Below, piece after piece: positions 1-64,000 of a stretch of 64,000 nucleotides of DNA (positions are counted from its first letter, which is position 1; every line of letters starts with the position of its first letter). The notes under the pieces are model-generated. The model made no database searches. It was given only the letters and a program-made list of their open reading frames with translations, and was not told the DNA's origin. The stretch is from positions 5,208,001 through 5,272,000 of the forward strand of contig NZ_CP114039.1 in the NCBI RefSeq assembly GCF_026965535.1, read 5' to 3'. The position numbers and the translations under genes were made by a program. The DNA is from Corallococcus sp. NCRR. Its GTDB lineage: Bacteria > Myxococcota > Myxococcia > Myxococcales > Myxococcaceae.

Positions 1-229
1 CGTGGGACAGGCCGAGCGCGTCCGCGAGCAGCTCCGCGGTCTGCACCGCGCGCACCAGGGGGCTGGTGATGATGCCCATGAGCGGCGTGAGGCGCGCGAG
101 CTTCTTCGCGTGCTGACGGAAGGCGGCGCGGCCCTGGGACGTGAGGGCGCGGGCCTCGTCGCCCAGGGCGTGGGAGTCCTCGGCCACGGCGTGGCGCACG
201 AGGAGGAGGGGCAGGTCGCGTTCGGCCAT
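1..229 (-). CDS. sixA: SixA-like phosphohistidine phosphatase (partial)
   Basis: About 76 N-terminal residues of a histidine-phosphatase-superfamily protein; the rest lies beyond the left edge. The product starts MAERDLPLLLVRHAVAED, with the superfamily RH signature at residues 12-13 (the His is the phospho-acceptor), and continues with a SixA-like SPLVRAVQTAELL segment. SixA enzymes remove phosphate from His-containing phosphotransfer proteins, although small members of the superfamily can act on other phosphoesters, so the substrate is inferred. The ATG is the only good start in front of the RH motif. It is followed on the same strand by no gene visible in the window. Confidence 0.8.
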   Translation of the reverse strand, partial: MAERDLPLLLVRHAVAEDSHALGDEARALTSQGRAAFRQHAKKLARLTPLMGIITSPLVRAVQTAELLADALGLSH

Positions 230-294
230 GGGCGCGCGTTGTAGTGCGTTTCGCGCCCGCGCGGATGTGACGAACGGGTGGACTGCTGAGTGGA

Positions 295-735
295 CTACTC
301 CACACCGCCCAGCAGGAACGCGAGCAGCAGCAGCGCGAGCACGCCGGTGGTGATGGCGGCGAAGGTGCGGTCCTTCTGCGCGCGGAAGATGCCCAGGGAC
401 AGGGCCACGCGCAGCACGGGCACGGTGATCATCACCAGCAGCCCCGCCATCACGAAGGACTGGCCGCGCACGGCCATGACGCCCTCGAAGACATCCGTCA
501 GCTGGTGCGGCGCCTCGTCCGGCGAGGTGAGGCGCAGGAGCGCGTCCGAGGACGAGAAGTAGTCCGGGTGCCGCAAGAAGGTCATCACCATGCCGCACAT
601 CACGAGCGACAGGCTGAGCAGCACGCCGCCGCGCAGCAGTTGGCTGATGAGCAGCTCCGGTGTGAGCGGCACCACCTCGTCCTGCGCGACGGCGGTGGTG
701 GTCGTCTCTGGAGAAGACGAAGGTTCGGCGCTCAT
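295..735 (-). CDS. DUF1634 membrane protein
   Basis: A 146-residue protein with three predicted membrane segments (about residues 31-52, 90-115 and 125-146) after a polar Ser/Thr-rich N-terminus. It fits DUF1634, a family usually encoded beside TauE/SafE-type exporters. Its ATG overlaps the stop codon of the upstream TauE/SafE gene by 4 bp (ATGA), so the two are translationally coupled. I chose this start over one 13 codons upstream because of that overlap. A role as accessory subunit of the anion exporter is inferred from the pairing; no catalytic residues are visible. Confidence 0.8.
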   Translation of the reverse strand: MSAEPSSSPETTTTAVAQDEVVPLTPELLISQLLRGGVLLSLSLVMCGMVMTFLRHPDYFSSSDALLRLTSPDEAPHQLTDVFEGVMAVRGQSFVMAGLLVMITVPVLRVALSLGIFRAQKDRTFAAITTGVLALLLLAFLLGGVE

Positions 736-1595
736 CCGCGTATCCCCTTGGACAGCATCTCGTAGGACACCCACAGCAGCACGGCCACGAAGAGCATGCG
801 CAGGGAGCCGCTCTTGAGCTTCGTCAGGTAGCGCGAGCCCGCGAACGCGCCCAGCGTGACGCCCACGCAGACGGGGCCGGCGATGAACGGGTCGATGTCC
901 CCGCGCGCGAAGTAGATGCCCGCGCTGGCCGCCGCCGTGACGCCAATCATGAAGTTGCTGGTGGCGGTGGAGACCTTGATGGGCAGCCCCATCGCCAGGT
1001 CCATGGCCGGGACCTTCAGCGCGCCGGAGCCGATGCCGAGCAGCCCGCTCACCGTGCCCGCGATGTACATGAGCCCCAGGCCCACGAGCGGCCGGTGCAC
1101 GCGGTACGTCACCTCGCCGCCGGTGGACACGTCGTAGTAGCTGCCGTGCAGCGCGAGCCGGTCCGCGAGGGCATCCGGAGGCGGCTCTTCACGGGGGCCG
1201 CCGTCCTCGCGCAGCTTGCGCAACATCGCGAGCGCCGAATAGGCCATCACCGCGCCGAAGAGGAAGTACAGCGCGCGGCCGCCCACCATGCCCGCGAGCA
1301 TCGCGCCCGTGACGGCGCCCGCCACGGTGGCCAGCTCCAGGAACATGGCCACGCGCATGTTGGCCAGGCCGTCGCGTACGTATGCCGCCGCCGCGCCGCT
1401 GGACGTGGCGATGACGGACACGATGGAGGCTCCCACCGCGTAGCGGATGTCCACCTTGAGCACGAGCGTGAGGACGGGGATGAGGATGAGGCCACCGCCC
1501 AGGCCCAGCAGCGAACCCAGCAGGCCCGCTCCAATGGAGACGCACAGCACGATGGCGACGAAGTTGAACGGAGTGGCGTCCAAGGCGATGGCCAT
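732..1595 (-). CDS. TauE/SafE family anion exporter
   Basis: A 287-residue polytopic membrane protein of the TauE/SafE (DUF81) family, members of which export sulfite, sulfoacetate or related organosulfur anions. The N-terminal repeat carries the glycine-rich segment GSLLGLGGGLILIPVL and the C-terminal half repeats the theme (GLLGIGSGALKVPAM), as expected for the internally duplicated family. An AGGAGGAAG ribosome binding site directly precedes the ATG. It is coupled by a 4-bp overlap to the DUF1634 gene downstream. The substrate cannot be read from the sequence. Confidence 0.88.
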   Translation of the reverse strand: MAIALDATPFNFVAIVLCVSIGAGLLGSLLGLGGGLILIPVLTLVLKVDIRYAVGASIVSVIATSSGAAAAYVRDGLANMRVAMFLELATVAGAVTGAMLAGMVGGRALYFLFGAVMAYSALAMLRKLREDGGPREEPPPDALADRLALHGSYYDVSTGGEVTYRVHRPLVGLGLMYIAGTVSGLLGIGSGALKVPAMDLAMGLPIKVSTATSNFMIGVTAAASAGIYFARGDIDPFIAGPVCVGVTLGAFAGSRYLTKLKSGSLRMLFVAVLLWVSYEMLSKGIRG

Positions 1596-1691
1596 CTTCC
1601 TCCTGGCCCTCCCGCATGCAAGCGCTTCACGCGGAGCCCGGCTGGTTGCCCGCTCCAGGCCATCCCCCGGGGGCGAGGTACGCGTCGACCC

Positions 1692-1952
1692 TCAACGTTG
1701 GCGGGACGCGTCGGACGGCTTCGTGTCGTGTGATGGGGGTGTATCCGGGGGCTGTGGCATGGGCCAGCCCTGGAAGAGCGGCCAACCCCGGTAGGGGTTG
1801 CCCCGGGTGGGCTCTTCTTCCGGGGGGCCAGGTGCTTCAGGGCGATGCGCACCGGGGCGGGGGGGCGTGCGCAGCAGCACCCACGTCAGCACGACGCACA
1901 GCAGGCTCATCACGACGATGCTCCACGCGCGCGTGCGGGGCTCCAGCTCCAT
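1692..1952 (-). CDS. small single-pass membrane protein, unknown function
   Basis: An 86-residue reading frame whose ATG abuts the stop codon of the chloride channel gene upstream, which argues that it is real and co-translated. Residues about 10-27 form one hydrophobic segment, followed by a Pro-rich, probably disordered tail (GPPEEEPTRG, MPQPPDTPP). I do not recognise a family. It may be an accessory to the channel or an independent small protein. The 96 bases between it and the TauE/SafE gene hold only that gene's upstream region. Confidence 0.55.
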   Translation of the reverse strand: MELEPRTRAWSIVVMSLLCVVLTWVLLRTPPRPGAHRPEAPGPPEEEPTRGNPYRGWPLFQGWPMPQPPDTPPSHDTKPSDASRQR

Positions 1953-3728
1953 CTAGAAGCGCCCCCGCTTGAGCAGGTCGCCCTTGGACAGCGAACCCAG
2001 CAGGTGCCGGCGTCCGTCCACCACGGGCAGCCGGTCCAGTTCCGTGTGGCCGAACCGCGCGGCCACCTCCGACAGGGACAGGTCCGGGGTAATGGGTTGC
2101 ACGCCGGTGTCCATCACGTCCGCGGCCACGGTGGCCTGGAGCAGCGAGTGGTCCGGCAGGTGGCCCTTGAGCGCGTCCAGGGTGATGACGCCCAGCAGGC
2201 GCCCCTCCGCGTCGGTGACGTAGAGGTCCGCGCCCGCGGGCTGCTCCAGCAGCAGCACGACCACCTCGTCGAAGGGCGCGGAAGGGGGCACCCGCTGCGT
2301 GGCCGGTGACAGCAGCGAGCGCACGCCTTCCTCCCGCAGCCAGTGCGGCACGGTGGCGGGCACGCGCACGTCGCGCTTGGCGAGCACGGACGTGTAGAGC
2401 GACTCCGGCTCCAGCCGGCGGCTGACGACGGCGGCCACCACCGCGGCGAGCATCAGCGGGAGGATGAGGTCGTAGTCGCCGGTCATCTCGAAGATCATCA
2501 GCACCGCGGACACGGACGCATGCGTGGTGCCCGCGAGCACCGCGCCCATGCCGAGCAGCGCATAGGCCCCGCTGGGCGCCGCGCCGCCCGGGAGCGCCCG
2601 CTCCACCAGCATCCCGAACGCGCCGCCCAGCAGCGCGCCGAAGAAGAGGGACGGGGTGAAGAGCCCGCCCGGCACCCCCGCGCCCGCGCACAGCGACGTC
2701 ACCGCCAGCTTCGCCAGGGGTAGGATGAGCAGCAGCGTGAGGGGCAGCGTCCCGTGCAGCGCCATGTTCACCGAATCGTAGCCGTTGCCCATGAGGTACG
2801 GCCCCGCGATGGCGGTGAGTCCCACCACGGTCATCGCGACCAGCGGCATGAACGGGGTGAGCCACGACGGCAGCTTGTCCAGCAGGTCCGACGTGAAGTT
2901 GATGCCGCGTACGTAGAGCGCGGAGGCCCCGCCCACGAGCACGCCCAGGAGGATTGCCAGCACCAGCTCCCGCGGGTGGGTGAGGGCGTAGTGGGGGATG
3001 ACGTAGCTGGGATGATCCGCGATGAGGGTGCGCGACACGAGCGTCGCCACCACGCACGACACGACGATGGGGCCGAAGAGCTCCAGCGCGAAGCTGCCCA
3101 GCAGCACCTCCAGGCCGAAGAGCGCCGCGCCGATGGGGACGTTGTACGCGGACGCGATGCCCGCCGAAGCGCCGCACGCCACCAGCACGCGGGCCTGGCC
3201 CGGCCCCAGCCGCAGCCACCCGGACAGCGCGGAGCCACTGGCCGCGCCTGTCTGGAGGAGCGCGCCCTCGCGGCCCAGCGGAGCCCCCAGCGCCACCGCG
3301 ATGATGGACACGAAGCCGCGCAACAGCGCGCGGGGGAAGGGCAGCCGGCCGGACTTCACCCAGATGGATTCGATGATGCCCGCGGTGCCGTGGCCTCGCA
3401 GGGGCTGGCCCACCACCAGGGACACCAGCGTCACCAGCGCGCCACCCAGCACCGGCACCAGGAACCGGCGCCAGCCTGGCGACGCGAGCGCTCCCTCCAG
3501 GAAGTGCTCCGTGTTGGTCTGCCAGAACAGGTGCTGGGTGAAGCGCAGCACCGCGAGCAGCGCCACCGCGCCCAGGCCGGAGATGAGGCCCACGCCCACC
3601 ACCAGCACCCAGAAGCGCCGCTCCTGGCCCAACATGCCCTGGAGGATCCGCCGCATCCAGGGCGAGGGCTGCCCCGTCCTCAGGTCGGGATGTACGGCTC
3701 CGGATGCGGGTTCGGGCATGGCCTCCAC
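1953..3728 (-). CDS. CLC-family chloride channel with CBS domains
   Basis: A 591-residue CLC protein. The selectivity-filter signature appears as GREGA (residues 152-156), with the gating glutamate at 154, and GLFTPSLFFG matches the GxFxP filter helix. The helix that carries the proton glutamate in E. coli ClcA reads LFGLEVLLG here: by alignment from memory the proton-pathway Glu is Val208, as in true CLC channels rather than H+/Cl- exchangers. The GSGIP serine loop is replaced by GHGTAG. Residues about 455-585 form a cytoplasmic CBS pair. The N-terminal 35 residues are soluble; a start at the second Met, three codons on, is also possible. Confidence 0.9.
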   Translation of the reverse strand: MEAMPEPASGAVHPDLRTGQPSPWMRRILQGMLGQERRFWVLVVGVGLISGLGAVALLAVLRFTQHLFWQTNTEHFLEGALASPGWRRFLVPVLGGALVTLVSLVVGQPLRGHGTAGIIESIWVKSGRLPFPRALLRGFVSIIAVALGAPLGREGALLQTGAASGSALSGWLRLGPGQARVLVACGASAGIASAYNVPIGAALFGLEVLLGSFALELFGPIVVSCVVATLVSRTLIADHPSYVIPHYALTHPRELVLAILLGVLVGGASALYVRGINFTSDLLDKLPSWLTPFMPLVAMTVVGLTAIAGPYLMGNGYDSVNMALHGTLPLTLLLILPLAKLAVTSLCAGAGVPGGLFTPSLFFGALLGGAFGMLVERALPGGAAPSGAYALLGMGAVLAGTTHASVSAVLMIFEMTGDYDLILPLMLAAVVAAVVSRRLEPESLYTSVLAKRDVRVPATVPHWLREEGVRSLLSPATQRVPPSAPFDEVVVLLLEQPAGADLYVTDAEGRLLGVITLDALKGHLPDHSLLQATVAADVMDTGVQPITPDLSLSEVAARFGHTELDRLPVVDGRRHLLGSLSKGDLLKRGRF

Positions 3729-3820
3729 ACCTGTCCAATGTACGGAGGCCGGAAGGCCCTTCCCGGATCCGCGCGGTGATTTCCATCGACCGCCGCCCGG
3801 CTGGTTGTCTTCCGGACGGA

Positions 3821-5419
3821 CTACCGACCTGATGGTACCCTGGCCGCCTTGCCCTGCGTGCTCTTCGCGGGCTGGCGCGCCCCGGTGTCACGAGGCGGCG
3901 TGTTCGCGGGGGCCTGACCCGCGGGCTCACCCGTGAGGCCCAGGTGGATGCCGGGCGGCGGAGGGTTCTTCAGCACGGACTCCGTGCGCGTCGCGGCCTC
4001 CGTGGCGTCCGGCGCGAAGCGGTCCGCCAGCTCCGCGACGGCGTCGCTCATCTCCCGGTGCGCGACGATGGTGCGCTCCAGCGTCTTGCCCAGCCGGGCC
4101 GACGTGTCGAAGGTCTGCCGGGATTCGTCCGAGCCCGGCAGCGAGTCCTGGTACGAGAACGTCAGCGTCGCGTCCCGGCGCAGCGCATCCAGCAGCCGGG
4201 CCAGTTGCTGTTGCAACTCCGCGTCCTGCTCCGCGCGAGGGCGCTCCAGCAACCCCCGCTCGCCGCCGAACCAGACGCGCCCCACCTTCCCGAAGCCCCC
4301 GTCCGCGGAAGCAGCGGGCAGGTCCTCCAGCACGAGCAGCGGGTGCACGCGGCGGGGGAAGTCCTGTTCATACAGCACGAAGAGCAGGGTGCCGTCCGCG
4401 CGAGGGAACACCGCCGCGGTGCGCGAGCCGAAGGGGAAGAAGGGCGTGGCGGACACCTCCGCGCGCTTCGCCACGCGGGCGCGGGCCAGCGCGTCCAGCG
4501 GCGTCGTGTCATCCAAAGCGCGCTTGGGTGTGCGGCGCAGGTTGTTCATCAGGTCGCGCGCCTGATCGATGCCCACCACCACGTTGAGCGCGCTGCCTCG
4601 CGAGTAGCCCGCGTGGTAGACGCCCACCAGCTCGAACTCGCCCGTCTTGCAGGAGATGGCGAGCACGGGCGACCCCGAGTTGCCCTGCGACACGAGCGCG
4701 TCGATGACGAAGTCGTCGTGGTACCACTCCTTGTACTCGTCGCGGTCGTAGGCGGAGATGACCTTGCCCATGTTGGTGGCGTTGAAGACGCCCAGCGGGA
4801 AGCCGCGCACGTCCACCACGTCGCGCTCGCGCACGGCGGCGCTCCTGCCCACCTTCCACGGCATCACCGTCAGGGACGCCTTGGACTTGATGACGGCCAG
4901 GTCCAGTTGCGGATCCACCACCGCCTTGGACAGCGGGATGTCGTCGCGGTCGTACTTGTCCGCCTCGTTCTCCACGATGCTCAAGCCGTCCTTCACGCGC
5001 TTGCAGCCGGAAGGCACGCCGTCCACCGGGTGCGCGTCGCTGGTGACGTCCGGCCACTCCACCACGTGCTCGTTGGTGAGCAGCAGCGTCTCCCCCGCCT
5101 GCTGCTTGTACGCGAACGCGGTGCCGTGCGCGGACACCGGCGTGCGCGTGCGGCGCACGTTGCCCTCGGCGCCGTAGGACAGGCACTCGTACACGGCGGT
5201 GCTGCGCACGCAGTACGTGTACTTCTTCTTCATCGCCTGCTCGAACGCCCGCGCCTTGGGCGACAGCGCGGCGTAGCTGTCCGCGTATTCGCCTTCGCAG
5301 TACGGCGCGGGCGGCGGCGCTTCCTCCGCAGGCGCTTCCGGGGGCGGCGAGGGAGCCTCTGCTCCGGCGGCGGTGAGGGACACCGCCACCACCGACAGTC
5401 CGACCATCCACCCGACCAT
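3821..5419 (-). CDS. secreted trypsin-like serine protease
   Basis: A 532-residue protein starting with a signal peptide (MVGWMVGLSVVAVSLTAAGA) and a Pro/Glu-rich linker. It has a chymotrypsin-fold triad of the DegP/S1C type: His118 in TNEHVVEW, Asp173 in LDLAVIK and Ser248 in GNSGSPV. No PDZ domain is obvious; instead about 230 residues without a clear family match follow, ending in a Pro/Thr-rich tail. The start was chosen because GGGAGGGG sits just upstream of this ATG; a frame extending 20 codons further lacks a signal-peptide-like N-terminus. It is a single gene between the chloride channel and the metallophosphoesterase. Extracytoplasmic location is inferred; the substrate is unknown. 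Confidence 0.85.
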   Translation of the reverse strand: MVGWMVGLSVVAVSLTAAGAEAPSPPPEAPAEEAPPPAPYCEGEYADSYAALSPKARAFEQAMKKKYTYCVRSTAVYECLSYGAEGNVRRTRTPVSAHGTAFAYKQQAGETLLLTNEHVVEWPDVTSDAHPVDGVPSGCKRVKDGLSIVENEADKYDRDDIPLSKAVVDPQLDLAVIKSKASLTVMPWKVGRSAAVRERDVVDVRGFPLGVFNATNMGKVISAYDRDEYKEWYHDDFVIDALVSQGNSGSPVLAISCKTGEFELVGVYHAGYSRGSALNVVVGIDQARDLMNNLRRTPKRALDDTTPLDALARARVAKRAEVSATPFFPFGSRTAAVFPRADGTLLFVLYEQDFPRRVHPLLVLEDLPAASADGGFGKVGRVWFGGERGLLERPRAEQDAELQQQLARLLDALRRDATLTFSYQDSLPGSDESRQTFDTSARLGKTLERTIVAHREMSDAVAELADRFAPDATEAATRTESVLKNPPPPGIHLGLTGEPAGQAPANTPPRDTGARQPAKSTQGKAARVPSGR

Positions 5420-5605
5420 GGCCCCTCCCGCGTTGTCGTCGCTGAGGTTGTTGCTAAGGACCGGCGAGCCCTCGTGCATCTGTGCGCGCGGGAGGCCAGG
5501 CGGGTTTCTCGGTGCGAAAAGCCCGCTGTCCGTCAGAAGTGACGGGACGCGTGTCCATTCCCGGACGGGCAGGCCCCACGCGCACGCACCCGGTGGGCGT
5601 GGGCC

Positions 5606-6556
5606 TCACCCGTCCAGGTCGTTGAGCGCGTCGGGCGGCAGCGGCGAGGCGCCCGTCACCGTGCCGTCCAGGTCCAGGGGCAGCGTGGACGGATCGACCT
5701 CTGGCGGAGGGCTGTTCTCGAAGGGCGCCGCGAGCGCCGGGCGAGCGCCCCCCGCCCCCGGAGGCGGACGCAGCACGGGCCCCGGAGGCGGCAGCCCCGA
5801 GTGCCGCCGCGCGGCCTCCATCAGGGCGTTGTGGTGGCGGTACCGCGCCTCCACGAGCTTGTGGATGAGCAGCGGCCCCCCGGGCACGCGGCGCGCGGTG
5901 AGGGCCTGGGTGGCCTTGCGCACCGGGTAGCGCACGCGGCGGATCTGCACGCGCCAGCCCTTGGGGGTGAAGGTGAAGACGCCGTAGGCGGGGCGCAGGT
6001 CGCCGTCGCGGGGAATGCCGGCGCTGGCCACGTCCGCGATGAGCATCCGGCCCACGCGCCGGCGGTAGGGGAAGTGCAGGTGCCCGAAGGCGCACGCGGC
6101 CGCGTCCAGGTGCGTGAAGAAGCGGCGCACCGCGTGGTCGTCCAGCGTGGGGTCCAGCGACTCCTCCAGGTTGCGGGGGTTCGCGTGGCAGATGAACAGG
6201 TCCTGTCCCTTGCGCGGCGTGTAGCGCAGGGAGAAGGGCATCTGTCCCAACTGGTGGAGCAGCGTGTCGCCCAGCTGGTCGCGCGTCCAGCGCAAGAGCT
6301 CCGTCTTCCAGTGGTCGCGCTCGCGGTACGCACCGCCCAGGTAGTTGCCGGCGAGGTACGCGTCCGTGTTGCCCATGATGAGGGCGTGGCACTTGCTGAA
6401 GAGCAGCTCCACCGTCTCGCGCGGGTGCGCGCCGCGCAGGGCCAGGTCTCCGGCCGCGACGATGTAATCCGGCGCCACCGATTTGGTGATGTCGTCCAGC
6501 ACGGCCTCGCAGGCCGGAAGGTTCCCGTGAATGTCCGCGAGGATGGCGACCCGCAT
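5606..6556 (-). CDS. calcineurin-like metallophosphoesterase
   Basis: A 316-residue metallophosphoesterase. Metal ligands are visible in order: DIHGN (residues 8-12), GDLA, GNTD (in place of the usual GNHD), a central His in ICHANPR, and GHLH near residue 190. After the roughly 230-residue catalytic domain comes a Pro/Gly-rich tail of about 80 residues. The arrangement resembles YfcE/serine-threonine-phosphatase-like members, but the substrate is unknown. It begins 13 bases after phoR ends, so it is probably co-transcribed with phoB-phoR and may be part of the phosphate response (inference). An ATG 12 bases upstream is an alternative start. Confidence 0.82.
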   Translation of the reverse strand: MRVAILADIHGNLPACEAVLDDITKSVAPDYIVAAGDLALRGAHPRETVELLFSKCHALIMGNTDAYLAGNYLGGAYRERDHWKTELLRWTRDQLGDTLLHQLGQMPFSLRYTPRKGQDLFICHANPRNLEESLDPTLDDHAVRRFFTHLDAAACAFGHLHFPYRRRVGRMLIADVASAGIPRDGDLRPAYGVFTFTPKGWRVQIRRVRYPVRKATQALTARRVPGGPLLIHKLVEARYRHHNALMEAARRHSGLPPPGPVLRPPPGAGGARPALAAPFENSPPPEVDPSTLPLDLDGTVTGASPLPPDALNDLDG

Positions 6557-6569
6557 GGCCGCCCCCATC

Positions 6570-7931
6570 CTAGCCCGTCGCCGCCGTCGGGCCAGCCGCT
6601 GAGGGTAGAAAAATGACGAAGGTGCTGCCCACGTTCGGCTGGCTCTCCACCTTCACCTCGCCGTCCATCGCGCCCATCAGGTGCTTCACGATGGAAAGGC
6701 CCAGCCCCGTCCCCCCCATGTCCCGGCTTCGGCCCTTGTCCACCCGGTAGAATCGCTCGAAAATCCGGGAAAGATGCTTGGGCTCGATTCCCACGCCTGT
6801 GTCGCGCACGCGCACGACGCACCGGCCGCCCTCGTACGCTCCGTCCACGTCCACCCGGCCGCCCTCGGGCGTGTACTTCACCGCGTTGTCGAGCAGGTTG
6901 AGGAGCACCTGCTCGATGGCCCGCCCATCGCCCAGCGCCACCAGCTCCGGCGGCACGTGCAACCCGATTTGCTGGTTCTTGCCCTCGGCCTTGGGGCGCA
7001 CGCCCTCCGCGGCGCGGGAGACAGCCAGGGCCAGGGGCACCTCCGTGCGCTGGAAGGTCATCTCGCGGGCCTCCAGGCGGGAGAGCTCCAGCAGGTCCTC
7101 CACCAGCTCGGAGAGGCGCTCGGACTGACGGTGGATGATCTCCACCATCTTCGGCGCCACCTGGGTGTCCTGGAGCGCGCCGCCCTGGAGCGTCTCCGCG
7201 TAGCCCCGGATGGCGGTGATGGGCGTGCGCAGCTCGTGGGAGACGTTGGCCACGAAGTCCTTGCGCACCTTCTCCAGCCGGCGCAGTTCCGTGACGTCGT
7301 GGAAGACGGCGGCGCTGCCGGGCAGATCGCGCCCCACGGGCGTCACCCGCACGGCCAGGGTGCGGGAGTACAGGCCCTCGAGCGTCAGCTCCAGCCGCGT
7401 GGAGGCGCCTTCATGGCAGGCGCGGGCCACCGCGTCGTTGAGGGCCTCGTTGCGGATGAGCGCGAGCGGACGCTGGCCCACGATGGCGCCGTGGGCGGGC
7501 CGGAGCATCTCCGCGAGCGCGTCGTTGTGCCGCACCACGGTGCCCTCCGCGTCCGTCACCCAGAGCCCCTCCGCCATGCCGTCCAGCACGGCGGTGAGGA
7601 TGCGCGCCTCCTGATTGAGCGCGGCGGCGCGCATGGACAGCTTGTCGTCCAGCGTGTCGATGGCGTCTTCCAGCTGCGCCAGGTCGTCCGTGCGCTCCAG
7701 GCCCGCGGGCGGCGCCACGTCCACGCCCGCCGCCAGCGACTGCGTCTTCTGGGTCAGTGCGCGAAGCTGGCGCTCCATGGCCACGCGGCTGGTGCCCAGG
7801 GCCAGCGCGGAGCCCGCCAGCGTGACGAGCCCCGCCGCGAGCGCGCCCGCCGGGTGCCCGAAGAGCACGAGCAGCGTCGAGACGAGCAGGGGAGGGACGA
7901 GCAGGGCCAGGAGCGTGAAGCGCAGGGGCAT
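6570..7931 (-). CDS. phoR: PhoR-type sensor histidine kinase
   Basis: A 453-residue kinase. Two closely spaced N-terminal membrane helices (about 3-20 and 28-45) have almost no periplasmic loop, as in E. coli PhoR. They are followed by a linker, a PAS domain (about 110-215), HisKA with phospho-acceptor His232 in NVSHELRTP, and a HATPase domain with N box (LLDNAVKYTP), G1 (DTGVGI) and G2 (GGTGLGLSIV) motifs. It lies 7 bases after phoB. The missing sensory domain fits kinases that read phosphate status through PstSCAB-PhoU, but no pst or phoU gene is in the window. The phosphate assignment rests on architecture and the PhoB partner. Confidence 0.88.
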   Translation of the reverse strand: MPLRFTLLALLVPPLLVSTLLVLFGHPAGALAAGLVTLAGSALALGTSRVAMERQLRALTQKTQSLAAGVDVAPPAGLERTDDLAQLEDAIDTLDDKLSMRAAALNQEARILTAVLDGMAEGLWVTDAEGTVVRHNDALAEMLRPAHGAIVGQRPLALIRNEALNDAVARACHEGASTRLELTLEGLYSRTLAVRVTPVGRDLPGSAAVFHDVTELRRLEKVRKDFVANVSHELRTPITAIRGYAETLQGGALQDTQVAPKMVEIIHRQSERLSELVEDLLELSRLEAREMTFQRTEVPLALAVSRAAEGVRPKAEGKNQQIGLHVPPELVALGDGRAIEQVLLNLLDNAVKYTPEGGRVDVDGAYEGGRCVVRVRDTGVGIEPKHLSRIFERFYRVDKGRSRDMGGTGLGLSIVKHLMGAMDGEVKVESQPNVGSTFVIFLPSAAGPTAATG

Positions 7932-7938
7932 GGCGGCC

Positions 7939-8619
7939 TCACGGAGGGCTGAGCTTGTAGCCCACGCCGCGCACGGTCTCGATGATGTCGCCCGCGGGGC
8001 CCAGCTTCTCACGCAGGCGCTTGATGTGCGTGTCCACGGTGCGCGTGTGGATCTCGGCCTGGATGCCCCAGACGTCGGACAGGAGCACCTCGCGCGTCTG
8101 CACGCGGTCGCTCCGCTCCAGGAGCGTGCGCAGCAGGCGGAACTCCAGCGCGGTGAGGATGATCTCCTCGCCCTTCACCCGCACCTGGTGGCGCGACGTG
8201 TCCAGGCTGATGTCGCCCGCGGCCAGCAACGCGGCGGGGCCCTCCTCCGCGTCCGCGCGGCGCAGCACGGCCTTCACGCGCAGGAGCAATTCGCGCACGG
8301 AGAAGGGCTTCACCACGTAGTCGTCCGCGCCCAATTCCAGACCCTGGATGCGGTCCGCCTCCTGGCCCTTGGCGCTGACGATGACGACCGCGGCCTTCTT
8401 CAGCTCCGCGTCGCTCTTGAGCATGCGCAAGACCTCACCGCCCGCCACGTCCGGCAGCATCAGGTCCAGCAGCACCAGGTCCGGAGGATGGGCCCGCGCC
8501 CGGGCGAGGCCCCCCGCGCCGGTGTTCGCCGTGTCCGTTTCGAAGCCCGCCGCGCGGAGATTGTAGTCGACGAGTCCGGCCAGGTCCTGCTCGTCCTCGA
8601 TGATGAGGATGCGCGCCAT
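7939..8619 (-). CDS. phoB: PhoB-type response regulator
   Basis: A 226-residue OmpR/PhoB-class regulator. The receiver domain has the acidic pair at residues 8-9, phospho-acceptor Asp52 (LLDLMLPD) and the conserved Lys in VVKPFS. The C-terminal winged helix ends in RTVDTHIKRLREKLG and VRGVGYKL, typical of PhoB. The ATG beginning MARILIIEDE was chosen; an upstream in-frame start would add 31 residues unlike any receiver. An 11-bp direct repeat resembling a Pho box lies 64 bases upstream, suggesting autoregulation. It is transcribed with phoR and probably the metallophosphoesterase. Confidence 0.9.
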   Translation of the reverse strand: MARILIIEDEQDLAGLVDYNLRAAGFETDTANTGAGGLARARAHPPDLVLLDLMLPDVAGGEVLRMLKSDAELKKAAVVIVSAKGQEADRIQGLELGADDYVVKPFSVRELLLRVKAVLRRADAEEGPAALLAAGDISLDTSRHQVRVKGEEIILTALEFRLLRTLLERSDRVQTREVLLSDVWGIQAEIHTRTVDTHIKRLREKLGPAGDIIETVRGVGYKLSPP

Positions 8620-8683
8620 GAAGGTGCTCCCGCGAAGGGATGGAATGCGTGGCGTCCCGTAACAGATTCGTTCCGCCCCGCCC

Positions 8684-8705
8684 GGGACATCCATGTGACA
8701 TCCAT
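8684..8705 (-). promoter_or_regulatory. Pho-box-like 11-bp direct repeat upstream of phoB
   Basis: On the minus strand the two head-to-tail units read ATGGATGTCAC and ATGGATGTCCC, identical at 10 of 11 positions. The 11-bp periodicity and the TGTC core match the layout of PhoB sites (7-bp half-sites separated by 4 bp). It lies 64 bases upstream of the phoB start, in the expected place for autoregulation. Binding is inferred. Confidence 0.5.
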
Positions 8706-8752
8706 GCACCATGTCCGCTCGCCTCCCCGCCAGGGGACCGGCGCCCGGGGCG

Positions 8753-9241
8753 TCAGCGCGGAAACACCGGGTCGCAGGCCTGCGCGGTCAGCTCGATGGG
8801 GGCCGCCACCAGGGTCGCGTTGGTGCCGGAGTTCACCACGCGCAGGTAGTTGCAGGAGCTGCCCAGGAAGCGCGTGGGCGTGTCGGCCGTCAGCGCCTCG
8901 ATGACGAGCGCGTAGTCGCGGCCCACCGGCACGTCCACGGAGAGCCCCATGGCCGCGCCGCCGGGAGCGGACGGAAAGCGCAGCGTGCGCCCCGTGTGGC
9001 CGTCCGCGTCCTTCAACTCCAGCAGGTCGTCCGGGGTCACCTGGGAGGACAGGCAGGTGCGCTGCAGCTCCGTGCAGTTTCGCTTCGTGCCGTCCTTCAA
9101 CACCGCCACCTGGTAGGCGCCCACCTGACTGGCGACGGCGCGGCTCAAGGTGATGTCCAGGCCCAGGGGCAGGGCCTCCGGAGCGGCGTCCGGGCCGCAG
9201 CCGGACAGCAGCGCCAGCATCAGCAGGGTGGGGCGTCTCAT
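8753..9241 (-). CDS. small lipoprotein, unknown function
   Basis: A 162-residue protein with a short lipoprotein signal peptide and lipobox LLSGC (modified Cys15). The mature part is beta-rich in character, with four further cysteines that could form disulfides (two in CTELQRTC, one in SSCNYL and one in AQACD). No family recognised. Its ATG overlaps the stop of the upstream TPR protein by 4 bp, so the two are translationally coupled and probably act together at the envelope (inference). Confidence 0.72.
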   Translation of the reverse strand: MRRPTLLMLALLSGCGPDAAPEALPLGLDITLSRAVASQVGAYQVAVLKDGTKRNCTELQRTCLSSQVTPDDLLELKDADGHTGRTLRFPSAPGGAAMGLSVDVPVGRDYALVIEALTADTPTRFLGSSCNYLRVVNSGTNATLVAAPIELTAQACDPVFPR

Positions 9242-10167
9242 GGCGCGGCGTCCTCCACGCGGATGGTGATGGGCACTCGGCCTCGCTCCTCCGACGAGGA
9301 CAGGGCCACCACGCCGGCCGTGCCGCCAATGGCCACCGCGCCCACGGCCACCCAGAGCCAGGGGCTCTTGTACCAGGGGCGGCCCGTGCCTTCCGTGAGG
9401 GCCGCGGCGGGCGCGGTCTTCGACGCCACCTGGAAGAGGAGCGGGTGGAACGGGTCCCCGCGTCCGGCCAGGCGCCGCTGCGCCGCGTCCACGACCTCGA
9501 AGTAGTACTCCACCTCATACGGGCGGGACTCCACCGGCAGCTCATACGCGGGCAGCACGGCGAGGTGGTGCTCGGGCCGGGAACGGTCGCGCACGAAGTC
9601 CACCGAGGAGAAGCCCTGCGCCCCGGCGCGCCGGTAGAAGAGCCGGGCCCGCGCGCCCAGGGCCATGTCCCTCAGGACGGCGTCCACCTCCACCCGCTCG
9701 CCCGGCGCCGGGTCCGGGATGGGGTCCACCTCCAGGGTGACGGGGTGGACGCGGCGGTGGCGCAGGTCCTCCTTCAGCCTCTCGAAGAGGCCGCGGACCT
9801 TCGGCGGCGCGGAGCGGGGCAGCTCGAAGTCCGGCCGGGCCTGGAGCAGCTTCTCGTACGCCCCGCGCGCCAGGGCCTCGTCGCCCAGGTAGAGGGCGGT
9901 GAGCCCCTGCAGGCGGTAGAGCTCCACCAGCTCGTCATCCGTGACGTCGGGCGCATCCAGCCCGCCCTGCACCACGCCCAGGGCCTCCTGGAAGCGGCCG
10001 GCCTCCAGCAGCGCCTTCGCGGAGTCGATGGCGGGGCTCGTGGGGCCCAACTGGAAGAGGAGGGGAGACGGGGGAGGGGGCACACGGGCCTGCGCTGGCA
10101 GGGCGAGCATCAGCCCGAGCCCCCAGACGCGGAGTGCGCCCCGCCAACCTCGGGCGGGGGTGCGCAT
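9238..10167 (-). CDS. TPR-containing envelope protein
   Basis: A 309-residue protein from this start, with an N-terminal signal-like hydrophobic segment ending ALPAQA. It has a TPR-like helical region (about residues 30-115: repeated AGRFQEAL and YLGDEALARGAYEKLL elements), a beta-sandwich-like region (about 125-250) and one membrane helix near residues 270-288 (WLWVAVGAVAIGGTAGVV), then a short tail. An in-frame GTG 39 bases upstream is an alternative start. It is coupled to the lipoprotein downstream and divergent from the yceD operon. Function unknown; the layout suggests a scaffold or signalling protein facing the periplasm. Confidence 0.7.
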   Translation of the reverse strand: MRTPARGWRGALRVWGLGLMLALPAQARVPPPPSPLLFQLGPTSPAIDSAKALLEAGRFQEALGVVQGGLDAPDVTDDELVELYRLQGLTALYLGDEALARGAYEKLLQARPDFELPRSAPPKVRGLFERLKEDLRHRRVHPVTLEVDPIPDPAPGERVEVDAVLRDMALGARARLFYRRAGAQGFSSVDFVRDRSRPEHHLAVLPAYELPVESRPYEVEYYFEVVDAAQRRLAGRGDPFHPLLFQVASKTAPAAALTEGTGRPWYKSPWLWVAVGAVAIGGTAGVVALSSSEERGRVPITIRVEDAAP

Positions 10168-10237
10168 CAGAAGGAAAGCTAGCAGAGCGGTGTTGAGTGG
10201 ATCCACGCGGCTCGGCTCGCGAGTCCAACCCGGCGTG

Positions 10238-10266
10238 TTGACTGACGGGGGGAGTCCCTCTATGTT
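10238..10266 (+). promoter_or_regulatory. sigma70-type promoter for the yceD-rpmF-plsX-fab operon
   Basis: TTGACT (10238-10243) and TATGTT (10261-10266) are separated by exactly 17 bases, matching the housekeeping consensus at 5 of 6 and 4 of 6 positions. It lies 29 bases before the yceD ATG and is the only promoter-like site in the divergent intergenic region on this strand. Confidence 0.6.
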
Positions 10267-10295
10267 GCGCGCCCTTTTGCCGGGAAGCCTTGTAG

Positions 10296-10895
10296 ATGGT
10301 CGTAAAGATTGAACAAATCAAAGAAGCGGGGCTGACGCTCGACGAGCCCATCGCTCCCGGGCTCCTCAAGGAGGCCCTGGAAGGCCCCGGGTCCGGCGAG
10401 GACACCGGCTTTCAGGCGACCGCTCCGTCCACGCTCCACGCCACCCTGCGCAAGATCAGCGGGGGCGTGCTGCTGAAGGGCAACTTCACCGTCCACGCGG
10501 GCGCGCCCTGCAAGCGCTGCCTCACGGACGTGAAGCTGGACCTGCCCGTGGCCTTCACCATCAACCTGGTGCCGGAGTCCCTGGCCCGGGGCGACGACTT
10601 CAAGGACGACGACGAAAAGTCCATGGAGAAGAAGGAACGCACCCAGGGTGAATCCGCGGGCACCTTCGGACTGGACGACACGGACGAGCAGGTTTTCGAT
10701 GGCAAGACGATCGATCTGGATCCGATCATCCGGGAACAGGTATTGCTCGCGCTCCCGATGAGCGCGGTCTGTCGGGAAGACTGCCAGGGGCTCTGCTCGC
10801 AGTGCGGCCAGAACCTCAATGAAAAGAAGTGCGGCTGCGAGCCGAAGGTCGTGGACCCTCGACTGTCGCCGCTGAAGAACATCAAGCTGAACTGA
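10296..10895 (+). CDS. yceD: YceD/DUF177 family protein
   Basis: A 199-residue member of the YceD (DUF177) family, which is linked to 23S rRNA maturation and almost always encoded just before rpmF, as here. The C-terminal third has a cysteine cluster in the form CREDCQGLCSQCG, with further Cys residues in KKCGC, matching the family's conserved motif and possibly binding zinc. A basic/acidic low-complexity insertion lies near residues 100-120. It is the first gene after the best promoter in this region. The molecular role is from family knowledge only. Confidence 0.85.
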   Translation: MVVKIEQIKEAGLTLDEPIAPGLLKEALEGPGSGEDTGFQATAPSTLHATLRKISGGVLLKGNFTVHAGAPCKRCLTDVKLDLPVAFTINLVPESLARGDDFKDDDEKSMEKKERTQGESAGTFGLDDTDEQVFDGKTIDLDPIIREQVLLALPMSAVCREDCQGLCSQCGQNLNEKKCGCEPKVVDPRLSPLKNIKLN

Positions 10896-10953
10896 CGGTC
10901 CCTATGCCCCTCGCAGGTCGCGAGGGGGGACGGGTCCGATGCCGAGGTGAGCC

Positions 10954-11142
10954 GTGGGAGTTCCCAAGAAGCGGACGTCGAAGATGCGCCGGGACCGTCG
11001 TCGGGCCGGCAACAACAACCTGCGGACCCCCGTGCAGGTCATCAAGTGCTCCAAGTGCAAGGAGCCCGTGATGCCGCACCGCGCCTGCGCGGCCTGTGGC
11101 AACTACGGTGGCCGTGAGGTCATCGCGACCGCCGCGGAGTAG
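10954..11142 (+). CDS. rpmF: ribosomal protein bL32
   Basis: A 62-residue L32 protein starting at GTG with a GAGGTGA ribosome binding site. The N-terminus MGVPKKRTSKMRRDRRR is diagnostic. Two Cys pairs (CSKC and CAAC) show it is a zinc-binding (C+) form of L32, so it is sensitive to zinc supply; no zinc-free paralog is visible here. It lies 58 bases after yceD and 20 before plsX, the classic yceD-rpmF-plsX order. Confidence 0.96.
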   Translation: MGVPKKRTSKMRRDRRRAGNNNLRTPVQVIKCSKCKEPVMPHRACAACGNYGGREVIATAAE

Positions 11143-11162
11143 TTGAAAGCGGAAGGCTGCCG

Positions 11163-12224
11163 GTGCGGCTCGTCCTCGACGCGATGGGTGGCGACCACGC
11201 CCCCGACGCCGTCGTGGACGGGGGCGTGCTGTTCGCGCGAGCGTATCCCGGGCACGAACTCGTGCTGGTCGGGGACGCCACGCGTGTGCGCCCTGTGCTG
11301 GAGCGTGCCGGCGCGCCTCCCAACGTGTCCCTCCACCACGCGTCCGAAGTGGTGGAGATGGACGACCCCGCGACCGCCGCGTTCCGGCGCAAGCGGGACT
11401 CCTCGCTCCGGGTGGGCTTCGAGCTCGTCCGGCAAGGGGAGGCGTCCGCCCTCGTGTCGGCGGGCAACTCCGGCGCGGTGATGGCCGGTGGCATGTTGAC
11501 GCTCGGCCGGATCCCCGGCGTGGAGCGTCCGGCCATCGCGGCCCTGTTCCCGGCCCTGAAGGGCGAAGGCCGCTGCCTGCTGCTGGACGCGGGCGCCAAC
11601 GTGGACTGCCGCCCCTCGCACCTGGCCCAGTTCGCCGTGCTCGGCGAGGCCTACTCGCGCACGCGCCTGGGCGTGAAGCGCCCCCGGGTGGCCGTGCTCT
11701 CCAACGGCGAAGAGGAGTCCAAGGGCACGCAGCTCACGCGGGACGCGAGCGCGTTGTTGCGCCGCTCGGACCTGGAGTTCGTGGGCTACGTGGAGGGCAA
11801 GGACCTGTTCTCCGGCGACGTGGAGGTCGTCGTGACGGACGGCTTCACCGGCAACATCGTCCTCAAAACGTCCGAGGGCGTGGGCATGGGCATCACCGGC
11901 CTGTTGCGCTCCGCCATCGAGAAGCGCGGCGGCCTGCCGGAGAAGCTGGGCGCGCTCCTGCTCAAGCCCACCCTGGCGGGGCTGCGCCGCGTCATGGACT
12001 ACGCCGAATACGGCGGCGCGCCGCTCCTGGGCCTCCAGGGAGTGGGCATCGTCGCGCACGGCCGCTCCTCTCCCCGCGCCATCCACAACGCGCTCGTCAC
12101 CGCGCTGCAGCATGTGCGGGTGGGCGTGCAGGAAGAGCTGACGCGTTGCATCGCCAACGCCGCCGCCTGGCTTCCTCCCCACCAGCGGGGAAGGAAGGCG
12201 GACGGGGACGAAGGGGCCGATTAG
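11163..12224 (+). CDS. plsX: phosphate acyltransferase PlsX
   Basis: A 353-residue PlsX, which converts acyl-ACP and phosphate to acyl phosphate at the start of phospholipid synthesis. It begins at GTG with MRLVLDAMGGDHAP, the family's diagnostic opening. Other conserved blocks are SAGNTG-like VSAGNSGAVMA, LLDAGANVDC and VVTDGFTGNIVLK. Length is typical. It couples the fatty acid genes that follow to membrane lipid synthesis; fabH begins 44 bases downstream. Confidence 0.95.
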   Translation: MRLVLDAMGGDHAPDAVVDGGVLFARAYPGHELVLVGDATRVRPVLERAGAPPNVSLHHASEVVEMDDPATAAFRRKRDSSLRVGFELVRQGEASALVSAGNSGAVMAGGMLTLGRIPGVERPAIAALFPALKGEGRCLLLDAGANVDCRPSHLAQFAVLGEAYSRTRLGVKRPRVAVLSNGEEESKGTQLTRDASALLRRSDLEFVGYVEGKDLFSGDVEVVVTDGFTGNIVLKTSEGVGMGITGLLRSAIEKRGGLPEKLGALLLKPTLAGLRRVMDYAEYGGAPLLGLQGVGIVAHGRSSPRAIHNALVTALQHVRVGVQEELTRCIANAAAWLPPHQRGRKADGDEGAD

Positions 12225-12268
12225 AGCGCGCCGGCCACGCGTTGGACTCCGACGACTCCGGAGGCCTC

Positions 12269-13270
12269 GTGGCACGCACGCACATCATCGGAACCGGTTC
12301 CTACGCCCCCGCTCAGGTCCTGACCAACCAGGACCTGGAGCGCCTGGTGGAGACGAGCGACGCGTGGATCCGCGAGCGCACCGGCATCCAGGAGCGCAGG
12401 CAGGCCGCCCCCGACGAGGCGACGAGCGACCTGGCGGTGAACGCCTCCCGCCACGCGCTGGAGATGGCGGGCGTGGCGCCCGGCGACCTGGACCTCATCA
12501 TCGTGGGCACCGTCACCGCGGACATGCCCATGCCGTCATGCGCCGCGCTGGTGCAGTCGAAGCTGGGGGCGAAGCGCGCCTTCGCCTTCGACGTGTCCGC
12601 CGCGTGCGCCGGCGGCCTGTACGCGCTGAGCGTGGCGGACCAGTTCGTGCGCTCGGGGCAGGTGAAGCGCGCGCTCGTCGTGGGCGCGGACCTGCTCACC
12701 CGCGCGGTGGACTGGACGGACCGCAACACCTGCGTCCTCTTTGGTGATGGCGCGGGCGCGCTGGTGCTGGGGGCCGAGCAGGACGCGGAGGCGGACGCCA
12801 TGGCGCCCCGCGGCATCCTCTCCACCCACCTGCGCACCGACGGCGACCTCGCGAACCTGCTCTGCATCCCCGCCGGTGGCTCGCGCACCCCCGTCACCGC
12901 GGACAACGTGGATGCAAATCTTCACAAGCTCAAGATGAACGGGAAGGAAGTGTTCCGCTTCGCGGTGCGCGCGTTGGTGGAATCCACCCAGGCCTCCTTG
13001 GGGGCCCATGGAATGGATACGACGCAGGTGGACCACGTCATCGCCCATCAGGCGAACCTGCGAATCCTGGAAGCCGTGATGGAGCGGCTGGAGATTCCCA
13101 AGGAAAAATGCTGGCTCAACCTGCACAAGTACGGCAACACGTCGTCCGCCTCGCTGCCCATGTCACTGGATGAGGCGCAGCGCGCCGGCCGCCTCAAGCG
13201 CGGCGACGTCATCGCGATGATGGCCATTGGCGCGGGGATGGCGTGGGGCAGCGCGGTGGTGCGCTGGTAG
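12269..13270 (+). CDS. fabH: beta-ketoacyl-ACP synthase III
   Basis: A 333-residue KAS III that condenses acetyl-CoA (or a branched primer) with malonyl-ACP to start fatty acid synthesis. The catalytic triad is visible: Cys113 in SAACAGGLYAL, His in AHQANLRI and Asn in YGNTSSAS. The GTG start giving MARTHIIGTGSY was chosen because it matches the family N-terminus and has a CCGGAGG site just upstream; the frame runs open further 5' into plsX but that part is not conserved. Myxobacteria make iso-branched acids, so a branched-CoA primer preference is plausible but not readable here. Confidence 0.94.
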   Translation: MARTHIIGTGSYAPAQVLTNQDLERLVETSDAWIRERTGIQERRQAAPDEATSDLAVNASRHALEMAGVAPGDLDLIIVGTVTADMPMPSCAALVQSKLGAKRAFAFDVSAACAGGLYALSVADQFVRSGQVKRALVVGADLLTRAVDWTDRNTCVLFGDGAGALVLGAEQDAEADAMAPRGILSTHLRTDGDLANLLCIPAGGSRTPVTADNVDANLHKLKMNGKEVFRFAVRALVESTQASLGAHGMDTTQVDHVIAHQANLRILEAVMERLEIPKEKCWLNLHKYGNTSSASLPMSLDEAQRAGRLKRGDVIAMMAIGAGMAWGSAVVRW

Positions 13271-13298
13271 GCAGGACGACACAAGGAAGGACCGCAAC

Positions 13299-14237
13299 AT
13301 GGCGAAGGTCGCGTTCGTGTTTCCCGGGCAGGGCAGTCAGGCCGTGGGGATGGGCAAGGACCTCTACGAGCAGTTTCCCGAAGCGCGGGCCGTCTTCGAC
13401 GCCGTGGACGACGCGCTGCACGAGAAGCTCTCCACCTCCTGCTTCGAGGGCCCGGAAGAGGCGCTGAAGCTCACCGCCAACACCCAGCCGGCCATCCTCA
13501 CGGTGTCGGCCGCGGTTCACGCGGTGTTCCAGAAGCGCGGCCCGGCCCCGGCGTTCGTCGCGGGCCACTCGCTGGGCGAGTACTCCGCGCTGGTGGCCGC
13601 GGGCGCCATGGACCTCCAGGACGCGGCGCGGGCGGTGCGCGCGCGCGGCACCTTCATGCAGGAGGCGGTGCCCGTGGGCACGGGCGGCATGGCCGTCATC
13701 CTGGGCCTCACCCCGGACGCGGTGAAGGCCGCCTGCGACGCCGCGGCGGAAGGGCAGGTCGTCTCCCCGGCCAACTACAACTCCCCCGAGCAGACGGTCA
13801 TCGCGGGCCACGCGGCCGCGGTGGAGCGCGCGGGCGCGAAGTGCAAGGAGGCCGGGGCCAAGCGCGTGATGCCGCTGCCCGTCTCCGCGCCCTTCCACTG
13901 CGCGCTGATGGACCCCGTGAAGCCGCGCCTGGCGGAGGTGCTGGCGGGCGTGCGCATCAGCGCGCCGTCCGTGCCGGTGGTGAGCAACGTGGAGGCCCGG
14001 CCCAACGCGGACGCGTCCCGCGTGGTGCCGCTCTTGCTGGAGCAGGTGAGCGCGCCGGTGCGCTGGATTGAGTGCGTGGAGTCGCTGAAGGCCAACGGCG
14101 TCACGCACGTGGTGGAGCTGGGGCCGGGCAAGGTGCTGGGCGGGCTCATCAAGCGCATCACCAAGGACATCGAATCGTTCAACGTCGAGAACGCCGCGAC
14201 CCTGGAGAAGGTGCTCGCCGCGCTGGGGGCAGCATGA
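13299..14237 (+). CDS. fabD: malonyl-CoA:ACP transacylase
   Basis: A 312-residue FabD that loads malonyl groups on ACP. FPGQGSQAVGMG opens the protein, the nucleophile is Ser91 in GHSLGEYSALV, and the second active-site His lies in the later VSAPFHCALM block. The ATG starting MAKVAFVF was chosen: an AAGGA site lies upstream and the extended frame overlaps fabH. Its stop overlaps the fabG start by 4 bp. Confidence 0.95.
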   Translation: MAKVAFVFPGQGSQAVGMGKDLYEQFPEARAVFDAVDDALHEKLSTSCFEGPEEALKLTANTQPAILTVSAAVHAVFQKRGPAPAFVAGHSLGEYSALVAAGAMDLQDAARAVRARGTFMQEAVPVGTGGMAVILGLTPDAVKAACDAAAEGQVVSPANYNSPEQTVIAGHAAAVERAGAKCKEAGAKRVMPLPVSAPFHCALMDPVKPRLAEVLAGVRISAPSVPVVSNVEARPNADASRVVPLLLEQVSAPVRWIECVESLKANGVTHVVELGPGKVLGGLIKRITKDIESFNVENAATLEKVLAALGAA

Positions 14238-14983
14238 GCGGTTTCAAGGACAAGGTGGTGCTGGTGACGGGTGGCTCGCGCGGCATCGGCCGGGCGTGCG
14301 CGCAGGCCTTCGCGAAGGCGGGCGCGTCCACCGTGGTCATCAGCTACGTGGGTAACGAGGCCGCCGCGCAGGAGACGGTGGGGCTGCTCCAGCAGGCCGG
14401 CGCGAAGGCGGAGGCCGTGAAGTTCGACCTGGCGGACACCGCCGCGTGCGCGGGCGCCATCGACGGCGTCGTCAAGGCACACGGCCGGCTGGACGTGCTG
14501 GTGAACAACGCGGGCATGGCCATTGACGGCCTGGTGATGCGCGTCAAGGACGAGGACTGGGACCGGCAACTGGACACCAACCTCCGGGGCGCCTTCGCGC
14601 TCATCCGCGCCGCCAGCCGGCCCATGATGAAGCAGCGCTCCGGCGCCATCATCAACATCACCTCGGTCGTGGGGGAGATGGGCAACCCGGGGCAGGCGGC
14701 CTACTCGGCGGCCAAGGCGGGGCTCATCGGCCTGACCAAGTCGGTGGCCAAGGAGCTGGCCACCCGGAGCATCCGCGTCAATGCCGTGTCCCCCGGGTTC
14801 ATCGGGACGGACATGACCTCCCACCTGGACGACGAGCTGCGCCAGAAGATGGTGGGCGGCATCGCGCTCGGCCGCCTGGGCAACCCGGAGGAGGTCGCCG
14901 GGGCCGTGGTGTTCCTCGCGAGTGATGCGGCGTCCTACATCACCGGCGAGGTCCTGAAGGTCAACGGCGGCATGTACATGTAA
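14234..14983 (+). CDS. fabG: 3-oxoacyl-ACP reductase
   Basis: A 249-residue short-chain dehydrogenase. The NADP-binding TGGSRGIGRA motif, the NNAG motif and the Ser-Tyr-Lys triad (NITSV...YSAAKAG) are all present, and the C-terminus ITGEVLKVNGGMYM is typical for FabG. It reduces 3-oxoacyl-ACP with NADPH. The start overlaps the fabD stop (ATGA), showing translational coupling. The position between fabD and acpP makes FabG, rather than another SDR, the firm call. Confidence 0.95.
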   Translation: MSGFKDKVVLVTGGSRGIGRACAQAFAKAGASTVVISYVGNEAAAQETVGLLQQAGAKAEAVKFDLADTAACAGAIDGVVKAHGRLDVLVNNAGMAIDGLVMRVKDEDWDRQLDTNLRGAFALIRAASRPMMKQRSGAIINITSVVGEMGNPGQAAYSAAKAGLIGLTKSVAKELATRSIRVNAVSPGFIGTDMTSHLDDELRQKMVGGIALGRLGNPEEVAGAVVFLASDAASYITGEVLKVNGGMYM

Positions 14984-14990
14984 GCCAAGG

Positions 14991-15019
14991 TTGGATTGCC
15001 GCCGGGCGTGGGATATACC
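14991..15019 (+). promoter_or_regulatory. possible acpP promoter
   Basis: TTGGAT (14991-14996) and TATACC (15014-15019) with a 17-base spacer lie 70 bases before the acpP ATG. The -10 matches 4 of 6 and the -35 only its TTG. An extra promoter here would explain the need for abundant ACP. Weak on sequence alone. Confidence 0.35.
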
Positions 15020-15089
15020 GCGCCCGCCTTGAAGACGGCCCGCGACTCAAAACGGCGGGCCCCATCTGGAGCTGGAGGGTTCTGCACGT

Positions 15090-15338
15090 ATGTCCACCAC
15101 CGCAACCGACGTGGAAACCAAGATCAAGTCCATCATCGCCGACCAGCTCGGTGTGGGTGAGGATGAGATCAAGCCCGAGTCGTCCTTCATCGAAGACCTG
15201 GGCGCGGACAGCCTCGACATCGTCGAGCTGGTCATGGCGATGGAAGAGGAGTTCGAGGTCGAGATTCCGGATGACGAGGCGGAGAACATCAAGACCGTCG
15301 GCGACGCCGTGAACTACGTGAAGACCCACAAGAAGTAG
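15090..15338 (+). CDS. acpP: acyl carrier protein
   Basis: An 82-residue ACP with the phosphopantetheine attachment Ser41 in the DSL motif ([13 protein letters not shown]). The protein is strongly acidic and of standard length; GGAGGG lies upstream of the ATG. It carries growing acyl chains for the surrounding fab enzymes and for the lipid A acyltransferases encoded at the far end of the window. The 106-base gap after fabG is the largest in the fab run and may hold an additional promoter. Confidence 0.97.
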
Positions 15339-15423
15339 GCAGTCGCGACACCCGGAAGTCCGGGGCCTGGGGAGCGTCCTCACCGGCGCTTCCGCGCCCC
15401 ATCGCGGTCAGCGGAGAAGAACA

Positions 15424-16680
15424 GTGTCCAACCGTCGAGTCGTCATCACCGGAACCGGCATCATTTCTGCGCTGGGCACCGGCACCGAGAAGAACTGGCA
15501 GGCGATGCTGGCCGGGCAATCCGGTATCAGCACGATCACCCGTTTCGACCTGGGGAAGCTCGACGCGCGCATCGCGGGCGAGGTGAAGGACTTCCAGCCC
15601 GAGCAGTTCATCGACAGGCGCGAGGTGCGCCGGATGGACCTGTTCGCCCAGTACGCGATGGCCGCGGCCGACATGGCGGTGAAGGAGTCGGGCCTGCCCA
15701 TCGGCCCGGACGCGCCCCATGGCTACCTCCCGGAGCGCGTGGGTGTCATCGTGGGCTCCGGCATCGGCGGCATCTCCTCCCTGGAGGAGCAGCACCGCAA
15801 GGGGCTGGAGAAGGGGTTCGACCGGCTGTCGCCCTTCTTCATCATCCAGATGATCGTCAACATGGCGCCTGGGCTCATCTCCATGCGCTACAACTGCAAG
15901 GGCCCCAACTGGGCCCCGGTGTCCGCCTGCGCCACCAGCGCGCACGCCATCGGCGAGGCCTGGAAGTCCATCCGCCTGGGTGAGACGGACGCGGCCATCG
16001 CCGGCGGCGCGGAGGCGGCCATCACCCCCCTGGGCATGGGCGGCTTCTCCGTGATGAAGGCCCTGTCCACGCGCAACGACGACCCGGCGCGCGCCAGCCG
16101 TCCCTTCGACAAGGAGCGCGACGGCTTCGTGATGGGCGAGGGCGCGGGCATCGTCGTCCTGGAGGAGATGGAGGCCGCGAAGAAGCGCGGCGCCAACATC
16201 CTGGCGGAGGTGGTGGGGTACGGCGCCAACTCGGACGCGTACCACGTCACCCAGCCGGCCCCGGAGGGCGAGGGCGCGGCGCGCTGCATGCGTCTGGCGC
16301 TGGCGTCCGCGGGCATGCGGCCGGACGAGGTGGGCTACGTCAACGCCCACGGCACGTCCACGCCGTTCAACGACGCGAACGAGACCAAGGCCCTCAAGGC
16401 CGTCTTCGGCGAGCACGCGCGCAAGCTGGCGGTGTCGTCCACCAAGTCCATGACGGGCCACATGCTCGGCGCGGCGGGTGGCGCGGAGGCGGTGGTGAGC
16501 GTGCAGGTGCTCACCAAGAACGTGCTGCCGCCCACCATCAACATGACGTCGCCGGACCCGGACTGCGACCTGGACTACGTGCCCAACACGGCGCGCGACG
16601 CCCGCGTCGACGCGGTGATGAGCAACTCGTTCGGCTTCGGCGGTACCAACGCGGTGCTGGTGTTCAAGCGCTTCAGCTGA
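15424..16680 (+). CDS. fabF: beta-ketoacyl-ACP synthase II
   Basis: A 418-residue elongating KAS. Catalytic Cys169 lies in [10 protein letters not shown], with the two histidines in [11 protein letters not shown] and GHMLGAAGG. It begins at GTG with [18 protein letters not shown]. FabF-type enzymes extend acyl-ACP by two carbons and help adjust membrane fluidity. It follows acpP by 85 bases in the standard order. A strong GC hairpin follows the stop. Confidence 0.96.
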
Positions 16681-16688
16681 CCGCCCTT

Positions 16689-16716
16689 GGGGCCCCGCCC
16701 CAGGGGCGCGGGCCCC
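16689..16716 (+). terminator. GC-rich hairpin after fabF
   Basis: Outer arms GGGGCCC and GGGCCCC enclose a second pairing GCC/GGC. There is no T-run after it, so it could be a pause or attenuation structure rather than a true intrinsic terminator; rpiB follows 20 bases later. Confidence 0.35.
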
Positions 16717-16735
16717 GCTTCTACGGAGTCCGGCC

Positions 16736-17182
16736 GTGAAAGTCATCCTCGCCTCCGACCATGCGGGCATCGAGCTGCGCCAGGAACTGGTGGCGCTCCT
16801 GAAGGAGCGCGGCACCGACTTCCAGGACCTGGGCCCCCAGACGCGCGAGTCCGTGGACTACCCGGACTTCGCCTCCCAGGTGGCGCAGGCGGTGGTGGCG
16901 GAGCAGGGCACGCTGGGCGTGCTGGTGTGCGGCACCGGCATCGGGATGAGCATCGTGGCCAACAAGCACCGGGGCATCCGGGCGGCCCTCTGCACCACCG
17001 AGTTCGAGGCGCGGATGACCCGCGCGCACAACGACGCCAACGTGTTGTGCCTGGGCCAGCGCGTGGTGGGCGCGGGCGTGGCGCGCGGCATCCTGGAGGC
17101 CTTCCTCTCCACCGCCTTCGAGGGCGGCCGCCACGAGAAGCGCGTCCAGAAGATTCGCGACGTCGAGGCCCAGCAGCGCTGA
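16736..17182 (+). CDS. rpiB: ribose 5-phosphate isomerase B
   Basis: A 148-residue RpiB/LacAB-family sugar isomerase, interconverting ribose 5-phosphate and ribulose 5-phosphate in the pentose phosphate pathway. The N-terminal ILASDHAGIEL and the active-site CGTGIGMSIVANK (catalytic Cys) are diagnostic. GTG start. It lies between fabF and glyA; both rpiB and the ribulose 5-phosphate-using riboflavin genes downstream touch the same pentose pool. Confidence 0.93.
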   Translation: MKVILASDHAGIELRQELVALLKERGTDFQDLGPQTRESVDYPDFASQVAQAVVAEQGTLGVLVCGTGIGMSIVANKHRGIRAALCTTEFEARMTRAHNDANVLCLGQRVVGAGVARGILEAFLSTAFEGGRHEKRVQKIRDVEAQQR

Positions 17183-17243
17183 GGCCTGGCAGGCGTCCCT
17201 GTGAAGCAGTCCCCTTCGTTTCGTACGCCAGGAGGCAACCCCC

Positions 17244-18500
17244 ATGGAGAACACCCGCACGCTGTCCCAGGTGGATCCTGAAATCGCCCAGGTGCTCCGG
17301 CACGAGACGGAGCGTCAGGAGGAGGGGCTGGAGCTCATCGCCTCGGAGAACTTCGTCTCCCCGGCGGTGCTGGAGGCGGTGGGCTCTGTGCTCACCAACA
17401 AGTACGCGGAAGGCTACCCCGGCAAGCGCTACTACGGCGGCTGCGAGGTGGTGGACGTGGCGGAGAACCTGGCCATCGCGCGCGCGAAGGAGCTCTTCGG
17501 CGCGGACGCGGTGAACGTGCAGGCGCACTCCGGCAGCCAGGCCAACATGGGCGCCTTCATGGCGCTGATGAAGCCGGGCGACACCATGCTGTCGCTGGAC
17601 CTGAACTCCGGCGGCCACCTCACCCACGGCGCGGCGTTCAACTTCTCCGGTAAGCTCTACAAGGTCGTCCACTACGGCCTGTCCCGCGACACGGAGACCA
17701 TCGACTTCGCGCAGGTGGAGTCGCTGGCCCTGGAGCACAAGCCCAAGGTGCTGGTGGTGGGCGCGAGCGCGTACCCGCGCACGCTCGACTTCGCGAAGTT
17801 CCGCGAGATCGCCGACAAGGCGGGCGCCGCCATGCTGGTGGACATGGCCCACATCGCGGGCCTGGTGGCCGCGGGCGTGCACCCGTCGCCCGTTCCCTTC
17901 GCGGAGATCGTCACCACCACCACGCACAAGACGCTGCGCGGCCCGCGTGGCGGCATGGTGCTGTCGCGTGAGGCCTACGCGAAGACCATCAACAGCCAGA
18001 TCTTCCCAGGCATCCAGGGCGGCCCGCTGATGCACGCCATCGCGGGCAAGGCGGTGGCCTTCAAGGAGGCGCTGTCGCCGGAGTTCAAGACGTACCAGAA
18101 GCAGATTGTCGCCAACGCGCAGGCGCTGGCGGAGGCGCTGAAGTCCGCGGGCCTGCGGCTGTGCTCGGGCGGCACGGACAACCACCTGATGCTGGTGGAC
18201 CTGCGCGCCAAGAAGCTCACCGGCAAGGTGGCCGAGGACGTCCTGGGCAAGGCGGGTATCACGGTCAACAAGAACATGATCCCCTTCGACCCGGAGAAGC
18301 CCACGACGACCTCCGGCGTCCGGGTGGGCACCCCGGCCATCACCACGCGCGGCATGCGCGAGGCGGAGATGGCGGTGGTGGGCCGGCTCATCGGCCAGGC
18401 GCTGGACGCAGCGCAGGACGACGCGGCGCTGGCGCGGGTCAAGGGGCAGGTGAAGGAGTTGGCGCAGGGCTTCCCGCTGTACGCCTCGCGGCTGAAGTAA
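17244..18500 (+). CDS. glyA: serine hydroxymethyltransferase
   Basis: A 418-residue PLP enzyme converting serine and tetrahydrofolate to glycine and methylene-THF. The PLP lysine lies in [13 protein letters not shown], and the N-terminal block [16 protein letters not shown] is diagnostic. AGGAGG precedes the ATG. The glyA-nrdR-ribD-ribE order is common in several phyla, and nrdR follows 9 bases later. Confidence 0.97.
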
Positions 18501-18509
18501 CCCAGGCCC

Positions 18510-19013
18510 GTGCGCTGCCCCTTCTGTCAGGACCCGGAGAACAAGGTCATCGACTCGCGAGAGTCGCACGAGGGCTCCGTCATCCGGCGGCGCCGCGAGT
18601 GCCTGGCCTGCAAGCGCCGCTTCACCACGTACGAGCGGGTGGAGGAGCTCTACCCGCTCATCGTGAAGAAGGACGGGCGCCGCGAGGCCTTCGACCGCGA
18701 GAAAATGCTCAACGGTCTGAAGAAGGCGTGTGAGAAGCGCCCGGTGTCCGCCGCGCAGCTGGAGGCGACGGTGGAGGACATCGAGCGGCTGCTCCAGGGG
18801 ATGGGGGAGAAGGAGGTCCCCTCCTCATCCATTGGCGAGCACGTGATGCGGCGGTTACAGCAACTGGACGAGGTGGCCTACGTGCGCTTCGCGTCCGTGT
18901 ACCGAAGCTTCCGGGACATCTCCGAGTTCATGCACGAGCTGAAGGACCTGCTCGAGGACCAGGAGCGTGAGCGCAAGGCGAAGCCGCCTGTGACTCCGCC
19001 CAAGGACGGTTAG
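18510..19013 (+). CDS. nrdR: transcriptional repressor NrdR
   Basis: A 167-residue NrdR, a nucleotide-sensing repressor of ribonucleotide reductase genes. It starts at GTG with [17 protein letters not shown]. The zinc ribbon is formed by CPFC and CLAC, and the ATP-cone domain (about residues 49-139) begins after RFTTYERVE and contains the expected [12 protein letters not shown] segment. An NrdR box in front of ribonucleotide reductase genes cannot be checked because none are in the window. Confidence 0.95.
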
Positions 19014-19023
19014 GAAGGGCGGT

Positions 19024-20187
19024 ATGCGCTTGCTCACGCGGTCACGGTTGCAGGCGGTGAAGACGCCCCGCTCCAAGCGCGCGGCGGACTTCGACCACGC
19101 GGTGGCCGAGTTCTTCATGCGCATCGCCCTGGAAGAGGCCTCCAAGGGCCTGGGCCGCACCAGCCCCAACCCCGTCGTGGGCGCGGTGCTGGTGAAGGGC
19201 GGGCGCATCATCGCGCGCGGCCACCACAAGAAGGCCGGCACGGCGCACGCGGAAGTCGTGGCGCTGGAGGCCGCGGGCTCCAAGGCGCGCGGCGCGGACC
19301 TCTACACGACGCTGGAGCCGTGCGACCACTACGGGCGCACCCCGCCGTGCAGCCTGGCGGTGCTGGAGGCCGGCGTGCGGCGCGTGTTCAGCGCCTCGTC
19401 CGACCCGAACCCGCTGGTCAGCGGCAAGGGGCTCAACCGGCTCAAGCGCGGCGGCGTGGCGGTGGTGACGCACGTCCTCAAGGACGAGGCGGACGCGCTC
19501 AACCGGCCCTTCTTCAAGATGATGCGCACGGGCCTGCCGTGGGTGACGCTCAAGGCCGCGGTGACGCTGGACGGGAAGATCGCCGCGCCTTCCGGCGACT
19601 CGAAGTGGGTGACGGGCGAGGCGTCGCGCGCGTGGGTGCACCGGCTGCGCGACCAGGTGGACGCCATCCTCGTGGGCGCCAACACCGTGCGCATGGATGA
19701 CCCGCGGCTCACCACGCGGCTGCCGGGCGGCGGGGGCAAGGACCCGGTGCGCGTGGTGGTGGACTCGCACCTCAAGCTGTCTCCGGGCCACACCGTCTTC
19801 ACCCAGCGCAGCCCCGCGCGCACCGTCATCGCCACGCTGGAGGATCCGGAGGGCCGGCGCGCCCGGCGCTTCCTGGCCCAGGGCGTGGAGGTGTGGAACG
19901 TGCGCGCGAAGCAGGACCGCGTGGACCTGAAGGCCGTCTTGAAGCGCGTGAAGAAGGAGGGGCTCAACCACGTGCTCGTGGAGGGCGGCGCGGGCCTGTA
20001 CGGCACGCTGCTTCGCGAGCACCTGGCGGATGCGCTCGCCTTGTTCCTCGCTCCCAAGCTGGTGGGGGCCGGGGGCCTGTCATGGGCGGGGGAGCTGGGC
20101 GTGAAGGACATGGCCCACGCCCTGGCCGTGAAGGACCTGACGATGGAGAAGGTGGGGGACGACGTGCTCCTGCGCGCCCTGCTCTGA
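19024..20187 (+). CDS. ribD: riboflavin biosynthesis deaminase/reductase RibD
   Basis: A 387-residue bifunctional protein. The N-terminal deaminase domain has zinc ligands in TAHAEVV (His, with Glu general acid) and PCDHYGRTPPC; the C-terminal reductase domain starts near residue 175 (VTLKAAVTLDGKIA). Together they make two consecutive steps in the conversion of the GTP cyclohydrolase II product. The first 30 residues before MRIALEEA are a basic extension; this start has an AGGAAGG site, but the inner ATG (19117) is possible. No FMN riboswitch fold is apparent upstream. Confidence 0.93.
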   Translation: MRLLTRSRLQAVKTPRSKRAADFDHAVAEFFMRIALEEASKGLGRTSPNPVVGAVLVKGGRIIARGHHKKAGTAHAEVVALEAAGSKARGADLYTTLEPCDHYGRTPPCSLAVLEAGVRRVFSASSDPNPLVSGKGLNRLKRGGVAVVTHVLKDEADALNRPFFKMMRTGLPWVTLKAAVTLDGKIAAPSGDSKWVTGEASRAWVHRLRDQVDAILVGANTVRMDDPRLTTRLPGGGGKDPVRVVVDSHLKLSPGHTVFTQRSPARTVIATLEDPEGRRARRFLAQGVEVWNVRAKQDRVDLKAVLKRVKKEGLNHVLVEGGAGLYGTLLREHLADALALFLAPKLVGAGGLSWAGELGVKDMAHALAVKDLTMEKVGDDVLLRALL

Positions 20188-20227
20188 AGGCCAGCGCCCG
20201 GACAGGGCATCCGTTAAGGTTGCGGCC

Positions 20228-20893
20228 ATGTTCACCGGCCTCATCCAGGACACTGGCACCATCACCCGCGTCACCTCTGGCGCGATGACCGACTACTGGA
20301 TTCGCACCTCCCTGGGCGCGGAAGCCTTCGCCCTGGGGGAATCCATCGCCGTGGACGGCGCCTGCCTCACCGTCGTGGAGAAGGGCGGGGACACCTTCCG
20401 CGTGCAGGCCGCCCCGGAGACGCTGCGGCGCACCACCCTGGGGGACCGCAAGACGGGCGACCGGGTGAACCTGGAGCGGGCGCTCGCCCTGGGGGACCGG
20501 CTGGGCGGACACCTGGTGTCGGGCCACGTGGACGCCGTCAGTGAAGTGCTGGAGACGTTCGCGGAAGGGGGCTCGTGGGTGATGGTGTTCCGGCTACCCC
20601 CGGAGCTGGCCCCCTGCTTCATCGAGAAGGGCTCCGTCACCATCGACGGCATCAGCCTCACGGTGAACGCGGTGGATGCCAGCACCTTCCGGGTGCAGTT
20701 GATTCCGGAAACCCAACAGCGCACCACCCTGCACGGCAAGGGCCCCGGGGCGAAGGTGAACCTGGAGGGCGACCTCATTGGCAAGTACGTGGCCCGGCTG
20801 TACGCCCTCCGGGGCGCCCCGGAGGCGGCTGGCCAGGGAGCGGGGCTGACGGAGGCGGTGGTACGGGCGGCGGGTTTCAGCCCTCGCGGGTAG
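20228..20893 (+). CDS. ribE: riboflavin synthase, alpha chain
   Basis: A 221-residue riboflavin synthase that dismutates two lumazine molecules to riboflavin. It starts MFTGLIQDTGTI, close to the usual MFTGIIE opening, and contains the two tandem lumazine-binding repeats (about 1-95 and 96-190), each with its VDGxxLTV core (VDGACLTVV and IDGISLTVN). The C-terminal 25 residues are variable. It precedes ribH by 27 bases, without the ribBA gene that often sits between them. Confidence 0.95.
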   Translation: MFTGLIQDTGTITRVTSGAMTDYWIRTSLGAEAFALGESIAVDGACLTVVEKGGDTFRVQAAPETLRRTTLGDRKTGDRVNLERALALGDRLGGHLVSGHVDAVSEVLETFAEGGSWVMVFRLPPELAPCFIEKGSVTIDGISLTVNAVDASTFRVQLIPETQQRTTLHGKGPGAKVNLEGDLIGKYVARLYALRGAPEAAGQGAGLTEAVVRAAGFSPRG

Positions 20894-20920
20894 GGGCTCG
20901 GGTGGTGTAAGGAGCGCGCC

Positions 20921-21421
20921 ATGCCTCGCTATTTCGAAGGGGATTTCCTCCCCCCCCAGGGCCGGTTCGCCATCTGCGTGTCCCGGTTCAACAGCTTCAT
21001 CACGGAGGAGCTCTTGAAGGGCGCCGTGGACACCCTGGTACGCCATGGCGTGAAGGACGACGCCATCGACGTGTACCGCTGCCCCGGCACCTATGAGCTG
21101 CCCGGCCTCACCCGCCGCGTGTCGGAGGGGGGCCAGTACGCGGGCATCATCGTGCTGGGCGCGGTGATTCGCGGCGGCACCCCCCACTTCGACTACGTGG
21201 CCGGCGAGTGCGCCAAGGGCATTGGTTCGGTGGCGTTCAGCGCGGCTTCCGGCGTGAAGCCGGCGGCGGTGACGTTCGGCGTCCTCACGTGCGATACCGT
21301 GGAGCAGGCCATCGACCGGGCGGGCGTGAAGGCGGGCAACAAGGGCGCGGAGGCCACGCTGGCCTGCATCGAGATGGTCAACCTCTTCGCGCGCATGACG
21401 GGCGCGGAGCGAAAGGGATAA
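20921..21421 (+). CDS. ribH: 6,7-dimethyl-8-ribityllumazine synthase
   Basis: A 166-residue lumazine synthase. The substrate-binding segment VSRFNSFITEELL, the catalytic His in TPHFDYVAGE and the phosphate-binding region with GNKGAEA are conserved. It condenses ribityl-aminouracil with dihydroxybutanone phosphate, feeding RibE. The ATG follows an AAGGAGCG site. It ends 5 bases before nusB, the common ribH-nusB pairing. Confidence 0.95.
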   Translation: MPRYFEGDFLPPQGRFAICVSRFNSFITEELLKGAVDTLVRHGVKDDAIDVYRCPGTYELPGLTRRVSEGGQYAGIIVLGAVIRGGTPHFDYVAGECAKGIGSVAFSAASGVKPAAVTFGVLTCDTVEQAIDRAGVKAGNKGAEATLACIEMVNLFARMTGAERKG

Positions 21422-21426
21422 CCGCG

Positions 21427-21852
21427 ATGGGCGCGCGCAGAACAGCACGGGAGCGGGCGCTGCAGGCGCTCTATCAACTGGAGATGACCCAGGGCGCCAC
21501 CACGCGGGAGGCCCTGGATTCGGCGTGGGCCGCCTCCGCGGAGGACGGCAAGCCGGAGCCGGACGCGGTGAAGTTCGCCAAGGAGATCGTGGAGGGCGTG
21601 GAGGCCCACCGCGAGGAGATTGACGGGCTCATCGAGCGCCACAGCCACAACTGGCGCCTGGACCGCATGTCCCGCATCGACCGCAACGTCCTGCGGCTGG
21701 GCATCTTCGAGCTGAAGTACCGCCCGGACATCCCCCGCAAGGTGACCATCAACGAGGCGGTGGAGCTGGGGAAGAACTTCGGCACCGAGGAGTCGAGCGC
21801 CTTCGTCAACGGCCTCTTGGACCGCGTCGCGGTGGCGCTCGGGAAGCCGTGA
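21427..21852 (+). CDS. nusB: transcription antitermination factor NusB
   Basis: A 141-residue NusB, which with NusE/S10 binds boxA RNA in rRNA operon antitermination. It begins MGARRTARERALQALYQLE and has the typical DRNVLRLGIFEL and TINEAVELGKNFG blocks near the C-terminus. The frame stays open upstream through ribH in another frame, but only the part from this ATG matches NusB. Its stop overlaps the next gene's GTG. Confidence 0.95.
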   Translation: MGARRTARERALQALYQLEMTQGATTREALDSAWAASAEDGKPEPDAVKFAKEIVEGVEAHREEIDGLIERHSHNWRLDRMSRIDRNVLRLGIFELKYRPDIPRKVTINEAVELGKNFGTEESSAFVNGLLDRVAVALGKP

Positions 21853-22340
21853 GCCAGACGCAGACCCTGGACGTGGGCCTGGAGGGCCTGGACGCGCTGA
21901 ACGGGGTGGACGCCCTCTGCCTCTTCGTGGCCGAGGACGACCGCCCCCTGCCGTCCTCCGCCGGCTACGTGGACTGGCGGCTGTGCGGCGCCCTGTCGCG
22001 CGTGCTCCAGGGTGGGTTCTTCACCGGTGTGAAGGACGACTGGCTCCTGCTGCCTTCGGACGGGAAGCTGTCCGTGCCGCGCATCTTCGTGGTGGGGCTG
22101 GGCTCCCGGAAGCGCCTGGACGCGGCCTCGCTGGGGGAGGCGCTGGCGGGCGCGGCGAAGGTCCTGAGCCGCGCGAAGGTGGAGGCCGTGGCCTTGGAGG
22201 TCCCCCAGGGGTCTTCCCTGAGCGACTCCGCCCGCGCGGAGGCGTACCAGCGGCAGTTCCTGCCCGCGTTCAAAGGGGGACGGGTGTCCCTGCTCGCGGA
22301 CAAGGGCCTTGTCGGGTCGCTGTCATCCCGGAAGGGTTGA
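21849..22340 (+). CDS. stand-alone M17_N (leucyl aminopeptidase N-terminal) domain protein
   Basis: A 163-residue protein with GTG start overlapping the nusB stop by 4 bp. Its fold signature is that of the macro-like N-terminal domain of M17 leucyl aminopeptidases: an ALCLFVAEDD strand early, a central VPRIFVVGLGSRKRLDAASL motif, then an alpha/beta repeat. The catalytic peptidase domain is entirely absent, so peptidase activity is not expected. It might bind nucleotides, ADP-ribose or RNA like macro domains; this is inference. Coupling to nusB suggests co-expression. Confidence 0.65.
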   Translation: MSQTQTLDVGLEGLDALNGVDALCLFVAEDDRPLPSSAGYVDWRLCGALSRVLQGGFFTGVKDDWLLLPSDGKLSVPRIFVVGLGSRKRLDAASLGEALAGAAKVLSRAKVEAVALEVPQGSSLSDSARAEAYQRQFLPAFKGGRVSLLADKGLVGSLSSRKG

Positions 22341-22394
22341 CGCGCAGCGTCCGGACGGGGGTTCTGCTAGCATCCAGCCCTTGAGGCGCGCGCG

Positions 22395-22769
22395 ATGAAG
22401 TTCAAGGTGTTGATCGTCGAGGACTCCAAGGTGTCGCGCGAGCACATCGCCGCGACCGTGGAGGCCGTGGACGGTGTCGAGGCCGTCACCACCGCCAGCG
22501 GCTTCGAGGCGCTGAAGCTGCTGCCTCGCCAGCGCTTCGACCTCATCATCACCGACATCAACATGCCCGACATCAACGGGCTGGAGCTCATCAACTTCGT
22601 CAAGAAGAACCCCAACTACCGGGACGTGCCGCTCATCATCGTCACCACCGAGGGGCGTGAGCAGGACCGCTCGCGGGGCATGGCGCTGGGCGCGGCCGGC
22701 TACCTGGTGAAGCCGTTCCAGCCGGAGGACCTGGAGGCGCTCCTGCGGCGCTTCCTGAAGCCCCTGTGA
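22395..22769 (+). CDS. cheY: CheY-like response regulator
   Basis: A 124-residue single receiver domain. The acidic residues lie in IVEDSK, the phospho-acceptor Asp in ITDINMPD near residue 57, the Thr in IVTTEG and the Lys in LVKPFQ. It opens the chemosensory operon, and its stop overlaps the GTG of cheA. The output target (motility or another pathway) is not readable. Confidence 0.88.
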   Translation: MKFKVLIVEDSKVSREHIAATVEAVDGVEAVTTASGFEALKLLPRQRFDLIITDINMPDINGLELINFVKKNPNYRDVPLIIVTTEGREQDRSRGMALGAAGYLVKPFQPEDLEALLRRFLKPL

Positions 22770-25015
22770 CGCCCGGAGGCAAGGCGCTGGCGGAGTTCGT
22801 CGCCGAGGCCACCGAGATCCTGGATGCGCTGGGCCGCGACCTCCTGGCGCTGGATGAAGCGCGGGGCCAGGAGGCGGACCCCGAGCACATCAACGGCATC
22901 TTCCGCGCGGCGCACTCGCTCAAGGGCCTGTCGGGCCTCTTCGGCCAGGAGCGCATCAGCCAACTGGCGCACGCGGCGGAGGACCTGCTGGACCGCCTGC
23001 GGTTGGGCCGGCTGACGCTGGATGACGGGGTCCTGGACACGCTGGTGGACGCGCTGGACACGTTCCAGGCCCTGCTCGGGGAGGCGTCCCGGAGCGAGGA
23101 GGGACAGGACCTCACCCAGCGCACCCGCGACATGGAGGACCGCATGGCGCGGCTGGGTTCACCCCCGCCCGCCGTGGAAGAGGATCCGCTGGAGCGGCTG
23201 GAGCTGGACGCGACGGTGCGCGCCGTCTTCACCGAATACGAAGAGCACCGGCTGCGCGAGAACGTGCGGCGCGGCGTGGCGCTGTGGCGCGTGCGCGCGG
23301 CGTTCGACCTCACGGACTTCGACCAGGGCCTGGCGGACCTGAACGCGCGCCTCAAGCCGCTGGGCGAGGTCATCAGCACGCTGCCCTCGTCGCGGCCGGG
23401 CGGCGCCAACGGCATCGCGTTCGACCTCATCTTCGGCGCGAAGGTGGACGCGCGAGCCTTGGAGGACGGCCTCCGGGGCTCACCCGCGGAGTTGGCGCCG
23501 CTGGCCGTCCGGCCGCCGGAAGCGGGCTCCGAGGGGCCCGCGTTCCACGTGCCCTCGCCGCGCCAGGTCGTGGCCGTGCGCGAGGACGTCGAGGTCCTGC
23601 CTCCGGACGCGGACGAGGACGGGGCTGACGAGGACGGCGAGGCGCTGGTGGGGACCACGAGCCTCGCGACCGTGCCCGCGCCCCCGGTGTCGGGGGCTCC
23701 GCGCATGCGGGCGGTGACGCCTCCGTCCACGGTGGTGGGGCTCCAGGCCGCCGCGTCCGCACCGCTTCCCGCGGGCCGTCCCAAGGCGGAGGAGACGTCC
23801 CTGCGCTCGCTCACGCAGACGGTGCGCGTGGACATCGGGCGGTTGGACGGGCTCATCAACATGGTGGGTGAGCTGCTGCTCATCAAGGCCAACCTCCAGC
23901 GGCTGGCGGAGACGTCCCGGCAGGACGGCACCGTCGCGCTGTCCAAGCTCTTCGGCCAGGAGCTGTCGCGGGAGACGCGCCAGCTGGAGCGCAAGCTGGA
24001 GGCGCTGCAAGAGGGGCTGCTCGAAGCGCGCATGGTCCCGGTGGGCCAGGTCTTCGACAAGCTGGCGCGGCTGGTGCGCAAGATTGCCCGCGAGGCCGGC
24101 AAGGAGATCGACTTCGTCAGCTCCGGCGGCGAGGTGGAGCTGGACAAGCTCATCGTCGAGGAGCTCAGCGATCCGCTGATGCACCTCATCCGCAACGCCA
24201 TCGACCATGGCGCGGAGGGCCCGGAGTCGCGGCAGTCCGCGGGCAAGCCCCGGCGCGCGACGGTGCGGCTGCGCGCGGAGCAGAAGGGCAACCACGTCGT
24301 CATCAGCGTGTCGGATGACGGCTCGGGCATCGACGAGGTGCGCGTGCGCGAGGTGGCGCTGTCGCGCGGGCTCGTCACCCCGTCGCAGGTCAGTGAGATG
24401 ACGCGGCGGGAGCTGCTCAACCTCATCTTCCTGCCGGGCTTCTCCACCCGCGCCAGCGTCAGCGCGCTCTCCGGAAGAGGCGTGGGCCTGGATGTGGTGA
24501 AGAACAACCTGGGCAACCTCTCCGGCATCATCGACGTGTGGAGCGAGCGCGGGAAGGGCACGGCCTTCCACCTGACGCTGCCGGTGACGCTGGCCATCGT
24601 GCGCGCGCTGGTGGTGGGCGTCAGCGGCCGCACCTACGCGGTGCCGCTCAACAGCGTGCTCGAAATCCTGTCCGTGCAGCCGCGCGACATCCGCACCGTG
24701 GAGCGGCGCGAGGTGCTGGACCTGCGCGGCCAGACGCTGCCCTTCCTGCGGCTGGGGCGCCTGTTCCACCTGCCGGAGCGCGAGGTGAGCCGGCACTTCG
24801 TCGTCGTGGTGGGCCTGGCGCAGCAGCGGCTGGGCATCGCGGTGGACGAGCTGTTCGGCCAGCAGGACATCGTCACCAAGCCCCTGGGCGGCCGGCTGAG
24901 CCGCGTGAAGGGCATCTCCGGCGCCACCGACCTGGGCAACCGCCGCACAGTCCTGGTCCTGGATGTCGCGGAGCTCCTGGAAGAAGGCATCGCGCAGGAG
25001 CGGCGCCGCGCTTGA
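22766..25015 (+). CDS. cheA: chemotaxis-type histidine kinase CheA
   Basis: A 749-residue CheA. The Hpt domain (about 8-115) carries phospho-acceptor His50 in AAHSLKGLSG. Residues about 130-240 form a region that could be a P2-like regulator-binding domain, then a long Pro/Ala/acidic linker (about 240-350). The dimerisation helix pair starts near 355, the ATPase domain has N box LIRNAIDHG, G1 SDDGSGID and G2 GRGVGLDVV, and the last 135 residues are a CheW-like P5 domain. GTG start, 4-bp overlap with cheY. The kinase would signal through the two CheY proteins encoded in the cluster. Confidence 0.93.
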   Translation: MTPGGKALAEFVAEATEILDALGRDLLALDEARGQEADPEHINGIFRAAHSLKGLSGLFGQERISQLAHAAEDLLDRLRLGRLTLDDGVLDTLVDALDTFQALLGEASRSEEGQDLTQRTRDMEDRMARLGSPPPAVEEDPLERLELDATVRAVFTEYEEHRLRENVRRGVALWRVRAAFDLTDFDQGLADLNARLKPLGEVISTLPSSRPGGANGIAFDLIFGAKVDARALEDGLRGSPAELAPLAVRPPEAGSEGPAFHVPSPRQVVAVREDVEVLPPDADEDGADEDGEALVGTTSLATVPAPPVSGAPRMRAVTPPSTVVGLQAAASAPLPAGRPKAEETSLRSLTQTVRVDIGRLDGLINMVGELLLIKANLQRLAETSRQDGTVALSKLFGQELSRETRQLERKLEALQEGLLEARMVPVGQVFDKLARLVRKIAREAGKEIDFVSSGGEVELDKLIVEELSDPLMHLIRNAIDHGAEGPESRQSAGKPRRATVRLRAEQKGNHVVISVSDDGSGIDEVRVREVALSRGLVTPSQVSEMTRRELLNLIFLPGFSTRASVSALSGRGVGLDVVKNNLGNLSGIIDVWSERGKGTAFHLTLPVTLAIVRALVVGVSGRTYAVPLNSVLEILSVQPRDIRTVERREVLDLRGQTLPFLRLGRLFHLPEREVSRHFVVVVGLAQQRLGIAVDELFGQQDIVTKPLGGRLSRVKGISGATDLGNRRTVLVLDVAELLEEGIAQERRRA

Positions 25016-25049
25016 GGCGTCCCCGCCGGGGGCTGCTATCCTCCCGGCC

Positions 25050-25613
25050 GTGTCCCGTTTCGAAGCCCTGCTCGACGCGTTCTTCTACCGTCCGGACGAG
25101 GACGTCGGCGGCCTGCTGGACTTCGCCGCGGGCAGTGACGGCCTGGCGCAGCCGCTGCTGGAGGAGGAGCCCGTCGAGTACCTGGCCTTCCGCCTGGAGG
25201 CGGAGTGCTACGCGGTGCCCATCCTCGCGGTGAGGGAGATCTGCAAGGTGCCGCTGCTCACGGAGATTCCGCGCGCGGAGCCGCAGTTGCTGGGCGTGAT
25301 GAACCTGCGCGGGGAGCTGTTGCCCGTCTACGACGTGAAGCTGCGGCTGCGGCTGGCGGACGTGCCGCCGTTGGTGGCGGGGCCGGACGCGGGCCTGCCG
25401 CCCCGGGCCGCGCGCATCCTGGTGCTCAAGACGGCGGACGGGCCCGCGGGCGTGTGGGTGGATTCGGTGGCGGGCGTGGTGCGGCTCAAGCCGTCCATGG
25501 TGGAGCTGTCGCCCGCGGGGCTGCGCGGGGACCGAGACTGCGTGGCGGGGCTGGGGCGCAAGGGCTCGCAGCTCTACATCCTGTTGGATCCGGAGCAGGC
25601 GCTCGCCCCATGA
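25050..25613 (+). CDS. cheW: CheW-like coupling protein 1
   Basis: A 187-residue CheW domain protein (about residues 38-180) with an N-terminal extension beginning MSRFEALLDAFFYR. The core contains YLAFRLEAECYAVPI, GVMNLRGELLPVYD and a C-terminal LYILLDPEQAL strand. GTG start chosen in the short gap after cheA; the frame is open further upstream into cheA without conservation. It would link CheA to receptors. Its stop overlaps the second cheW by 4 bp. Confidence 0.88.
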   Translation: MSRFEALLDAFFYRPDEDVGGLLDFAAGSDGLAQPLLEEEPVEYLAFRLEAECYAVPILAVREICKVPLLTEIPRAEPQLLGVMNLRGELLPVYDVKLRLRLADVPPLVAGPDAGLPPRAARILVLKTADGPAGVWVDSVAGVVRLKPSMVELSPAGLRGDRDCVAGLGRKGSQLYILLDPEQALAP

Positions 25614-26137
25614 CGGACCCCGTGAACCTGCTGGCCCGCCGCCCGCGCGGTGACAGGGCCTCCGAGACGCCCGCGGCCGAAGCGGAGGTGCAGCTGTGCG
25701 CCTTCTTCGTGGGCAACGAGGAGTACGTCCTGGACATCATGCGCGTGGAGGAGATCCTCCCGCCCCAGCGCGTGATTCCCATCCCGCACGCGCCCGCCTT
25801 CGTGGAGGGCGTGCTGCACCTGCGCGGCGCGATGCTGCCCGTGGTGGACCTGCACCGGCGCCTGTTGGGGCAGCCCGCGCAGGAGATGCGTCGCACGCGG
25901 CTGCTCGTGTGCCGGCTGGGAACACGGCGCGTGGTGGCCCGGGTGGACCGGGTGGCGGAGGTGCTGCGCGTGCGCCGCTCCGACATCAAGCCCGCGCCCG
26001 CGCTCATGGCCGGGGGACGCACGCCGTTCGTGGTGGGCGTGTGCGGACCGCCGGAGCGGCTGCGGCTGCTGTTGGACCTGAAGGCGCTGCTGCGCGCGGC
26101 GCTGGAGCGCGACTCCCGCCCGCCGTCCGCTGGCTGA
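25610..26137 (+). CDS. cheW: CheW-like coupling protein 2
   Basis: A 175-residue CheW protein with a 25-residue polar N-terminal extension, then VQLCAFFVGNEEYVLDIMRVEEIL, shortened here from the recognisable domain start, and VEGVLHLRGAMLPVVDL in the core. It overlaps the first cheW by 4 bp. Two coupling proteins per cluster is a recurring myxobacterial layout (as FrzA and FrzB). Sequence divergence between the two suggests different partners. Confidence 0.87.
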   Translation: MTDPVNLLARRPRGDRASETPAAEAEVQLCAFFVGNEEYVLDIMRVEEILPPQRVIPIPHAPAFVEGVLHLRGAMLPVVDLHRRLLGQPAQEMRRTRLLVCRLGTRRVVARVDRVAEVLRVRRSDIKPAPALMAGGRTPFVVGVCGPPERLRLLLDLKALLRAALERDSRPPSAG

Positions 26138-26296
26138 GCGCGCCGCATGTGGCGAAGGGTGCGAGGGTGAACGTTTCCATCCGGCGCGGGGCTGCCCTCC
26201 GGCGGTGGGAGCAGCCTCGTGGAACGCGACTCCTCCATCGGGTTCGAGCAGGATGCGGACATCCCGAGCAACACGAGCCCCAACGGAGGACGGCGG

Positions 26297-28288
26297 ATGA
26301 GCGACACGGTGCGGTCCCCCGCGGGGCAGGAAGAGGCGCGGTATCGGGCATTGCAGGCGGTGGATCCGCGCGCGCCCGGCGCCCTGGAGACCTTCACCAC
26401 CGGCCTGCATGACGAGAGCTGGCGCGTGCGCCACGCGGCGGCGGAGGGGCTGCGCCACGTGCCGGATGCGCCGGGCGTCACCGCGCGGCTCATCTCCGTC
26501 CTGGGCGAGCGCGGCGAGACCGGCGCACGCAACGCGGCGGCCGAGGCGCTGGCCGGAATGGGGCCGATGGCGATAGGGCCACTGGTGCGCCTGCTGGAGC
26601 ACGAGGATCCGGAGCAGCGAAAGCTGGCGGCGGACATCCTGGGCCAGCTGGGCCGCCCGGAGGTGGAGGACGTGCTGCTGCGCGCGCTCTCCGACGACGA
26701 CCTCAACGTGCGCGTGTCCGCCGCGGAGGCGCTGGGCCGGATGGGCGGGGAGGCCGCGGCGCGGGCGCTGGAAGGTCTGCTGGACGCGCCCACGCCCCTC
26801 TTGCGCCTGGCCGCCCTGGAGGGGCTCGCGTCGCTCAAGCGCGCACCGCCGCTGGAGCGGGTGATGGCGTTGGTGGAGGACCCGGGAGTGCAGCGCAGCG
26901 CCCTGCGGCTGCTGGGCCTGTACGCGCCGGGCGTGGCCACGGAGCGCATCTGCCGGGCGCTGGCGTCGCCGGTGCGGTCGGTGCGCGAGGCGGCGCTCGT
27001 CGCGCTGGGAAAGCAGGCCGTGGGGCTGGGCCCGTACGAGCGGGGGGAGCTGGATGTCGTGGCGCGCTCGGTGCTGAGCGGCATCCCGGGCGTGGCGGCG
27101 CACGTGGCGCAGGCGCTGGACGGCGACGACGTCCGGGTGCGGGCCGGCGCGCTGGTGGCGGCCGGCGCCCTGGGCGAAGCGTCGCTCGCGGTGGCGGTGG
27201 CGGAGGTGGCGCGCGAGGACCGGCTGCTGCGCGAGGTGCTCTTCACGCTGGGCCAGTTGGGGCCGGAGGGCCGGCGTCTGCTGCTCGGGAGCATGGGCAC
27301 GCTGTCGTTGCCCGCGCGCACGGTGGCGGCGGAGGCGCTGGTGCTGCTGGTGGACTCGACGTCGGTGCCGGAGCTGTGCGCGCTGCTGGAGTGGGCGGAG
27401 GACGACCTGCGCTCGATAGTGGTGCGCGCGCTGGGGCGCACGCGCTCGCCGGAGGCCGTGGCGCCGCTGGTGGAGCTGCTCTCGGACCCCGTGCTCTCGG
27501 GCATGGCGGCGCGAGCGCTGGAGCAGCTGACCGTGGCCCACCCGCTGGAGGCGCTGGCCGCGCTGGAGGCGGCGGTGGAGCAGCGCACGACGCCCGCGGC
27601 GGTGGCGGTGCTGGGCCGGCTGGGTGGGGCGCGGGTGCTGCCCGTGCTGCGGCGCATCGCTCGGGATGAAGACCCTTCCTGGCGCGCGGCGGCGGTGGAG
27701 GCCGCGGCCCGTGCGGACGGCGAGGCGGGCCTGGAGCTGGCGCGCGGCGCGCTGGCGGACGAGTCCCCCAAGGTGCGCATCGCGGCGGTGCGCTCCCTGG
27801 GGCAGCAGGGTGGCAAGGAGACCGCGGCGTTCCTGGGGCTCGCGCTGAAGGACGAGGACCGCGGCGTGCGCGTGGCCGCGATAGAGGCCGTGGGCGCGGC
27901 GGGTGCGAAGGAGCGCTCGCCGGACCTGGAGGCGCTGGTGCGCCACGGCGACGGCGCGCTCGCGATGCTGGCGGTGCGCGCGCTGACGAAGCTGGGGACG
28001 GTGGGCGCGGGCGTGCTGTGGGACGCGCTCAGCCATCACGACGCGGAGGTGGTGAAGGCGGCGTTGGCGGCGCTGGGGTCGGCGGAGGCCTCGGCGGATG
28101 GGGCGGCGCTGGCGGTGTCGCTCCTGGGCCATCCCCGCTGGGACGTGCGGGTGGCCGCGGCGCGCGTGCTGGGCGGACTGGGGCGGCCAGAGTGCCTGCC
28201 CGCCCTCCAGCAGGCGATGGCGGTGGAGCAGGACGCGCTGGCCCGGGCGGCGCTGGCGGAAGCGGTCGTCCGGTTGTCGGGGCGGTGA
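26297..28288 (+). CDS. HEAT-repeat protein in chemosensory cluster
   Basis: A 663-residue protein made almost wholly of about 20 HEAT/PBS-lyase-like repeats of 30-32 residues, with recurring elements such as DVRVAAARVLGGLG and NVRVSAAEALGRMG. Such solenoids bind protein partners; no catalytic motif is visible. The GGAGGA site 6 bases before this ATG decides the start; an upstream in-frame extension of 26 codons is unconserved. It sits between cheW and cheR, so a scaffold or adaptor role in this signalling complex is inferred. The 159-base gap before it has no other gene. Confidence 0.85.
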   Translation: MSDTVRSPAGQEEARYRALQAVDPRAPGALETFTTGLHDESWRVRHAAAEGLRHVPDAPGVTARLISVLGERGETGARNAAAEALAGMGPMAIGPLVRLLEHEDPEQRKLAADILGQLGRPEVEDVLLRALSDDDLNVRVSAAEALGRMGGEAAARALEGLLDAPTPLLRLAALEGLASLKRAPPLERVMALVEDPGVQRSALRLLGLYAPGVATERICRALASPVRSVREAALVALGKQAVGLGPYERGELDVVARSVLSGIPGVAAHVAQALDGDDVRVRAGALVAAGALGEASLAVAVAEVAREDRLLREVLFTLGQLGPEGRRLLLGSMGTLSLPARTVAAEALVLLVDSTSVPELCALLEWAEDDLRSIVVRALGRTRSPEAVAPLVELLSDPVLSGMAARALEQLTVAHPLEALAALEAAVEQRTTPAAVAVLGRLGGARVLPVLRRIARDEDPSWRAAAVEAAARADGEAGLELARGALADESPKVRIAAVRSLGQQGGKETAAFLGLALKDEDRGVRVAAIEAVGAAGAKERSPDLEALVRHGDGALAMLAVRALTKLGTVGAGVLWDALSHHDAEVVKAALAALGSAEASADGAALAVSLLGHPRWDVRVAAARVLGGLGRPECLPALQQAMAVEQDALARAALAEAVVRLSGR

Positions 28289-28301
28289 GGGGAGGACTCG
28301 G

Positions 28302-29174
28302 ATGCCACGCTTCGACGAGGGCCGCCCGGAGATGACGCTGGAGGAGTTCCGGCTGCTGCGCGACCACGTCTACGCGCACTGCGGAATCCTCATCCACGAG
28401 AACATGAAGTTCGTGATGGAGCGCCGGCTGTGGCCCCGGCTGGAGGCGCTGGGCATCCAGGACTTCGGCTCCTACCACCGCTACCTGCGCTACGACGCCC
28501 AGCGCAGCGCGGAGCTGGAAGCGGCGGTGGAGTCCCTCACCACGCACGAGACGTACTTCTTCCGCGAACCCGCGCAGCTCAAGGCCTTCCGCGAGGAGCT
28601 GCTCCCCATCCTGGAGAAGCGCAACGCGCACACGCGGCGGCTGCGGCTGTGGTCGGCGGGGTGCTCCTCCGGTGAGGAGGCGTACACGCTGGCCATGCTG
28701 CTCAAGGAGAGCGGCCGCTTCGAGGACTGGGACGTGGAGGTATTGGGCACGGACCTGTCGCGCCGCGTGCTGACCGTGGCCCGCCGCGCCGAGTACGGCC
28801 CCAGCGCCCTGCGCGCGACGCCGCCGGACCTGCTGGAGCGCTACTTCATCCCCGTGGGCGTGAACCGCGTCCGCGTGCGCGACGACGTGAAGGCGTGGGT
28901 GAGCTTCGGGCACCACAACCTGTCGGACGTGGCGGGCAGCCAACTGGTGCCGCGCTCGGACGTCGTCTTCTGCCGCAACGTGATGATCTACTTCGACCTG
29001 GCCGCGCGCCGCCGCGTGCTGGGCGTCATCCGCGACCGGCTCTGTCCCGGGGGCTACCTGCTGCTGGGCCACGCGGAGAACCTGCTCAGCCTGGGCGCGG
29101 ACTTCGAGCTGGTGCACCTGAAGGGCGACCTCGTCTACCGCCGGCCCGAGTTTCCGGGCGGGGAGGGCCGCTGA
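28302..29174 (+). CDS. cheR: chemotaxis protein methyltransferase CheR
   Basis: A 290-residue CheR. The N-terminal helical domain (about 1-75) is followed by the SAM-binding domain with SLTTHETYFFREP, RLWSAGCSSGEEAYTLAM (motif I) and VVFCRNVMIYFD. It methylates receptor glutamates with SAM. The ATG with a GGGGAGG site was chosen. No tetratricopeptide tail is present. Its stop overlaps the cheB start. The receptor it modifies is not in the window. Confidence 0.93.
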   Translation: MPRFDEGRPEMTLEEFRLLRDHVYAHCGILIHENMKFVMERRLWPRLEALGIQDFGSYHRYLRYDAQRSAELEAAVESLTTHETYFFREPAQLKAFREELLPILEKRNAHTRRLRLWSAGCSSGEEAYTLAMLLKESGRFEDWDVEVLGTDLSRRVLTVARRAEYGPSALRATPPDLLERYFIPVGVNRVRVRDDVKAWVSFGHHNLSDVAGSQLVPRSDVVFCRNVMIYFDLAARRRVLGVIRDRLCPGGYLLLGHAENLLSLGADFELVHLKGDLVYRRPEFPGGEGR

Positions 29175-30217
29175 TGGCACGCCCGCTCACGGTGCTCGTC
29201 ATTGACGATTCGGCCACCAACCGCCGCACGCTCACCACGCTGCTGGAGTCCTCCCAGGAGGTGATGGTGCTGGACTGGGCCCAGGACGGCGAGGAGGGGC
29301 TCAAGAAGGTCCTGGACCTGAAGCCCGACGTGGTGACGCTGGACCTGGAGATGCCCCGGCTGGGTGGCCACACCTTCCTGCGGCTGCTCATGCGCGCGGC
29401 GCCCACGCCCGTCATCGTCATCTCCAGCTACGCGCACAGCTCGGACGTGGGCAAGGCGCTGGAGCTGGGCGCGTTCGACTTCATCGCCAAGCCGCCCCAG
29501 GGCACGCCCGCGGCGCTGGAGCACCTGCGGCGCGAGCTGCTCGACAAGGTGCTCGCGGCGCGCCACGCGAAGTCCGGGGGCCGCCAGGGGGCCTCGCCGC
29601 GCCCCGCCCTGCTGACGGGGGAGGTGCCGCAGGTCATCGCCGTGGGCGCGTCCACGGGCGGGCCTCCCGCGGTGCAGCGGCTGCTGGAGGGGCTGGCCGT
29701 CGAGCCGACCGTCAGCGTGCTGGTGGGCCAGCACATGCCCTCGCAGTTCACCAAGGCCTTCGCGGAGCGGTTGGATCGCATCGGCCCCTTCACGGTGACG
29801 GAGGCGTGCGAGGGCGAAGTGGTGAAGCCGGGCCACGTCTACATCGCGCCGGGAGGCCGCCACCTGGTGCTGTCGGACCGCACCGGGCGCCTGGAGCTGC
29901 GCACGCCGTCGCCGGTGCCCACGGACAAGTACGCACCGTCGGTGGACCGGCTCTTCGAGAGCGCGGCGGAGGTGCTGGGCGCGCGCGCGGTGGCGGTGGT
30001 GCTGACGGGGATGGGCGCGGACGGGGCGCAGGGCGTGCGCGCGGTCCGCCGCGAGGGCGGCGAGACGTGGGCCGAGTCCGAGGACACGGCGGTGGTGTAC
30101 GGCATGCCCAAGGAGGCCATCGCCACGGGCGCGGTGAGCCGGGTGCTGGCCCTGGACGCCATCGGGACGGAGCTGGCCGCGCTGGTGCGCCGCCGCAGGC
30201 AGTCCGGCGGGCATTGA
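29174..30217 (+). CDS. cheB: chemotaxis methylesterase CheB
   Basis: A 347-residue CheB with an N-terminal receiver (phospho-acceptor Asp in TLDLEMPRLGG) and a C-terminal methylesterase domain. The catalytic triad residues lie in GASTGGPPA (Ser), GQHMPSQF (His) and TGMGADGAQG (Asp). It reverses CheR methylation or deamidates receptors when phosphorylated by CheA. Start overlaps the cheR stop (TGATG). Confidence 0.94.
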   Translation: MARPLTVLVIDDSATNRRTLTTLLESSQEVMVLDWAQDGEEGLKKVLDLKPDVVTLDLEMPRLGGHTFLRLLMRAAPTPVIVISSYAHSSDVGKALELGAFDFIAKPPQGTPAALEHLRRELLDKVLAARHAKSGGRQGASPRPALLTGEVPQVIAVGASTGGPPAVQRLLEGLAVEPTVSVLVGQHMPSQFTKAFAERLDRIGPFTVTEACEGEVVKPGHVYIAPGGRHLVLSDRTGRLELRTPSPVPTDKYAPSVDRLFESAAEVLGARAVAVVLTGMGADGAQGVRAVRREGGETWAESEDTAVVYGMPKEAIATGAVSRVLALDAIGTELAALVRRRRQSGGH

Positions 30218-30286
30218 ATCGGTGGCTGCATGACAGCCGCCGCACAATCCCGGGCCGGCCGGCGCGCGGGTGCTAGGCTGGTGTCC

Positions 30287-30670
30287 ATGTCGCAGCAGAT
30301 CCGCGCACTGGTGGTGGATGACTCGCAGGCCATGCGCCGCAGCATCATGTACGCGCTCCAGCGCCTGGCCGACGTGGTCTGCATCGAGGCACAGGACGGC
30401 GTGGAGGGGCTCAAGAAGCTCTCCACGCAGGGCCGCTTCGACCTGGTGATGACGGACATCAACATGCCGTTGATGGACGGGCTGAAGCTCATCCACCACA
30501 TCCGCCAGACGGAAGAGCACCGGGCGGTGCCCATCGTCGTGGTGACGACGGAGGGCGCGGCGGCGGACCGGGAGCGGGCCATGGCTCTGGGAGCCACGGC
30601 CTACCTGGTGAAGCCCGTGCAGGCCCGCGTGGTGCTGGACACCGTGAAGGAACTGCTGAAGCTCGGCTGA
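30287..30670 (+). CDS. cheY: CheY-like response regulator (second)
   Basis: A 127-residue receiver domain with acidic residues in VVDDSQ, phospho-acceptor in MTDINMPLMDG and Lys in LVKPVQ. The inner ATG (MSQQIRAL) was chosen because the upstream 19 codons are not receiver-like. It closes the chemosensory cluster. Together with the first CheY it offers two competing phosphate acceptors, which in other systems allows one to serve as a sink (inference). Confidence 0.87.
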   Translation: MSQQIRALVVDDSQAMRRSIMYALQRLADVVCIEAQDGVEGLKKLSTQGRFDLVMTDINMPLMDGLKLIHHIRQTEEHRAVPIVVVTTEGAAADRERAMALGATAYLVKPVQARVVLDTVKELLKLG

Positions 30671-30697
30671 GCTTCGACAGGAATTCCAAGGGCACGC

Positions 30698-31471
30698 ATG
30701 GAACCGGCGCTGGACGTCGAGGGGCTGGAGAAGACGTACGGCGCGGTGCGGGCGGTGCGAGGCCTGTCCTTCCAGGTGGCCCCGGGCGAGGTGCTGGGCC
30801 TGGTGGGGCCCAACGGCGCGGGCAAGACGTCCACGCTGCGGTGTCTGGCCGGCATCCTCCCGGCCTCCGAGGGGCGCGTACGGGTGGCGGGCTTCGACGT
30901 GGCCCGGGCGCCGGTGGAGGCGAAGCGCCAGCTGGCCTTCCTCCCGGACGAGCCGCGCTTCTTCGAGTACCTCACCGTCTGGGAGCACCTGAACTTCACC
31001 GCGCGCCTCTACGGCGTGGAGGACTGGGAGGAGCGGGGCCGCGCGCTCCTGGAGGAGATGGAGCTGACGGGCCGGGAGAAGTCGCTGCCGGGCGAGCTGT
31101 CGCGGGGCATGAAGCAGAAGCTGTCCATCGCGTGTGGCTTCCTGCACCAGCCCCGGCTCATCCTCCTGGATGAACCGCTGACGGGGTTGGACCCGCTGGG
31201 CATCCGCCGCATGAAGGCCTCGCTGCGCCGCCGCGCGGAGGAGGGCACGGCGCTGGTGCTGTCGTCGCACCTGCTCCCGCTGGTGGAGGAGCTGTGCCAC
31301 CGGCTGCTCGTCATCGCCGGAGGGCGCGCGGTGGCGCTGGGCTCGCTGCCGGAGATCCGCGAGCAGATGGCGGGCGGAGCCGGGGACGGCGCGTCGCTGG
31401 AGGAGCTGTTCGTGCGCATCACCAGCGCGGCGTCGGAGGAGGCGCGGGCGCGGGGGACCGAACCGGCGTGA
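30698..31471 (+). CDS. ABC transporter ATP-binding protein
   Basis: A 257-residue ATPase with Walker A GPNGAGKTST, signature LSRGMKQKLSIA (the usual LSGGQ reads LSRGM), Walker B LILLDEPLTGLD and a switch His in LSSHLLP. The arrangement is that of drug/antibiotic-type or gliding-type exporters of the ABC-2 group. Its stop overlaps the GTG of the permease gene. Substrate unknown. Confidence 0.9.
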   Translation: MEPALDVEGLEKTYGAVRAVRGLSFQVAPGEVLGLVGPNGAGKTSTLRCLAGILPASEGRVRVAGFDVARAPVEAKRQLAFLPDEPRFFEYLTVWEHLNFTARLYGVEDWEERGRALLEEMELTGREKSLPGELSRGMKQKLSIACGFLHQPRLILLDEPLTGLDPLGIRRMKASLRRRAEEGTALVLSSHLLPLVEELCHRLLVIAGGRAVALGSLPEIREQMAGGAGDGASLEELFVRITSAASEEARARGTEPA

Positions 31472-33177
31472 GCTTCCCGAGCGCGGTGGCGTTCCTCTGG
31501 GTGAGGACGTGGCGCAACCGGGTGGTGCGCCAGGTGCAGCGGCTGAAGCGTCCGCGCTACCTCCTGGGCGCGCTGGTGGGGCTCGCGTACCTGTACTCGC
31601 TGGTGGGGCGCAGCGTCTTCGTGCAGGGCACGGGCCGCGCGGTGTCACCCAACGCGAGGCTGTTCGCGGAGTTCTCGCTGGAGGTCTCCGTGCTGGGCAC
31701 GCTGGTGACGGCGTGGGTGCTGGGCGCGGACCGGCCCGCGCTGACCTTCACGCAGACGGAGGTGCAGACCTTCTTCGCCGCGCCCGTCACGCGCAAGGCG
31801 CTCCTGCACTACAAGCTGCTGCGAGGCCTCTTGAGCGCGATGCTCGCGGCGCTGGCGGCGACAATCTTCGTGGGGCGCTTCACCAGTCCCCGCCCGGTGC
31901 TCTTCTTCCTGGGCGCGGCGCTGGCCATGGGGACGCTCTACCTGCACGGCACGGCGGCGTCCTTCGTGCGCGCGTGGCTCGTGTCGCAAGGCCGCTGGGG
32001 CAGCGCGGTGCGGTGGGCCATCGTGGCGGTGGTCCTCGTGGCGGGGATGGGCACGCTGCTGTCCACGCTGCGTGACCACCCGCTGCCGGAGAACCTCTCC
32101 CGCCCCTTCGCCGTGCGCGAGTGGTTGCGCGATGTGCTCGACGCCCCCGGACCCCGAGCGGTGCTGTGGCCGGGCCGGGCGCTGGTGGCCCCCGCCATGG
32201 CGCGAAGCTGGGAGGGCTTCCTGCGCTACCTGCCGGCGTCGCTGGCGCTGCTGGTGGCGCACTACGCCTGGGTGCTCGCGGTGGAGGTGCCCTTCGAGGA
32301 CACGGCGGTGGCCGGGGCGGAGGCGCGGACGCGGCGGCGGGAGCAGCGGGCCGCGCGCTCGGGCTCCATCCGTGTCGGCAAGGTGCCCTTCGTGCTGAAG
32401 GCCCGGGGGCGTCCGGAGGTCGCGCTGCTGTGGAAGAACCTCATCGCGCGCAGGCGCATGGGCAGCGGGCTGGTGATGCTCTTGGCCTTCGGGGTGCTGG
32501 GCGCCGTGTTCGCGCTGGTGATGGGGGACACGCGGCTGTTCTCCAACAGCCGTGAGTTCCTGGGGCCCATGGCCCTGATGGTCGCGCTGGCCATGGCCGT
32601 GATTGGCCCGAGCGCGTTCCGCACCGACCTGCGCATGGACCTGCCGAAGCTGGAGCTCCTGCGCGCGCTGCCGCTCACGGGGCGGCAGGTGGTGGGCGCG
32701 GAGCTGGCTGCGTCCGCGCTGACGTTGGGTGTGGCGCAGTGGGTGATGCTGCTCGTGGCGCTGGTGCTGGGCGTGGGCGCGGACGACGTGACGCTCGCGC
32801 CGTGGTCCACGCCGGTGGTGCTGGGGCTCCTGCCGGTGCTGCCGGCGCTGGGCCTGGCGGGGCTGTTCGTGCAGAACGCGGCGGTGGTGCTCCTGCCCGC
32901 GTGGATTCCCGCGGACTCCGAGCGGGCGCGTGGCGTGGAGGCGCTGGGCCAGCGGCTGCTCACGCTGGTGGGCACGCTGGTGGTGACGTTCCTGGGACTG
33001 TTGCCGGCCGCCGTGGTGGCCCTCCTCGTGGGCTATCCGTTGTTCACTGTCATGGGGCGCTGGGCGGTTCCGCTCGCGGGACTGGCGGCGGCGGGAGCAC
33101 TCTTCGCGGAGGTGGCGCTGGGCGTCGCCGTCCTGGGCCGCGCCTTCGAGCGGCTGGACGTGTCGGAAGAGACGTAG
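31468..33177 (+). CDS. ABC exporter permease
   Basis: A 569-residue membrane protein with about ten to twelve hydrophobic segments, in two groups separated by a basic cytoplasmic loop (near residues 285-310, GAEARTRRREQRAARSG). It resembles the large putative ABC-exporter permeases encoded beside single ATPases, in which one chain has both membrane halves. GTG start overlaps the ATPase stop by 4 bp. No substrate clue. It is the last GC-rich gene before the AT-rich patch. Confidence 0.78.
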   Translation: MSFPSAVAFLWVRTWRNRVVRQVQRLKRPRYLLGALVGLAYLYSLVGRSVFVQGTGRAVSPNARLFAEFSLEVSVLGTLVTAWVLGADRPALTFTQTEVQTFFAAPVTRKALLHYKLLRGLLSAMLAALAATIFVGRFTSPRPVLFFLGAALAMGTLYLHGTAASFVRAWLVSQGRWGSAVRWAIVAVVLVAGMGTLLSTLRDHPLPENLSRPFAVREWLRDVLDAPGPRAVLWPGRALVAPAMARSWEGFLRYLPASLALLVAHYAWVLAVEVPFEDTAVAGAEARTRRREQRAARSGSIRVGKVPFVLKARGRPEVALLWKNLIARRRMGSGLVMLLAFGVLGAVFALVMGDTRLFSNSREFLGPMALMVALAMAVIGPSAFRTDLRMDLPKLELLRALPLTGRQVVGAELAASALTLGVAQWVMLLVALVLGVGADDVTLAPWSTPVVLGLLPVLPALGLAGLFVQNAAVVLLPAWIPADSERARGVEALGQRLLTLVGTLVVTFLGLLPAAVVALLVGYPLFTVMGRWAVPLAGLAAAGALFAEVALGVAVLGRAFERLDVSEET

Positions 33178-33192
33178 TCGTTACGCGCAAAA

Positions 33193-34500
33193 TTAGGCTG
33201 GAGAAAGTGCACTTCCTCGCCGAGGAACAAACAGGCGCTCGTACTGCTTGGTGGCGAACTCATCTGTCATGCCTGAAACGTAGTCGCAGATGACCCTCAT
33301 CGCCTCTTTGCCCGTCCGAGTCTTGTGCTCTATGCGAAATGTCTCAGGCAGTAGCTTTTCGGGGGCGGCAGCGATCGCCTTGAAGAGTTCAAGGACCAAA
33401 TGGCCCCCTCGGTATTCCAGGGTTTGTACCGTGTGTGTGTTGATTACTCTCTCGAACTCTACGTCCTTGAGCTTGCTCAAGAGGGCGTCGGCTTCGTTTG
33501 TGAGTCGAGCATTGTATTTGAGTAAAGGGGTTTCGAACTCATCCTGCTGAGCCCATCTCGACGCCTGGATGAAAGCATTGACGAGGGCGCCAGTTGCTTG
33601 CTTTCTGATGTGATGGCTCTTCGAGAATATCTTGTGAAGGGACTTGTTGACTTCGAACTTTGTTGCCCATGCGCTGTCTGGGTCCCAAGCAATGTTCTCG
33701 ATATCTGCCTGCTCTATGAGTCCGAGCGCTGCCGCGTCCTCAAGATCGTGAACGCCGAACGCAATGTCATCGGCCAGAGTCATGATTGAGGTGTCGAGCG
33801 ACTGCCACTTAGGCTTGCCATGCTTGTTCTTGGTGGCAAGGGCTTTGGGTTCTGTAAAACGAGATTTCTCGGTAGATGGAAGAGGTTCTAGGATGAAGTC
33901 GACGACGTCTTTGTCATCGTCAAGGTAGCACTTGGGTGGCTTCCAGTCATTCCAGCGGATCTCGAATCTGTCGTTGGGTATTTTTGTTGTTTCAGTGTTT
34001 TGAATTTGTGAATAGGAGGTTGGGTATTTAAGGACGCCGAGAAGCGTCCGGCGTGTTGGGTTTAAGCCATAGCTTTCCGTATGGGCTTCGAGCTTTGCCA
34101 GGAGACGCAAAGTTTGCCCATTCCCCTCAAAGCCGCCGTGTTGCAGCATGGCGAGGTTGAGCGCAGTCTCACCAGTATGTCCGAATGGTGGGTGTCCAAG
34201 ATCGTGCGCAAGGCAAATTGCTTCTAACAAGTGCGTTGGGGGTAGGTGGCGCTTAAGATCAGGCTCTTGGCGACCGAGTACATATAGGAGCCCTCTGCTG
34301 ATCTGCGCTGCTTCCATTGAGTGAGTTAGCCGGGTTCGATGAAAATCCCCTTCACCAATGCCCAGGACTTGGGTCTTTGCCTGGAGTCTTCGAAAGGCGG
34401 CCGAATGAATGATTCGTGACCGATCTCGCTCGTACCCATCGCGCCTATCTTCACTTCGAGGGCTTTCCGGAAGACGTCGTTGCTCCCATGGTGAATCCAT
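33193..34500 (-). CDS. dGTPase-family dNTP triphosphohydrolase
   Basis: A 435-residue HD-domain protein of the Dgt family, which splits dNTPs to deoxynucleosides and triphosphate. DRSRIIHSAAFRRLQAKTQV is the family N-terminal motif; metal ligands are His60 (RLTHSME), His99-Asp100 (CLAHDLGHPPFGH) and a later Asp in LADDIA. The ATG with AAGGTGGG just upstream was chosen over one five codons earlier. Codon use is far more A/T-rich than any neighbour, and the gene is convergent with the ABC permease, so it looks acquired. Housekeeping nucleotide control or anti-phage dNTP depletion are both possible. Confidence 0.88.
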   Translation of the reverse strand: MDSPWEQRRLPESPRSEDRRDGYERDRSRIIHSAAFRRLQAKTQVLGIGEGDFHRTRLTHSMEAAQISRGLLYVLGRQEPDLKRHLPPTHLLEAICLAHDLGHPPFGHTGETALNLAMLQHGGFEGNGQTLRLLAKLEAHTESYGLNPTRRTLLGVLKYPTSYSQIQNTETTKIPNDRFEIRWNDWKPPKCYLDDDKDVVDFILEPLPSTEKSRFTEPKALATKNKHGKPKWQSLDTSIMTLADDIAFGVHDLEDAAALGLIEQADIENIAWDPDSAWATKFEVNKSLHKIFSKSHHIRKQATGALVNAFIQASRWAQQDEFETPLLKYNARLTNEADALLSKLKDVEFERVINTHTVQTLEYRGGHLVLELFKAIAAAPEKLLPETFRIEHKTRTGKEAMRVICDYVSGMTDEFATKQYERLFVPRRGSALSPA

Positions 34501-34699
34501 AAACCCACCTTGCATAGAGTAGACCTCAGTAGATTAGTTGGCTTGTTGAACGCAGGAAAGCAGTGCCCTGCCAAGATCTGAACGTCGAGACTGAATGAGG
34601 TCTGGATTGACCTTGTGAGTCTTCGGAAGATCATGTGCTTGATGTGCTTGATGGGCGATGCCTGCCCTTGTTTCGTCGATAACGTAAGGGGATTTCAGT
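34501..34699. other. AT-richer intergenic part of the dGTPase patch
   Basis: About 200 bases between divergent genes with base composition like the dGTPase gene, not the chromosome. It contains a tandem TGTGCTTGA pair (near 34634-34651) but no convincing gene, tRNA, inverted repeat or integrase remnant. The GC-rich chromosome resumes at the ATG at 34700. Confidence 0.5.
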
Positions 34700-35590
34700 A
34701 TGAAGGTCGGCTTCATCGGGTTGGGGAACATGGGCACGCCGATGGCGAAGAACCTGGCCGGCGCGGGCCATGAGCTCGTCGTCTGGAACCGCACCGCCTC
34801 CAAGGCGGATCCGCTGAAGGAGCAGGGCGCGCGCGTGGCGAAGACGCCCGCGGAGGCCGCCCGCGACGCGGAGGTCGTCGTGTCCATGCTCGCGGATGAC
34901 CACGCCGCGGAAGAGGCCGTGCTGGGCAAGGACGGCATCGTCAGCGCCCTGCCGAGGAACGCCGTCCACGTCTCCTCCAGCACCATCTCCGTCGCGTTGT
35001 CGGAGCGCTTGACGAAGGCGCACACGGACGCGGGCCAGGGCTACGTCTCCGCCCCCGTCTTCGGCCGGCCCGAAGCCGCCGCAGGCAAGCAACTGTGGGT
35101 CGTCGCCGCGGGCCCGAAGGCGCAGGTGGAGCGCGTGCGTCCGCTGCTCACGGCCCTGGGTCGCGGCCTCACGGAATTGGGCGAACGGCCGTCCGCCGCG
35201 AACACGGTGAAGCTGTCCGGCAACTTCCTCATCGCGTCGATGATGGAGGCGCTGTCGGAGGCCTTCGCGCTCGCGGAGAAGTGCGGCGTGGAGCGCGCCG
35301 CGTTCCTGGACGTCTTCAAGTCCGTCTTCGCCAAGGCGCCCATCTTCGAGAACTACGCGGGCGCCATCGCGAAGGGGCAGTACTCGCCCGCGGGCTTCGC
35401 GCTGCGCCTGGGCCTCAAGGACGTGTCGCTGGCGCTGGATGCGGGAAGGGCCGCCGAGGTGCCCCTCCCGCTGGCCAGCCTGCTGCGAGACCACTTCCTC
35501 ACCGGCGTCGCCCAGGGGCGCGGCGATGAGGACTGGTCCGCGCTCGGCGCGCTCGCCCAGGAGCGCGCCGGCATCACGAAGAAGTCCTGA
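34700..35590 (+). CDS. NAD(P)-dependent 3-hydroxyisobutyrate dehydrogenase-family enzyme
   Basis: A 296-residue beta-hydroxyacid dehydrogenase. The nucleotide-binding GLGNMG motif (residues 7-12) heads a Rossmann domain; WNRTASKA suggests NADP preference because of the Arg-Thr after the second strand (inference). The family catalytic Lys is within NTVKLSGNFL, and the C-terminal helical domain follows. Substrates in the family include hydroxyisobutyrate, tartronate semialdehyde and succinic semialdehyde; I cannot choose. It is convergent with asnS, with stops 7 bases apart. Confidence 0.87.
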   Translation: MKVGFIGLGNMGTPMAKNLAGAGHELVVWNRTASKADPLKEQGARVAKTPAEAARDAEVVVSMLADDHAAEEAVLGKDGIVSALPRNAVHVSSSTISVALSERLTKAHTDAGQGYVSAPVFGRPEAAAGKQLWVVAAGPKAQVERVRPLLTALGRGLTELGERPSAANTVKLSGNFLIASMMEALSEAFALAEKCGVERAAFLDVFKSVFAKAPIFENYAGAIAKGQYSPAGFALRLGLKDVSLALDAGRAAEVPLPLASLLRDHFLTGVAQGRGDEDWSALGALAQERAGITKKS

Positions 35591-35597
35591 GCCCGGA

Positions 35598-36998
<1,401 letters not shown>

Positions 36999-37191
36999 GG
37001 TGCTCTCCCTCTGCTCCAGACCGGGAAGGCGAGTTAGTCGCGCCCGGGCCCGAGGGCAAGCACCGTCAGCGCCCCCCGACTCCCTCCGGGGCCTCCAGGT
37101 CAGGGACTCCGGGGCGCCAGCCGTCCAGGCTTCCGACGCGCCAAGACTTGTTGCCCGCGTGTCCTACCTCCCGCTAAGAGTCCGAAAAGCC
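36999..37191. promoter_or_regulatory. divergent asnS/leuS upstream region
   Basis: This 193-base region must contain the asnS and leuS promoters. I see no T-box, riboswitch or clear -35/-10 pair; a TTGTTG near 37149 with poor -10 candidates is the only hint. Confidence 0.3.
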
Positions 37192-39693
37192 ATGGCGATG
37201 AACGAGCGTTACGAGCCGCAGTCGATTGAAGGAAAGTGGCAGACCCGCTGGGAAGAGGAGGGCCTCTTCCGGGCAGGCAGGCGTCCGGATGCCCCGAAGA
37301 AGTACGTCCTGGAGATGCTGCCGTACCCCAGCGGCCAGATGCACATGGGGCATGTGCGCAACTACCTCATCGGGGACGTCTACGCGCGCTACTACCAGAT
37401 GCGCGGCTTCGACGTGCTGCACCCCATGGGCTGGGACGCCTTCGGCCTGCCGGCGGAGAACGCGGCCATCAAGGACGGCGTCCACCCGGCCATCCGCACC
37501 CGCGAGAACATCGAGTCGTTCAAGGCGGAGATCAAGACGCTCGGCTACAGCTACGACTGGACGCGCGAGGTCAACACCAGCCAGCCGGAGTACTACCGCT
37601 GGAACCAGTGGTTCTTCCTCCAGATGCTCGAGCGCGGGCTCGTCTATCGCCGCTTCAGCAAGGTGAACTGGTGCACCGGCTGCCTCACCGTCATCGCCAA
37701 CGAGCAGGTGAAGGACGGCCGCTGCGAGCGCTGCGACTCCGAGGTGCAGGACAAGGAGATGCCCGAGTGGGCGTTCCGCATCACGAAGTACTCGCAGGAC
37801 CTGCTCGACGCGCTCGACACGCTCAAGGAGTGGCCGGACCGCATCACCTCCGCCCAGCGCAACTGGATTGGCCGCTCGGACGGCGCGGAGGTGGACTTCC
37901 GCGTGCAGGGGCATGACGCCGCCCTTCGCGTCTTCACCACCCGCGTGGACACGCTCTTTGGCTGCACCTACGTGGTGCTCGCGCCGGACCACAAGCTCGT
38001 GGCCCAGGTGACGACGGCGGACCGCCGCGCGGACGTGGACGCGTTCGCGAAGAAGATGGCCGCGCAGAACAAGACGGAGCGGCTGGGCGAGGACGCGGAG
38101 AAGGAGGGCGTCTTCACCGGCGGCTACGCGCTCAACCCGGTGACGGGCCAGCCGGTGCCCATCTGGATCGCCAACTTCGTGGTGAGCGACTACGGCACCG
38201 GCGCGGTGATGAGCGTCCCGGCGCATGACGCGCGCGACTTCGCCTTCGCGCGCAAGTACTCGCTGCCCGTGCGCGTGGTCATCCAGCCCGCGTCCGGCGA
38301 CAAGCTCGGCGCCGGGGAGACGCTCGACGCGGCGTACACGGAGGACGGCGTCCTCGTGGACTCCGGTGACTTCACCGGCATGCCTTCCGCTGAAGCGCGC
38401 GTGAAGCTCGCGGCGAAGCTGGAGTCGCAGGGCCAGGGCAAGGCCACGGTGACGTACCGCCAGAAGGACTGGGGGTTCAGCCGCCAGCGCTACTGGGGCA
38501 CGCCCATCCCCATCGTCTACTGCGAGAAGTGCGACCCCGAGCGCAAGGGCATCCCCGTCCCGGTGGAGCAGCTCCCGGTGCGGCTGCCGGACATCGACAC
38601 GCAAGCGGTGCTCACCGGCAAGGGAGAGCCGCCGCTCGCGAAGGTGCCGGAGTTCGTCAACGCGACCTGCCCGAAGTGCGGCGGCGCCGCGCGCCGGGAG
38701 ACGGAGACGATGGACACCTTCGTCGACTCCTGCTGGTACTTCGCGCGCTACCTCTCGCCCAAGTACGACGTGGCGCCCTTCGACCCGAAGGAGGGCAAGC
38801 GCTGGCTCCCCGTGGACATCTACGTGGGCGGCCCCGAGCACGGCGTGATGCACCTGCTCTACTTCCGCTTCTGGACCCGGGTGATGAAGCTCCTCGGGCT
38901 GTCCCCGGTGGACGAGCCCGTCACGCGGCTCATCACCCAGGGCATCGTCAACGGCGCGGACGGCCGGAAGATGGGCAAGCGCTACGGCAACGGCGTGGCG
39001 CCCAACACCATCGTGGCGAAGTACGGCGCGGACACCGCGCGCACCTACGTGCTCTTCGCGGGCCCGCCGGAGCGCGACTTCGACTGGTCCCACGAGCAGG
39101 TGGAGGGCGTGTTCCGCTTCCTCAAGCGCGTGTGGACGCTGGCGGCCACGCACCACGCTTCTTGCGCGGAGGCCACGTACTCGGGCCCGTATGAGGGCAA
39201 GGCGCTGGAGACGCGCCGCGCGGCGCACAAGTGCGTCAAGCGCGTGACGGAGGCGATTGAACGCCTGTCCTTCAACACCGCCGTCGCGGGCGTCATGGAG
39301 TGCGTGAACGCGCTCTACGCGGTGGGCACGCCGGAGACGCCCGCGGAGAAGGCGGCGATGGGCGAGGCGGTGCGGCTGCTCGCGCGCATCCTCACGCCCA
39401 TGGCGCCGCACATCGCGGACGAGCTGGCGGAGGCCTACGGCGCGAAGGCGTCCACCGTCACGGAGGCCTGGCCGGAGTTCGACCCGGCGCTGGTGGTGGA
39501 CGACGTGATTCCGTACGCCGTGCAGGTGAACGGCAAGCTGCGCGCGGAGGTGCGCGTGGCGGCGGACGCGGACGAGGCGGCGGTGCGCGCGGCGGCGGAG
39601 GCGGACGACAAGGTGAAGGCCGCCCTGGAAGGCAAGACGCTGCGCAAGTTCGTCTTCGTCCCCAAGCGGCTGGTGAACTTCGTCGTCGGCTGA
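37192..39693 (+). CDS. leuS: leucyl-tRNA synthetase
   Basis: An 833-residue class I synthetase. The HIGH signature is HMGHVRN; the CP1 editing domain has TTRVDTLFG and VPAHDARDF. The usual KMSKS loop reads KMGKRYGNG, an atypical form, while the flanking TQGIVNGADGR and PNTIVAKYGADTAR blocks are normal. The ATG starting MAMNERYEPQ was chosen (a second ATG follows 6 bases later); the open frame further upstream crosses the asnS start and is not conserved. It leads a run with a zinc-ribbon gene and lptE. Confidence 0.96.
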   Translation: MAMNERYEPQSIEGKWQTRWEEEGLFRAGRRPDAPKKYVLEMLPYPSGQMHMGHVRNYLIGDVYARYYQMRGFDVLHPMGWDAFGLPAENAAIKDGVHPAIRTRENIESFKAEIKTLGYSYDWTREVNTSQPEYYRWNQWFFLQMLERGLVYRRFSKVNWCTGCLTVIANEQVKDGRCERCDSEVQDKEMPEWAFRITKYSQDLLDALDTLKEWPDRITSAQRNWIGRSDGAEVDFRVQGHDAALRVFTTRVDTLFGCTYVVLAPDHKLVAQVTTADRRADVDAFAKKMAAQNKTERLGEDAEKEGVFTGGYALNPVTGQPVPIWIANFVVSDYGTGAVMSVPAHDARDFAFARKYSLPVRVVIQPASGDKLGAGETLDAAYTEDGVLVDSGDFTGMPSAEARVKLAAKLESQGQGKATVTYRQKDWGFSRQRYWGTPIPIVYCEKCDPERKGIPVPVEQLPVRLPDIDTQAVLTGKGEPPLAKVPEFVNATCPKCGGAARRETETMDTFVDSCWYFARYLSPKYDVAPFDPKEGKRWLPVDIYVGGPEHGVMHLLYFRFWTRVMKLLGLSPVDEPVTRLITQGIVNGADGRKMGKRYGNGVAPNTIVAKYGADTARTYVLFAGPPERDFDWSHEQVEGVFRFLKRVWTLAATHHASCAEATYSGPYEGKALETRRAAHKCVKRVTEAIERLSFNTAVAGVMECVNALYAVGTPETPAEKAAMGEAVRLLARILTPMAPHIADELAEAYGAKASTVTEAWPEFDPALVVDDVIPYAVQVNGKLRAEVRVAADADEAAVRAAAEADDKVKAALEGKTLRKFVFVPKRLVNFVVG

Positions 39694-39713
39694 CGGCGGG
39701 AGAGGGAGGGGCG

Positions 39714-40304
39714 GTGCCCGCGGAAGTGCTCGTCATGTGCTCCGCCTGCGGGCGCCCCCAGACGGCGGCCCGGCGCCGCTGCGCCTTCTGCAACGCGGAG
39801 CTGCCGGAGGCGCCCCTGCCGCCCCGGTCTCACGCGCCTTCGGAGTCGCCCGCGCCGTTTCCGGGCGTCACCCCGCTGGCGTTGGATCTGGGCAACCGGC
39901 GCGCCCTGGCGGTCAACGACACGCGGCTGTCGTTCCAGGGGCGCCCGGGAGGGGGGCCGACGCTCGACGTGCCCTGGACGCGGGTGCGGCGGCTGGCGTG
40001 GCACACGCGGCCCTACTTCGAAGCGCTGGGGCTGCTCGCCTTCACCGCGCTGGGCCTCCTCTGGGCGCCGACGCAGGCGGTGCGGCTCCTGGCCCTCGTG
40101 GCGGGCGTCATCGGCTTGCTGCTCGCCGCGCTGTACCGCCACCACGGGCTCACGCTGGAGCTGGATGACGGCACGCGGATGCAGTGGCCCCTGGGCATGG
40201 CGTTGAAGGGCTCCGCTCGCGAGGCGCGGCTCCAGTCAGCACGCGCCACGCTCGCGGACACCGGACGCATGCGAGGCGTGCCGCTGGCCGGCTCCGGCGC
40301 TTGA
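39714..40304 (+). CDS. zinc-ribbon membrane protein, unknown function
   Basis: A 196-residue protein with an N-terminal treble-clef-like ribbon (CSACGRPQTAARRRCAFC), a Pro-rich linker (about residues 35-55), a beta-rich stretch, and two adjacent membrane helices near residues 105-140 (LGLLAFTALGLLWA and LLALVAGVIGLLLAALY). It starts at GTG after GAGGGAGGGG; the ATG at 39735 is an alternative. Lying between leuS and lptE it may be an envelope-linked protein. No family recognised beyond the ribbon. Confidence 0.68.
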   Translation: MPAEVLVMCSACGRPQTAARRRCAFCNAELPEAPLPPRSHAPSESPAPFPGVTPLALDLGNRRALAVNDTRLSFQGRPGGGPTLDVPWTRVRRLAWHTRPYFEALGLLAFTALGLLWAPTQAVRLLALVAGVIGLLLAALYRHHGLTLELDDGTRMQWPLGMALKGSAREARLQSARATLADTGRMRGVPLAGSGA

Positions 40305-40336
40305 CGGTGGATCGCGGCCGGGTAGGGTGCGCGCCC

Positions 40337-40858
40337 ATGCGGCCCTCAAGGAACGCGATGCGAACGGGTGCGGTGAAGGCGTTCCGGTGGGGCGTGGTGG
40401 CGGCGGCGATGCTGGGGGCCGGGTGCGGCTACCGCTTCAGTCCGTGGGGCTCCGCGCTGCCGGAGGGAGCGGGCCAGGTGTGCGCGCCCATCTTCGCCAA
40501 CGAGACACCGGAGCCCGCGCTGGAGAACCTCTTCACGGGCTACCTGCGCAACCAGCTCATCCAGGCCGGCCGTCTGACCAGTGCTCCGGGCTGCGCGTCC
40601 ACGATTGAAGGGGCGGTGCTCAACATCTGGACGTCCCCGACCATCATCCCCAACAACTACCGCATCTCCACGACCGTGCGGCTGCGCCTCGTGAAGGAGG
40701 GGCAACTGCTCGGGGAGACGGTGGTGTCGGGAACCGAGGACTACCTCCAGGGACGCGGGAACGTCCTGGAAGCCGAGGCCAACCGTCAGGCCGCGCTGGC
40801 GCGCCTGGCGGAGCTGCTCATGCGCGACGGCTACGATCGGCTGGCCAGCACCTGGTGA
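40337..40858 (+). CDS. lptE: LPS-assembly lipoprotein LptE
   Basis: A 173-residue lipoprotein with lipobox LGAGCGYRF, the typical opening of LptE (CGYxF/L), then a small alpha/beta domain with VCAPIFANETPEPALENLFTG, shortened here, and a tail of helices. LptE plugs the LptD beta-barrel and helps insert LPS in the outer membrane. The leuS-lptE proximity is also found in E. coli, where holA follows; here rpsT is convergent instead. An inner ATG 7 codons on would also give a signal peptide. Confidence 0.88.
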   Translation: MRPSRNAMRTGAVKAFRWGVVAAAMLGAGCGYRFSPWGSALPEGAGQVCAPIFANETPEPALENLFTGYLRNQLIQAGRLTSAPGCASTIEGAVLNIWTSPTIIPNNYRISTTVRLRLVKEGQLLGETVVSGTEDYLQGRGNVLEAEANRQAALARLAELLMRDGYDRLASTW

Positions 40859-40879
40859 GGACCGGGGAGCCCGGTCCTC
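40857..40879. terminator. dyad between convergent lptE and rpsT
   Basis: Perfect 9-bp arms GAGGACCGG and CCGGTCCTC with a 5-base loop, beginning inside the lptE stop codon. No T-run on either strand. The position between convergent genes suggests a shared terminator. Confidence 0.5.
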
Positions 40880-40904
40880 GACGCGCGGTGGTGCTACGGG
40901 ACGA

Positions 40905-41171
40905 CTAGGCCTTCGCCTTCGCGGCGGCCTTGGCCAGCCGGGAGATGCGGCGCGCGGCGGTGCGCTTGTGCAGGACGCCCTTGCTGGCCGCCTTGTTGAG
41001 GGTCTTGGAAGCCGCCTTCAGCGCGTCCGTCGTCTTCGAACCGTCCTTGGAGGCAATGGCCTCGCGGGCGGACTTGACGGCGTCCTTCACGGTCGTCCGG
41101 ACGTTCACGTTCCGGGCGCGGCGCTTCAGGGACTGGCGGTAACGCTTCTCTGCGGACTTGGTGTTCGCCAA
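40905..41171 (-). CDS. rpsT: ribosomal protein bS20
   Basis: An 88-residue S20 starting MANTKSAEKRYRQSLKRRARN, rich in Lys and Ala and fully helical, as in the family. It binds the 5' domain of 16S rRNA early in small-subunit assembly. The C-terminal ISRLAKAAAKAKA tail is typical. It is a single-gene unit on the minus strand, with a plausible promoter upstream. Confidence 0.96.
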   Translation of the reverse strand: MANTKSAEKRYRQSLKRRARNVNVRTTVKDAVKSAREAIASKDGSKTTDALKAASKTLNKAASKGVLHKRTAARRISRLAKAAAKAKA

Positions 41172-41216
41172 GGCAATGCTCCAGCGGAAGGCAAGGCAAG
41201 GAAAAAAGAGTGGCCG

Positions 41217-41245
41217 TCCTTACTGCGACGCCCCGGTTGCGTCAA
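41217..41245 (-). promoter_or_regulatory. possible rpsT promoter
   Basis: On the minus strand TTGACG (41245-41240) and TAAGGA (41222-41217) are separated by 17 bases. The -35 matches 5 of 6, the -10 poorly. It lies 45 bases from the rpsT ATG. Confidence 0.4.
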
Positions 41246-41285
41246 GGCACGCGTGCGATCGCGATCAGGATTTCCAGTTCCGGAA

Positions 41286-41317
41286 CCCCTGGGAGGCCCC
41301 CGGAATGCCTCCCGGGG
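41286..41317 (-). terminator. hairpin downstream of mazG
   Basis: Minus-strand arms CCCCGGGAGGC and GCCTCCC-A-GGGG (one bulge) with a 9-base loop, about 28 bases after the mazG stop. No T-run; the role as terminator is inferred from position. Confidence 0.4.
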
Positions 41318-41344
41318 CCCCACCGACGCTTCACGCCGGAAGAA

Positions 41345-42529
41345 TCATGCCGGCGGGGCGGCGTATTCCCACCGCAGCCCGGCCGGGTCCACGAACTGGA
41401 AGCCCGCCTCTGCGTTGGCGCACGGCACCAGGCGCCCCGGATGGTGGGCCCGGAACAGCTCCAGGAGCCGGGCGACCCCCGAAGCCGAGGGGGCCTCCAG
41501 GGTGAGGGCCAGGGCGGCTGCCGTCTGCCCTTGGGCGCCCGGCATGAAGACGAGCCCCAGCCCCGCGCCCGTATAGGCCGCCGTGCCGTCCGTCGTCCGG
41601 GTGGGAGTCCAGCCCAGCCAGGAGGCCAGCTCATCCCAGAAGGCCCGCTGGGCCGCCACGTCCGGCACGGCCAGGCGCAGGGTGGCCATGGACGCGCGCG
41701 GTGGGTGGCTGGGAGGGGGCAGCGCCTTCTCCACGGCCTTCGCGGCCTGCCAGTGGCGCTCCATGTGCGCGAGCGTGGCGCCGCCGAAGGGGACGTTCTC
41801 CTCGTTCAGCTTCGCCTCGATGTACTGGAAGCGGGTGACGAAGCGGCGCGTGGCCATGCGCAGCGCGTCCTCCGCGGGCGTCTTCACGAAGCGCGCGAGG
41901 TTCGCGAGCGAGAACAGGACGTCCCCCAGCTCGTGTTCGATGGCGTCCCGGTCGCCTGACGCGATGGCCTCGTCCAGCTCGCGCAGCTCCTCGTCCAGCT
42001 TGCCGCGCACCCCGGCCAGGTCCGGCCAGTCGAAGCCGATGCGGCTGGCCTTCTCCGTCAGGCGCTCCGCGCGCAAGAGGGACGGGGCCGCGGTGGGCAC
42101 GCCGTCCAGGACGGAGCCCGCGCGCCCGGTCTTCTTCTTGCGCTCCTCCGCCTTCAGCTGCGCCCAGTTGGCCAGCACCTGCTCGGCGCCCTCCACCTGC
42201 TGATCCCCGAACACGTGCGGGTGCCGGCTGGTGATTTTGTCGCTGATCGCCGCGCAGACGTCGGCCATCGTGAACTCGCCCAGCTCCGCCGCCAGCTGCG
42301 CGTGGAAGACAATCTGGAAGAGCAGATCCCCCAGCTCTTCACACAGCGGGCGCCACGGGCCGCCGTCGGCGACGCGGTCCATCTCATCCAGGACCTCGAA
42401 CGCCTCCTCGGTCAGATAGGGGCGCAGCGAGCGCAGGTCCTGCTCGCGGTCCCACGGGCAGCCCCCCTCGGCCCGAAGGCGCCGCATGATCTCCACCAGT
42501 CGTTCCAGCTCGTTTCCAGGCGCCGCCAT
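41345..42529 (-). CDS. mazG: MazG nucleotide pyrophosphohydrolase fused to a VOC-like domain
   Basis: A 394-residue protein. Residues 1 to about 275 are a full two-repeat MazG (first repeat LRAEGGCPWDREQ, EEAFEVLDEMD and EELGDLLFQIVFH; second repeat LDEELRELDEAI and EHELGDVLFSLANL), which hydrolyses NTPs to NMP plus pyrophosphate. Residues about 280-394 look like a vicinal-oxygen-chelate (glyoxalase/bleomycin-resistance) domain: LRLAVPDVAAQRAFWDELASWLGW opens it and FVDPAGLRWEYA closes it. The usual first metal His is not visible in that domain, so it may be non-catalytic. No frame break separates the two parts. Confidence 0.86.
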   Translation of the reverse strand: MAAPGNELERLVEIMRRLRAEGGCPWDREQDLRSLRPYLTEEAFEVLDEMDRVADGGPWRPLCEELGDLLFQIVFHAQLAAELGEFTMADVCAAISDKITSRHPHVFGDQQVEGAEQVLANWAQLKAEERKKKTGRAGSVLDGVPTAAPSLLRAERLTEKASRIGFDWPDLAGVRGKLDEELRELDEAIASGDRDAIEHELGDVLFSLANLARFVKTPAEDALRMATRRFVTRFQYIEAKLNEENVPFGGATLAHMERHWQAAKAVEKALPPPSHPPRASMATLRLAVPDVAAQRAFWDELASWLGWTPTRTTDGTAAYTGAGLGLVFMPGAQGQTAAALALTLEAPSASGVARLLELFRAHHPGRLVPCANAEAGFQFVDPAGLRWEYAAPPA

Positions 42530-42635
42530 TCATTCACTCCCGAGCAATCCCCCCGCCGCGGGCTCCTGTAGCACGGGCGGCGGGCACCACATGATTTCGG
42601 ATCGTCCGGCCTGTCGCCTATCATCGGACGTCCGG

Positions 42636-44789
42636 ATGCTCCGCTCGTTCCTCGGCCTGTGTTGCAGCCTCGTGCTGCTTGTCCCCGCGCGCGCCCCTGC
42701 GTTGTTGCAGGAGCCGCTCCTGCGCATCGAGGAGAAGGTCATCGAGCCGGAGCCGGATCCCAGCACCTTCCAGGCCACGGAGGATGATCCGGTGGAGGAC
42801 ACCGGCTCCGAGGAGGCTGAAGAACCTGAGCCTGAGCCCCGCCCCGACCCCCGGCGCCGCGTCATCGCTCCGCCGCCGGTGAAGCCCGCCGCTCCCGCCG
42901 AACCCGCGCCCCCGCCCGTCGTCGTCCCGGCCAGACCCGCCGTCACCCCGGTGATGGCGCCGAAGGTGACGGACGCGGAGTTGCTGGCCGTCTGGGAGAA
43001 GTGGAAGACGGCCCGCTCCCGCAACGCCCTGGCCGAGGCGGAAGCCGCCCAGAAGGAACTGCTCAAGCTGCGCGAGGAGGTGCTCGCCTCCGACCTGGAG
43101 CCCCTGAGCATGGGCTTCGTGCGCGAGGCCGGGGTCCGCCGCCGCGCCGGAGACCTGAAGGGCGCGCTCGCGCTCCTGGACGTGGCCGTGGAGCTGTCGC
43201 CCGGGCTGCCCGCCGCGCGCTTCGCCCGGGCGGAGACGTACGTGGTGGAGGATCCGCTGAACGTGCCGCGCGGGCTGGGCGAGTGGAAGTCCGCCCTCGC
43301 GACGCTGCTCTCGGACGCCCGCTACCGCCGGCCCGCGCTCACGGACCTGGGCGCGCTGGTGCTCGCGGCGTGGGCGGCCACGGCGGTGGCGGTGGTCGCG
43401 GTGCTCTTCCTGCGGCGGATCCGCTACGCGCTGCACGACTTCCACCACCTGTTCCCCCGCGCGGTGACGCGCTGGCAGTCCGGGCTCCTGGGGCTGATGC
43501 TCCTGGCGCTGCCCGTGGTGCTGGGGGCGGGGCTGGTGCCGGTGCTGCTGCTGCTCTTCGCCTCCGTCGCGCTGTACGTGGGCCGCGCCGAGCGCTGGGT
43601 GGCCGCGGTGCTGCTCATGGGCCTGGGCGTGATGCCGCTCGCCGCGGGGACGCTGGCGCGCTTCACCGCCTTCGCCGGCACGCCCGCGGAGGACGTCTAC
43701 CTCCTGGAGCGCGGCGGCCTGTCCGCGGAGAGCGCGGCGGCCCGGGTGCGCTCCCGCGCGGAGGCCCGCACCGCCCGCTTCCAGGAACTGGGGGCGCTCG
43801 CCTGGTACGAAACACGGCGGGGCTTGCTGGAGGAGGCGCGGGCGGACTTCAAGGCCGCCTCCGCCCTCAAGTCAGGCGACGCGCGGATGCTCACGCGCTT
43901 CGGCAACGCGCTGCTGGGCCTGGGTGACGAGGACGGCGCGGTGCTCCTCTACACGCAGGCCTCCAAGGCGGATCCGTCCATGGCGGCGCCGCACTACAAC
44001 CTGGGGCAGGTGTACCGGCGCCGCGCCCGGCTCCTGCCGGATGATCAGCTGGGCAAGGAGCTGGACCGCTCGACCTCCGCCATCGCGCAGGCGCAGGCCC
44101 TGGACGACTCCCTCCTGCGCCGGGATCCGCCGCCGGAGGACCGCCCCCTGCTCAACCTCCTGCTCCTGGCCCCGACGGTGCCGGAGCGCGACTGGATGGA
44201 CCTGGCGGACGGCACCCAGGAGGGCGCCCGCGTGGAGGGCCAGGTGGGCCGGTGGCTGGCGCCCGTCCTGCCGGCGGGCCCGGTGGGCTGGGGGCTGACG
44301 GCGGCGCTCGCGGCCCTCGTCGCCGCCTTCGGGGAGGCCTCCTGGCGCATGAAGGCGTCGCGCGGCTGCGAGCGGTGCGGAAGCGCCGTCTGCCTCCGCT
44401 GCGACAAGGACCTGTCCGTGGGCAGCGCGATGTGCGGGCAGTGCGTCAACGTCTACGCGCGCAAGAGCCAGGTGCCCAAGGAGTTCCGCTCGCGCAAGCA
44501 GGGCGAGGTGGACCGCCATCAGGCCTGGACGAAGCGGGTGACGTACGCGCTGGGCGGCCTGGTGTCCGGCGCGGGCCACGTGGGCACGGGCCTGCCGGTG
44601 CGGGGCGCCCTCTATGCCTTCCTGTTCAGCTTCGCCGTGGCCGCGCTGGTGCTCCACCGGGGCCTCGTGCGCACCCCGTATGGGGACGTGCCGCTGTACC
44701 TCAAGCTCGTGCCCGCGGGCACGGTCCTCTTCTTCGTCTACCTGCTGACCCTGCGCGGCCTGCGCCGCCACCAGCGGGGGGAGGCCTGA
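42636..44789 (+). CDS. TPR and zinc-ribbon membrane protein
   Basis: A 717-residue protein of a type I do not recognise beyond its parts. An N-terminal signal-like segment (LGLCCSLVLLVPARA) precedes a Glu/Pro-rich linker (about 25-95), a first helical TPR-like pair, four membrane helices (about 235-345), TPR-like repeats (about 400-480: FQELGALAWYETRRGLLEEA and later DEDGAVLLYTQASKADP), a further helix, a cysteine cluster with three CxxC pairs (CERC, CLRC, CGQC) near residues 577-600, and two to three C-terminal helices. It overlaps the DUF4388 gene's operon (3-base gap). A sensory or scaffolding membrane role is likely but unproved. Confidence 0.72.
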   Translation: MLRSFLGLCCSLVLLVPARAPALLQEPLLRIEEKVIEPEPDPSTFQATEDDPVEDTGSEEAEEPEPEPRPDPRRRVIAPPPVKPAAPAEPAPPPVVVPARPAVTPVMAPKVTDAELLAVWEKWKTARSRNALAEAEAAQKELLKLREEVLASDLEPLSMGFVREAGVRRRAGDLKGALALLDVAVELSPGLPAARFARAETYVVEDPLNVPRGLGEWKSALATLLSDARYRRPALTDLGALVLAAWAATAVAVVAVLFLRRIRYALHDFHHLFPRAVTRWQSGLLGLMLLALPVVLGAGLVPVLLLLFASVALYVGRAERWVAAVLLMGLGVMPLAAGTLARFTAFAGTPAEDVYLLERGGLSAESAAARVRSRAEARTARFQELGALAWYETRRGLLEEARADFKAASALKSGDARMLTRFGNALLGLGDEDGAVLLYTQASKADPSMAAPHYNLGQVYRRRARLLPDDQLGKELDRSTSAIAQAQALDDSLLRRDPPPEDRPLLNLLLLAPTVPERDWMDLADGTQEGARVEGQVGRWLAPVLPAGPVGWGLTAALAALVAAFGEASWRMKASRGCERCGSAVCLRCDKDLSVGSAMCGQCVNVYARKSQVPKEFRSRKQGEVDRHQAWTKRVTYALGGLVSGAGHVGTGLPVRGALYAFLFSFAVAALVLHRGLVRTPYGDVPLYLKLVPAGTVLFFVYLLTLRGLRRHQRGEA

Positions 44790-44792
44790 GCC

Positions 44793-45911
44793 ATGGCCCT
44801 CAAGGGTACCCTCAAGGATTTCGGCATCGGCGACATCCTGCAGCTGATCGGCCAGCAGCAGAAGACGGGCACGCTCCACCTGCGCAACAAGGACCAGGAG
44901 GTGCGCGTCGGCTTCCAGGACGGCCACATCATCAAGGCCGAAAGCCTCACCCGGAAGCGCAAGGAACTCATCGGCGCCATGCTGGTGCGCGCGGAAATCA
45001 TCACGGAGACGCAGCTGGAGGCGGCGCTGGAGGTCCAGAAGCGCACCCTCAAGCGGCTGGGGGACGTGCTGGTCCAGAGCCACGCCCTCACAGCGGAGCG
45101 CTTCCAGCACATGGCGCAGCTCCAGGTGACGGAGACGCTCTACCGCCTCTTCACCTGGAAGGCGGGCACCTACGAGTTCATCCAGGAGCCCGTGGAGCCC
45201 GGCCCCGACGGCATCACCCCGCTGCGCGCGGAGACGGTGCTGATGGAGGGCTTCCGGATGGTGGACGAGTGGCCCGTCATCCGGAAGCGCATCCACCGCG
45301 ACGACATGACCTTCGAGCGCGTCAAGGCGCTCCCTCCGCCCCGCGCCCACGCCGACGAGGGCGGGGAGCTGGGCGTCATCGGCCCGTCCGAGCGCCACGT
45401 CTACGAGGAGATCGCCGTGGGGCGCGATTTGCGCCGCATGGTGGACCTCTGCGGCCTGGGCGAGTTCGAGACCTGCAAGGCGCTCTACAACCTGGTCAAG
45501 GGCGACTACGTGCGCGCCATCGACCCGGAGGGCCGCGCTCCCGTCCCGGAGGACACCCGCCTGGTCGCCCGCGTGGCCGGTCCCCTGGGCCGCATCGCGG
45601 TGACCATGGCGGTCATCGCGGGGCTGGCCTTCATCGCGTCCAGCTGGGTCGGGGGAGCCGGGCACGAACGCGGCGCCTCCCGGTTGGGGGATCCCGCCGC
45701 CCAGCGTCAGATTGCCCAAGCGCAGCGCGTCCGCATCGAGGCCGCGCTGGAGGTGTTCCAACTGGAGAAGGGGACCCTCCCGGAGCGGTTGGATGCTCTG
45801 GTGGATGCCGGATTGTTGAGTCCGGAGGAACTGCGCTACCCGTGGCGGGAGGAGTACTATTACCGCCGCACGGCCGCCCGGCAGTTCATCCTCCTACCGC
45901 CCGTGCGCTAG
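44793..45911 (+). CDS. DUF4388 (PATAN) domain protein with C-terminal membrane helix
   Basis: A 372-residue protein. Residues 1 to about 160 form a DUF4388/PATAN domain (MALKGTLKDFGIGDILQLIG, TGTLHLR), an adaptor found in many myxobacterial and two-component-linked proteins. One membrane helix lies near 262-282 (IAVTMAVIAGLAFIASSWVG). The periplasmic tail (about 300-372) resembles the C-terminal part of a type II secretion pseudopilin-like domain (LEVFQLEKGTLPERLDAL and ELRYPWREEYYYR). It begins 3 bases after the TPR/zinc-ribbon gene and may link that protein to a signalling response (inference). Confidence 0.78.
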   Translation: MALKGTLKDFGIGDILQLIGQQQKTGTLHLRNKDQEVRVGFQDGHIIKAESLTRKRKELIGAMLVRAEIITETQLEAALEVQKRTLKRLGDVLVQSHALTAERFQHMAQLQVTETLYRLFTWKAGTYEFIQEPVEPGPDGITPLRAETVLMEGFRMVDEWPVIRKRIHRDDMTFERVKALPPPRAHADEGGELGVIGPSERHVYEEIAVGRDLRRMVDLCGLGEFETCKALYNLVKGDYVRAIDPEGRAPVPEDTRLVARVAGPLGRIAVTMAVIAGLAFIASSWVGGAGHERGASRLGDPAAQRQIAQAQRVRIEAALEVFQLEKGTLPERLDALVDAGLLSPEELRYPWREEYYYRRTAARQFILLPPVR

Positions 45912-46007
45912 CCCGCGGGCAGGCTCGCCGTCGAGAGATGGCGGGCATGGGGGGAGGGGTGGCGTTAAATTGAGGGCGAGCGATCACTGAACGAGGAATG
46001 ACGCGCA

Positions 46008-47066
<1,059 letters not shown>

Positions 47067-47088
47067 CATCCTGACGTCGTCGCACCCG

Positions 47089-47126
47089 CCACCCCCGCTC
47101 CCTGCCTCGCGCAGGGACGGGGGTGG
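47089..47126 (+). terminator. large stem-loop between phoH and pgpH
   Basis: Arms CCACCCCCG-c-TCCCTGC and GCAGGGA-CGGGGGTGG pair over 16 bp with one bulged C and a 5-base loop. There is no T-run. It may end phoH transcription or stabilise its 3' end. The rest of the gap to 47283 has a repeated GGCTTAC about 20 bases apart, but no clear promoter. Confidence 0.45.
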
Positions 47127-47283
47127 AGTCGCTGAAGGGCTTACACCGCTGCCTGTTGGCTTACCTGCAAATATCGCAGAGCGAACTGGCGTCCGGGCGG
47201 CGGCTGTCCCACCCTCACGAATTTTCCCCGTCGCTGCTTCCTTCTAGGGAGCCTGACGTCTTCGCAGGGTGAGGAGTTCCCCC

Positions 47284-49797
47284 ATGGCCGATCCTGAATC
47301 ACCAACCCCCGGGCCCAGTCCGCTGGACGCGCTCGCGGTGCGCCTGGGGCTCGGGCGGCGTGGGGAGTGGGGCCGGCGCGTCGTGCAGACCCTCCTGCTG
47401 CTCGTCGTCTCGGTGGGCGCGGGCTTCGTCATCTCCCCGGGCCTCTACAGCCAGCAGATCCCGGCGCTCACCGAGGAGAACGTGGGCAAGCCCTTCCGGG
47501 CCAACTCGCCCGCCGGCTTCAAGGCCGCGCGCGACTACGACATCGTCCACCAGTCGATGACGGAGCAGCGCCGCCGCGAGGCCCGGAGCGCCGTGCGCCC
47601 GGTGTACGACCTCAACCCGGCGGTGGTGGGCAACCTGCGCGCGTCCGTGCGCGCCGCCTTCGCCTCCGCGCGCGAGCACCTGGAGGAGGAGAAGGACGCC
47701 CGCGCCGAGGAGACCCCGCCGGAGGAGGGCCAGGCCAGGCGCCGCCGCCCCGCGCCGCTCACCCCGGAGGCCCTGGAGCGTCAGCGCCGCGACCGCGAGG
47801 AGATGCAGGCCCGGTTCCAGGAGCAGCTCTTCGGCCAGCGCGACGCGGGGCTGGAGTCCGAGGACTTCCAGGCGCTCGTCGCCAACGGCTTCTCCGAGGA
47901 GTCGGAGACCGCCACCCTGGTGCTGCTGGACCGGGCCTACCGCGCGGACGGCACCCAGGTGTACGTGGCCGGCTCGCGGGAGGAGCTGGTGCGCGAGGCG
48001 CCCCAGGGCCTCACCGTGCGCGACGTGCAGCACAAGAACGAGGAGACGCTGCCCGCGGGCGCCGCCCAGGTGGTGGACATGCGGGAGGCGCACCAGGAGC
48101 AGGACCGCTTCGCCTCCGTGCCCGGCAACGTGATGCCGGAGGCCCCGGCGGTGCAGCGCCGCGCGGTGCTCAGAATCGCCAAGCGGCTCGTGCGCCCCAG
48201 CCTGACCATCAACATCGCGGAGACGGACCTGCGCCGCCGGCTCGCGGGCGACGCGGTGAAGGACGCCGTCATCGCCATCAAGAAGGGCCAGCGCGTCATC
48301 GGCGACGGCGAGCTCGTCAACGAGACGCACCTCGTCATGCTGCGCGGGATGCGCGCGCAGACGGACCGCCTGGACCTGCTCCAGTTGCAGGTGGGTGGCA
48401 CGGGCCTGGTGGCCCTGCTGGTGGTGGCCTTCTACGCCTTCTGCCGCGCGGCCTTCCGCCGCTTCCGCCCCACGCGCAAGGACGGCGTCCTGCTGGGCCT
48501 GTTGCTGGTGGGCCTCTTGGGCCTGCTCCAGGTCTGGGTGTCCATCGCGGACGCGGTGCAGGACCGCTACACGGCGCTACCCATCGAAGCGTTCTATTAC
48601 GCCTTCCCGGTGGCGGCGGGCGCCATGCTGGTGCGCTTCATCCTGGCCCAGGAGCTGGCGCTGTTCTTCGCCATGGTGTTCGCGTGCCTCGTGGGCGTGA
48701 TGCTGGGCAACTCGCTGGCGTTCGGCATCTACACGCTGGTGGGCTCGCTGGTGGCGGCGGACCGCATCGTCAAGGCGAAGGACCGCGTGGGCATCTTCCG
48801 CGCGGGCCTCGTCACCGGCGTGGCCAACCTCATCGCGGTGCTCTTCCTGTTCCTCGTGGAGGGCAAGGGCCTGGCCGGGGACACGGTCCTCACCGCGGTG
48901 TGCGCGTTCTTCGGCACCGCGCTCGCCGTCCCGGTGATGGTGATGGCGCTGACGCCGCTCATCGAGGCCACGTTCGGCTACGCGTCGGACATCAAGCTCC
49001 TGGAGCTGGCGAACCTGAACCACCCGGCGCTCAAGGAGCTCATCGTCCAGGCGCCCGGCACGTACCACCACTCCATCATCATCGGCACGCTGGTGGAGAA
49101 CGCGGCGGAGACGATTGGCGCGAACCCGCTGCTGGCGCGCTCGTGCGCGTACTACCACGACATCGGAAAGGGCCGGAACCCGCTCTACTTCGGGGAGAAC
49201 CAGAAGGGGGAGAACCGGCATGACGGGCTCGCGCCCGCGATGAGCGCGGTCATCATCAAGCGCCACGTCACAGAAGGCCTGGAGATGGCCCGGCAGTACC
49301 GCCTGCCCAAGCTGGTGGCGGACGCCATCCCCCAGCACCACGGCACGCGCACGGTGGGCTTCTTCTTCCACAAGGCCCTGAAGGAGCAGGAGGGCAAGGA
49401 AGGCGCGCCCCCCATCGACGAGAGCATCTACCGCTACCCGGGCCCCAAGCCGCAGTTCCGCGAGGCAGCGCTGGTGATGATCGCCGACGCGGTGGAGGCC
49501 TCCACGCGCTCCATGCCGGACCCCACCAGCGCGAAGCTCCACGCGCAGGTGCAGAAGATCATCAACGTCATCTTCTCCGAGGGCCAGCTCGACGAGTGCG
49601 ACCTGACGCTCAAGGACCTGAACCTCATCTCCCAGTCCTTCCTGCACACGCTGGAGGGCATCTACCACACGCGTCCCGTCTACCCGGCGGGCGCGGTGGG
49701 TGGGGGCAAGGGCGGAGGCGCGCCGCTGATGATGGCGCCCGCGCCCGCGAAGACGGACGCGAAGGACACGAAGGTGCGAACGGCGGGCATGTCATGA
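47284..49797 (+). CDS. pgpH: PgpH/YqfF-type 7TM-HD phosphohydrolase
   Basis: An 837-residue protein. A signal-anchor helix near residues 30-50 is followed by a large extracytoplasmic domain (about 55-360), seven membrane helices (about 365-590) and a cytoplasmic HD domain with YHHSIIIGTLVENA, YYHDIGKG (metal-binding HD) and HHGT. Homologues (PgpH) degrade c-di-AMP. The ATG following GGTGAGGAG was chosen over an upstream GTG. It lies between phoH and ybeY, with a 4-bp overlap to the latter. c-di-AMP as substrate is family knowledge, not shown here. Confidence 0.9.
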   Translation: MADPESPTPGPSPLDALAVRLGLGRRGEWGRRVVQTLLLLVVSVGAGFVISPGLYSQQIPALTEENVGKPFRANSPAGFKAARDYDIVHQSMTEQRRREARSAVRPVYDLNPAVVGNLRASVRAAFASAREHLEEEKDARAEETPPEEGQARRRRPAPLTPEALERQRRDREEMQARFQEQLFGQRDAGLESEDFQALVANGFSEESETATLVLLDRAYRADGTQVYVAGSREELVREAPQGLTVRDVQHKNEETLPAGAAQVVDMREAHQEQDRFASVPGNVMPEAPAVQRRAVLRIAKRLVRPSLTINIAETDLRRRLAGDAVKDAVIAIKKGQRVIGDGELVNETHLVMLRGMRAQTDRLDLLQLQVGGTGLVALLVVAFYAFCRAAFRRFRPTRKDGVLLGLLLVGLLGLLQVWVSIADAVQDRYTALPIEAFYYAFPVAAGAMLVRFILAQELALFFAMVFACLVGVMLGNSLAFGIYTLVGSLVAADRIVKAKDRVGIFRAGLVTGVANLIAVLFLFLVEGKGLAGDTVLTAVCAFFGTALAVPVMVMALTPLIEATFGYASDIKLLELANLNHPALKELIVQAPGTYHHSIIIGTLVENAAETIGANPLLARSCAYYHDIGKGRNPLYFGENQKGENRHDGLAPAMSAVIIKRHVTEGLEMARQYRLPKLVADAIPQHHGTRTVGFFFHKALKEQEGKEGAPPIDESIYRYPGPKPQFREAALVMIADAVEASTRSMPDPTSAKLHAQVQKIINVIFSEGQLDECDLTLKDLNLISQSFLHTLEGIYHTRPVYPAGAVGGGKGGGAPLMMAPAPAKTDAKDTKVRTAGMS

Positions 49798-50675
49798 GCC
49801 GCAAGGTGGAGGGCGTGAAGCTGCGCAAGGGCAAGGTCATTCCGCGCGACGACGGCAAGCGCATCGAGGAGTTCGTCGGCGTGGCCAGCACGCAGACGGA
49901 GTCCGCGTCCGTGGCGCGCATGCGGGCGCCGCCGGGCTGGAGCGAACCGGCGCAGACGCCGGAGTTCGACGAGGTGGTGCTCGTGCTCACGGGCGAGCTC
50001 ACCCTGGTGGTGGACGGCAAGCGCGAACGGATTGGCGCGGGCGAGGTCGGCCTGGTGCCGCGCGGCAAGCGCGTGGTGTACCGCAACGACTCGCAGGGCG
50101 CGTGTGACTACTGGTCCATCTGCGCCCCGGCGTTCCGCGTGGAGCTGGCGCACATCGAGAAGCCGGCGCCCAAGGCCAAGGCCGCGGACAACCACGTGAC
50201 GGTGCAGGTGGCGCACGGGCAGGGCGCGGACTACGAGCGCCTGCTCACCACCTGGGCCCGCGACTACCTGAAGCGCCTGGGCCTCACCGACTGCGAGCTG
50301 TCGCTGTCGCTCGTGGGGGACCGGGCCATCCGCCGGCTCAACCGCACGTGGCGCCAGAAGGACAAGGCCACGGACGTGCTGTCCTTCCCCGCGGGCGACC
50401 TGCCCAAGGGCACCCCGGGCCCCCGCCCGCTGGGGGACGTGGTCATCTCCCTGGACACGGCGAAGCGGCAGGCGAAGGAGTACGGCCGCACGCTGGAGTC
50501 GGAGATGGGCCGCTACCTCGCGCATGGGCTGTTGCACCTGTTGGGGCATGACCATGAGAAGCCTCGCGACGCGAAGCGCATGGCGGCCCTGGAGGAGCAG
50601 CTCCTGGGTGAGCGCGGCATGGTGGCGGACTCGCTGACCATCGACTCGCGCGCGCGCCGCGCGAAGCTCATCTGA
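49794..50675 (+). CDS. ybeY: cupin-YbeY fusion endoribonuclease
   Basis: A 293-residue protein, about double the normal YbeY length. Residues about 10-118 are a cupin-like domain (FDEVVLVLTGELTLVVDG, IGAGEVGLVPRGKRVVY), with the usual HxH metal motif absent. Residues about 125-293 are a YbeY with RAIRRLNRTWRQKDKATDVLSFP and the zinc motif HGLLHLLGHDHEKP. YbeY matures 16S rRNA 3' ends and quality-controls ribosomes. The single open frame and the ATGA overlap with pgpH show that the two parts are one protein. The cupin could sense a ligand or bind RNA (inference). Confidence 0.88.
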   Translation: MSRKVEGVKLRKGKVIPRDDGKRIEEFVGVASTQTESASVARMRAPPGWSEPAQTPEFDEVVLVLTGELTLVVDGKRERIGAGEVGLVPRGKRVVYRNDSQGACDYWSICAPAFRVELAHIEKPAPKAKAADNHVTVQVAHGQGADYERLLTTWARDYLKRLGLTDCELSLSLVGDRAIRRLNRTWRQKDKATDVLSFPAGDLPKGTPGPRPLGDVVISLDTAKRQAKEYGRTLESEMGRYLAHGLLHLLGHDHEKPRDAKRMAALEEQLLGERGMVADSLTIDSRARRAKLI

Positions 50676-50683
50676 AATCCTGC

Positions 50684-50704
50684 GCCGGGGGGCTTGCGGC
50701 CCCC
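50684..50704 (+). terminator. hairpin after ybeY
   Basis: Perfect 8-bp arms CGGGGGGC and GCCCCCCG with a 5-base loop, 8 bases after the ybeY stop; no T-run follows. It overlaps the leader of the next gene. Confidence 0.4.
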
Positions 50705-50727
50705 CGTGCCTCGTGTTGGATGGAACG

Positions 50728-52050
50728 ATGCCCCGCCTGTCGTCTCTCATCGTCGCAAGCCTGTTGGGTCTCCTGCTGTCCGCGTCCCCCGCGCGCGCCG
50801 CGTCGGTGCCGCCATGGGGCACGGGCGAGAGCCGGGGCGAGGACCTGTCCATCTGGCTGGTGACCTTCAGCCCCGGCGACGACGTCTTCTCGTGGTGGGG
50901 CCACGGCTCGCTGGTGGTGGAGGACCGCTCCCGCCACATGCAGCGGCTCTACAACTACGGCATGTACTCGTTCGACGACCAGACGGTCGTCCACTTCGCC
51001 AAGGGCCGCCTGGAGTTCTGGGTCGGTGAGTCGAGCGTCAACGGCACCTTCCGCTTCTACAAGTCACTCAATCGCGACGTGCGCGTGCAGGAACTCAACC
51101 TCACGCCCGAGCAGCGGGTGACGGTGGCGAAGAAGCTGGCGGACAACGTGCTTCCGGAGAACCGCGACTATCTCTACGAGCACTACAGCGACAACTGCGT
51201 CACGCGCCTGCGCGACATGATCGACGTGGCGGTGGGCGGCCGGCTGTCGGAGGCGGAGAAGGCCCCGGCCCGCATGACGCTGCGCGAGCATACGCGGCGC
51301 TACACGGCGGTGAGCCCGCCGGTGAGCTTCCTGCTCGACTTCATGATGAATGACTCCATCGACAAGCCCATCACCCGCCGCGAGGAGGCCTTCCTCCCGG
51401 ACGAACTGGAGCAGCAGGTGGCGGAGCTGAAGGTACCGGGCCCGGACGGCCGGCCGGTGTCGCTGGTGGAGAAGCAGTGGGACTTCTACGCGTCGCCCAC
51501 GCGCGCACGGCCCCCCGCGCAGCCCCCCGCCTTCGGCTCGTACATCCTCGCGCTGGGCGTGCTCCTGGGCGGCGCCGCGCTGGGCCTGGCCGCGTGGGAG
51601 AAGAAGGGCAGCCGGGCGGCGCGCATCCTCCTGGGCCTGGAGAACGTGGTGGTGGGGCTGGTGCTGGGCATCCCCGGGTTGGCGCTCGTCGTCATGTGGG
51701 TGGGCACGAACCACGTCGTCACGCACCACAACGAGAACCTCTTCCTCGCCAACCCGCTGACACTCCTGGCCGTGCCGTACGGCCTGCGCCTCACCTGGAA
51801 CAGCCCGAAGGCGCGCTCGCGGCTCAAGTGGGTCTGGGGCCTGCTCGCGGTGACGGGCGCGCTGGGGCTGGCCGTCAAGATTCTGCACTGGTTCGACCAG
51901 GACAACTGGCGCGCCATCGCGCTCATCCTGCCCATCTCCCTGGGCATGGCCGGCGCGTTCTGGCTGGACCGCCTCCGGGCGCTCGTGCCAGGAACGGCGC
52001 GCACGCCGCCCCGTCAGGATGCTCAGGTGACTTCGCTCAAGGCTTCCTGA
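50728..52050 (+). CDS. DUF4105 (Lnb N-terminal periplasmic) domain membrane protein
   Basis: A 440-residue protein with a signal peptide (LLGLLLSASPARA), a periplasmic DUF4105 domain (about 25-230) and four membrane helices (about 270-420) in the C-terminal half. DUF4105 is a cysteine-peptidase-like domain; candidate catalytic residues are His in WWGHGSLVVED and Cys in YSDNCVTRLRD. In Gram-negative relatives this domain is described as the periplasmic part of Lnb proteins. Membrane helices with a periplasmic sensor suggest lipoprotein processing or turnover, which I state as inference. The ATG is preceded by a weak GGATGGAACG site. Confidence 0.82.
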   Translation: MPRLSSLIVASLLGLLLSASPARAASVPPWGTGESRGEDLSIWLVTFSPGDDVFSWWGHGSLVVEDRSRHMQRLYNYGMYSFDDQTVVHFAKGRLEFWVGESSVNGTFRFYKSLNRDVRVQELNLTPEQRVTVAKKLADNVLPENRDYLYEHYSDNCVTRLRDMIDVAVGGRLSEAEKAPARMTLREHTRRYTAVSPPVSFLLDFMMNDSIDKPITRREEAFLPDELEQQVAELKVPGPDGRPVSLVEKQWDFYASPTRARPPAQPPAFGSYILALGVLLGGAALGLAAWEKKGSRAARILLGLENVVVGLVLGIPGLALVVMWVGTNHVVTHHNENLFLANPLTLLAVPYGLRLTWNSPKARSRLKWVWGLLAVTGALGLAVKILHWFDQDNWRAIALILPISLGMAGAFWLDRLRALVPGTARTPPRQDAQVTSLKAS

Positions 52051-52099
52051 AACACCCCGGCTTTCCCAACTGTTTGTACCGAAGGAGACGACGAACACC

Positions 52100-53222
52100 A
52101 TGGCGAACGATTCGATGGAGAAGATCCAGGCCCTGAAGGAGCGCCTCAACGCGCTCCGGGGGCATCTTTGACCTCGACCGCAAGCGGTCCCGCATCGCGC
52201 TGATTGAACGTGACTCCACGCAGCCCGACTTCTGGAACGACAACACCAAGGCCCAGGGCCTGCTGAAGGAGAAGTCCACGCTGGAGGCCAGCGTGGGCGC
52301 CTTCGACAAGACGATGCGCGGGCTGGACGACGCGCAGACGCTGCTGGAGCTGGCGGCGGAGATGAACGACGAGGCGAGCGCCCAGGAGGCCGAAGGCACA
52401 CTCGCGTCGCTGGAGGGCGAGGTCGCGAAGCTGGAGCTGGCGCGGATGCTCTCCGGGCCGCAGGACCGCAGCAACTGCTTCATGGACATCAACGCGGGCG
52501 CGGGCGGCACGGACTCCATGGATTGGGCCGCCATGCTCCTGCGCATGTACACCCGCTACGGCGAGACCAAGGGCTGGAAGGTCGAGCTCAGCGACGAGGT
52601 GCCGGGCGAAGAGGCGGGATTCAAGAACGTCTCCCTGCGCATCGAGGGCGAGAACGCCTACGGCTACCTCAAGGCGGAAGTGGGCGTGCACCGGCTCGTG
52701 CGCATCAGCCCCTTCGACGCCAACGCGCGCCGCCAGACGGCGTTCGCCTCCGTGGACGTGTACCCGGAGGTCGACGACAGCATCCAGATCGACCTGCCGG
52801 AGAAGGACATCGAGCTGAAGTTCATCCGCGGCGGCGGCGCGGGTGGACAGAAGGTCAACAAAACGTCGTCCACGGCGCAGCTGCGCCACCTGCCCACCGG
52901 CATCATCATCACCTGCCAGACGGAGCGCTCGCAGTCGGCCAACAAGGACATGGCCTTCAAGATCCTGCGCGGCCGCCTGTACGAGCTGGAGATGAAGAAG
53001 CGCGAGGCCGAGCGCGACGCGGCGGAGGCGGCGAAGAAGGACATCTCCTTCGGCTCACAGATCCGCAGCTACGTGCTGGCGCCGTACCGCATGGTCAAGG
53101 ACCTGCGCACCGGCGTGGAGACGGGCAACGTGGACAAGGTGCTGGACGGTGACCTGGAGGAGTTCGTCACCGCGCAGTTGTTGGGCGTGAAGAACCCCAA
53201 CCGCAACGCTTCCGCGGACTGA
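52100..53222 (+). CDS. prfB: peptide chain release factor 2 with programmed +1 frameshift
   Basis: RF2, 373 residues, recognises UAA and UGA. It is read as 52100-52168 joined to 52170-53222: after 23 codons the ribosome reaches CTT TGA C and slips +1, skipping T52169. The protein continues with DLDRKRSRIALIERDS. A GGGGG stretch (52158-52162) three bases before the CTT acts as an internal Shine-Dalgarno, as in E. coli. The GGQ motif lies in GAGGQKVNKTSS and the domain 2/3 block in VRISPFDANARRQTAF. RF2 scarcity favours slippage, so its level is self-regulated. A strong terminator follows. Confidence 0.95.
52157..52172 (+). promoter_or_regulatory. prfB programmed +1 frameshift site
   Basis: The sequence CGGGGGCATCTTTGAC contains an anti-Shine-Dalgarno-pairing G-run, a 3-base spacer, the slippery CTT, the in-frame TGA stop at 52169-52171 and a following C, the same layout as the E. 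coli RF2 site. Confidence 0.95.
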
Positions 53223-53252
53223 CCGACGCCGGTCCTGTCCGGACGCATCCCA

Positions 53253-53287
53253 CCCCTCCCGGGCCTTCAGGGCCGGGAGGGGTTTTT
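53253..53287 (+). terminator. intrinsic terminator after prfB
   Basis: Arms CCCCTCCC and GGGAGGGG, extended by an inner GGCC/GGCC pairing with one bulge, followed directly by TTTTT. It lies 31 bases after the prfB stop and is the clearest rho-independent terminator in the window. Confidence 0.88.
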
Positions 53288-53378
53288 CGTGCCCGGGAAC
53301 CTTTTTCGCGGGGCCGGTGTCAGGGGGCGGGGCAGGGTGGTGCGGTAGGATGGAGCAGGCCCTACACGGGAGGCGCGG

Positions 53379-54011
53379 GTGTCACCGGGCGGAGTGCTCG
53401 ACGTCGGACAGCAGGCCCTGGCCTCCGAGGCCCTGGCGGACCCGCGCCGCCAGGAACAGGCGCTGCTCGTCCGGCTGCGGAGCGGCGACCCGGAGGCCTT
53501 CGAGTCGCTGGTGCACCAGCACCAGGACCGCCTCTACGACTTCTGCTTCCGCATGGTGGGCGACCGCGAGGAGGCCCACGACCTGGTGCAGGAGATCTTC
53601 GTCAGCGTGCACCAGAACGTCCGCCGCTTCCGCGAGGACTCGCGCCTGTCCACGTGGCTGTTCCGCATCTCCAAGAACCACTGCCTCAACCGGCTGAAGT
53701 ACCTGCAGCGCCGGGGGCGGGGCCGCTCGGACGTCTTCGACGAGGTGAGCGCCGCCGCCATCGCGGAGGGCGGGGGCGCGCCGCCGCAGCCAGACGCCGC
53801 CCTGGACGCGGCGCGTGAGCGGGCCCGGGTGCAGCGGGCCATTTCCCAACTGGACCCCGATGCGCGCATGCTGGTGGCGCTGCGAGACATCGAGGGCCTG
53901 AGCTACGACGAGATTGTCGACATCACCGAGCTGCCCGAGGGGACCGTGAAGAGCCGGCTCCACCGGGCACGCGAGAAGCTGGCGGACCTGCTGGGGCGCT
54001 TCGAACCATGA
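53379..54011 (+). CDS. ECF-type RNA polymerase sigma factor
   Basis: A 210-residue ECF sigma. Region 2 (about 30-105) has FESLVHQHQDRLYDFCFRMVGD, shortened from the domain, and DLVQEIFVSVHQNV; region 4 (about 145-205) has LSYDEIVDITELPEGTVKSRLHRARE, again only partly quoted. The GTG start follows a GGGAGGCG site. An acidic/Gly-rich linker separates regions 2 and 4. The stop overlaps the anti-sigma start (ATGA). The regulon is not visible. Confidence 0.9.
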   Translation: MSPGGVLDVGQQALASEALADPRRQEQALLVRLRSGDPEAFESLVHQHQDRLYDFCFRMVGDREEAHDLVQEIFVSVHQNVRRFREDSRLSTWLFRISKNHCLNRLKYLQRRGRGRSDVFDEVSAAAIAEGGGAPPQPDAALDAARERARVQRAISQLDPDARMLVALRDIEGLSYDEIVDITELPEGTVKSRLHRAREKLADLLGRFEP

Positions 54012-54388
54012 GCGGCGGCGGGTGGAGGTCAACGGACGTGGAACCGCGATTGGATCACCGCGAGGCGAGGGCGCTGTTCCTGGCGCTCGCCGACGAACAG
54101 CTGGCAGCCCCCCAGGAGCAGGCGGTGCGCAGCCACCTGGACGGCTGTGAGGAGTGCCGCCAGGGGTGGGACCGGTACGCCCGCACGGTGGAGCGCGTGC
54201 GCTCGGTGGAGCGGGAGAAGGCCCCGCCCGCGCTCGCGTCGCTCGTGGCCGCCCGCGTGCGCCGCCAGCGCCGCTTTGGCCTCAAGGGCCTGCACCTGGC
54301 GCATGCCCAGCACCGCTTCCCGGTGGAGATCCTCATCCCGCTGCTCCTGGCCGCGGCGGTGGGCGCATTTCTGTTGATGTCTTCCTGA
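54008..54388 (+). CDS. zinc-finger anti-sigma factor
   Basis: A 126-residue anti-sigma protein with an N-terminal ZAS-type zinc motif (HLDGCEEC, HxxxCxxC) near residues 42-49 and one C-terminal membrane helix (about 105-125, VEILIPLLLAAAVGAFLLM). The very short periplasmic end means it is unlikely to sense signals outside by itself; release may depend on redox/zinc change or another partner. Coupled by a 4-bp overlap to the sigma gene. Confidence 0.87.
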   Translation: MSGGGWRSTDVEPRLDHREARALFLALADEQLAAPQEQAVRSHLDGCEECRQGWDRYARTVERVRSVEREKAPPALASLVAARVRRQRRFGLKGLHLAHAQHRFPVEILIPLLLAAAVGAFLLMSS

Positions 54389-54477
54389 CGGTCATTTCCT
54401 GGGCCGCTACCCCCTGGGATGCGTTGCGTACCGGGGGAGGCTTGGCTACGGTGCCGCGCCTTTCATACGAGCGCGTC

Positions 54478-56037
54478 ATGGCCGACCCCGAGAACAAGAC
54501 CCCCCCAGGTGAGAAGAGCGGCGAAGCGGCGGACTCCAGCTCCAAGGAGCAGGAGATCTACCAGCAGCGGTTGGACAAGGCCGACAAGTGGCGCGAGGCC
54601 GGCTTCAACCCCTACGGCAACGGCTACGCCCCCAAGCACCGGGCCGCGGACATCCTGGCCACGCACGCCCACCACTCCATGGAGGACCTGGAGAAGGACG
54701 CGCCCGTCTACGACGTCGCCGGCCGCATCGTGGCCATGCGCTCGTTCGGCAAGGCCGCCTTCATCAAGCTGCGCGACCGCAGCGGGGAGCTCCAGGCGCA
54801 CGTGAAGAAGGACGCGCTCGGGGACCTCTACGAGGTCTTCAAGCAGTGCGACCTGGGCGACTTCGTCGCGGTAGAGGGCCCCGTCTTCCGCAGCAAGACG
54901 GGCGAATTGTCCCTGTCCGCCACGAAGTTCGTGCCCCTCACCAAGTCCCTGCGCCCCCTGCCGGAGAAGTGGCACGGCCTCACGGACGTGGAGGTCCGCT
55001 ACCGCCAGCGCTACCTGGATCTCGTCTCCAACCCGGACGTGAAGCAGGTCTTCCTGAAGCGCAGCAAGCTGGTGAAGTTCATCCGGAACTTCCTCGACGG
55101 GCGGGACTTCGTCGAGGTGGAGACCCCGATGATGCACCCGCTGGTGACGGGCGCGGCGGCGCGGCCGTTCATCACGCACCACAACACGTACGACATCGAC
55201 CTCTACATGCGCATCGCGCCCGAGCTCTATCTGAAGCGGCTCGTGGTGGGCGGCATGGATCGCGTCTACGAAATCAACCGCAACTTCCGCAACGAGGGCA
55301 TCAGCACCCGGCACAACCCGGAGTTCACGATGCTGGAGTTCTATCAGGCGTACGCCACGTACGAGGACCTGATGGACCTCACGGAGGAGATGCTCTCGGA
55401 GGCCTCCCGCCACGTCACCGGCGACTCCAAGGTGAAGTACGGCGAGCACACGGTGGACTTCGGCAAGGGCTGGAAGCGCATCCCCATGCCGGAGGCCATC
55501 CGGGAGGCCGTCCCCAGCCTGTCCGACAAGGACATGGTGGACGTGGACCGGCTGCGTCACGAATTGCTCAAGACGGTGCACTCGGAGGCGGAGCGCCGCG
55601 CCGTGGACGCCATGAACCACGGTGAGCTGGTCGGCGCCCTCTTCGAGGCCCACGTCGAGCACACGCTCATCCATCCCACCTTCATCACCCAGTATCCCAC
55701 CGCCGTCTCCCCGCTCGCCCGCCGCAACGACCAGAACCCGGAAGTCACGGACCGGTTCGAGCTCTTCGTCGCGGGCCGGGAAATCGCCAACGCCTTCTCC
55801 GAGCTGAACGACCCCCTGGACCAGAAGGGCCGCTTCCAGGCCCAGCTGGACGCGAAGCAGCGGGGCCAGCAGGAGACCATGGACTACGACGAGGACTACA
55901 TCCGCGCCCTCGAACACGGCATGCCGCCCACGGCCGGTGAGGGCATCGGGATTGATCGCGTCGCCATGTTGTTCACGGACGCCGCCAGCATTCGTGACGT
56001 GATTCTCTTCCCCCTCCTCAAGCCGCTGGCGAAGTAG
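54478..56037 (+). CDS. lysS: lysyl-tRNA synthetase (class II)
   Basis: A 519-residue class IIb synthetase. The N-terminal OB-fold (about 75-185) is followed by motif 2 (YEINRNFRNEGISTRHNPEFT), shortened to its core, and motif 3 (GEGIGIDRVAMLF). The ATG beginning MADPENKTPP was chosen; the first 20 residues are a polar extension, and the open frame further upstream overlaps the anti-sigma gene. It is directly followed by the lolC-like permease, a linkage seen in other proteobacteria. Confidence 0.95.
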   Translation: MADPENKTPPGEKSGEAADSSSKEQEIYQQRLDKADKWREAGFNPYGNGYAPKHRAADILATHAHHSMEDLEKDAPVYDVAGRIVAMRSFGKAAFIKLRDRSGELQAHVKKDALGDLYEVFKQCDLGDFVAVEGPVFRSKTGELSLSATKFVPLTKSLRPLPEKWHGLTDVEVRYRQRYLDLVSNPDVKQVFLKRSKLVKFIRNFLDGRDFVEVETPMMHPLVTGAAARPFITHHNTYDIDLYMRIAPELYLKRLVVGGMDRVYEINRNFRNEGISTRHNPEFTMLEFYQAYATYEDLMDLTEEMLSEASRHVTGDSKVKYGEHTVDFGKGWKRIPMPEAIREAVPSLSDKDMVDVDRLRHELLKTVHSEAERRAVDAMNHGELVGALFEAHVEHTLIHPTFITQYPTAVSPLARRNDQNPEVTDRFELFVAGREIANAFSELNDPLDQKGRFQAQLDAKQRGQQETMDYDEDYIRALEHGMPPTAGEGIGIDRVAMLFTDAASIRDVILFPLLKPLAK

Positions 56038-56049
56038 CCACGAGGCCTC

Positions 56050-58419
<2,370 letters not shown>

Positions 58420-58421
58420 CC

Positions 58422-59096
58422 ATGGCGCTGTTGTCCATCCGCAACGTCTTCAAGAGCTACTTCCTGCACGGCAAGCGCATTGACGTGCTGCGCGACGTGT
58501 CGCTGGACATCAACGCCGGCGAGCTCGTCTCCATGATTGGCGCGTCCGGCGCGGGCAAGAGCACCTTCCTGCACGTGCTGGGCACGCTGGACGCCCCCGC
58601 CGCCGGTGAAGTCCTCTTCGACGGCAGGTCCGTCTTCTCCATGAACGACGCGGAGATCGCCGAGTTCCGCAACCGCACCATCGGCTTCGTCTTCCAGAGC
58701 CACTACCTCCTGCCGGAGTTCACCGCGCTGGAGAACGTGGCCATGCCCGCGCTCATCCAGCGCCGGGACCGCGGCCCCGCCTACGCCTACGCCCGTGAGC
58801 TCCTGGAGCGCGTGGGCCTGGGCAGCCGCGTGGACCACCGCCCCGGCGAGCTGTCCGGCGGCGAGGCCCAGCGCGTGGCCCTGGCGCGCGCCCTGGTGCT
58901 CAAGCCCGCGGTGCTGCTCGCGGACGAACCCACGGGCAACCTGGATCCCACGACAGGCGAGGGCATCCACCAGCTGCTCCGGGACGTCAACCGGGACCTG
59001 GGCATCACCGCCGTCGTCGTCACGCACAACGAGACGCTTGCTCGCTCCATGCCCCGCCGTCTGAGACTCGCCGGCGGGCAGGTGTCGGAGGCCTGA
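58422..59096 (+). CDS. lolD: lipoprotein-releasing ABC ATPase LolD
   Basis: A 224-residue ATPase. Walker A is GASGAGKST, the signature is [16 protein letters not shown], Walker B is [11 protein letters not shown] and the switch His is in VVTHNETL. The MacB/LolD subgroup is indicated by [23 protein letters not shown], partly quoted. It lies 2 bases after the permease and powers lipoprotein release to LolA. The ATG was chosen because the upstream open frame is in the permease. Confidence 0.94.
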
Positions 59097-59142
59097 TGGC
59101 CACTCGCTTTTGGATTGAGGGGCCCTCCCCCCATCCCGTACA

Positions 59143-61644
59143 TTGCCCCGCCTTTTCCTGGCCGGACTGCACTTGAGGCTCACCGTTCTGCGCAAGTCAT
59201 TGCTCCCGCTGCTGGCGGTCGCCCTGTGGGCGCTCGGGCCCGTTTCCGCCTCCGCCCAGGTGGACGTGGACGCGGGCTCGCCCGCCGTCGTCCCCCCGTC
59301 GTCTCCCGCCGCCACGCCCGTGTCGCCTCCGGATGGGGGCACCCCCTCGGGCGCGGACGTGCCTCTGGCCTCCTCGCCGGATGAAGAGGACACCAACGTC
59401 TCCCCCTCGGACCGGGTGGTGGAGATCCGCATCGAGGGCAACCGCCGCGTGGAGTCGGAGGCGGTCCGCCGGGCCATGCGCACCAAGGTCGGTGACCCGC
59501 TGACCCGCTCCGCGGAGGACCTCCGCGCCATCTGGGCCCTGGGCTACTTCACGGACGTGCAGCTGCTCGCGCAGCGCATGGCCAACGGCATCGCGTACGT
59601 GGTGCGCGTGTCGGAGCGGCCCACCATCCGCGCCGTGGCGCTCCAGGGCAACGAGGAGCTCAACGCGGAGGACCTGAAGGAGCAGCTGGACGTCAAGATC
59701 GGCACCATCCTCGACATCGAGGCCGTGCGCGCCACGCAGAAGAAGATCCAGGAGAAGTACGTCGAGAAGGGCTACTTCCTGGCGGAGGTGACCTACAAGC
59801 TGGAGCCGACCGAAGACGGCTCCGCGGTCACCGTCGTCTACGTCATCAACGAGCACTCGAAGGTGATGGTGAAGCAGATCACCCTCCAGGGCGCGGAGAA
59901 GGTGTCCCCGGAGGAGCTCAAGGCGACCATGATCACGAAGGAGGGCGGCTTCCTGTCCTTCTTCACCGGTGAGGGCACCTACCGCGAGGAGGCCTTCCAG
60001 CGCGACCTCGCCGTCATCCAGATCGCCTACTACGACCGTGGCTTCATCAACGTGCGCGTGGACAAGCCCACCGTGCAGCTGTCCGCGGACAAGCGCGACA
60101 TCTACATCACCCTGCACATCACCGAGGGTGAGTCGTACGACATCGGGAAGATCGACTTCGCGGGAGACTTGGAGCGCCCGCCCGAAGAGCTGCTCAAGCT
60201 GATGAAGTCGCGCTCCAAGGAGCGCTTCAACCGCGGCCAGCTCTCCACGGACATCTCCGCCATCTCCGACGTGTACTTCGACAAGGGGTACGCGTACGCC
60301 AACATCAACCCCATCACCTCCGTGAACGCGGAAGACCGGACGGTGGACCTCACCTTCGACATCCAGAAGGGCCCGCTCGTCACCATCGAGCGCATCGACG
60401 TCGTCGGCAACACGAAGACGCGCGACAAGGTCATCCGCCGCGAGCTGCGCGTCTACGAAGGCGAGCTCTACAACGGCACCGGCGTGAAGCGCAGCCGCGA
60501 GCGCGTCACCGCGCTGGGCTTCTTCGAGACCGTCGAAATCACCCAGCACCCGGGCAGCACCGACAACGCCATCGTGTTGCAGGTGGAGGTGAAGGAGAAG
60601 GCCACGGGCACCTTCCAGGTGGGCCTGGGCTTCTCCAACGTGGAGAACTTCATCTTCACGGCCCAGGTGTCGCAGAACAACTTCCTCGGCTGGGGCCAGA
60701 GCGTCTCCGCGTCCGCCCAGATTTCGGGCCTGCGCTCGCTCGTGCAGCTGTCGTTCTACGACCCGTACTTCCTGGACACGAACTACCTCTTGTCCGCGGA
60801 GTTCTTCCGCGTGCAGGCGGACTACGAAGGCTTCATCCGCAACTCCACGGGCGGCACCATCTCCCTGGGCCGCCAGCTAGTGGACGACGTGCTCGCCACG
60901 GTCGGCTACTCGCGGGAGTACGTGGACGTGCAGGCGGGGCAGGGCATTGGCGCGGTGCTGCTCGCCAACCAATTCCAGTCCGGTGTCACCAGCGCGCTGC
61001 GCCTGTCGGTGTCCTTCGACCGCCGCGACAACCGCCTCTTCCCGTCGCGCGGCTTCATCCACTACGGCTCGGTGGAGACGGCGCCCTCGTTCCTGGGCGG
61101 CACGTTCCTCTTCAACCGCTACACCGCCTACTCGCGCCTGTACTTCCCCATGCCGCTGGGCTTCGTCTTCAAGACGAACGCCACGCTGGGCTACGTGCAG
61201 CAGCTGGACGCCAGCAAGCCGCTGCCCATCAGCGAGCTCTACTACGTGGGCGGCATCAACACGATCCGCGGCTACTACCTGCGCAGCATCAGCCCCACGC
61301 TGCTGGTGCCGCGCGCGGACAACCCGGACGCCAACGTCACCGAGTTCCGGGTGGGCGGCAACAAGCAGCTCATCTTCAACTTCGAGCTGGAGTTCCCCAT
61401 CTTCGAGAAGGCCGGCCTGCGCGGCGTGCTCTTCTACGACGCGGGCAATGCCTTCGGCTCCAACGAGAAGTTCTTCGAGGACCGGCAGGACAAGCTGCCG
61501 CTGGGCCTCTTCCACTCGGCGGGCTTCGGCTTCCGCTGGTTCTCGCCCATCGGACCCCTGCGCTTCGAGTGGGGAATTCCGCTCACCAAGCGGCCGTCGG
61601 ACGACCCCATCCTGTTCGAGTTCACGATCGGTAACTTCTTCTGA
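59143..61644 (+). CDS. bamA: outer membrane protein assembly factor BamA
   Basis: An 833-residue Omp85 protein. After a signal peptide (ending PVSASAQ) and a Pro/Ser-rich linker, five POTRA domains run about residues 85-445, and a 16-strand beta-barrel fills the rest; NNFLGWGQSVSASA, TIRGYYLRS and the final FEFTIGNFF are barrel landmarks. It folds barrel proteins in the outer membrane. The start codon looks like TTG; 59143 and 59173 are both possible, the latter giving the more compact signal peptide. Genes downstream encode its periplasmic chaperone and lipid A enzymes. Confidence 0.93.
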   Translation: MPRLFLAGLHLRLTVLRKSLLPLLAVALWALGPVSASAQVDVDAGSPAVVPPSSPAATPVSPPDGGTPSGADVPLASSPDEEDTNVSPSDRVVEIRIEGNRRVESEAVRRAMRTKVGDPLTRSAEDLRAIWALGYFTDVQLLAQRMANGIAYVVRVSERPTIRAVALQGNEELNAEDLKEQLDVKIGTILDIEAVRATQKKIQEKYVEKGYFLAEVTYKLEPTEDGSAVTVVYVINEHSKVMVKQITLQGAEKVSPEELKATMITKEGGFLSFFTGEGTYREEAFQRDLAVIQIAYYDRGFINVRVDKPTVQLSADKRDIYITLHITEGESYDIGKIDFAGDLERPPEELLKLMKSRSKERFNRGQLSTDISAISDVYFDKGYAYANINPITSVNAEDRTVDLTFDIQKGPLVTIERIDVVGNTKTRDKVIRRELRVYEGELYNGTGVKRSRERVTALGFFETVEITQHPGSTDNAIVLQVEVKEKATGTFQVGLGFSNVENFIFTAQVSQNNFLGWGQSVSASAQISGLRSLVQLSFYDPYFLDTNYLLSAEFFRVQADYEGFIRNSTGGTISLGRQLVDDVLATVGYSREYVDVQAGQGIGAVLLANQFQSGVTSALRLSVSFDRRDNRLFPSRGFIHYGSVETAPSFLGGTFLFNRYTAYSRLYFPMPLGFVFKTNATLGYVQQLDASKPLPISELYYVGGINTIRGYYLRSISPTLLVPRADNPDANVTEFRVGGNKQLIFNFELEFPIFEKAGLRGVLFYDAGNAFGSNEKFFEDRQDKLPLGLFHSAGFGFRWFSPIGPLRFEWGIPLTKRPSDDPILFEFTIGNFF

Positions 61645-61679
61645 TAGGCATTGACCCCAAGGCCACCCCGGCCGCCGCG

Positions 61680-61702
61680 CTTCCGCCCCTTCCCGGCGGA
61701 AG
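61680..61702 (+). terminator. hairpin between bamA and ompH/skp
   Basis: Perfect 8-bp arms CTTCCGCC and GGCGGAAG with a 7-base loop, 35 bases after the bamA stop. No T-run. It may tune the bamA-to-skp expression ratio. Confidence 0.35.
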
Positions 61703-61763
61703 TGAACAGGCCGGGAGGGCGGACGTCGGAGCCTGCAGCACCCTTTTCGAGGAGCCGTAACCC

Positions 61764-62330
61764 ATGTCGCTTCGAAGCACCCTGGCGGCCGCCGCCGCTG
61801 TCCTGTCGCTCGCCCTCCCGGTTGCCGCTTCGGCCGCCGAGCTCAAGGTGGCCTACGTCGACCTGCAGCGCGTGCTGCTGGAGGTGGATGATGGCAAGGC
61901 CGCCAAGGCCCGTCTCCAGAAGTGGCTGGAGGACCGCCAGAAGGAGATCGACAAGGAGCAGGACGCGCTGCGCAAGGAGAAGGACACCCTGGACAAGCAG
62001 GCCAGCGCCATGAGCGAGGCCACGCGCACCCAGAAGGCCACCGAGCTCCAGAAGAAGGTGATGGAGCTGGCGCAGAAGTACGAGCGCAGCCGCTCCGAGG
62101 CCGCCAACAAGGAGCGCCAGGAGATGGAGCCCATCGTCAACCGCATCGACCAGGTCATCGCGTCCATCGCGGAGCGTGACGGCCTGGGCATGGTGCTGGA
62201 CAAGCGCGACTCCGGCATCGTCTTCGCGCTGTCCCAGTACGACATCTCCAACGAGGTCGTGCGCAGCTACAACAACAGCGCCTCCAAGAAGCCCGCGCCG
62301 GCGGCCAAGGACGCCCCGGTCAAGAAGTAG
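61764..62330 (+). CDS. skp: periplasmic chaperone OmpH/Skp
   Basis: A 188-residue Skp/OmpH-family protein with a signal peptide (LSLALPVAASAA), then LKVAYVDLQRVLLEVDDGKAAK, the conserved strand, and a long charged coiled-coil (about 50-130: LEDRQKEIDKEQDALRKEKDTLD, only partly quoted) typical of the trimeric jellyfish-shaped chaperone. It holds unfolded outer-membrane proteins for BamA. A Pro/Ala/Lys tail (KKPAPAAKDAPVKK) follows. Position between bamA and lpxD is the standard order. Confidence 0.92.
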   Translation: MSLRSTLAAAAAVLSLALPVAASAAELKVAYVDLQRVLLEVDDGKAAKARLQKWLEDRQKEIDKEQDALRKEKDTLDKQASAMSEATRTQKATELQKKVMELAQKYERSRSEAANKERQEMEPIVNRIDQVIASIAERDGLGMVLDKRDSGIVFALSQYDISNEVVRSYNNSASKKPAPAAKDAPVKK

Positions 62331-62333
62331 GCG

Positions 62334-63410
62334 TTGGACACCCCCGTGCCTTCCGCACCCAACGCGCACCGGCTGGGGGACATCGCCACCCACATCCGGG
62401 GTGAGCTCCTCGGCGACCCCGGGCTGCTCGTCCATGGCCTGAACGGCCTGGAGGAGGCAGTCCCGGGGGAGGTGTCGTTCTACGGCAACCCCCGCTACCG
62501 CAAGCAGTTCGAGGCCACCCGCGCCTCGGCGGTGCTGGTGGGGACGGACGCCCCCGCTCGCGACGGCGTGGCCCTGGTGCGGGTGCCCAACCCGCACCTG
62601 GCCTACGCGAAGCTCCTCACCCTGTTCCACCCGGCCGCGCGGCCCGCCGCGGGCATCCACCCGGCCGCCCATGTGCACCCGGAGGCCACCGTGCACCCGG
62701 AGGCCACCGTGAAGGCCGGGGCGGTGGTGGAGAAGGGCGCCCACGTCGGCGCCCGCACGGTGCTGCACCCCGGCGCCTACGTGGGGGAAGGTGCGCGCGT
62801 CGGCGACGACTGCGTGCTCTACCCGCACGCCACGGTGCGGGAGGGGTGCGTGGTGGGCTCGCGCGTCATCCTCCACGCCTCGTCGGTGGTGGGCGCGGAC
62901 GGCTTCGGCTTCGCCTTCGACGCGGAGGGCGAGGACGGCCCCCGCCACTTCAAGATTCCCCAGGTGGGCATCGTCCGCATCGAGGACGACGTGGAAGTCG
63001 GCGCCTGCACCTGCATCGACCGCGCGACGGTGGGTGAGACGGTGGTGGGCCAGGGGACGAAGCTCGACAACCTGGTGCAGATCGCCCACAACGTGCGCGT
63101 GGGCCCGCTGTCGCTCATCTGTGCGCAGGCGGGCGTGTCGGGTTCGGCGGAGGTGGGCACCGGCGTGGTGCTCGCGGGGCAGGTGGGCGTGGTGGGCCAC
63201 ATCCGCGTGGGAGACCTGGCCAAGGTGGGCGCGCAGTCGGGCGTCGCCCATGACGTTCCGGACGGGCAGGTCGTCAGTGGCAGCCCCGCCATCCCCCACA
63301 AGGAATGGCTGCGCGCCAGCGCCGCGTCGGGGCAGCTGGCGGACCTGCTCAAGGAAGTGCGTGCCCTTCGCAAGAGGGTGGAGCTGTTGGAGAAGGAGAA
63401 GGGCGGATGA
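62334..63410 (+). CDS. lpxD: UDP-3-O-acylglucosamine N-acyltransferase LpxD
   Basis: A 358-residue left-handed beta-helix acyltransferase of the third step of lipid A synthesis. The N-terminal uridine-binding domain (about 1-105) precedes hexapeptide repeats (about 105-320: [22 protein letters not shown] and similar), and the catalytic His lies in the [12 protein letters not shown] region. A C-terminal helix ends [15 protein letters not shown]. The start is TTG here; a GTG 12 bases later ([11 protein letters not shown]) is also plausible. The stop overlaps the fabZ start. It takes 3-hydroxyacyl-ACP from the fab pathway. Confidence 0.93.
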
Positions 63411-63877
63411 TGGACATCGGAGAAATCCAGGCGCTGCTCCCGCACCGCTACCCGTTCCTCCTGGTGGACCGGGTGGTGGAGATCGTGCCGGGCCAGAAGC
63501 TCACGGCGTACAAGAACGTCACCATCAACGAGCCCTTCTTCAACGGCCACTTCCCGGGGCACCCGGTGATGCCGGGCGTGCTCATCCTGGAGGCGCTCGC
63601 CCAGGCCACGGCCATCCTTGCGTATAAGACGGAAGCAATGGACCCGACGCGGCTCGTCACGTACTTGATGGGCGTGGACAACGCGCGCTTTCGCAAGCCG
63701 GTGGTGCCCGGAGACCGGCTCCAGCTGGACATTGAAGTCATCCGCCACAAGGGCGCCATCTGGAAGACCAAGGGTGTGGCGTCGGTGGATGGCGCCAGGG
63801 TGGCGGAAGGGGAGTTCCTCGCCACCGTGGTGGACAAGAACAAGGCCGCCAAGGGCGACGAGAGCGCGGCGCCGTAG
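63407..63877 (+). CDS. fabZ: 3-hydroxyacyl-ACP dehydratase FabZ
   Basis: A 156-residue hot-dog-fold dehydratase. It starts [23 protein letters not shown]; the catalytic His lies in [15 protein letters not shown] and the Glu in LILEALAQ. It dehydrates 3-hydroxyacyl-ACP and competes with LpxD and LpxA for the same substrate. Two adjacent ATGs are possible; the first overlaps the lpxD stop by 4 bp. The C-terminal tail is Lys/Ala-rich. Confidence 0.94.
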
Positions 63878-63911
63878 GGCGCGTCACACGCGCTGCTGAG
63901 GAGAGAAGGAC

Positions 63912-64000
63912 ATGGCGCAGGTTCATCCCACCGCGGTCGTCCATCCGGGGGCCCGCCTCCACGACACCGTGGAGGTGGGGCCGTTCTCGGTCATCGGGCC
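63912..64000 (+). CDS. lpxA: UDP-N-acetylglucosamine O-acyltransferase LpxA (partial)
   Basis: The first 29 codons of LpxA, cut by the window edge. It starts after GAGAGAAGGA with [20 protein letters not shown], the opening hexapeptide repeats of the family. LpxA makes the first lipid A acylation with 3-hydroxyacyl-ACP. The order lpxD-fabZ-lpxA is conserved in Gram-negative bacteria. Confidence 0.9.

Follow-up and report, generated by a model that had tools for sequence, protein, structure and literature searches.

The nearly universal protein YbeY acts in the assembly of the 30S subunit, where its precise role is still debated. Its usual genomic partner is PhoH/YbeZ, and PgpH likewise keeps it company. 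Fusions of YbeY to Era have been described (PMC10582724). On the cupin side, a report on EutQ (PMC3483176) describes a site in which the metal histidines are absent and aromatic or hydrophobic residues stand in their place, the glutamate is kept and an aspartate lies nearby (Asp102 beside Glu100); CD1925, a EutQ cupin, forms a dimer.

The window, by which we mean the whole 64,000-nucleotide stretch of Corallococcus sp. NCRR analysed here (contig NZ_CP114039.1, positions 5,208,001 to 5,272,000), contains a gene in which a cupin and YbeY are joined. The features are listed below in window coordinates.

46008..47066, + strand: PhoH/YbeZ-like gene (Pfam PhoH, E 6e-97)
47269..49797, + strand: PgpH-like 7TM-HD gene, upstream of the fusion gene and overlapping its start
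49794..50675, + strand: cupin-YbeY fusion gene, 293 aa, ATG start, TGA stop
49812..50159, + strand: cupin domain, residues 7-122, metal-free, EutQ-like (Pfam Cupin_2, structure model, family conservation)
49818..49862, + strand: basic N-terminal stretch, residues 9-23 (K9, R11, K12, K14, R18, R23)
50160..50192, + strand: linker, residues 123-133, fast evolving (dN/dS)
50193..50621, + strand: YbeY endoribonuclease domain, residues 134-276 (PF02130, TIGR00043, structure match)
50523..50555, + strand: zinc motif HGLLHLLGHDH, residues 244-254 (H244, H248 and H254 invariant in 53/53 fused sequences)

The original prediction was that one uninterrupted frame joins a cupin-like domain without the HxH motif to a complete YbeY, and the translation is indeed stop-free over 293 codons in a single frame. 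Pfam YbeY (PF02130) matches residues 145-271 (E 4.4e-37; 127.3 bits, cut-off 25), and TIGR00043, which NCBIfam names rRNA maturation RNase YbeY, scores 137.1 bits (cut-off 45). The zinc motif is present as predicted, and its H-x3-H-x5-H histidines (H244, H248, H254), together with the conserved arginine R187, all of which we take to be catalytic positions, occur in every one of the 53 distinct fused sequences; by these residues the domain belongs to the YbeY family. The usual size given for YbeY, about 150 residues, holds as well, since solved YbeY chains have 150-172. Cupin_2 matches residues 42-106 (E 8.7e-9; 35.4 bits, cut-off 27.2). Pfam gives solely YbeY and cupin-type families in the 293-aa chain, with no Era GTPase domain among them.

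An AlphaFold2 model of the fusion protein built on 49 sequences has a mean pLDDT of 86.7 and a pTM of 0.52. Blocks in both domains exceed a pLDDT of 85, with lower values near residues 121-130 and 201-210 and at the termini; each domain is well defined in itself, although with this pTM the model does not give their arrangement. Residues 132-276 superimpose on Aquifex YbeY (1oz9) with a Z score of 22.1 and 1.8 Å over 140 residues. For residues 5-126 the matches are many cupins, all tied at Z about 14-15, including DddK, Pac13, KdgF and cupins of the CENP-C/Cnp3 type (Foldseek was also run), and the cupin fold that the original prediction expected was thus obtained.

The fusion gene shares its first 4 bases (49794-49797) with the end of the PgpH-like gene, its ATG overlapping the stop codon there. 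Fused loci of sufficient length repeat the order PhoH, PgpH, fusion, Lnb-like, PrfB. Several unfused relatives have YbeY directly after PgpH, and others (L116, L125) have unrelated genes between the two.

The spread of the two-domain architecture was followed in a class set of 147 genomes, 96 of them from the window's family. The fusion is found in 66 of these 96, distributed over 10 genera: 65 give one match running over both domains in frame, and one metagenome-assembled genome (G068) has it split between frames. The remaining 30 family genomes lack the fusion, one of them (G127) giving no match whatever. A search of the phylum (195 genomes, 99 outside the family) returned, among the matches listed, no match to both domains outside the family. 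A scan of 84,980 species, in which distant fusions would escape detection, returned 111 relatives; of the best 80 of these, 27 are two-domain (26 in frame, L060 split) and 53 carry a single domain. The 27 records overlap the family genomes, and the two counts are not additive. They come from Corallococcus, Myxococcus, Pyxidicoccus, Citreicoccus, Hyalangium, Archangium and Myxococcota bins. One two-domain record (L046) is labelled Comamonas, and its DNA is Myxococcus-like.

In the split genome (G068, also L060 and L132) the frame of the cupin differs from that of YbeY. At the same locus PgpH and Lnb are disrupted as well, and for this reason we take the split as an assembly error and not as a true division of the gene. 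With this locus (L060/L132) left out, and with some genomes counted twice because they occur in two collections, 72 fused loci have both domains in frame in 72 of 72 cases and reduce to 53 distinct coding sequences. The fusion is neither chance nor an assembly artefact, because 65 of the 96 family genomes show both domains in one frame. Within the data searched it is confined to one Myxococcota branch, which makes it a lineage-specific add-on.

The HxH...E...H ligands of metal-dependent catalytic cupins are missing from the fused domain, as had been predicted for HxH: the histidine places are occupied by Q54, P56 and, for the third histidine, V94, and the motif glutamate is kept as E60, these being presumably the cupin motif equivalents. 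The same state is seen in stand-alone relatives, which are acidic single-domain proteins of about 120 aa, about 40-57% identical to the fused cupin, from Actinomycetota, Bacteroidota, Spirochaetota, Acidobacteriota and others; a stand-alone paralogue in the window's own genome (L002) is 39% identical. In all 37 stand-alone cupins compared, Q and P fill the HxH places and the motif glutamate is present. A profile built from 14 fused and 37 stand-alone cupins (51 in all) places EutQ structures at the top (2pyt, 1.4e-6; 3lwc; 4axo). EutQ PF06249 scores 20.7 bits on the whole protein and 22.7 on the cupin alone (cut-off 21), and the NCBIfam EutQ model 13.8 bits on the fusion protein against a cut-off of 193. 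Because the absence of HxH is common to the whole stand-alone family and EutQ is in the same state, it is ancestral and not special to the fusion.

It had been foreseen that the N-terminus might prove a dispensable, degenerating extension, or YbeY to be processed or internally started. Under that explanation the N-terminus would be a non-functional leader, with YbeY either made from a start inside the gene or freed by cleavage of a decaying cupin. Some orthologues do carry a sequence resembling AGGAG or GGAGG ahead of a GTG that lies in frame at residue 135 or 137, and one genome (G092) manages without the cupin. The gene in the window, however, has no such signal before codons 135, 137 or 139, and linker start signals (a start codon with a Shine-Dalgarno-like sequence) occur in 17 of the 53 distinct sequences against 21.2 expected (s.d. 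2.5) from 300 synonymous shuffles, 291 of which were at least as high as the observed 17. A 5-base version of the test gave 10 against 12.6. The AGGAG-like sequences near the YbeY start are due to Glu codons of the linker.

Codon evolution was compared domain by domain between the window's gene and 21 orthologues. The dN/dS ratio is 0.07-0.46 for the cupin and 0.08-0.49 for YbeY, the cupin being lower in 13 of the 21 comparisons, and 0.32-2.9 for the linker (region 123-143). Across the 53 distinct sequences, 45 of 112 columns are invariant in the cupin and 60 of 143 in YbeY, and the linker keeps a length of 18-20 residues from PAF to VTVQ in 52. The cupin is under purifying selection, as YbeY is. 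With start signals no commoner than chance, this argues that the cupin is no decaying leader; we reject a degenerating N-terminus, see no sign that an internal start has been selected, and consider a non-functional leader very improbable.

In a tree of 14 fused and 43 stand-alone cupins the fused cupins form one clade (100/100). They belong to a firm larger group of 22 rows (99/98), whose eight stand-alone members come from Bacteroidota, Spirochaetota, a single Planctomycetota record and one genome (L133) of the order to which the window belongs; the own-genome paralogue L002 falls outside it. The tie of the fused cupins to Bacteroidota and Spirochaetota alone is weak (71/89), and for this reason a cupin transferred from another phylum is a lead suggested by the tree and not a result. 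The stem of the fused clade is long (2.91 changes per column), which makes its placement uncertain.

A tree of PgpH (46 rows, quick method) requires two changes for the fusion, because the plain locus of G092 (L123) falls between fused rows. A single fused clade on that tree is not rejected (AU p 0.067), and both a gain followed by one loss and a long-branch misplacement fit. In G092 YbeY comes straight after PgpH, and no remains of a cupin were seen between them in the three frames examined. The cupin would be dispensable on this evidence, since a nested genome has YbeY without it. In the history that we propose, the gene of a metal-free, EutQ-like stand-alone cupin would have come to lie, in frame, between pgpH and ybeY in an ancestor of the crown Myxococcaceae/Archangiaceae group, and the two would have been made as one protein ever since.

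The 53 fused sequences were compared with the 37 stand-alone cupins at the positions conserved in at least 90% of the latter. At least 90% of the fused sequences retain 28 of these 33 positions, and E60, Y106, C110, W49 and F114 are retained in 53/53. E51 is kept in 47 of 53 and T55 in 23 (R in 18, K in 8); T62, A104 and R121 are kept in none, being replaced by V in 52/53, by C in 53/53 and mostly by M or I, respectively. T55 and T62 lie in or next to cupin motif 1 and R121 near the C-terminal end of the domain. V62 is two residues past the conserved glutamate, the place of Asp102 in EutQ.

The retained positions can be read as those of an enzyme. The cupin would keep a metal-free catalytic activity and be fused just for co-expression; another cupin of the same family is fused to a methyltransferase (L151), an arrangement possible for joined enzymes. 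The 28 of 33 positions kept favour this; the alteration of T62, A104 and R121 in 53/53 and of T55 in 30/53, and the long stem of the fused clade (2.91), speak against it, and we regard it as quite unlikely.

The same core residues would also suit a ligand sensor, in which a small metabolite bound in the cupin pocket gates YbeY, in the manner of AraC-type cupins, which control the DNA-binding half of their proteins. The family core (E60, Y106, C110, W49, F114) is intact, and metal-free cupins with small-molecule sites exist, Pac13 (uridine) and EutQ being examples; both are among the structural matches, though tied with many other cupins. Pfam AraC_binding matches weakly in 37 of the 51 family members. 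On the other side, T55, T62 and R121 are changed, although they are invariant in the stand-alone family, which suggests that the ancestral ligand is probably no longer bound as before, and the neighbourhoods of 13 stand-alone loci, unannotated and processed with a crude ORF picker, show no recurring partner by eye. We think a sensor tentatively possible.

A third use of the domain would be to pair YbeY chains or merely to stabilise the protein. Cupins are generally multimeric (PMC5656905), the EutQ cupin CD1925 is dimeric (PMC3483176), and the structural matches include CENP-C/Cnp3 cupin domains. The kept pocket residues E60 and Q54 would be unneeded for pure scaffolding, and a dimerisation module seems to us unlikely.

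Thirteen positions are mostly basic in the fused cupins (9, 11, 12, 14, 18, 23, 76, 77, 79, 90, 92, 97 and 115). At least 11 of them are basic in 52 of the 53 fused sequences, the lowest count being 8 in the most divergent one (L059), against a mean of 0.7 in the stand-alone cupins (n = 37) and 0-2 in six Myxococcota ones, a count that is partly circular since the positions were chosen post hoc for differing and all fused cupins descend from a single ancestor and one event. The net charge of the core moves from -7.2 in the stand-alone to -2.5 in the fused cupins, a shift that is partly background because the stand-alone cupins of Myxococcota already range from -3 to -6. Acidic residues have been gained at 19, 20, 68, 84 and 99, in the opposite direction. 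Positions 76, 77, 90 and 92 may form one patch, since by the strand order of the model the turns 74-75 and 89-93 should share one end of the barrel.

We favour the interpretation that the cupin is a non-catalytic binding domain which positions YbeY on pre-ribosomal RNA or a protein, at a probability of roughly 0.4. The YbeY part would be an ordinary zinc endoribonuclease and 30S assembly factor, judging by its intact residues. The cupin would have abandoned its ancestral job, and the basic surface it acquired would help to position YbeY, or keep it, on pre-ribosomal RNA or a ribosomal protein partner. The basic residues gained after fusion lend weak new support to contact with RNA. Counting against docking are the post hoc positions, the partly background shift in charge, the 8 of 13 in L059, the acidic gains, the absence of the cupin in G092 and the pTM of 0.52. 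We hold docking, RNA contact and non-catalysis at moderate to low strength, and at the same strength consider ligand sensing nearly as likely as docking and dimerisation less so.

The original prediction went further and spoke of a new regulatory layer. A metabolite-sensing metal-free pocket, or a surface docking on rRNA, might set when and where YbeY acts, which would make the cupin a true regulatory domain; the targets would be the 3' end of 16S rRNA and defective 70S ribosomes at times when the myxobacteria starve, develop or prey. Both the regulatory function and these targets we find doubtful. If true, a nuclease of ribosome maturation would carry its own layer of control, which other bacteria lack. 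An extra domain kept on YbeY across 10 genera is a natural experiment on how YbeY is guided or controlled, and the partner or ligand of the cupin may reveal the means. The fusion also gives a first point of access to a widespread family of stand-alone cupins, for which no assigned function was found. If the cupin is merely a stabiliser, the finding is a footnote to domain architecture.

With plain YbeY (PF02130, TIGR00043) the fusion has in common the zinc motif, the conserved arginine, the fold and the PhoH and PgpH neighbours, and it differs by an additional N-terminal domain of about 120 residues. An N-terminal extension is also a feature of NCBIfam NF010570 (PRK13963, 261 positions), but only the YbeY part of that model (positions 141-255) matches, at 73.4 bits against a cut-off of 274, and the extension is apparently a different one. 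With EutQ (PF06249; 2pyt, 4axo) the likeness extends to a metal-free barrel, a glutamate in the fourth ligand place and an identical spacing of the replaced positions (94, 96, 100 and 134 in CD1925; 54, 56, 60 and 94 here). Asp102 of CD1925 corresponds in the profile alignment to a T in stand-alone members and a V in fused ones, and EutQ belongs to the eut operon whereas the fusion, flanked by phoH-, pgpH-, Lnb- and prfB-like genes, lies outside any. From its own stand-alone family the fused cupin is set apart by T55, T62, A104 and R121, conserved there and changed here. The YbeY-Era fusions are alike in that a single chain joins YbeY to another domain; in them YbeY lies on the N-terminal side of a ribosome-assembly GTPase, and here it is C-terminal to a cupin that is not known to be linked to the ribosome. 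As the original prediction supposed, no description of a cupin-YbeY fusion was found in the literature searched, which lay mostly outside subscription journals. For this reason, and since YbeY-Era is known, we call the cupin a new partner domain in a known kind of fusion: YbeY fusions as such are known, and this partner is limited to one lineage.

The cupin family from which the fused domain derives is joined to more than one partner, since in a genome from the same order as the window a member is fused to a UbiE-type methyltransferase (locus L151, 2163-3413). Stand-alone members also occur, and in an Actinomycetota bin the cupin is doubled, with the copies in tandem (L112, 4001-4658). In G010, another genome of the window's order, ybeY and prfB are followed shortly after by a stand-alone family cupin on the same strand (L133, 899-3238), an arrangement which may represent a staging post towards the cupin-YbeY fusion. 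The pgpH-ybeY junction appears to take up genes easily, because in one unfused relative two other genes separate pgpH from ybeY (L116, 2583-3821).

The fusion is also present in a record labelled Comamonas sp. KCTC 72670 (L046), the DNA of which is Myxococcus-like; this record is probably mislabelled or derived from a mixed culture.

One further gene was assigned using Pfam and NCBIfam profiles:

50713-52050, Lnb-like gene, downstream of the cupin-YbeY fusion

Its product scores 81 bits against Pfam Lnb_N (cut-off 22.2) and 153.9 bits against NCBIfam Lnb (cut-off 550), and on these matches is a distant relative of the lipoprotein N-acyltransferase Lnb. In E. coli, lnt lies near ybeY; the window's genome has an lnt gene at another place (G000:C1:1821135-1822370; 209.7 bits, above the cut-off).
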